From positions 1 to 26,414 of the IMG/VR virus record IMGVR_UViG_3300030098_002546: a DNA stretch of 26,414 nucleotides. One strand, 5' to 3'. The DNA is from a virus. The position numbers and the translations under genes are program-made. Below are positions 1 to 26,414 of the stretch, piece by piece. Position 1 is the stretch's first letter; the number at the start of each line of letters is the position of its first letter. The notes beneath the pieces are model-generated. The model worked only from the letters and a program-made list of their open reading frames with translations, did not search any database and was not told the origin of the DNA.

Positions 1-465
1 CTTGAGGCAAAAATCGGAAACACTGAAGAAGAACTAAGACGTTACAAAGAGCAGTCTAGGGAACTCAGTGAACAAGTAATACCTGATAAACTTGCAGAGC
101 TTGGCGTTTCTGACTTAAAACTGTCAGACGGCTCTCGTATATCAGCAGAACCATTTTATAGCGCACGCATTACAGCGCAGAATCTACAGACAGCACATGA
201 ATGGCTAAGAGAAAACGGTCACGGTGACATTATAAAGAACACCTTAACCATTACTTTCGGTCAGGGAGAAGACGTGCTGGCAAAAGAATTGGTCGATCAG
301 CTTGCAAAAGAAGGCTACATGCCAGAAACAAAAGAAGCTGTTCATCCAAGCACCTTACGCGCTTTCGTAAAAGAAAGAATCGAGTCGGGTGATCCATCGT
401 TTGACGTGTCAACACAGAAAAGTTTTTCTGTTTACACTGGCAAACGCACAAAAATAAACCGTTGA
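1..465 (+). CDS. Conserved phage hypothetical protein, 5'-truncated
   Basis: The reading frame is open from base 1 to a TGA at 463-465, giving the last 154 residues of a protein that begins before the window. The visible part opens with a charged, probably helical segment (EEELRRYKEQSRELSEQ). The C-terminus carries a pattern VHPSTLRAFVKERIESG followed by FSVYTGKR, which I associate with an uncharacterised phage protein family usually found next to replication and ssDNA-binding genes. No catalytic motif is visible. It lies 22 bp upstream of the putative ssDNA-binding protein on the same strand, so a part in DNA replication or recombination is likely by context only. The function is unknown. 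An internal ATG at 319 is too late to be the true start, because the protein-like sequence continues upstream of it. Confidence 0.75.
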   Translation, partial: LEAKIGNTEEELRRYKEQSRELSEQVIPDKLAELGVSDLKLSDGSRISAEPFYSARITAQNLQTAHEWLRENGHGDIIKNTLTITFGQGEDVLAKELVDQLAKEGYMPETKEAVHPSTLRAFVKERIESGDPSFDVSTQKSFSVYTGKRTKINR

Positions 466-487
466 ATAAATAAAGAGGAAATAAGAT

Positions 488-1285
488 ATGGCAACGAAGA
501 AAAGTAATGGGACTTCTATAACGTCCCTATTTGAAAACATCGAAGAAAAAGGTTTCGGTGAACTCGGAGCGGAAGACCTTCGCACTCCACGAATCAGCAT
601 AGTCCAAGCGCTGTCTCCACAGAGACAAAAAACGTCTAGTGACTATCTAGCTGAAGCAGAGGAAGGTGATCTGTACTACAGTGGAAGCAACATTGTCGTC
701 AATGGCGACGAAGGTGTGCTCTTTCTACCTACTTACTACAGCAAAACACTCGTTGAGTGGGGTTTACGTGAGAAAGGTGGAGGCATCAAAGGTGTCCACC
801 CTTCGGATTCAGACCTTTTGAACCGATGCACACGCGATAGTCAAGGAAGACTGATTACACCAGGAGGGGAAACTCAGCTGACTGTAACAGCCAACCACTA
901 CGGCTTCGCGCTTATTGATGACGTAGCACAAAAATGCGTTATGAATATGACAGGATCGCAACTAAAACATTCGCGTGCGTGGAACACATTGATCCAAGGT
1001 ACAAAGATGAAGGGAGCAAAAGGCATGTTTACGCCTCCAGCTTACTCGCATTGGTACCGTCTATCCACACAAGTCGAGTCCAATGATAGAGGTAGCTGGT
1101 ACAGTTACCACATCACACAGGAGCGGGTGTTAGAGGAAAGCGAAAAAGATCTCTTTGCAGAAGCAGAAGAGTTCGCTAAGTTCGCATCTTCTGGTGCACT
1201 GGATCAGCTAGGTGGACCTAGCAGCAGTTCTAGTAGCAGTCCTGCGTTGGAACAGTCTGGTAAGAAAGCAGACTGGGAAGACTAA
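488..1285 (+). CDS. Putative single-stranded DNA-binding protein (phage type)
   Basis: This 265-aa protein has a strong start: a GAGGAA ribosome site lies about 7 bases before the ATG. Residues about 30-220 form one compact domain with many aromatic residues (the LFLPTYYSKTLVEWG segment, near residue 75, is the part I recognise from a widespread uncharacterised phage family). The domain is followed by an acidic helix, a run of seven serines (residues about 244-250) and a short tail ending ADWED. A globular domain, flexible linker and acidic tip is the layout of SSB and T7 gp2.5 proteins, whose tails contact replication partners. The gene sits just ahead of primase, helicase and polymerase, which fits. 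The sequence has no obvious OB-fold signature that I can verify, so the function is inferred from layout and context. A RecT/Erf-like annealing protein is an alternative. Confidence 0.55.
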   Translation: MATKKSNGTSITSLFENIEEKGFGELGAEDLRTPRISIVQALSPQRQKTSSDYLAEAEEGDLYYSGSNIVVNGDEGVLFLPTYYSKTLVEWGLREKGGGIKGVHPSDSDLLNRCTRDSQGRLITPGGETQLTVTANHYGFALIDDVAQKCVMNMTGSQLKHSRAWNTLIQGTKMKGAKGMFTPPAYSHWYRLSTQVESNDRGSWYSYHITQERVLEESEKDLFAEAEEFAKFASSGALDQLGGPSSSSSSSPALEQSGKKADWED

Positions 1286-1293
1286 ACGAAAAA

Positions 1294-1360
1294 AGGATGC
1301 CCCTCTGTATATGTTGTGTATAGACAAATAAACAATAACAGAGTCCAGAGGGGTTTTCCT
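1294..1360 (+). terminator. Hairpin with T-tract between ssDNA-binding and primase genes
   Basis: In the 92-bp gap before the primase, CCCCTCTG (1300-1307) is the perfect reverse complement of CAGAGGGG (1346-1353). The right arm is followed directly by TTTT. AGGA (1294-1297) and TCCT (1357-1360) can extend the stem after a small bulge. The left arm can instead pair CTCTG with the CAGAG at 1339-1343, so two stems compete. The 38-base loop is long for a simple rho-independent terminator. It may be a weak terminator, an attenuator that lowers primase expression, or an RNA-processing site. The primase ribosome site begins only a few bases downstream. Confidence 0.4.
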
Positions 1361-1377
1361 AGAGACAAGGAAGCTAT

Positions 1378-2967
1378 GTGAAAGAAAAAGCAGAAATTTT
1401 GATGAGCATTTTCTCTGGTTTAACTAGAGCACACGGAATTTATGAAATAACAGGAAAGCAAAAGAACACAGCAAAAGGAATTAAGAAAGAAGGTAGAGGA
1501 AAAACTCTGCACCAACCAGTTACAACAGAGCTTTGGCAAAAACACATTGCTGGAGAGGTATCAATAGGAATTATTCCTTTAACAGACGATGAAAAATGTT
1601 CTTGGGGATGTATTGATGTGGACGAATATCCCATCAACACCAAGCAAATTATAAAGACAATCAGTGAAATGCAATTGCCCCTTGTACCCTGCATGACAAA
1701 ATCAGGCGGGGTGCATCTGTTTATGTTTACTAAAGAACCTATATCCGCGTTTAAGTTTCAAAACAAACTAGAAGAGATAGCGGCAGCAATGGGCCGTACA
1801 GGAGATGAGATATTTCCTAAACAATACGAATGGTCAAAGCAGTTGCCCCAACAAAAGCAAACAGGAAACTGGTTAAACATGCCGTATTTTTCTGGAGACG
1901 ATACTACACGATACGCTCTAAACTCAAAGGGAGACGCTTTAAGCATTGAAGAGTTTGTAAGAGTTGTAAAAAGAAGAGCAATTAGTGAGGAAGACTTAGA
2001 TAAGTTTGTTGCAATAAAAAAGAGCAGAAAGAAACAACTAAACGGAGACGGTTTGTGGGACGAGGCGCCTCCTTGTTTAGTTCACATGAAACTTAACGGC
2101 GTGCCCGAAGGCACAAGAAATAACGCAATGTTGAACTACGGAGTGTTTTTAAGAAAGGTTTATCCTGAAGGCGAGCAGTGGAAAGACAAACTACAGGAAG
2201 TAAACAAGACAGCTTGTACAAACGCTCTGTCTCACAGCGAGCTTAACTCAATCATACAAAGTTTAGAAAAAACGGATTACAAGTATCAGTGTGGCAAAGA
2301 CCCGTTAAAAAGTTTTTGCCAGAGCGGTATCTGTATAACCAAAAGACATGGCATAGACGCATCACAAAGAGAACCTGTTTATGGAGGTCTTAGAAAATAC
2401 ATGACTGATCCACCTCTTTGGCACTTAGACATTGATGGTCAAACAATTGTTTTAGAAACAAAACAGCTTCATAACTTTTCTATGTATCAACAAAAATGTA
2501 TGGAGGTTTTAAATATATGTCCGCCTGATAAAAAGAAATCAGACTGGGTTGCGCAACTTAACGCGTGGCTACAGGAAGTGCAGATTGTTGATGTGCCTTC
2601 TGACATGACAAAGAGAGGTGTGTTGAAGGACGCGATCTATGAGTTTTGCAGAATATCAGAATCATCTTCTCGTATGGCTTTAGTTTCTGGTGGTGTGTAT
2701 AGACACGAAGAAGAGGGCATCAAAGAGTGGTGGTTTACAGGTAGGGATGCGGTCATCTTTATACAAGAGTTTAAGAAGATGAGGAACATTAAAGAAGCAG
2801 AGGTGTTTACACAGTTAAAAGAAATGGGAGGCATCAACGCATCTAAATGGGTTGACAAGGCGGTTGGAAACAAAAAGGTTTGGATTATGGATGTTAGAGA
2901 AATAAATGAAGACGCTGTGTCTTTAGATGATTTTAGATTAGAAACGGAGGACAAAGAATGGGAGTAA
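1378..2967 (+). CDS. Archaeo-eukaryotic-type (AEP/PrimPol-like) DNA primase
   Basis: This 529-aa protein would synthesise primers for phage DNA replication. The N-terminal 190 residues show the AEP core: the metal-binding acidic pair D80 and D82 in GCIDVDEY, then a basic/His motif TKSGGVHLFMF (S109 to H113), then EIFPKQ at 144-149, and a downstream Asn/Arg segment near residues 164-178. The arrangement resembles primases of TOTE-type elements more than the TOPRIM primase-helicase of T7. Residues about 230-335 look like a primase C-terminal helical domain ending in a Cys/His-containing stretch (YQCGKDPLKSFCQSGIC). The last 190 residues are of unknown fold. The start is GTG with AAGGAAG about 6 bases upstream. 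An in-frame ATG at 1402 is possible, while the ATG at 1376 meets a stop at once. Its end overlaps the helicase start by 10 bp. Confidence 0.8.
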   Translation: MKEKAEILMSIFSGLTRAHGIYEITGKQKNTAKGIKKEGRGKTLHQPVTTELWQKHIAGEVSIGIIPLTDDEKCSWGCIDVDEYPINTKQIIKTISEMQLPLVPCMTKSGGVHLFMFTKEPISAFKFQNKLEEIAAAMGRTGDEIFPKQYEWSKQLPQQKQTGNWLNMPYFSGDDTTRYALNSKGDALSIEEFVRVVKRRAISEEDLDKFVAIKKSRKKQLNGDGLWDEAPPCLVHMKLNGVPEGTRNNAMLNYGVFLRKVYPEGEQWKDKLQEVNKTACTNALSHSELNSIIQSLEKTDYKYQCGKDPLKSFCQSGICITKRHGIDASQREPVYGGLRKYMTDPPLWHLDIDGQTIVLETKQLHNFSMYQQKCMEVLNICPPDKKKSDWVAQLNAWLQEVQIVDVPSDMTKRGVLKDAIYEFCRISESSSRMALVSGGVYRHEEEGIKEWWFTGRDAVIFIQEFKKMRNIKEAEVFTQLKEMGGINASKWVDKAVGNKKVWIMDVREINEDAVSLDDFRLETEDKEWE

Positions 2968-4499
2968 CAAAATACTATGGCCCTCCAGGAACAGGGAAAA
3001 CAACAACTTTATTAAACATTATAGAGAAAAGCATAGACGAGGGAGTTGCGCCAGAGCGAATTGCTTTTATGTCCTTTTCTAAAAAAGCAGCGGAGGAGGG
3101 TAAGACCAGAGCACACGTTAAGTTTGGTTTGACTTTTGAAGAGATGCCTTATTTCTGCACGAGTCACGCGTTTTGCAAAAGAGTTATGGGTATATCGCAT
3201 GTGGTAGGTGGCAGAGATGTGTTTGATTTTCTAAGAGAATACGAGTTTAGACTTACAAAAGAATACCCTAACAATGCAAGAGCGATTAGGTCCGTGGTCC
3301 AAGATCCTTACTTCGACATCATAGAACGTGCAAAAACAAACTGTCGATCTTTGAAAGAAGAGCGTTTGTCCTTGGACGTTGAGCAAAGAAAAGGGGTTGT
3401 ACCACACATGTTGGAACCGTTATCAGAAGCTTGGGAAGAGTTTAGGTTGTCTCGAACACCTGTTTTGTTTTCTTTTGCTGATATGATTGTGAGCTTTTTG
3501 GAAGATGGTACAGCACCGTCACTGGATCTTTTGATTGTAGACGAAGCACAGGACTTAGCTGAACTGAACTGGCGTTTGGTTGACAAGTTGGCACAGACCA
3601 CAGAGAAAGTTTACATAGCTGGAGACGACGACCAAGCTATATACGAGTGGAATGGAGCAAGGCCAGAGAGATTTGTAGACTATGACGGAGATAAAATAGT
3701 ATTAAACCAGTCCTATAGGATACCGAGCACTGTACACCCAATTGCAAAAAGAATATCAGAAAGAATTGTTAGCAGAGAGCCAAAAGAATATAAACCCAGA
3801 CAAGAGCCAGGAACAGTTAACAACGTATCGTCTATAGAAACACTACCTTTAGAAGAAGGCCAGTGGTTGGTTATGGCATCTTGCGATTACATGCTGACAG
3901 ACACATCTAAGGGATATAACGTTAGAAAGTTTTTGATTGATAACGGTTACCCCTTTTCTCACAACCAATACAGGTACATTCCTTTAAGAATGGTTTCAGC
4001 CATAGACACTTGGAACAAGATAAAAACAGAAGAAGTAACTTTGGCAGAGCTTGATGATTTGTATTATTACTTAGGAAAACAGGGAGTAAAAAGAGGTTTT
4101 ATAAGCAAGGTGGGACAAGACAAAGAACTAGGACACAAAGTAACTTTACAAGAAGCCATGGATAACTATGGTTTGAAAGAAGAAATACTAGACAAAACAT
4201 GGAAAGAACTGTTTGACAAAAGCATAGACGTAGAAAGAAAAGCATTTATTGAAAAAGCAATGAACAATAAAGAAGACCTACATGGAGAACCGCGGATTGT
4301 TATTTCTACAATACACCAAGCAAAAGGCGGTGAAGCGGAGAATGTAGCTGTGTATCTTGATTTATCGAAAGCACAGAAGCGTTCTTCAACACTACAACCC
4401 GATGGGCTACACAGACAATTCTACGTTGCGGTTACTCGCACAATAGAGAACCTGTATTTTATAAAAGCCCAAGATGATTACTATAGGTACGTTATATGA
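2958..4499 (+). CDS. UvrD/Rep-like superfamily 1 DNA helicase
   Basis: This 513-aa ATP-dependent DNA helicase has the SF1A motifs in order: Walker A GPPGTGKTT (residues 8-16), motif Ia FMSFSKKAAEE, Walker B/DEAQ at 195-198, motif III AGDDDQAIYEWNGA, motif IV LNQSYRIPSTV, motif V STIHQAKGGEAENV (near 450-463) and motif VI QFYVAVTRT (near 490). The protein is shorter than UvrD or Rep (about 670-720 aa), mainly through smaller inserted subdomains. It lies between primase and polymerase with overlaps at both ends (10 bp with the primase, ATGA with the polymerase), so the three are probably made together. No DnaB- or T7 gp4-type helicase is visible in the window, so this protein may be the fork helicase. 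A role in recombination or restart remains possible. Confidence 0.9.
   Translation: MGVTKYYGPPGTGKTTTLLNIIEKSIDEGVAPERIAFMSFSKKAAEEGKTRAHVKFGLTFEEMPYFCTSHAFCKRVMGISHVVGGRDVFDFLREYEFRLTKEYPNNARAIRSVVQDPYFDIIERAKTNCRSLKEERLSLDVEQRKGVVPHMLEPLSEAWEEFRLSRTPVLFSFADMIVSFLEDGTAPSLDLLIVDEAQDLAELNWRLVDKLAQTTEKVYIAGDDDQAIYEWNGARPERFVDYDGDKIVLNQSYRIPSTVHPIAKRISERIVSREPKEYKPRQEPGTVNNVSSIETLPLEEGQWLVMASCDYMLTDTSKGYNVRKFLIDNGYPFSHNQYRYIPLRMVSAIDTWNKIKTEEVTLAELDDLYYYLGKQGVKRGFISKVGQDKELGHKVTLQEAMDNYGLKEEILDKTWKELFDKSIDVERKAFIEKAMNNKEDLHGEPRIVISTIHQAKGGEAENVAVYLDLSKAQKRSSTLQPDGLHRQFYVAVTRTIENLYFIKAQDDYYRYVI
3289..3307 (+). repeat. GGTCC 7-bp-period motif, site 1
   Basis: GGTCC at 3289 and 3296 and GATCC at 3303 follow each other with a 7-bp period, inside the helicase gene. 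Shares GTCCGTGGTCC with site 5. Confidence 0.6.
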
Positions 4500-6373
4500 G
4501 TTTTGTTTACAAACCCCCAACAGAATGGACTCCACCCGATGTCTTTCCAACACAACTATTAAAAGACGCAAAGGAGATTGCGATTGACTTAGAGACAAAA
4601 GATCCCAGTCTAAAAGAATTAGGCCCTGGATACATTCGTGGAGATGGAGAAGCCGTAGGTATATCTATTGCTTGCGACGGCTTTGCTGATTACTTTCCTT
4701 TTGCACACGAGTCAGGATTTAACTTTCCAAAGAAACGAGTTTTAGATTTTGTTAAAGACGTTGTATCAGAACAACAAGACAAAGTGTTTCACAATGCAGG
4801 ATACGACATAGGTTGGTTGAAAAACGAAGGCATAGATGTCAGCGGTAAGATTATAGATACCATGATCGTCGCACCTTTGATAAACGAAAACATGTTTTGG
4901 TACACACTAAACTCACTAGGAAGAGAATACCTACAAGAAGGAAAGTCTGAAGCAGAACTTAGGCAAGCGGCTGAAGAGTGGGGATTGGATCCAAAAGCAG
5001 AAATGTGGAGACTACCTTCTGCTTATGTTGGAACCTATGCAACACAAGATGCTGCTTTAACACTTAAACTTTGGAACCACTTTAAAATACATTTAGAAGA
5101 CCAAAACCTTTGGAACGTGTTTGAGTTAGAAATGAGAGTGCTTCCTGTGATCTTAGACATGAAGCAAAGAGGTGTTCGCGTAGATGTCGAAAGAGCGTCT
5201 GTTCTTAAAAAGAAACTAATTGCTAGAGAAAAGAAGATTATAAAAGAAATACTCGACGAGTCTGGTGTCAAAGACATACAGCTTTGGGCTGCAAATTCTT
5301 TAGCTAAAGTTTTTGATGCAATGAAGCTGTCATATTCTAGGACTCCAACAGGTCTTCCAAGCTTTACCAAAGCGTTTTTAGAAAACCACACGCACCCAAT
5401 AGCACAGAAGATAAGAGAAGCCAGAGAAGTAAACAAAACACACAGCACGTTTATAGACTCTATTTTAAAACACGAGCACAACGGACGCATACACGCTGAG
5501 ATTAGACAGTTAAAAGGTGAGTCAGGCGGTACAGTCACTGGTCGGTTGTCCATGAGCAATCCAAACTTGCAACAAGTGCCTGCGAGAAACAAAGAGATAG
5601 GCCCGTTGATTCGTTCTTTGTTTTTACCAGAGAAAGGTGAGAAGTGGTGTTCAGCTGACTTCTCGCAACAAGAGCCAAGAATACTTACACACTATGCCAG
5701 TCGTTCTCAATACGATGGAGCAGGAGCGATTGCTGACGCTTACCAACAAGGAGACGCAGACTTTCACCAAGAGGTTGCAAACCTAGTGGGTATCGACAGA
5801 AAAACAGCCAAGACAATAGGACTTGGCATTATGTACGGCATGGGCAAAGGAAAGTTAGCAGACCAGCTGGGTGTTTCTGTGAGTGAAGCGTCAGACATAT
5901 TAGCTAAGTTTAATACTTACGCACCTTTTGTTAGACAGCTTGCTGACTCTGTGATGAGAAGCGCAAGTCAAAGAGGATACATAAAAACAATACTAGGAAG
6001 GCGCTGTCACTTTGATATGTGGGAACCACTTAGATACGGAACAGGTAGACCCATGAAATACAAAGAGGCTGTGCATGAATACAACGGAGAAATTAAACGA
6101 GCGTTTGTTTACAAGGCGCTCAATAAACTAATTCAAGGTTCGGCTGCTGACATGACGAAGCAGTCCATGGTCCAGTGTTTTGAGGCGGGGTACCCCCCTC
6201 TGCTTCAAGTGCACGACGAGCTGGTGTTCTCAGTCAGGGATAAAGAGGACGTCAGCAACATCTGCAAACTCATGGAAGAAGCCGTTCCTCTGGATGTTCC
6301 AAACAAGGTTGATGCCGAGGTTGGAAAGAACTGGGGCGATTCTATGATCGCAAAAACCCAAGATATATCTTAA
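4496..6373 (+). CDS. polA: Family A DNA polymerase with 3'-5' exonuclease domain
   Basis: This 625-aa replicative polymerase has an N-terminal proofreading domain with intact catalytic residues: D31 and E33 (Exo I), D104 in HNAGYD (Exo II), and Y181/D185 in YATQD (Exo III). There is no 5'-3' exonuclease domain, as in phage replicases. The polymerase domain shows motif A DFSQQEPRILTH (D388, E393), motif B R435-K439-L443-Y447 and motif C QVHDELV (D574). Spacing maps L443 to E. coli Pol I Phe762, the nucleotide-binding residue that is Tyr in T7. Motif A also reads QQEPR where IELR is usual. The start ATG overlaps the helicase stop (ATGA), showing coupling. A GGTCC-type repeat lies inside the gene at 6162-6173. 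Confidence 0.95.
   Translation: MSFVYKPPTEWTPPDVFPTQLLKDAKEIAIDLETKDPSLKELGPGYIRGDGEAVGISIACDGFADYFPFAHESGFNFPKKRVLDFVKDVVSEQQDKVFHNAGYDIGWLKNEGIDVSGKIIDTMIVAPLINENMFWYTLNSLGREYLQEGKSEAELRQAAEEWGLDPKAEMWRLPSAYVGTYATQDAALTLKLWNHFKIHLEDQNLWNVFELEMRVLPVILDMKQRGVRVDVERASVLKKKLIAREKKIIKEILDESGVKDIQLWAANSLAKVFDAMKLSYSRTPTGLPSFTKAFLENHTHPIAQKIREAREVNKTHSTFIDSILKHEHNGRIHAEIRQLKGESGGTVTGRLSMSNPNLQQVPARNKEIGPLIRSLFLPEKGEKWCSADFSQQEPRILTHYASRSQYDGAGAIADAYQQGDADFHQEVANLVGIDRKTAKTIGLGIMYGMGKGKLADQLGVSVSEASDILAKFNTYAPFVRQLADSVMRSASQRGYIKTILGRRCHFDMWEPLRYGTGRPMKYKEAVHEYNGEIKRAFVYKALNKLIQGSAADMTKQSMVQCFEAGYPPLLQVHDELVFSVRDKEDVSNICKLMEEAVPLDVPNKVDAEVGKNWGDSMIAKTQDIS
6162..6173 (+). repeat. GGTCC 7-bp-period motif, site 2
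   Basis: AGTCC at 6162 and GGTCC at 6169, 7 bp apart, inside the polymerase gene. Shares the 13-mer AGTCCATGGTCCA with site 4 exactly. Confidence 0.6.
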
Positions 6374-6398
6374 AATATACTGTAAAATAGGAGTCGAA

Positions 6399-6569
6399 AT
6401 GGACACAAAAAAATGGAAAAGTGTAGCAATACGCAGAGAAATCGTTGATATAGCCGCTGAAATCGGTGAAAAAACGGAAAGACCTACCAGCAATGTTTTT
6501 GCTTTCGCGGTAAAACGTTTGAAAGAAGATCTGGAAAAGGGAAACCTCTCTGAAGTACCAAAACAGTGA
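6399..6569 (+). CDS. Small ribbon-helix-helix-like protein
   Basis: This 56-aa gene begins at an ATG with an AGGAG site about 6 bases upstream. Its layout fits a ribbon-helix-helix fold: a short strand (KSVAIRREIV), a helix (IVDIAAEIGEKTE), a turn with TSN, and a second helix (VFAFAVKRLKEDL). Proteins of this type bind DNA as dimers and often repress their own operon or act as antitoxins. It lies 25 bp after the polymerase stop, and its TGA overlaps the GTG start of the exonuclease, so the two are co-translated. No toxin-like partner is present. I infer a small transcriptional regulator of the replication module; the fold call comes from pattern only. Confidence 0.6.
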   Translation: MDTKKWKSVAIRREIVDIAAEIGEKTERPTSNVFAFAVKRLKEDLEKGNLSEVPKQ

Positions 6570-7273
6570 AGCACAAAATACTTTACGAATCACCGTATGA
6601 GTATGGTGTGTTCTCTAGTGAAACTCGCAAAAGCGGAAGGTTTTATGACTGCAATGGAGACAAACTTCCTTCAGTAACTACTGTACTATCTGGAACAAAA
6701 GAAGGAGACTTCTTGAAGAAATGGATAGACAAAGTAGGTGAGGAAGAAGCAGAACGTATTCGCCTCGAAGCTGCGGCCAGAGGCACATACATGCATAACA
6801 TTCTTGAAAAACAAATCATCAACGGTGAGATTTGGGAATACAAGCCTGAGAACGCAGAGCAAAAAAGAGCTTTGAAGATGGCATGTACGATCATGGACCA
6901 AGGGTTTCCCAACATATCACAAGTGTATGGTTGCGAAGTATCTTTGTACTATCCTGATAAATACGCAGGTCAAGCGGATGTTATTGGTGTGCATGACAAC
7001 GATCTTTCTATTATAGACTTTAAGCAGACAAACAAACCAAAGCGCAGACAGTGGGTTTGGGATTACTTTCAACAACTTGCTGCATATTCTCTGGCACACA
7101 ACGAACTGTACGGCACGGACATACACAAAGGCGTAATTATGATGTGCTCAGTAGACTGCTTGTATCAAGAGTTTGTTTTAGAAGGCAGTGAGTTTGACCG
7201 AGCTGCTGAAGCTTGGATGGATCGAGTAGAAAAGTTTAGTCTTCTGTCCAAGGAGTTGGAAGCTCAGGATTAG
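6566..7273 (+). CDS. PD-(D/E)XK exonuclease (RecB/Cas4-like nuclease)
   Basis: This 235-aa nuclease probably trims DNA ends in phage recombination, replication or host DNA breakdown, comparable in role to T7 gp6 or lambda exonuclease. The motifs are in the expected order: a helix with ARGTYMHNILE (H77), an acidic residue E124, GQAD with D138, the catalytic core D151-F-K153 in IIDFKQ, then the helix YFQQLAAYSLA (Q170, Y174), as in the RecB nuclease family. It starts at a GTG that overlaps the stop of the small upstream gene (GTGA) and has no clear ribosome site of its own, so translation is probably coupled. It is the last gene of the rightward unit. Its final 38 bases overlap the 3' end of the convergent 1808-aa gene. 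Confidence 0.85.
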   Translation: MKHKILYESPYEYGVFSSETRKSGRFYDCNGDKLPSVTTVLSGTKEGDFLKKWIDKVGEEEAERIRLEAAARGTYMHNILEKQIINGEIWEYKPENAEQKRALKMACTIMDQGFPNISQVYGCEVSLYYPDKYAGQADVIGVHDNDLSIIDFKQTNKPKRRQWVWDYFQQLAAYSLAHNELYGTDIHKGVIMMCSVDCLYQEFVLEGSEFDRAAEAWMDRVEKFSLLSKELEAQD

Positions 7274-10200
7274 ACAAAAGAGATATTTCACCACTGTCTA
7301 AAAAAGATTCTCTATCTGCTATTTGTTCTTCGGGCCACGGAATAGCGCTTTCTCTATCCTCTCTTATTCTTTCATAGTTGTCTTGAAACCTAGGAGGCAG
7401 TATCCAAGGAGTGAATATTCCATCTTCTATGTTATCCAAAGTAGTGTTATCCACACCTTGAATATTGGTAAGCCTTGTATATTGTTCTTCAAGAATATCT
7501 GGGTCTACCTTTAATTTTTTAAGGTCTTGAAGTTTAAAATAAATATCTTGTTGTATAGTAAACCAAGCTCTTTGAGCATCATCGTATTGGTCTAAAATAT
7601 ATTCTTGCGTTATTCCTGTTTTTAAAACAGTTTCTGGAATAGCTGAATAGAACGAAGCGGGTGCTATGTTGGATTCTACATAACGTTTAAAAATACCGTC
7701 GTCTGTGTCAGTGATAGATGTGATGTAATATCTAACAGCCTCATTCGGATTTGCTGTACTCTGCGTCATACCAGCAATTCTTAATAAAGCTTGTATTTCT
7801 TCAACCCTTCTTCCGCTCTTCGTATATTGATCCTCGTCTTCAGAAAAAGCTTTTATTAAATCTCTACCTTGCCTGTATCCTCCTGGTCCAGCGTTGTCCA
7901 AACCATACACAAAAATTGTTTTTAACTTGTCACCAAGGCTATCGGTAGGATTATAAATTTGTCTACCTGTGTCTGTTTCATTGTTTATCAATTGAGCAGA
8001 AACTTCAGCTGCAATTGAAAGACCGTAATAATCTTCTAAAAATTGTATGGTAGCTTCAATAGAACCATCTACAATCGCTTCTGGAATGGAGGCTTGTTCT
8101 TCCCCTCTATCTCTTATAGAGCTATCAATTGCTGTATAAGCTCTTTGCAAAAAGGTAAACGGCATTAGGTAATCTAACAATATATAATCAAAACCTGTTC
8201 CATCCTCTCTTACAGAGCTCGTTGGTGCTCTTGTAGCGTTTTTGTTGTACTCCGCTCCAATTCCGTCTGCTGCTTCTAAGTCTTCGTCGTCTACATCATA
8301 CATAACTTGACCTAAAGCAACCAATGCAGCAGGTAGTCCTACGATGGAACCTCCACCAATCAAAAGTCGTTTAGCTGCTTTTCTATGAAAAGGTCTTTGG
8401 TTTAAAAAAGACACATAAGGTTTGCCATCAGCTCCCATGTAAGCAGCCTTTTCTAAAGGCAAGCCAGCTTTTTCCATTAGCTCGTCAGGCACTCTATATG
8501 TCGCGTCTTTAACCTGCATTTGAACCAAGTTTCCACTGACTCTTATCATTTCTGTTGGGAAAGCAATAAAGTTTCCAAGAGGAAGTTTTCTCCAAAACTT
8601 TGCAAAAGCTCCAACATAATCATAGTTAGGAATAGTGTTTCTGGTTATATGCGCGGCCAAGTGTTTAGTGTAACTGTCTAAATCAGTCACGTTTCTATAT
8701 AAAACAGCTGCGCTTGATTTATATGTGCCAATGTTTGTCGTCAACGTGCTTGAATAATCTCTTAAAATTTCAAGTTTCAACTCGTCTGTTAAAGGAGGAA
8801 ACCCATTTGCAACAGCTGCTTCTGACATTCTGTTTAAAGAATTTTTTATTTCAATAATGTTTGCTCCCCATGTCATCAGTTTAAAGTAATCATCGGCGGC
8901 AGCGTAGGTTCCTTTAAGCTTTCTAAAGACGGAACCAACAGTTTTGTCTATAGCATAACCAGGCAAAGTCATAGCCGTGGTAAAAGCCGTTTCTGTGTTC
9001 AAATGTTTTAGTGAGTACAAAGCGTGCATTACTTTTTCAGCGGTGTCGTACTTACCCGATCCTATCTCATTAAAAATACCAAACGCGTCGTTAAGATTGG
9101 CACTTGTGTTTGAAATGCCAAGTTGTCTAGCAATCCTCATTGTAGCTCTGGCTTCTCCAGCCGAGTTTCCTTGCCCTACTATATTTCCATCTTTGTCGTA
9201 AGCAAGTCCCGGAAAAAGCTCTTGCATAATGGTGTTGTTTGTAAGGCTCCAATCTCCTTGAATTAAATGCCCTCCTGCCATAAACATTAGTGCCGCACCA
9301 AAAAAGTTTCTGGTTTGGGTTCCTGGACTCAAGACAATCATTCCACCTTGAATACCTGCTTTAGCTCTTAAAAAAGTGTTTTGGTAAAGGTTTATCGGAC
9401 CGCTCCAACTGTTCGCTTGTGACAAAGTATCTAATCCTAACTCTTGTGCTATTTCTTTAGTGGTCCACATACCTTTTAAAGGATTAAACTCATCTACGGT
9501 AGGTATCTCAAAATCAAACACCCCAGGAATTTTCTTTTGAGAAAACATCATTTCGCCAGGCATGTTGTTAATGTTTTTAAGATCTCTATAAAAATTGTGC
9601 ATCTCTATAAGTTTTGCAACACGAGAAATGCTGGTAGCCGTCATTAAAGTCGGATCGGTTATCTCTCCCATCAAACGTCTTACAGCAAAAGGTATTTTAT
9701 ATCTTTCTTGCAAAAGCTTTGGACCTTCTGGAAGATTTACCGCCGTCGCTTCGTTTTTCATTTTCATAACACCAGGAAGACTCGCCATATCAGCGGAAGA
9801 ACTAAAATATGTTTGCGTTAAAATGTCGTCAACTATGTTTATAGCGTCCTGTCTTGTGAAAGTTGGATCTCCTGCGTTCATGGTTTCAAGAGAAACAATT
9901 GCAGATTCAATAAGGTTTTGAGCTGCTGGCGATTTAATAAAAGCAGCACTAAATTTTGGGTTGAATCCCAACTGGTTTTCAAACAAAGCAAAAGAGCTTA
10001 CAACATAGGAGCCTAATTGATTTTCTAAAATCTGTCTTGTCGCTCCTTTTGCGTCTTCAACATCCCCTAACATCTCAGGAGGAAACTCGTTTAGTATTCT
10101 TTCTGTTAAAACATCTATTGATTTTCTTGCTCTAAGAGCAGCTTTTCTTAAAGGACTTGTTGGCAAATCTTGCGCAGCAACACTGGTTTTTTGGTTGCCT

Positions 10201-12662
10201 GCAAGCAATGTTTTTAAATCATCTATTGCATCCGCGTTTTCTTCTGGGTTTTGTTCCAACAAATTTAACTCGTTTAAAGCCGCATTTTTTCCTTCTGGGT
10301 CTAGTTCAACCAAGGCTCCCGTTTTTCTAATAAAGTTTCTAACTTTTCTTCGTACTTCTTGTTCAGCTTCTAAAAACCTTTTTGTTTTAAACACACTGTC
10401 TTTTTTGGATGTTTCTTCAACCGCAGCTGCAATAATGGCTTTTTCTAAATCCGTTGCCATTTCTTTTGCTGTTTGGTTGTGTGCTCTTAAAGCTGCTTGA
10501 GTTTGTTTTTGTTTAGCCGTTGCTATTAGACCCATTTTACCCATTGGTCTAAACAAAGCAGACAAACGTCCTTTTGCTTTTGTAATAAACTCTCTTTGAT
10601 CTAGAGGTCTACTGCTTCCAACAAGTCTCATACCTATAAGTTCTGAGTTAGGTATTTTTGAAATAGGGTCTACAATCAACTCATCAATTGTTTTTCCTTG
10701 ATAATTATTTTCAAATTCGTTTGAGTCAATGCTGGCGTCTTTACCCGTTGCAATTAATTTACCTAGATTTTTTTCTGCCAATATTGGTCTACCACCTTCT
10801 TCTTGTGTCGCCTCATCAATTAAGTTTTCCAACTCTTTGTTTTCTAAAAACTGTCTTTGAAAATAAATTTTTCCTTTTTCATTTCCTAAATCATCGTACA
10901 ACATAACTCTGGCAGACATGGCGTTGCCTTGTTCAGACAAACTGTCTCTTGTGTTTATATCTATAGGCAAGCCTTTGGTTTCGTCCCCTTCTTTTCTTTG
11001 AACATTTATATCAACAGGGCGAGTCATTTTTTCGTTTTTCATTCGATTTAACTCGTTTATAGACATAAGTTCTGCAATTTCAAAAGCAAGTTCTGTGTTG
11101 CTCATTGAAGAAGTGTTGTCTATAGAATCTCTTGGACGGTTTCTTTGAACAGCTCTTATCAAAGCTTCTCTGTCATATTTTTCAGACAGGTTTTTTATAT
11201 AATTTCTAAAGCCCGCTTTTCCCTCTAAAGATATAGTGATCGGCCCAGGAGCCGATTCTTTTTGTTGCATTTGAGAAGTCGCGTTAGCAAAAGCTTCTAT
11301 TGAATTGTCCCAAGCTCCTTCCATTTCAGGGTTGTTGTAAAAGTTTGAATCAAACGCAGGAGGGGTAAAACTGTATCGACCTTGGCCCCCCGCCCAAAGT
11401 GTGTAGTTACTCCAAGTCTCTTCAGGAGTTGCACCTTGAAATTCTCTTGACACATAATCAAAAAGCTCTTGACCAGCCATAGACTCAAATAGTTTTGTGT
11501 TTTCTTTAAACCGCTTTTCAAACGTTTCTTCGCTGCCCAAATCCATTTCAAGCGCTTCTTTTTCTGCGACTTCTTGAAACTGTGTTTTGTAGAAACCTTT
11601 TAGTTTTTCAAAAACTTGGTCCGTCGTATCTCCAGGCAAAACTGTAATGTCATTTTCTTCTGCCGCCTTCTTCAAAATATCCATGTCTATAACAGCGCCT
11701 TCAGACAAATCTTGTCCTTGAGTTTCTAAATACTCCATGAGTTGTCCTTGGGCAAAAGTTTCGAGAGTTTCTTCTATAAGTTCTTGGCTGTCTTTAGCCA
11801 TCTTCTCTCGTTCTTTTATGTTTTTATATTTGGTGTGTCTTCTGTTTACACTAGAAACAACAGCAGGCGCCTCAAAAGCAAGCTCTCCCGCAATGCCCGA
11901 AGCAATACCAGTAGTAGGATCCAATGTCGGATCAACATATTTTTTTGTTAATAAGTTTGAAGAAACATTGTCTCCAGTTTCTGCCCCAGCTTGTAATACT
12001 GCTTGTATCAAAGATCTTTTAAAAGGCTCTATTGATCTACCAACAAGAGCAAGAGGAAGAGTTGCGGCATTGATGATTGAACTTAAACCAGATTTTTTAA
12101 GAGCGTAAAGCTCTGCTCCCTCTTCGTCGTCGGGATTTTCTTCTAAATATTCAAAATACGAGTTTCCAAAATCTTGAGCAAATACTGTAGCGCCACCGCC
12201 CAACATGCCTCCAGCAAGCGCTCCAGCAGGGCCACCCATTAAGAAACCAGCTGTGGCTCCTGTTCCAGCGCCAGCTAAAAAAGGAACAGAACCAGGTATT
12301 GCTTCTCCCAAAGTTTTAGCCCACCATTTTGAATCAGACAGATTTTTAAACTGCTCTGCTCCAGCGTCTCCATACTTTGCTCTGTAAACCTCTCTCGCTG
12401 CCGCTTCTTCTAATTCTTTTATTCCTTCTGCTCTTTTTTGAGCATCTTCGCTTTCCGCATCATCAATCGCTTGCTTTGTTTGTCTAAAAGACATCCTAGT
12501 AGCGGCGCTTCCTTTTTTAAGACTTTTAGCAAATATCTCTCCAAGCCCTAGCTCTTCGCCTTCGGGCAAATCTTTTTCTTCTTCAGGTAGTGTTTTTTCA
12601 GGAAGATCTTGATTGGCAAGGATTGTTTGTCTTCGCCTTAACTGTTCCTCAGTGTAGGGCAT
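7236..12662 (-). CDS. Giant virion-associated protein (probable internal/ejection protein)
   Basis: This is a single uninterrupted 1808-aa frame and the last gene of the leftward late unit. The N-terminus is highly charged (residues 1-110). It is followed by a Gly/Ala-rich hydrophobic stretch at about 118-162 (AGTGATAGFLMGGPAGALAGG), the kind of segment seen in membrane-active or ejected proteins. Long helical, charged regions fill most of the middle. Near residue 1110 is SPGTQTRNFFGAALMF, like the NP-TH-RN motif I associate with large phage polyvalent proteins. A second hydrophobic segment lies near residues 1435-1460, just before an acidic patch. I see no lysozyme, transglycosylase or peptidase signature. 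Size, position after the tail genes and composition suggest an analogue of T7 gp16 or other internal ejected proteins. The name is inferred. The start ATG follows the upstream stop as TAACATG. Confidence 0.6.
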   Translation of the reverse strand: MPYTEEQLRRRQTILANQDLPEKTLPEEEKDLPEGEELGLGEIFAKSLKKGSAATRMSFRQTKQAIDDAESEDAQKRAEGIKELEEAAAREVYRAKYGDAGAEQFKNLSDSKWWAKTLGEAIPGSVPFLAGAGTGATAGFLMGGPAGALAGGMLGGGATVFAQDFGNSYFEYLEENPDDEEGAELYALKKSGLSSIINAATLPLALVGRSIEPFKRSLIQAVLQAGAETGDNVSSNLLTKKYVDPTLDPTTGIASGIAGELAFEAPAVVSSVNRRHTKYKNIKEREKMAKDSQELIEETLETFAQGQLMEYLETQGQDLSEGAVIDMDILKKAAEENDITVLPGDTTDQVFEKLKGFYKTQFQEVAEKEALEMDLGSEETFEKRFKENTKLFESMAGQELFDYVSREFQGATPEETWSNYTLWAGGQGRYSFTPPAFDSNFYNNPEMEGAWDNSIEAFANATSQMQQKESAPGPITISLEGKAGFRNYIKNLSEKYDREALIRAVQRNRPRDSIDNTSSMSNTELAFEIAELMSINELNRMKNEKMTRPVDINVQRKEGDETKGLPIDINTRDSLSEQGNAMSARVMLYDDLGNEKGKIYFQRQFLENKELENLIDEATQEEGGRPILAEKNLGKLIATGKDASIDSNEFENNYQGKTIDELIVDPISKIPNSELIGMRLVGSSRPLDQREFITKAKGRLSALFRPMGKMGLIATAKQKQTQAALRAHNQTAKEMATDLEKAIIAAAVEETSKKDSVFKTKRFLEAEQEVRRKVRNFIRKTGALVELDPEGKNAALNELNLLEQNPEENADAIDDLKTLLAGNQKTSVAAQDLPTSPLRKAALRARKSIDVLTERILNEFPPEMLGDVEDAKGATRQILENQLGSYVVSSFALFENQLGFNPKFSAAFIKSPAAQNLIESAIVSLETMNAGDPTFTRQDAINIVDDILTQTYFSSSADMASLPGVMKMKNEATAVNLPEGPKLLQERYKIPFAVRRLMGEITDPTLMTATSISRVAKLIEMHNFYRDLKNINNMPGEMMFSQKKIPGVFDFEIPTVDEFNPLKGMWTTKEIAQELGLDTLSQANSWSGPINLYQNTFLRAKAGIQGGMIVLSPGTQTRNFFGAALMFMAGGHLIQGDWSLTNNTIMQELFPGLAYDKDGNIVGQGNSAGEARATMRIARQLGISNTSANLNDAFGIFNEIGSGKYDTAEKVMHALYSLKHLNTETAFTTAMTLPGYAIDKTVGSVFRKLKGTYAAADDYFKLMTWGANIIEIKNSLNRMSEAAVANGFPPLTDELKLEILRDYSSTLTTNIGTYKSSAAVLYRNVTDLDSYTKHLAAHITRNTIPNYDYVGAFAKFWRKLPLGNFIAFPTEMIRVSGNLVQMQVKDATYRVPDELMEKAGLPLEKAAYMGADGKPYVSFLNQRPFHRKAAKRLLIGGGSIVGLPAALVALGQVMYDVDDEDLEAADGIGAEYNKNATRAPTSSVREDGTGFDYILLDYLMPFTFLQRAYTAIDSSIRDRGEEQASIPEAIVDGSIEATIQFLEDYYGLSIAAEVSAQLINNETDTGRQIYNPTDSLGDKLKTIFVYGLDNAGPGGYRQGRDLIKAFSEDEDQYTKSGRRVEEIQALLRIAGMTQSTANPNEAVRYYITSITDTDDGIFKRYVESNIAPASFYSAIPETVLKTGITQEYILDQYDDAQRAWFTIQQDIYFKLQDLKKLKVDPDILEEQYTRLTNIQGVDNTTLDNIEDGIFTPWILPPRFQDNYERIREDRESAIPWPEEQIADRESFLDSGEISLLSNPELPTPWTED

Positions 12663-12663
12663 G

Positions 12664-14049
12664 TTACACTCCTTCGTTTACAGGCTCGTCTACAGGTAGT
12701 GCTCTAAATTCGTTTACATAAACAGAAGACTGTTTTGGATCAAAGGTTCCAGCTGCTCTAATTTTAGCGATGATAAAGTCTGCAAAACTTGTTGGCGCTC
12801 CGTTGTATGTTTTTATTACAGCTAAAGTACGGTCATGCGCCTCAACAATGTCGCTGTGTCCTTGCATAGCAAAAACCACAGACGCGTGATCCGTAGAAGA
12901 AGAGTTACCTAGTTTTCTTTCCTTTAAAAGGTCTTGAGAACTGGACATAACAGATTCATAAATCTTTTTCTTGTCTATTATAGGACCTTCATCGTCATCA
13001 AAAATAGCGTCTCTTATAGTAGCTGTAAACTGTGGGCCTTGTCCTTGTGCTCTGCTACTTAACTGATTTCCAAGTCGAATCATTTCAAGTTCGTCTGCTA
13101 GCACCTTGTCTCGCGCTGTTGCTTGATTTGCTCTATAGGCGTTCATCTGCGACGCAAACCCAAGTATGCCTCCTTGTTTTGTTTGTGGCATCACTGCTGA
13201 TTTTTTTGCTAATTCTTTACGCTCTTCTATAATATTGTTTATTCTTTCCATTAACTGTTGTTGTTTTGTGGTGTCTACTTGTTGAGTACCTAACAAAGCA
13301 GATCCTCCCGCTTTTAAAAGTCTTTCTTTCTCTTCGTTAGAAAGCCCTTGCCACACATTCCAAGGAAAAGAACCTAGTCCATATTGCGCAAGATCTTCTG
13401 GCTTTTGAACCAAACCAGCCAATGTTGATCCTCCCTCTTGCATACCCGGAGCAGTAAGCATGTTTTTAATTTCTGTTAAAAAACTAGGTGTCAAAAGTTG
13501 CTCGTTAGGAAACGCTTCTGTGATACCAAATTCTTTTTTCAATTTTTGCAAAGAATTAGAATAAGCCACACTCATGTTTTTTAAATAGCTTTGTACTTTT
13601 TCCATGTCTTTGGTTTTCATAACAAAGCCAGAAATTTCGTCGTAAAAATCTTGCTTTAAGTTTTTCAAAGCGTTTTCAAAACCACTAGGTCCTTGGTCCT
13701 TGGACATTTTGCCCATACCCATGCCCATAGGTTTAGTTTCCATTTTACTGATGTCTTCGATTGAAGGATTGGTCATGCTCGCCATAGTATTAAGCGCCAT
13801 GTTAATGTCTTGATCGCCTTGTTCAAAGAGTTGTGTGGGCATCACTTTGCCACCCATTTGATAACGCTTACCGTCCATAACGTTTTCTTTTTGACCTTTG
13901 GTCATCTTGTCCCAAATAGAAAACATTTTTTTGCGTTCCACAGGTGTTGCGCCAACAGCTCCCCCACCTCTGTAGCTAGGGTAAGGTACAGCGCCTCCGC
14001 TTTGCATATCAACGGCGGAAGAGAACATTTTACGTCCTTTCCAAGCCAT
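12664..14049 (-). CDS. Putative virion protein, Met/Gly-rich N-terminus
   Basis: This 461-aa protein of unknown function lies within the late virion block. The N-terminal 110 residues are rich in Gly, Met and Lys, with repeated GG motifs (MQSGGAV at 15-21, GGGAV near 29, YQMGGKVMP near 64, MGMGMGK near 110). A segment FEQGDQDINMALNTMA near residue 75 is one I recall from other marine phage virion-type proteins. The middle and C-terminal parts are mostly charged helices, with an acidic patch FDDDEGP and a C-terminal domain without recognisable motifs. The ATG overlaps the preceding stop as TAATG, and the gene abuts the 1808-aa gene. A GGTCC-type repeat lies within it at 13688. It could be a minor tail or internal protein; this is inferred from position only. 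Confidence 0.6.
   Translation of the reverse strand: MAWKGRKMFSSAVDMQSGGAVPYPSYRGGGAVGATPVERKKMFSIWDKMTKGQKENVMDGKRYQMGGKVMPTQLFEQGDQDINMALNTMASMTNPSIEDISKMETKPMGMGMGKMSKDQGPSGFENALKNLKQDFYDEISGFVMKTKDMEKVQSYLKNMSVAYSNSLQKLKKEFGITEAFPNEQLLTPSFLTEIKNMLTAPGMQEGGSTLAGLVQKPEDLAQYGLGSFPWNVWQGLSNEEKERLLKAGGSALLGTQQVDTTKQQQLMERINNIIEERKELAKKSAVMPQTKQGGILGFASQMNAYRANQATARDKVLADELEMIRLGNQLSSRAQGQGPQFTATIRDAIFDDDEGPIIDKKKIYESVMSSSQDLLKERKLGNSSSTDHASVVFAMQGHSDIVEAHDRTLAVIKTYNGAPTSFADFIIAKIRAAGTFDPKQSSVYVNEFRALPVDEPVNEGV
13688..13705 (+). repeat. GGTCC 7-bp-period motif, site 3
   Basis: GGTCC at 13688 and 13695, then GGAC at 13702, with a 7-bp period. The gene here runs on the opposite strand. GGTCCTTGGTCC is shared exactly with site 5. 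Confidence 0.6.
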
Positions 14050-14894
14050 TAAACGTACCCAAGCAACTTAAACAAGTCTGCTAAACCACCGCCAGCTTGA
14101 GAACCGTAAGTAGTTGTAGCTCCTTGTGGAATCATTCCAAGCATACCTTGATACATTTGCATACGTTTCCAAGGCTCCATAGCCATTTCTTGTGCGCCTT
14201 TATATTGAGAATCATACATTTGTTGTTGTATGTCTCTGCCTTGACTTCCAAGTTTACCAAACTGGTTTATTTGATTTATAAGAGCTTGTTGTCCTTGCAT
14301 ACCTAAACCAGCAAAATTTCCTCCCATTTGTCCCATTTGAGTTCCAAGTTGACCTAAACCTTGTCCAGCTCTTTGTGCCAAATTTTGTGCTTGAGTATAG
14401 CCTTGTTGCCTTATGCCACTGACCGCTTCCATCATACCTCGACTGGCCTGTCTTTGTCTTTCTTGTTCCATAAGACGTCCACGAGAACCACCAAACGCAC
14501 CAGAACCTACGGCTCCTGCTCTATCTTGCAAGCCTTGTTGAGCGGTGGCTTGTTGCATGTCTCTCATAGTTTGCTGAACTACTCGATCTTCATACGGATT
14601 ATAAAACTGTTGTGCTGCCATCGGATTATACATTCCTTGTGCTTGTTGCATAGCCCCAAAACCTTGTTGTGACATGCCCGCACCTTGTTGTAAATACGGT
14701 GCAAATCCTCCAAGACCGCCCGCCAGTGCTCGCGCTTGCATTTGGTAAGGATCGAGTCCAGCAACTTGTCTGATTGGAACAGGAATAGGCTGATTAGCTA
14801 AACCCGCTGCTGATTCTAAAAACCCACGACGCATTGCCGCAGCATAAGGCTGGTCGTAATAAGCGTCTGTTGTTGGATCGGCGTAACTTGCCAT
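14049..14894 (-). CDS. Gln/Gly/Met-rich virion-type protein
   Basis: This 281-aa protein is dominated by Gln, Gly, Met and Ala. An ordered core around residues 90-150 includes FYNPYEDRVVQQTMRDM and SGAFGGSRGRLMEQER, a pair of motifs I recognise from uncharacterised phage structural or injection proteins, where a helix is followed by a GAFGGSR turn. The rest is low-complexity helix with QGL/QMG repeats, and the C-terminus is short and hydrophobic (GGLADLFKLLGYV). It begins directly after the TAG of the upstream gene (TAG|ATG) and its stop overlaps the next start, so it is translated as part of the block. A likely role is a minor virion protein that is packaged or ejected with DNA. No enzyme motif is seen. 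Confidence 0.65.
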   Translation of the reverse strand: MASYADPTTDAYYDQPYAAAMRRGFLESAAGLANQPIPVPIRQVAGLDPYQMQARALAGGLGGFAPYLQQGAGMSQQGFGAMQQAQGMYNPMAAQQFYNPYEDRVVQQTMRDMQQATAQQGLQDRAGAVGSGAFGGSRGRLMEQERQRQASRGMMEAVSGIRQQGYTQAQNLAQRAGQGLGQLGTQMGQMGGNFAGLGMQGQQALINQINQFGKLGSQGRDIQQQMYDSQYKGAQEMAMEPWKRMQMYQGMLGMIPQGATTTYGSQAGGGLADLFKLLGYV

Positions 14895-15980
14895 CTAACC
14901 CCCCATTGAATTGATTTGTTCTAGTGTCGGTATGCCCACTGCATCTACCGCTTCTCTACGGATAACAAACTCACCAGGCTCTAGTTTTGCAAAAGTAATA
15001 TCACCTGGTCTGTTTTTTATAGAGCCTCCGCTTTTGTAACCCATTTTTTGTACTACATCGGGTCTAACTTTAGCCAACGCAGCTAAACCTTTGTTTGGAA
15101 ATTTTTTTGCTTCTCCACCTTTCATCATTCCTGGTGCGTTTCCATAACCTACTCCTGGAAGCAATGCAGGCTGTAGTTTTGTAGGTTGATAATCTTGATA
15201 ATTAAAAGGTTGTGCTTGTCCGTAAGCTTGTTCTCCTATGGGAACCGATCCTCCACTTCCGCGTTGATCTTTTAACAACGATTTCATCATAAGATAATCG
15301 ATCAAAGGGTTTCCAGAACCTTTTCCACCTAAAAAAGACCCTAAAAAATTTCCACCGCCAAGTCCTAACAAACCCAAAAGTCCGCCAAACATGTCTTTAA
15401 GTTTAGGTCCTAAAGTCCCACCAAAAATTCCTGTTTCTGTTCCAGTTCCGTTTGTTTCTGTTTCACCTCCGTTTGTTTCTGCTCCAGCTTCTGAATCAAC
15501 TCCAGCCTCGTCACTGTAAGGAAAAAAATCATCCATTTCTGTTCCAGTTTCGGTGCCCTCACTAGATCCATAAGCTCCTTCGATTATTGCGTCTATAATA
15601 GCTTTGATGCTCTCATCTGGGTCAAAACCATAATCAAAATCAAAATCATAATCACTTAAACCAGAGCCATAAGACACGGAACTATCCGGCATTCCTGCCA
15701 TGTTGGAAGCAGATAAAGCTCCAGACGAAATTAAATCTTCTAAAGTAGGATAATTAGATGTTTGGTCGAGATTAAATCCAGCAGCCCCTAAAACAGACGG
15801 AGACATAAAATCAACGTAATCTCCAAACAAGTTAGAAATTCCACCACCAGCACTTGAAGCCATGTCTCCAAAAATACTGTAATCTGATCTGGGGGGTGGT
15901 GTGTACGACGTATCAACCGAATCATCAATGATATCATCAATGATATCTGAATAGTCGTAATCGTAATTAAAATCTACCAT
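14895..15980 (-). CDS. Virion-type protein with tape-measure-like C-terminal motif
   Basis: This 361-aa protein has four parts. Residues 1-30 are Asp/Tyr-rich (YDYDYSDIIDDIIDD). Residues about 30-190 are acidic and Ser/Gly/Thr-rich. A Gly/Leu-rich hydrophobic segment near 190-220 (GGLLGLLGLGGGNFLGSFLG) could insert in a membrane. The C-terminal third contains MMKGGE, YKSGGSI and finally FAKLEPGEFVIRREAVDAVG followed by PTLEQINSMGG. That last pattern (LxPGEFVIR, then a helix, then IN) matches the short conserved C-terminus common in phage tape-measure proteins, although this protein is far too short to be a conventional one. It is probably a tail-associated or ejected protein. The ribosome site is AGGAA, 8 bases before the ATG, and a promoter-like sequence lies upstream. 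Confidence 0.6.
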   Translation of the reverse strand: MVDFNYDYDYSDIIDDIIDDSVDTSYTPPPRSDYSIFGDMASSAGGGISNLFGDYVDFMSPSVLGAAGFNLDQTSNYPTLEDLISSGALSASNMAGMPDSSVSYGSGLSDYDFDFDYGFDPDESIKAIIDAIIEGAYGSSEGTETGTEMDDFFPYSDEAGVDSEAGAETNGGETETNGTGTETGIFGGTLGPKLKDMFGGLLGLLGLGGGNFLGSFLGGKGSGNPLIDYLMMKSLLKDQRGSGGSVPIGEQAYGQAQPFNYQDYQPTKLQPALLPGVGYGNAPGMMKGGEAKKFPNKGLAALAKVRPDVVQKMGYKSGGSIKNRPGDITFAKLEPGEFVIRREAVDAVGIPTLEQINSMGG

Positions 15981-16003
15981 TTGCTTGTTCCTGTTTTCGT
16001 TTT

Positions 16004-16032
16004 ATTCTAGCATGTTTTATTACTAATGTTTA
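16004..16032 (-). promoter_or_regulatory. Possible sigma70-like promoter upstream of the 361-aa gene
   Basis: This is one of the longer gaps in the late unit. On the minus strand TAAACA (16032-16027) and TAGAAT (16009-16004) are separated by 17 bases, matching 4/6 and 5/6 of the -35 and -10 consensus. The start codon lies 24 bases downstream of the -10. AT-rich DNA gives such matches by chance, so this is weak evidence for an internal late promoter. Confidence 0.25.
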
Positions 16033-17040
16033 TTTTCTTGAAGCCCCACCACTACTTATTTTCCTGTTTAGCCCAGAGCGATCATATTTTGCCTCTTTCC
16101 CCGTTAAGGCTCTTGCTGCGGCCCTTTTAGCCAACATTTTTCCAATATTGCTTGCCCTTAGTCCTTGGTTCATAGACTGTGCAACACCTGGCACTAAACC
16201 ATACATAAAAGCACTGGGATCACCGCCTGTTTCTGCTAACCTTTCACCAATTCCTCCACCGTACATATTTTGTTGTTTAATCATATCAGCAATTTCAGAA
16301 ATTCTAGGCTTTCTAGGTTTTCTTGTTCTTTTCTGAGCAGTGACTTCGACAGGCTGTATATCTGGATACATGTCTACATTTTCAGCTTCTTTTTCTGCAA
16401 AAGACTTTATTGGTAATATTCTAGCAAACAAGTTTCTAAGTTGTGGCCCTAGTCCTTGGCCCAATATACCCCGTTGTCCTTCTATTCTAGGCTGTATTCT
16501 ATTTAACAAATAACCAATTCCTGCAATCTGCGGAAACATTTGAGCAAACTTAACTCTGTTTGCTATTTGACTTGCTGCACCAAAAGGATTCTTTTTAAAA
16601 GCTTTGTCAAGACCTAAACCTCCAATACCAGACGTTCCATATCCTAATAAACCTCCTTGATTGCCAATCAAAGAAACAATTGGTCCATATTTCTGAGCCA
16701 TTTTCTTAATGGCTTCTCTTCGTAAAAACTCTCTTGCTATACCTTTTCCACCACCAAAATTAGGATCAAAAATACCCGCACCAATTATGTTGGTGGTGGG
16801 GTCCATTTTCATAATGTTTGCAAGAAGTTGTCTTCTCCACGCTTTTTCTCTTTCACGAATTGCTTGAACAGCGGCTGAAGGTTCTTCTTCCTCTGTTACC
16901 ATAACCGAACCACCTGACTGATACCCCTTGTACCCAGAAGCATACGCAGCTCTCGCTTGTTTAGCAGCTTGAGCTTTTGTCGGATAAACCTTTCCAGATT
17001 CACCCCACTTGTATCCTCCTTTTACTTTCTTAATAGGCAT
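16030..17040 (-). CDS. Virion-type protein with KVKGGYKWG N-terminal motif
   Basis: The frame is open further upstream, but I place the start at 17040: the ATG overlaps the preceding stop as TAATG, and the resulting N-terminus is MPIKKVKGGYKWGESG followed by KVYPTKAQAAKQARAAYASG. I recognise this short basic module from the ends of many uncharacterised phage proteins. It is followed by YQSGGSV (41-47) and an acidic run. The 336-aa protein then has charged helices, a Gly-rich stretch with hydrophobic residues around 110-160, and a basic, Arg/Lys-rich C-terminus (ending SSGGASRK). No enzymatic motif is seen. It sits between the tail/stopper genes and the Gly-rich virion proteins. The basic ends suggest contact with DNA, but that is inference. 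Confidence 0.6.
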   Translation of the reverse strand: MPIKKVKGGYKWGESGKVYPTKAQAAKQARAAYASGYKGYQSGGSVMVTEEEEPSAAVQAIREREKAWRRQLLANIMKMDPTTNIIGAGIFDPNFGGGKGIAREFLRREAIKKMAQKYGPIVSLIGNQGGLLGYGTSGIGGLGLDKAFKKNPFGAASQIANRVKFAQMFPQIAGIGYLLNRIQPRIEGQRGILGQGLGPQLRNLFARILPIKSFAEKEAENVDMYPDIQPVEVTAQKRTRKPRKPRISEIADMIKQQNMYGGGIGERLAETGGDPSAFMYGLVPGVAQSMNQGLRASNIGKMLAKRAAARALTGKEAKYDRSGLNRKISSGGASRK

Positions 17041-17366
17041 TATAATATTGGGACCGTTGTAGTACCATTTGTTGATATCGTTACATTTCCGAGTTGTCCT
17101 GTGGCTTTCACACCTTTTCCGTCTGGTGCGTATAGTGTTTGCCACGCATATCCATCAAAAACTTGCAGACTGTCTTCTGTCAAATTCCAAATAATATCTC
17201 CGTGACTAAACAAGTTTTGGTCTCGAGTAGTATTAGTATACTGGTAAGTTGCTGTAGGATCAAAACCTTGTAGGTTTAGTTCTAAAATTCTTACCAACCT
17301 ATTAAAAAGAACAGAGTCAACGTCTCCCACTGCTGTAGGCAAACGTGTATCAAGCAATCGTGCCAT
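17040..17366 (-). CDS. Small phage structural-type protein (unknown)
   Basis: This 108-aa protein begins MARLLDTRLPTAVGD. I choose the ATG at 17366 rather than the longer frame from 17417, because AGGAGA lies 2-6 bases before it and the ATG overlaps the upstream stop (TAATG). The N-terminal half is helical. The C-terminal half is strand-rich with many aromatic residues (IIWNLTEDSLQVFDGYAW) and ends in a Thr-rich segment. It follows the gp10-like gene directly and precedes the KVKGGYKWG protein, so a small tail or head-tail connector component is plausible. I do not recognise the family with confidence. Confidence 0.65.
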   Translation of the reverse strand: MARLLDTRLPTAVGDVDSVLFNRLVRILELNLQGFDPTATYQYTNTTRDQNLFSHGDIIWNLTEDSLQVFDGYAWQTLYAPDGKGVKATGQLGNVTISTNGTTTVPIL

Positions 17367-19252
17367 TATCTCCTGCCATCCGGTCTGGTGTTTAATCGCA
17401 TATCTCCAAGTCTCCATCCCACACCAAGCCTTACTTCAGTGCTTGCGTCGTCGTCAGACTCTAACCTAACCACCGCTTGTCTTGCCCGACCTCTCAAATC
17501 TACTTTCTGTGTGCTTTCGGTTACTTGGCTTGTGCTTTTGGTTGTTAAGCTCTCGTTTGGATAGTTTCTAGTTTTTAACACAAAATTAACCGTTTGATCT
17601 GAGCCCCCATTACCTAAGAAACGCACATCTGGTATAACGTTTTGTATTTGTGTGTACGCGTTTCCTATGCCGTCCAATGAAAAATCAGCCGATTCAATGT
17701 AAACGTTGTCCATAGGCGTTCCGTCTGCATCGTTTCCAGTTTCGTGTCTGTAGACATAGTTATGTGTATCGGTGCCCGTAGCCCTTGGGTAAGGCTGCAC
17801 GCCTTCGTCTAACCAAGCAAAGCGTGTCATTTGTCCATAATACCAAACGTTTTCTTGGTAATTAAAAACAACATATCTGTCTATCTCTGCAGAGTTTCCA
17901 GAAGGGTAGAACCAACCGACTTCGTTAAACTGTCGATTTAAATAACCAAACACTTTAAACGATTGGTTTTGGTTAAAGTCGTTAAAGACATAGTTGTGCA
18001 CGGAACAAGGCACTCTTGAAACCGTACCGTTGTAATTATAAAAACCAGAACGATCCATCCAATATACTCCTGCTGGCGTATTAACAGCAGCTTTAGGAGC
18101 AACCATACCTACTCCCTGATTAATTAGGTTTACGCCAAAAGTGTAAGGAGGACCAATAAATTGCATACTATACAACGCATCATCTGTCCAAATCAGTATC
18201 TCTTGCCGAGAGCGAAGCGCACCAACAATTTGTGTACCGGCAGACAAACGCAAAGAGCCCGCCGTGTTTGTTGAAGTGGGCTCCCAATCATTAATGTTTT
18301 CTTGGTCTGACCAAGCAATAAACATAGGATCAACAACACTGGTTCTAGCTACCCCTGCATCATCTAATGGGTCTGCGCCTAAACAAATAACATGCCTGTC
18401 GACGTCGCTAACAAGCACTTGCAAAGCAACGGTCGGAGGAAGAATTGCACCTAAAGCCGTTAAACTTTGAGCACGCACACTTGTTCCATTGTTTTCGGTC
18501 CAATAAAAAATACCCCCTGCTCTTGGGTTTATAACCAAGTCTTCACCAAAATTATCGTGCGTCCATATTCTTAATTGGTTATTAAACGCAAGTGCAGAAG
18601 CAGAACCAAACGTACTGTCACCCCAAGCCCCAGCACCATAACCTGAACCAGAAACATACTCATCTAGTCCCACACTGATTTGATAAGCACCGACAGTGCT
18701 TGATCCGCCGTTTCCTGAATCACTCGCGTTTGCTGTTACAGTAGAACCAGAGGTGTCTTTCGCCGTAATTTTGTAGCTGTTTGCATTAACAATAGAATCA
18801 ATTGAGTATTCTTGGTTGAGCACAGCAGCCGTAACATTTCCTCCAAGACTGGCCGCACCACTAAAAGTTACATAATCTCCTTTACTTGCTCCGTGCGAAG
18901 TATCGGCTATGGTTACTGTAGAGGAACCGTTTGTTGCTGAAAAAGTTACGTCTCCAGCAGAAGTCGTGGCTCTTATAGGTGTTATGTCGTAAAAGTTAGT
19001 TCCGTCTTTGACATAATATTTTAGCGTGGTTCCAAGACTTAAATATTTTGTACCGCCCAAGGAAACCCATGCGTGCAAAGCTCGCCCTGTTCCTAAATAT
19101 GTGTTTGTTTGTTCTTTTTCCCAGCCGCCTATTTTTTCTGGGAAGCCTTTACGAAAACGTACTAAGTTAGAATCAAACCAACCACCTTGAGCAGAAAACG
19201 CAGTTCCTTCCCTATTTATTCCTGGAATAAGTTTGTATTTAGCGTACGGCAT
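17366..19252 (-). CDS. Tail/stopper protein resembling P22 gp10 (DNA stabilisation)
   Basis: This 628-aa, strand-rich protein has the N-terminal pattern I associate with phage packaged-DNA stabilisation or tail hub proteins: GGWFDSNLVRFRKGFPEKIGGW at about residues 23-44, here named by its core NLVRFRKG. Later come a VYWMDRSGFYNYNG-type segment and a Trp/Tyr-rich C-terminal half that looks like a beta-propeller. In P22, gp10 seals the portal after packaging and joins it to the tail. Residues about 97-190 look like an inserted small beta domain (Ser/Thr/Gly-rich, beginning TTSAGDVTFSATNGSS). The ribosome site is a weak AGGA 12 bases upstream. The gene is coupled to the next one by TAATG. If the assignment is right, the particle is podovirus-like. 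Confidence 0.7.
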   Translation of the reverse strand: MPYAKYKLIPGINREGTAFSAQGGWFDSNLVRFRKGFPEKIGGWEKEQTNTYLGTGRALHAWVSLGGTKYLSLGTTLKYYVKDGTNFYDITPIRATTSAGDVTFSATNGSSTVTIADTSHGASKGDYVTFSGAASLGGNVTAAVLNQEYSIDSIVNANSYKITAKDTSGSTVTANASDSGNGGSSTVGAYQISVGLDEYVSGSGYGAGAWGDSTFGSASALAFNNQLRIWTHDNFGEDLVINPRAGGIFYWTENNGTSVRAQSLTALGAILPPTVALQVLVSDVDRHVICLGADPLDDAGVARTSVVDPMFIAWSDQENINDWEPTSTNTAGSLRLSAGTQIVGALRSRQEILIWTDDALYSMQFIGPPYTFGVNLINQGVGMVAPKAAVNTPAGVYWMDRSGFYNYNGTVSRVPCSVHNYVFNDFNQNQSFKVFGYLNRQFNEVGWFYPSGNSAEIDRYVVFNYQENVWYYGQMTRFAWLDEGVQPYPRATGTDTHNYVYRHETGNDADGTPMDNVYIESADFSLDGIGNAYTQIQNVIPDVRFLGNGGSDQTVNFVLKTRNYPNESLTTKSTSQVTESTQKVDLRGRARQAVVRLESDDDASTEVRLGVGWRLGDMRLNTRPDGRR

Positions 19253-19268
19253 TTATATATATTATCCT

Positions 19269-19682
19269 TTATTTTTTAACTAGACTACCACCAAAATACA
19301 TACCAATAATGGCGGACACTAGGTTTGTATCTAGTTGTGTTATTACAAGTCCTTGAAACGTAATCCATTCAAAAACTTCTCGTCCTTCTCTAAAAAACAT
19401 AAAACCAGGTCGCCAATTTGTGTACCCAACCGTTACATCAACAGCAGGATAAAACACAGCTACAAGCTTCGGCAACAAGACGATTGCAAAGATAGAAGTC
19501 AAAGCAATAATTCTTCGTGTCCAAGCGAACCCTTGATCCTTTAGTCCATGGTCCAAGGATTGTTTACGAGCCTTCATTTCAAACTCGCCCCTTGTAATAA
19601 GAAGTTTTTGCTCTTCGGCTTTTGCTTTACGACTTTGTGCCCATATACTTAACAAACTACTCAATAGAGTAGATCCCAACAT
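19269..19682 (-). CDS. Small membrane protein, holin-like (three TM segments)
   Basis: A longer frame reaches 19775, but the most likely start is the ATG at 19682, which clears the upstream gene and begins a hydrophobic segment (MLGSTLLSSLLSIWA). The 137-aa product has three hydrophobic stretches: residues 1-15, 54-75 (TRRIIALTSIFAIVLLP) and about 108-132, separated by a charged helix and a short aromatic loop (NWRPGFMFF). This size and layout fit phage holins with three membrane spans, including those of gene transfer agents. A WRP motif is present, but its position differs from that family as I remember it. Holin function is inferred. A GTG at 19703 is an alternative start. A GGTCC-type repeat lies at 19543-19558. 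Confidence 0.5.
   Translation of the reverse strand: MLGSTLLSSLLSIWAQSRKAKAEEQKLLITRGEFEMKARKQSLDHGLKDQGFAWTRRIIALTSIFAIVLLPKLVAVFYPAVDVTVGYTNWRPGFMFFREGREVFEWITFQGLVITQLDTNLVSAIIGMYFGGSLVKK
19543..19558 (+). repeat. GGTCC 7-bp-period motif, site 4
   Basis: AGTCC at 19543 and GGTCC at 19550, then GGAT at 19557, with a 7-bp period, inside the minus-strand holin-like gene. A GATCC at 19535 lies 8 bp before. Confidence 0.6.
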
Positions 19683-19710
19683 GGTGATTATCTCAAATGG
19701 AAAGCCCACT

Positions 19711-20085
19711 TCATACTTTAGGTTTAGAGCTATTTGTATACAAGCCGAACCAGGCTGCGCCCGCACCCACAACAATTGAAATTAAGCCCGATTGTTCAAA
19801 ACTAGGGTCTGGTAAATCCATGAACCAAAAAGTTGTAAAGTATAATAAATACATGTACACCCCTAGAAAGCATCTAGGAATAATGCGCCAACTGTCTATG
19901 GCTTGTGCTACAAATATAAACTTTTGATAAGGGTTGTCGTTCTTCTCATCTTCAAGTTCCCTGATTCTATCTTTTAACTCAGACTTTTCTTGAAGCAACG
20001 CCATGAACTTATTGAGATCAATCTCAACCTCGTTGCGATCCATGTCGCCACCAAATCTAGGACTGCCGTGATATTCGTCGCTCAT
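19711..20085 (-). CDS. Membrane protein with N-terminal coiled coil and two TM segments
   Basis: This 124-aa protein has a polar N-terminus, a short coiled coil (EIDLNKFMALLQEKSELKDR, about 22-41), then two hydrophobic segments: residues about 68-88 (IIPRCFLGVYMYLLYFTTFW) and 100-117 (GLISIVVGAGAAWFGLYT). The second segment and its WFG ending resemble small membrane proteins that recur next to lysis genes in marine phages. The ATG follows the upstream TAG after one base, with AAGGAA as ribosome site. Together with the neighbouring membrane gene it may form a holin pair or an inner-membrane complex; the exact role is unknown. Confidence 0.65.
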   Translation of the reverse strand: MSDEYHGSPRFGGDMDRNEVEIDLNKFMALLQEKSELKDRIRELEDEKNDNPYQKFIFVAQAIDSWRIIPRCFLGVYMYLLYFTTFWFMDLPDPSFEQSGLISIVVGAGAAWFGLYTNSSKPKV

Positions 20086-20086
20086 G

Positions 20087-20254
20087 CTATTTCCTTACTA
20101 CTTTTTTAGTGTAGGCTTCATTCTTTTTTGTTTTTGGATCATCTTTAACATATTGGCCTTTTTTGTTTCTAGTACGCACAGTTATTTCTTCCATGCCTAA
20201 AAACGTTTTTTTAAACCAGTTTGTTAGCCCTATTTCTTTTGCATACCAAGTCAT
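20087..20254 (-). CDS. 55-aa basic peptide (unknown)
   Basis: This small gene was read directly from the sequence. ATG at 20254 is preceded by AGGAG about 10 bases upstream, and the TAG at 20087-20089 is one base from the next start. The peptide begins MTWYAKEIGLTNWFKKTFLG, has a strand-like ITVRTRNKKGQYVKDD, and ends in a run of Lys/Arg residues (KKNEAYTKKVVRK). It is Lys-rich throughout, with no membrane segment. The tight fit between neighbours and good ribosome site argue that it is real. The N-terminal amphipathic part could lie on a membrane. The function is unknown. Confidence 0.65.
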   Translation of the reverse strand: MTWYAKEIGLTNWFKKTFLGMEEITVRTRNKKGQYVKDDPKTKKNEAYTKKVVRK

Positions 20255-20272
20255 AAATATTACGCTCCTTAT

Positions 20273-20638
20273 TTAGTTTGCCAATGGGTTATCGTTCATG
20301 TTTTTTAAACTTCTTACGTCATCGTACATAGAATCAACACTTGCATTTATACCTGCAACACTTGTTTGCAATGCAACAATATCATCTTTTATAGGAGACA
20401 AGTCTTCTGTTTCTATGTTTAACGATTTAATTTGTTCACCTACAGCAACCACTTGCTTATCCATAATCGCTACTTCGTCAGCAAGCGAATCTATTTCGTC
20501 AATATAACGAGCCATCTTAGACTCAAGATTTTCTATACGATTAACATAAGTTGCGCCTGTGTAACCGAAACCAGCTAGTGTGCTAACGATACCAGCCAGC
20601 GCAATCAGTTGCGTTGTCTTACTTTGAAACCAGTCCAT
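20273..20638 (-). CDS. TM-anchored coiled-coil protein
   Basis: This 121-aa protein has one N-terminal membrane segment (residues 8-30, TQLIALAGIVSTLAGFGYTG). The remaining 90 residues are a regular heptad-rich coiled coil (for example ENLESKMARYIDEIDSLADE), largely acidic, ending MNDNPLAN. A strong AGGAGG site lies 5 bases before the ATG. The topology suggests a short cytoplasmic end and a long periplasmic coiled coil, as in inner-membrane spanins, and the gene is near two holin-like genes. However, no lipoprotein partner (outer spanin) or endolysin is in view, so spanin is only one option. A structural role at the membrane during DNA entry is another. Confidence 0.6.
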   Translation of the reverse strand: MDWFQSKTTQLIALAGIVSTLAGFGYTGATYVNRIENLESKMARYIDEIDSLADEVAIMDKQVVAVGEQIKSLNIETEDLSPIKDDIVALQTSVAGINASVDSMYDDVRSLKNMNDNPLAN

Positions 20639-20646
20639 ACTGCCTC

Positions 20647-20877
20647 CTAAAAATATTTAGTTTTTTTGCGTCTGTCAGGCATTACCATTCCACACCCTCT
20701 AGCAATTGCTGATCTTACAAGACCCCCACTTTGCATTTTCTTAACCGCTGAGTCTCTCAACGCTTTAGCGGTTGGAGCGCCCTTAGAACCAGGTTCTCTC
20801 ATTTTTTCGCCTGAACCCGCTTTTATTCTTTTTCTTTTAGCGTGGATGTTATCCCACAATCCTCTTTTTTTTGCCAT
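20647..20877 (-). CDS. Lys-rich 76-aa phage protein (GLWDNIHAKRKRIKAGSG family)
   Basis: The frame is open to 20943, but the ATG at 20877 has GGAAG 7 bases upstream and gives an N-terminus (MAKKRGLWDNIHAKRKRIKA) that I recognise from short conserved proteins in many marine phages, continuing GSGEKMREPGSKGAPT. The middle is a short helix, then MQSGGLV (48-54), and a basic tail with CGMVMPDRRKKTKYF. It is strongly basic, with one Cys. The function of this family is not known to me. It is one of three small basic genes in a row and shares the SGGxV motif with virion-type proteins downstream, so it may be packaged in the particle. Confidence 0.75.
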   Translation of the reverse strand: MAKKRGLWDNIHAKRKRIKAGSGEKMREPGSKGAPTAKALRDSAVKKMQSGGLVRSAIARGCGMVMPDRRKKTKYF

Positions 20878-20878
20878 A

Positions 20879-21157
20879 TCAACACTTCCATCTTCTTCTA
20901 GCAGCTTTGCCTCTTTCGCCTTTCCATCCTTTTGACCGAGCACAAAAAGACTTACGTCGTTTTGCGGGTTTGCTGCCTCTTTTAACTTTCCCTGTAACCG
21001 CAGTTTTTAACTTTGATCCAGGATTCTTTTTTCTATAGGCTTTGACTCCTTTTTTAGTCATGCCTGCACCATCTTTTGTTTTGCGATAGTTACCGCCTTT
21101 ACCCGTAGTGCGTCTTATTGACTTCGTTTTTCTTTTACTTTTTCTTTTTGCCGCCAT
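20879..21157 (-). CDS. Highly basic 92-aa phage protein (RRKSFCARSKG family)
   Basis: I place the start at 21157 (MAAKRKSKRKTKSIRRTTG) because the upstream extension lies in the neighbouring gene. About 40% of residues are Lys or Arg. The core MTKKGVKAYRKKNPGSKLKT followed by RRKSFCARSKG and the ending RRWKC form a pattern I remember from a widespread marine phage family of unknown function (possibly the one catalogued as DUF6321; not verified). There are two Cys residues, one at the very C-terminus. No ribosome site is seen. The start lies inside the preceding gene, so translation is probably coupled, and its TGA is one base from the next ATG. The high charge suggests binding of DNA or RNA, perhaps inside the capsid. 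Confidence 0.75.
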   Translation of the reverse strand: MAAKRKSKRKTKSIRRTTGKGGNYRKTKDGAGMTKKGVKAYRKKNPGSKLKTAVTGKVKRGSKPAKRRKSFCARSKGWKGERGKAARRRWKC

Positions 21158-21293
21158 GCGTTTTTTGAACATCAAAACTTGCATAAAGACTTGCGCCCTT
21201 ATGCGGTTTATATTTGCCCGTGTGCTTCATCAACTTAGGGGCACCTCTTTTTTGTTTCATCCAATGAAACCCTTTTGGTGCTTTTACTTTCAT
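21135..21293 (-). CDS. 52-aa basic phage peptide (KAPKGFHWMK type)
   Basis: This short gene was read directly from the sequence. Its ATG at 21293 overlaps the TGA of the 802-aa gene (ATGA), and its last 23 bases overlap the start of the next basic gene in another frame. The product begins MKVKAPKGFHWMKQKRGAPK, contains KPHKGASLYASFDV and ends in five Lys with two Gly (GGKKKK). I recall similar KPHKGA peptides in marine phages, without a known function. The nested arrangement gives three small basic proteins in a single compact cluster (20647-21293). The start and stop overlaps on both sides support translation. Confidence 0.7.
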   Translation of the reverse strand: MKVKAPKGFHWMKQKRGAPKLMKHTGKYKPHKGASLYASFDVQKTHGGKKKK

Positions 21294-23698
21294 AATTGTG
21301 GTTGCCTATCAATTAAATTTTTAATTCCAGTTAAACTTTGGCCATATAACCCAACAAAAGCAGAGTTATTGTCCGGTATGGATACATTACCATAAATTGC
21401 TTTCGGTTCATACCAGTTGGAAGCATCATCGAGCGTCACTTGTCTGTATGCGTTAAAGCCAGGAACATAACCCATGTAGGCAACAAGTTGACTAGAATCA
21501 GCGTATTCTCCTGTTTCTTCCTGCTGTTGCTCTATTTCTTCTTGTTGGTTTTTTATGTTTTGAGCCACAATTTGATTAGCAATTTGGTCAGCTTCGCTCT
21601 CTGTTGTGTTCTCCGCTATCGTTGTGTCCATTGCGCTTTGTACGTTTTCAGTCTCATTAGTTGTGTTTTGTGCTTCCACTACAACGGTTTCTACAGAAAC
21701 ATTAGACGTGCTTTCAGAAACCTCATTTGTATCACCAACAGTTTCTGTATTAGAAGAAACCGTTATTGAACTGTCCGTGGTCCCCGGTCCTTGGTCCGTC
21801 GTTGCTGCTTCTTTATTTACTGTTGCAACTTCCACAGTCATAGATTGCGAGTTGTTAAAAGAAGAACCCCCTACATCGGACACACTCATAGACAGTATTT
21901 CTTGTGTTTGTTGCGCTGAACTAGCGACTTGAGCAGAGATACTCGGTGAACTGTCGATGCTTACTGTACCGCCTGATACAGAAGAAGTCACAGCAGAACT
22001 TTGAGAAACGGCGGTTATTCCACCGGATGCAACAGAGTTTCCTGTAGAGTGTGCGGACGTTCCAGCAGTTGTTCCGCTGACACTATTTGTTGCTGCTCTA
22101 ATTGTGTTTGCAACAACATTTAGTTGCTCTGCTCTTTTGTTGTCTTTTTTCTCTTCACTCTCCGCGACAACAAGTTCGAGAGCTTCTTCTCGGTCTTGTA
22201 CCTCCTCTTCAACTGTCTCCGAATCCTCCAAGTCTCCATCTTCAGCATCAGATAAACTAGCAAGTTCCTCCAACACTTCTTCAGTTTCTTCTTCAATCCA
22301 TTCCTCCAATTCTTCTATTGTTTCAAACTCTAAAAACTCTACTGGATCTTCTTCAAAAGTTTCTTCGATAAACTCTTCGTGTTCAAAATGATCTAATAAA
22401 ATGTCTTCTAGTGCAGGAAGATCGTAGTCCGTTTCATAATACTCCTCTACTAAAAGTATTTCTTCATATATCTCTTCAATATATGTTTCTTCTTCAACAT
22501 AGCTTAATGGAATATATGTTTCTTCAACAGGGTCAAACTCTTCTGTAAAAATTTCATAGGCTTCTTCAAACAGTTCATGTTCTTCCTCAAACAACACATA
22601 CTCTTCAACAAGGTCAAACTCTTCTGCAAAAACATATTCTTCAACAAAATCGTATTCTTCAACAAAATCGTATTCTTCCTCTATCCACGATAACTCATCA
22701 GTATATATAAAGTCTTCTTCATAATAGTAATCCTCTTCGTAATACGAGTCCACATAGCCATACTGATCCTCTTCATAGTCTTCATACCCATACTGATCGT
22801 TTTCATAATAAGTATTTTCGACAAAAGTTTCGACCATGTATCCCGGACACGCAGGCGAATATTGCGAGTCATACGAGCACTCGTAATCAAATAAATCGTC
22901 CCAATAATTAGGACATTGAGTAGAATACAGTCCATCTAAATCACATTGTTGAGTTAAATAAGCTGCCGCATATCCTGGACAAGCAGTGTTGTTTAAGGGG
23001 TTACTGCAATCTAAAGCGTTGCCTGAACCCACTCCATATAAACTACCACCGTTTTCAAGCAGTGTGTTAAAAGAAGTTGCGTTCCAATTTGTGTTGACGC
23101 ATGTGCCAGCTACGTTTGTGGTGCCTGTACTACATTCGTCGTGAAACAAATAAGTGTATAGTTCGTCAGCTTTTCCTTGCTCACCAATCAATACATCGTG
23201 ATTAATAATATTCAAAGCGCCGTAACGAAATTCAAAACTGTCGTTTGATTTCCAAAGTATGACCTCAAAAGAATTATCAGAACCGCTACGATTGTATTCT
23301 CGTAAGTTGTACCAACCGAAAACCGTTTTGTCGGTAAAGTTTTTGGCTAAGACTTTCGATCCGTTGTCTCGTATTAAATCAGTCCAGAAAGGATATAAGG
23401 TGTATGTGATTTCAGGTAGAGGATCAGGTGTGTAGTCATTACAATAGCCTCCTGTCGACCCAAAGTGTAGACAACCGTTGGTTGCCATTCTAGCAGATGT
23501 AAAATCCTGACCATAAAATGTAAAAGTAAAATCTAAATTAAAAGCACTAGAAACTTGGTCGTCACCTGCTGCCATGTTGGTTGTGCCTGTGTAATTTGTT
23601 AAATCAAAAAGAGTTTGTCCACCTTCATAAATATAGGTTGCGTTAGTTGTTAAGCTTGCTCCAAGTAATATTAAAATGCTTGTTATTTTTTTAAACAT
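21290..23698 (-). CDS. Secreted 802-aa protein: nidogen-like domain, Cys repeats, acidic tract
   Basis: The protein begins with a clear Sec signal peptide (MFKKITSILILLGASL, likely cut after A20). Residues about 52-175 resemble a nidogen (NIDO) extracellular beta domain: FTFYGQDFTSARMATNGCL, then a WTDL segment and FEVILWKS. Residues 231-290 form three 22-residue Cys repeats with CPGY/CPNY/CPGY at 240, 262 and 284. Residues about 295-520 are an extreme Glu/Tyr/Phe tract with EEYDFV repeats, then a Ser/Thr/Gln-rich low-complexity part, and a conserved-looking end (YMGYVPGFNAYRQVTLDD). It is likely exported to the periplasm or cell surface, or displayed on the virion. Function unknown; adhesion, calcium binding or host-surface change are possible. 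It lies second to a 130-aa exported protein with a spacing of one base. Confidence 0.7.
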   Translation of the reverse strand: MFKKITSILILLGASLTTNATYIYEGGQTLFDLTNYTGTTNMAAGDDQVSSAFNLDFTFTFYGQDFTSARMATNGCLHFGSTGGYCNDYTPDPLPEITYTLYPFWTDLIRDNGSKVLAKNFTDKTVFGWYNLREYNRSGSDNSFEVILWKSNDSFEFRYGALNIINHDVLIGEQGKADELYTYLFHDECSTGTTNVAGTCVNTNWNATSFNTLLENGGSLYGVGSGNALDCSNPLNNTACPGYAAAYLTQQCDLDGLYSTQCPNYWDDLFDYECSYDSQYSPACPGYMVETFVENTYYENDQYGYEDYEEDQYGYVDSYYEEDYYYEEDFIYTDELSWIEEEYDFVEEYDFVEEYVFAEEFDLVEEYVLFEEEHELFEEAYEIFTEEFDPVEETYIPLSYVEEETYIEEIYEEILLVEEYYETDYDLPALEDILLDHFEHEEFIEETFEEDPVEFLEFETIEELEEWIEEETEEVLEELASLSDAEDGDLEDSETVEEEVQDREEALELVVAESEEKKDNKRAEQLNVVANTIRAATNSVSGTTAGTSAHSTGNSVASGGITAVSQSSAVTSSVSGGTVSIDSSPSISAQVASSAQQTQEILSMSVSDVGGSSFNNSQSMTVEVATVNKEAATTDQGPGTTDSSITVSSNTETVGDTNEVSESTSNVSVETVVVEAQNTTNETENVQSAMDTTIAENTTESEADQIANQIVAQNIKNQQEEIEQQQEETGEYADSSQLVAYMGYVPGFNAYRQVTLDDASNWYEPKAIYGNVSIPDNNSAFVGLYGQSLTGIKNLIDRQPQL
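21772..21797 (+). repeat. GGTCC 7-bp-period motif, site 5 (four units)
   Basis: TGTCC at 21772, then GGTCC at 21779, 21786 and 21793: four units with an exact 7-bp period, the longest copy, inside the low-complexity part of the minus-strand 802-aa gene. Confidence 0.7.
22635..22670 (-). repeat. 18-bp tandem repeat in the acidic tract
   Basis: TATTCTTCAACAAAATCG occurs twice in perfect tandem and is followed by a third partial copy. On the coding strand it encodes the EEYDFV unit of the 802-aa protein. Perfect identity at the DNA level suggests recent duplication by slippage, so tract length may vary between relatives. Confidence 0.85.
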
Positions 23699-23699
23699 T

Positions 23700-24092
23700 T
23701 TAAAACCTTAAAGTAAAACTTAATCCTATGTTATGGTTATTCAAAACAGTTCCTAACATAATACCGTTTATTATTAGCAGTGTTGCAGTTCTATTTTTGT
23801 TAGGGGTTTTTTCTAAGGCGTAATACACAAGCCCAGTCGTTATAGTTTTATATAAAATAAGTTTTTCTTTTGAAGGAAACTTACCTATTATTGGATTCTT
23901 TTCTTCGTAACGACAGTTAGGAACTGTTTGTTGACAATTTATAAGGTCAAAGGTTTGTCCAACATCAACAACATTTAGTCCAACATAAGTTCCAAATAAA
24001 ATTTTATCTGTCTTTTTCCAATCTTTAAAATCTGCCTGTGTGTTTAAACTAAATAAAACACACAATGTACTAAGTGCCCGAATCAAACTCAC
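23700..24092 (-). CDS. Exported or membrane 130-aa protein (unknown)
   Basis: This 130-aa protein starts with GTG (24092) inside the end of the upstream gene, giving a 23-bp overlap; a TTG two codons on is an alternative. Residues 1-20 form a Sec signal peptide (SLIRALSTLCVLFSLNTQA). The mature part has two hydrophobic helices near 33-52 (KILFGTYVGLNVVDVGQT) and 103-118 (ATLLIINGIMLGTVL), plus a third moderately hydrophobic one near 80-93, two Cys (QQTVPNCRYEEKNPIIG), and a C-terminus ending in alternating hydrophobics and Phe (IGLSFTLRF), reminiscent of outer-membrane terminal strands. It sits between the two large exported proteins and may help anchor or move them. No known family is recognised with confidence. 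Confidence 0.6.
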   Translation of the reverse strand: MSLIRALSTLCVLFSLNTQADFKDWKKTDKILFGTYVGLNVVDVGQTFDLINCQQTVPNCRYEEKNPIIGKFPSKEKLILYKTITTGLVYYALEKTPNKNRTATLLIINGIMLGTVLNNHNIGLSFTLRF

Positions 24093-25311
24093 GACGACAA
24101 GTCATCCTAGATTTTTTGGTCCCCGATTTGTTTAAAGTGCCCGCACACCTAGAAATATATGTTGCTTTCGCTTCTTTATAATCAGGGCGATCTTTAGGGT
24201 TTGCAGCCCATGCAACTTTTGCTTCTTCTCCGATCTTGCCTTCATAAGGACAAGGAGTTCCTGCCATCATCATAGATTTAAAAACTCGCGGATCCAAGCA
24301 TAAGACGGATACTGCCGCTACTTTCATGCCTGTATCGTATAGGTATTTAGATAGTTTTAATCTTTCACAATTTTCATCCCGGACTGTTCTGCCAGCGGAT
24401 AAACCAAAAACTTGGCCTTGAAACGCACCTGATCTACCAACAGTACATAGGTCTTGGCTGTAACTCATTATGCTTGGTGCAATTGCAGAAGCAGGGGGTG
24501 CTTTAGTTGTGATGTTTTGATTGATCGTTTGTTCAGACTTCGACTCATTTATATTTTTGTTTGTATTGTTTGAAGTGCTGGTGTTCTCATTCACATTCTT
24601 ATTATCTGTAGTCACATTCGAGTTTGAGGTTGACTCATTTTTATTCACGTTTGTATTAGTCGATGTCGACGTGTTGTTATTGTTGTTTGTATTGGTGTTC
24701 GTGCTTGTCGACGTGTTGTTATTGTTGTTTGTATTAGTCGACGTGCTAGTGCTTGTATTTGTGTTGTTGTTGGTGTTGGTATTGTTGTTTGTATTAGTCG
24801 ACGTGCTAGTGCTCGTATTGTTGTTTGTATTAGTCGACGTACTGGTGTTCGTGTTGTTGTTTGTATTAGTCGACGTGTTTGTATTGTTGTTTGTATTAGT
24901 CGACGTGCTTGTATTTGTGTTGGTATTAGTATTGGTGTTTGTACCAGTAGAAGTGGTCGTATTTGTATTGTTGTTGGTATTAGTGTTTGTGTTCGTAGCA
25001 GTTGACGTGCTGGTGTTGTTGTTTGTATTCGTATTGGTGTTGGTATTTGTATTCGTATTAGTACCAGTAGACGTTGTTGTAGTCGTATTGGTGTTGTTGT
25101 TTGTATTCGTATTCGTATTGGTATTGGTGTTGGTATTTGTGTTTGTATTCGTATTGGTTGTAGTCGTAGTGGATGTAGTTGTCATCGAGTTCTGTTCGCA
25201 ATACTGTTCCCCAGCAGTACAGTCACCAGTCTGATCTGCTTTAACACTCGTTGCTGTAAATAACAGCGCTAACCACCACGCTGCAAAGATGCCCCACTTT
25301 GCCACGGCCAT
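24070..25311 (-). CDS. Exported Asn/Thr-repeat protein with conserved C-terminal domain
   Basis: This 413-aa protein begins with a signal peptide (AKWGIFAAWWLALLFTATSV, likely cut after VKA25). The start is ambiguous: AGGAGG is only 2 bases from the annotated ATG, while the GTG two codons later (25305) has a better spacing of 8. Residues about 50-225 are almost only Asn, Thr and Ser, a flexible or extended linker. Residues about 270-413 form a distinct domain with five or more Cys: APSIMSYSQDLCTVGRSGA, then NCERLKLSKYLYDTGMKVAA and AGTPCPYEGKIG. I recognise this domain from marine phages of SAR11-type communities, without a known function. Long repeat linker plus compact Cys-rich end resembles a surface-displayed or adhesin-like design. 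The lead gene of the exported cassette. Confidence 0.7.
   Translation of the reverse strand: MAVAKWGIFAAWWLALLFTATSVKADQTGDCTAGEQYCEQNSMTTTSTTTTTNTNTNTNTNTNTNTNTNTNNNTNTTTTTSTGTNTNTNTNTNTNTNNNTSTSTATNTNTNTNNNTNTTTSTGTNTNTNTNTNTSTSTNTNNNTNTSTNTNNNTNTSTSTNTNNNTSTSTSTNTNNNTNTNNNTNTSTSTSTNTNNNNNTSTSTNTNTNNNNNTSTSTNTNVNKNESTSNSNVTTDNKNVNENTSTSNNTNKNINESKSEQTINQNITTKAPPASAIAPSIMSYSQDLCTVGRSGAFQGQVFGLSAGRTVRDENCERLKLSKYLYDTGMKVAAVSVLCLDPRVFKSMMMAGTPCPYEGKIGEEAKVAWAANPKDRPDYKEAKATYISRCAGTLNKSGTKKSRMTCRREFDSGT
24648..25165 (-). repeat. Degenerate tandem repeats encoding Asn/Thr/Ser tract
   Basis: About 500 bp are built of 6-bp and longer units. The 19-mer TGTTTGTATTAGTCGACGT recurs at least five times (24726, 24786, 24822, 24858 and 24888) at spacings of 60, 36, 36 and 30 bases, all multiples of 6 so the frame is kept. 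The SalI-type GTCGAC core marks each Thr-Ser-Thr. It is likely to vary in copy number by slippage or recombination. Confidence 0.85.
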
Positions 25312-25324
25312 TTCCTCCTTAAAT

Positions 25325-25456
25325 TTATATTAGGCCAAAAGCTCTGAACGTGTCCCAAAGAACGTAGGAAAAACAAATCCAGAAAGATCTTTTGTAGAAT
25401 TGAAATTCGTTAAAGACTTCTTTTGAGATTTTCCCTCTTTGGAACAGTTCATACAT
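25325..25456 (-). CDS. 43-aa hydrophobic/aromatic micro-protein
   Basis: Read directly from the sequence. The ATG at 25456 follows the previous TAA with no gap (TAA|ATG), and the TAA at 25325-25327 is 13 bases from the next start. The product begins MYELFQRGKISKEVFNEFQF and then has a mainly hydrophobic, aromatic segment (SFWICFSYVLWDTFRAFGLI) that could span or lie in a membrane. I do not recognise it. Another frame in the same place (40 aa from 25452) looks less protein-like. Position without gaps supports translation, but there is no independent ribosome site. Confidence 0.5.
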   Translation of the reverse strand: MYELFQRGKISKEVFNEFQFYKRSFWICFSYVLWDTFRAFGLI

Positions 25457-25621
25457 TTATTTATCTTTTGCTTTCCAAATATTCAATGCACACATGTCGA
25501 TGATTGAATACACTTTTTTCATCCAACCCGTTTTTTGCGGTGTTGGAGTTACCATAGCAATCACACTAGCGGTTGTTACAACCGTCATTACAATCGCCAT
25601 TATATTTGCAAATGTTTGCAT
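25457..25621 (-). CDS. 54-aa small membrane protein (VTPTP motif)
   Basis: Read directly from the sequence. ATG at 25621 has AGGGGAA about 6 bases upstream and lies next to the previous stop (TAATATG). Residues 4-24 are a membrane segment (FANIMAIVMTVVTTASVIAM) followed by TPTPQKTGW and an amphipathic end (KKVYSIIDMCALNIWKAKDK). I recall small phage proteins with the same order: hydrophobic N-terminus, TPTP, then a helix ending KAK. Their role is not known; a membrane role near lysis or DNA entry is possible. Confidence 0.65.
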   Translation of the reverse strand: MQTFANIMAIVMTVVTTASVIAMVTPTPQKTGWMKKVYSIIDMCALNIWKAKDK

Positions 25622-25622
25622 A

Positions 25623-25805
25623 TTATTCCCCTGTTATTACTTTAAAAATTATGCCCGCCATACTTAGCACGAGCGTAATCAAAGTTAGCAGAATGAACTG
25701 TTCAAGTCTAGTAACTCTGTGTATAACTTCTAGCCAACGCTCTGCACAAACCGCTTCATGCTTTTCTATTTTAGCGTTGACTTCAGCTATGGTAAGTCTA
25801 GTCAT
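25623..25805 (-). CDS. 60-aa tail-anchored membrane protein (XhlA-like layout)
   Basis: The start is the ATG at 25805, whose bases overlap the oxygenase stop (ATGA) and which has GAGGAA about 6 bases upstream; the longer frame to 25829 is unlikely. The protein has an amphipathic, charged N-terminal helix (NAKIEKHEAVCAERWLEVIH, about 10-29) and one C-terminal membrane segment (about 36-56, FILLTLITLVLSMAGIIF). This layout is like haemolysin XhlA-type phage proteins that sit beside holins, and like small phage proteins with a conserved CAER motif. It is probably an inner-membrane protein with the N-terminus in the cytoplasm. Confidence 0.65.
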   Translation of the reverse strand: MTRLTIAEVNAKIEKHEAVCAERWLEVIHRVTRLEQFILLTLITLVLSMAGIIFKVITGE

Positions 25806-26414
25806 GCTGCTTCCTCTACTTCCCAACAATTAAGATTTGAAGCAACTGTTCGTCTTTCACCTTCGCCTCTGAATGGGTAAACCATGTGAGAAAGCCAAGA
25901 TGGAAAAATATACAGTTTTCCTACTTCAGGCTGTACTTCAAAACTTTGTGGTGGTCTTAATCGTTCTACATTCATTATTTCATTGCGACCATAGTTAAAT
26001 GCTAAATAACCATCACACGCACCAGATGCTTCATATTTATTATACAAAGGACTTCCAGCAGCAGGTTGATCGAGTATCTGTTGTGGTACTTTAGTCCAAC
26101 AAGTCGTTGATATGCCCATAATCGTTTTAGTGCCATGATCGTGTATTGGGTTGTAGTCCCCTGCATAACTGTGTACCGACCAAGTTTCGTCTATAGCAAC
26201 TTGCCTATTTTTAGGTAAAGATTGTCCTGTACTTTTCATAAAATGATTAATGTATTGAGCACCTAACAAAGTTACAAACTTAGAATATTGTCTAACCTTC
26301 TCATGTTCTGGGTCCATGTTCAGTTGCTCGCCATGAGCAATCTGCCCTACCAATGAATGTGCCAATGATTCTTTATCTGCTTGTTCTCTAAGATCGTCAA
26401 GATAAGTATTTAAG
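25802..26414 (-). CDS. 2OG-Fe(II) oxygenase-like protein, 5'-truncated at window edge
   Basis: The frame is open from the window's right end with no stop, and protein-like sequence (YLDDLREQADKESLAHSLVG) continues upstream of the only nearby candidate start, a TTG at 26365. I therefore treat it as cut by the edge; at least 203 residues are visible. The double-stranded beta-helix signature of a phage 2OG-Fe(II) oxygenase family is present: NPIHDHG supplies the first metal-binding His/Asp residues, LYIFPSWLSHMVYPF supplies the distal His, and ERRTVASNLN carries the Arg expected to bind 2-oxoglutarate. Such enzymes hydroxylate proteins or nucleobases and are common in marine phages. The substrate is unknown. 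It is the first visible gene of the leftward unit. Confidence 0.75.
   Translation of the reverse strand, partial: LNTYLDDLREQADKESLAHSLVGQIAHGEQLNMDPEHEKVRQYSKFVTLLGAQYINHFMKSTGQSLPKNRQVAIDETWSVHSYAGDYNPIHDHGTKTIMGISTTCWTKVPQQILDQPAAGSPLYNKYEASGACDGYLAFNYGRNEIMNVERLRPPQSFEVQPEVGKLYIFPSWLSHMVYPFRGEGERRTVASNLNCWEVEEAA

Follow-up and report, generated by a model that had tools for sequence, protein, structure and literature searches.

The locus described here has likenesses to three kinds of described system. Serine-rich repeat glycoproteins carry long dipeptide repeats, those of Fap1 being (E/V/I)S (PMC3601411). Curli/T8SS clusters (CsgG, CsgF, and CsgA/B) occur in pelagiphages, both of the HTVC023P type and among pelagimyophages, according to the parts of two accounts on which we draw (PMC9599517 and PMC7029224). 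Spanins of the Rz/Rz1 type are recognized by an inner-membrane protein with a periplasmic coiled coil and by an outer-membrane lipoprotein partner. The module that we report is not mentioned in the portions used of the phage curli accounts (PMC9599517, PMC9004378, and PMC7029224) or of the work on HMO-2011-type phages (PMC9038755).

The window, meaning the whole stretch of DNA analyzed, is a 26.4-kb virus record (26,414 nt; IMGVR_UViG_3300030098_002546). The nearest relatives of its DNA polymerase and its tail-stabilization-like protein are HTVC023P-type pelagiphages, 023Pt_psg01, and phage DSL-LC04, which makes a SAR11-like bacterium a plausible host. A sequence-only reading of the window had proposed a cassette of three consecutive late genes for exported proteins. 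Three such ORFs are indeed present on the minus strand, at 24070-25311 (gene A, 413 aa), 23700-24092 (gene X, 130 aa), and 21290-23698 (gene B, 802 aa). The first two share 23 nt and a single nucleotide separates the last two, in line with the description of overlapping or abutting genes. All three N-termini pass our Sec type I heuristic, as the claim of three signal peptides would have it. However, X proved to be a rare insertion, and the third conserved member (gene C, 121 aa, minus strand, 20273-20638) lies four genes beyond B, outside the interval that had been drawn.

Relatives were plentiful. A tblastn search with A returned ten phage records, and IMG/VR holds at least 593 relatives of A and at least 543 of B. 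The order A-B-C was seen in HTVC033P, HTVC115P, HTVC202P, HTVC023P, EXVC032P Baldr, and the myophage Mosig EXVC030M. It was also seen in uvMED S28-C10 (Votkovvirus), the roseophages CRP-207 and CRP-810, and two spring-water contigs. We scored linkage from the A side in 80 fetched loci together with the phages and the window. B came right after A, or after X or one small gene, in all 61 loci with room for it, and C with its tail motif followed B in 56 of the 61 (L004, L009, and L034 were added by hand or by cluster). A reciprocal search from the C-terminal domain of B found A upstream in 46/46 of the loci that had space for it and C downstream in 79/79. The 80 B loci of this search are the best matches to the clade of the window, and some contigs recur from the A search, so these proportions describe that clade. 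The reading frames of A and B overlapped by 19 to 58 nt in 41 of 46 loci.

X was present in 3 of the 80 B loci and absent from the other 77 (some of which are cut close to B), and a search with X itself gave four further loci. It sits between A and B wherever the context is visible, and contig L013 has a similar-sized gene in that position. Because the A-B order is obligate in the relatives, C follows B, and X is rare, we take the cassette to be A-B-C and X to be an insertion; the A-X-B cassette is rejected. The idea of one co-inherited system thus stood for A and B, which were not found independently of each other, and failed for X, which was missing where the others were found. X is predicted to be exported and has weak similarity to DUF5658 (E 0.0049, below the cut-off), its only family hint. 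Its C-terminus (...NIGLSFTLRF) alternates hydrophobic residues and finishes in Phe, as the ends of outer-membrane barrel proteins do.

Judged by sequence, A-B-C is a co-inherited, unannotated module of podophages and myophages of SAR11 and roseobacters. It is very common, and its carriers include podophages, T7-like, HMO-2011-type, and T4-like phages, and roseophages. Existing annotations call its genes hypothetical or carbohydrate-binding, or give what appear to be misannotations (lysozyme and OmpA), which agrees with the earlier statement that the set has no described function. The C proteins of CRP-207 (L007:3292-3873) and CRP-810 (L105:7204-7626) are annotated as lysozyme and look like a membrane segment plus a coiled coil ending in NPL; for the A protein of CRP-810, the annotation reads OmpA family protein. 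Nine loci came from bacterial genomes; where phage genes are visible, these seem to be phage contigs that ended up in MAG bins. A had no match in the approximately 50 kb searched of HTVC027P and 023Pt_psg01, which are relatives by DNA polymerase. Next to its M15 peptidase, HTVC027P (L107:813-2937), in which neither A nor B was detected, encodes a pair of small membrane/coil proteins together with one exported protein that contains Cys, perhaps an alternative set.

Export of A and B was a consistent feature. By our own heuristic Sec type I rule, 80 of 85 A relatives and 65 of 76 B relatives passed, compared with 48 of 570 other ORFs. The N-termini of A and B in the window have Ala-type cleavage sites (KADQ and TNAT), and inspection of the two proteins revealed no lipobox Cys or other outer-membrane anchor. 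After its signal peptide, A has a pair of cysteines (C31 and C38), a two-residue-repeat tract, and a C-terminal Cys domain. The tract and domain together match phrog_20531 (E 3.5e-9), which is a sequence cluster with no function recorded. The Cys-rich domain (C289-C405, minus strand, 24097-24447) is the part common to pelagiphages and roseophages, and four of its cysteines are invariant among relatives. In the phage relatives, too, a signal and a stretch rich in Ser, Thr, and Asn precede this domain. AlphaFold2 predicts it to be helical (approximately residues 58-158 of the 158 modeled), with a pLDDT of about 80 to 90 over most of its length. Comparison with solved structures gave no convincing PDB match (best Foldseek E 2.2; VIA Z at most 2.6), and a PDB sequence search with A gave none. 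In a viral structure library, its significant matches were all uncharacterized or unnamed proteins.

The repeat tract is the most unusual part of A. The sequence-only reading had described a Cys-rich domain on a long Asn/Thr linker. The protein is Thr/Asn-rich with eight cysteines, but the supposed linker is a strict two-residue repeat rather than generic low complexity. In the window it runs for 231 residues (minus strand, 24502-25194), with N or S on one phase and T plus charged residues on the other. We set the bounds of the tract at the N-terminal Cys pair and a PP motif. Measured this way, its length was odd in all 70 complete tracts (111 to 257 residues) and still in 40/40 after similar ones were removed. 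The alternation was general, with mainly Asn and Ser on one phase and mainly Thr on the other. In the 40 dereplicated tracts, 390 charged residues were on the Thr phase and none was on the Asn/Ser phase, and of the informative 20-residue blocks, 328 of 329 kept the phase. A clades that lack the Cys pair obey the same rule, as does a distant MAG contig (13 versus 1).

Substitution patterns bear on why the alternation persists. In pairs of equal-length tracts, pN/pS was 0.22 on the Thr phase (phase 0) and 0.02 on the Asn/Ser phase (phase 1), values that are descriptive because the pairs overlap in ancestry. Synonymous differences in tract pairs were approximately 0.4 to 0.5 per site. With the Asn/Ser phase so constrained despite diverged synonymous sites, the two-residue pattern is maintained by purifying selection. 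In structural terms, the tract is most naturally read as a beta conformation, one face of which would exclude charge. The tract is a rare low-complexity region with measurable, face-specific selection, and it yields direct structural predictions.

B has a signal peptide, a beta-sandwich, Cys repeats, an acidic stretch, a Ser/Thr stretch, and a conserved C-terminal domain. Residues 24-230 (minus strand, 23009-23629) are predicted as a beta-sandwich with pLDDT mostly 75 to 95. The protein had been called nidogen-like. A confident beta-sandwich is indeed predicted there, but the Pfam NIDO family (PF06119) was at best marginal: it gave no match to B of the window and matched 2 of 51 relatives (best E 0.027), none above the gathering score. 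Structural resemblance to polysaccharide-lyase and hydrolase beta-sandwiches (Z at most 5.4) was too weak to name the domain, and cathepsin matches in a PDB sequence search were put down to chance. In HTVC033P-type relatives, this N-terminal part is replaced by a different, CBM-like domain (annotated as carbohydrate-binding). The Cys content and acidic tract that had been noted were borne out: all 10 cysteines are within the first 284 residues, and the acidic spacer (residues 296-540, minus strand, 22079-22813) has 98 D/E, 6 K/R, and 41 aromatic residues among its 245. The C-terminal domain (minus strand, 21290-21601) carries the motif WYxPKxIYxxxxxxDN; by eye, HTVC033P-type relatives share with it a W/F-Y-x-[PS]-K-x-I-Y motif towards the C-terminal end. 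Beyond the sandwich, the predicted structure shows a region of Cys repeats, acidic and Ser/Thr regions of low confidence, and a C-terminus that is helical. Across relatives, B is a larger protein, acidic or otherwise divergent, mostly with a signal peptide. The roseophage B is short and was assigned by gene order alone.

C has a Gly/Ala-rich N-terminal membrane segment, a coiled coil, and a C-terminal NPLAN. An NPL C-terminus was found in 54 of 56 C proteins, and in the phage relatives the last residues are NPL or close to it. Gly, Ala, Ser, and Thr make up 51% of the membrane segment, compared with 32% in Rz proteins, and one might speculate that it recalls signal-anchor-release segments. C of the window matched phrog_739 weakly (E 0.00083), among many coiled-coil matches, and C of HTVC033P had no match at E<=0.01.

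The A tract and B spacer covaried in length across 46 loci (r 0.83; Spearman 0.67), and independent contrasts gave r of 0.36 to 0.84, varying with the minimum branch length. The length of the B N-domain, a control, was weakly related to that of the A tract (r 0.30 to 0.43), and the length of C was related to that of A with a rho of 0.56. However, a version with narrower anchors (29 loci) gave a contrast r of 0.10, which was not significant. The length test is sensitive, as the difference between the 29- and 46-locus versions shows. The covariation would suit proteins that bridge the same distance, but it is not decisive.

The module is embedded in late, same-strand gene runs, as its earlier description as late genes had implied; 301 of 322 close neighbors were on the same strand. 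An endolysin cluster (with a few large proteins merged in) was near the module in 48 loci, but a stricter endolysin motif was found in only 21 of 49 well-covered neighborhoods. Neighbors also included 3TM holin-like proteins, one of which, in Mosig, matched GTA_holin_3TM above the cut-off. The window has a 3TM holin-like membrane protein (minus strand, 19269-19775), in its own cluster without a significant Pfam match, and a small membrane protein matching phrog_10198 (minus strand, 19711-20085), whose cluster is near A in 40 loci. We regard both as context rather than core. Canonical Rz/Rz1 pairs (phrog_739 and phrog_812) coexist with the module in 18 neighborhoods; the Mosig-like contig L100 also has them, as judged by eye. 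Lipoprotein o-spanins near the module form a cluster separate from A and B. In the T7-like S28-C10, the module is between the tail-fiber genes and terL. The lysis genes of T7 occupy that same interval.

Other genes around the module were seen in passing. Upstream of it in the window is a 2OG-Fe(II) oxygenase gene (25802-26365; PF13759, E 4.6e-14). For the 1808-aa product of positions 7236-12662, neither Pfam nor PHROGs gave a match at E 0.1; it is probably one of the large internal proteins of the virion. In one relative (L103:3198-3671), a small heat-shock gene (Hsp20-like, by eye) is just upstream of A.

Particle decoration, superinfection exclusion, release, and surface remodeling had all been offered as functions, and sequence alone does not separate them. 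We lean towards release, which the neighborhoods with endolysins, 3TM holin-like genes, and Rz/Rz1 appear to favor. Our leading reading, held tentatively and at somewhat less than even confidence, is that A-B-C is a co-inherited, translationally coupled late module that builds a periplasmic envelope complex. It would act at the end of infection, most likely by helping to disrupt or open the outer envelope; we infer this timing from a late gene set beside endolysin, holin-like, and spanin genes. C would be anchored in the inner membrane, and its NPL tail may dock A, B, or both. The A tract would form an extended beta-structured stalk or fiber with disulfide-bonded ends as caps. B may reach the wall or outer membrane through its exchangeable beta-sandwich domain, serving as a glycan- or wall-binding arm, and the length match would reflect a shared distance to span. 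A more specific version is possible but doubtful: A would be a periplasmic beta-fiber or stalk with a two-residue code, matched in length to the acidic arm of B and the coil of C, making a new envelope-spanning device, distinct from spanins and curli, that is common to unrelated ocean phages.

Other functions would also fit parts of the data. The module might make a surface or extracellular fiber, in which A polymerizes through its tract (cross-beta or beta-solenoid) and B is a lectin-like tip, displayed on infected cells or released to aggregate hosts by analogy with the "sibling capture" of phage curli. Strict alternation with a charge-free Asn/Ser face would suit stacked beta structure, the beta-sandwich domain of B differs between clades, and curli T8SS are described for other pelagiphages in the parts used of PMC9599517 and PMC7029224. 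However, we noticed no pore for export across the outer membrane among the genes near the module, and the complex would be held at the inner membrane by C. We consider this fiber unlikely. An exported, membrane-tethered module that has apparently spread horizontally across unrelated phages sharing hosts might instead form a periplasmic complex against competing phages, preventing entry of their DNA or obstructing receptors from inside. This is improbable: the module sits among late genes, not in an early region, and PADLOC models gave no match beyond a coiled-coil one. It is harder still to believe that A and B accumulate in the periplasm and, at lysis, coat virions or cell debris through the beta-sandwich of B and so reduce re-adsorption to debris. 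That role would suit proteins that are soluble, exported, late in position, and perhaps equipped to bind glycans, but it leaves the obligate membrane-anchored C and the length matching unexplained. Finally, we give very little credence to the A tract being merely a flexible, structureless linker without special function: repeats of 6 to 48 bp are detectable in it, though diverged, and slippage by multiples of 6 bp would shift its length by two residues, but a neutral origin of this kind is rejected by the phase-specific pN/pS, with near-frozen phase-1 residues, and by the absence of charge from that phase even though a third of single-base changes to Asn codons yield K or D.

SAR11 are the most abundant bacteria of the ocean, and the presence of an obligate exported module in their phages points to a step in infection or release that has yet to be described. 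How does such a module compare with known systems? C resembles Rz in layout, being a small, coiled-coil protein of the inner membrane (predicted, from its N-terminal hydrophobic segment and coil) in a late or lysis region with exported partners. The difference is that neither A nor B is a lipoprotein on inspection, their N-termini having no lipobox Cys, and that three proteins with long spacers are involved. Where Rz/Rz1 coexist with the module, the spanin job is already filled, which weakens the case for A-B-C as a plain spanin replacement; the module would work like a spanin-type envelope-spanning device outside the spanin families. Phage curli/T8SS are alike in having exported, fiber-related proteins in the same phage groups but differ in gene set and order, and membership is rejected because Pfam, PHROGs, and NCBIfam searches with A, B, X, and C found no CsgG, CsgF, or curlin repeat. 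The closest known pattern to the A tract is that of the serine-rich repeat glycoproteins (Fap1, GspB, and SraP), in which a long strict dipeptide repeat with one near-constant phase serves as a stalk. Those proteins are Gram positive, LPxTG anchored, and O-glycosylated, whereas A is phage encoded, has Gram-negative hosts and a constant phase of mainly Asn/Ser, and has no wall anchor (LPxTG is absent, and its C-terminus is the Cys domain). The lipoprotein criterion thus sets the module apart from spanins, and it is neither curli nor a serine-rich repeat protein of the Gram-positive kind, but it resembles each of them in part.
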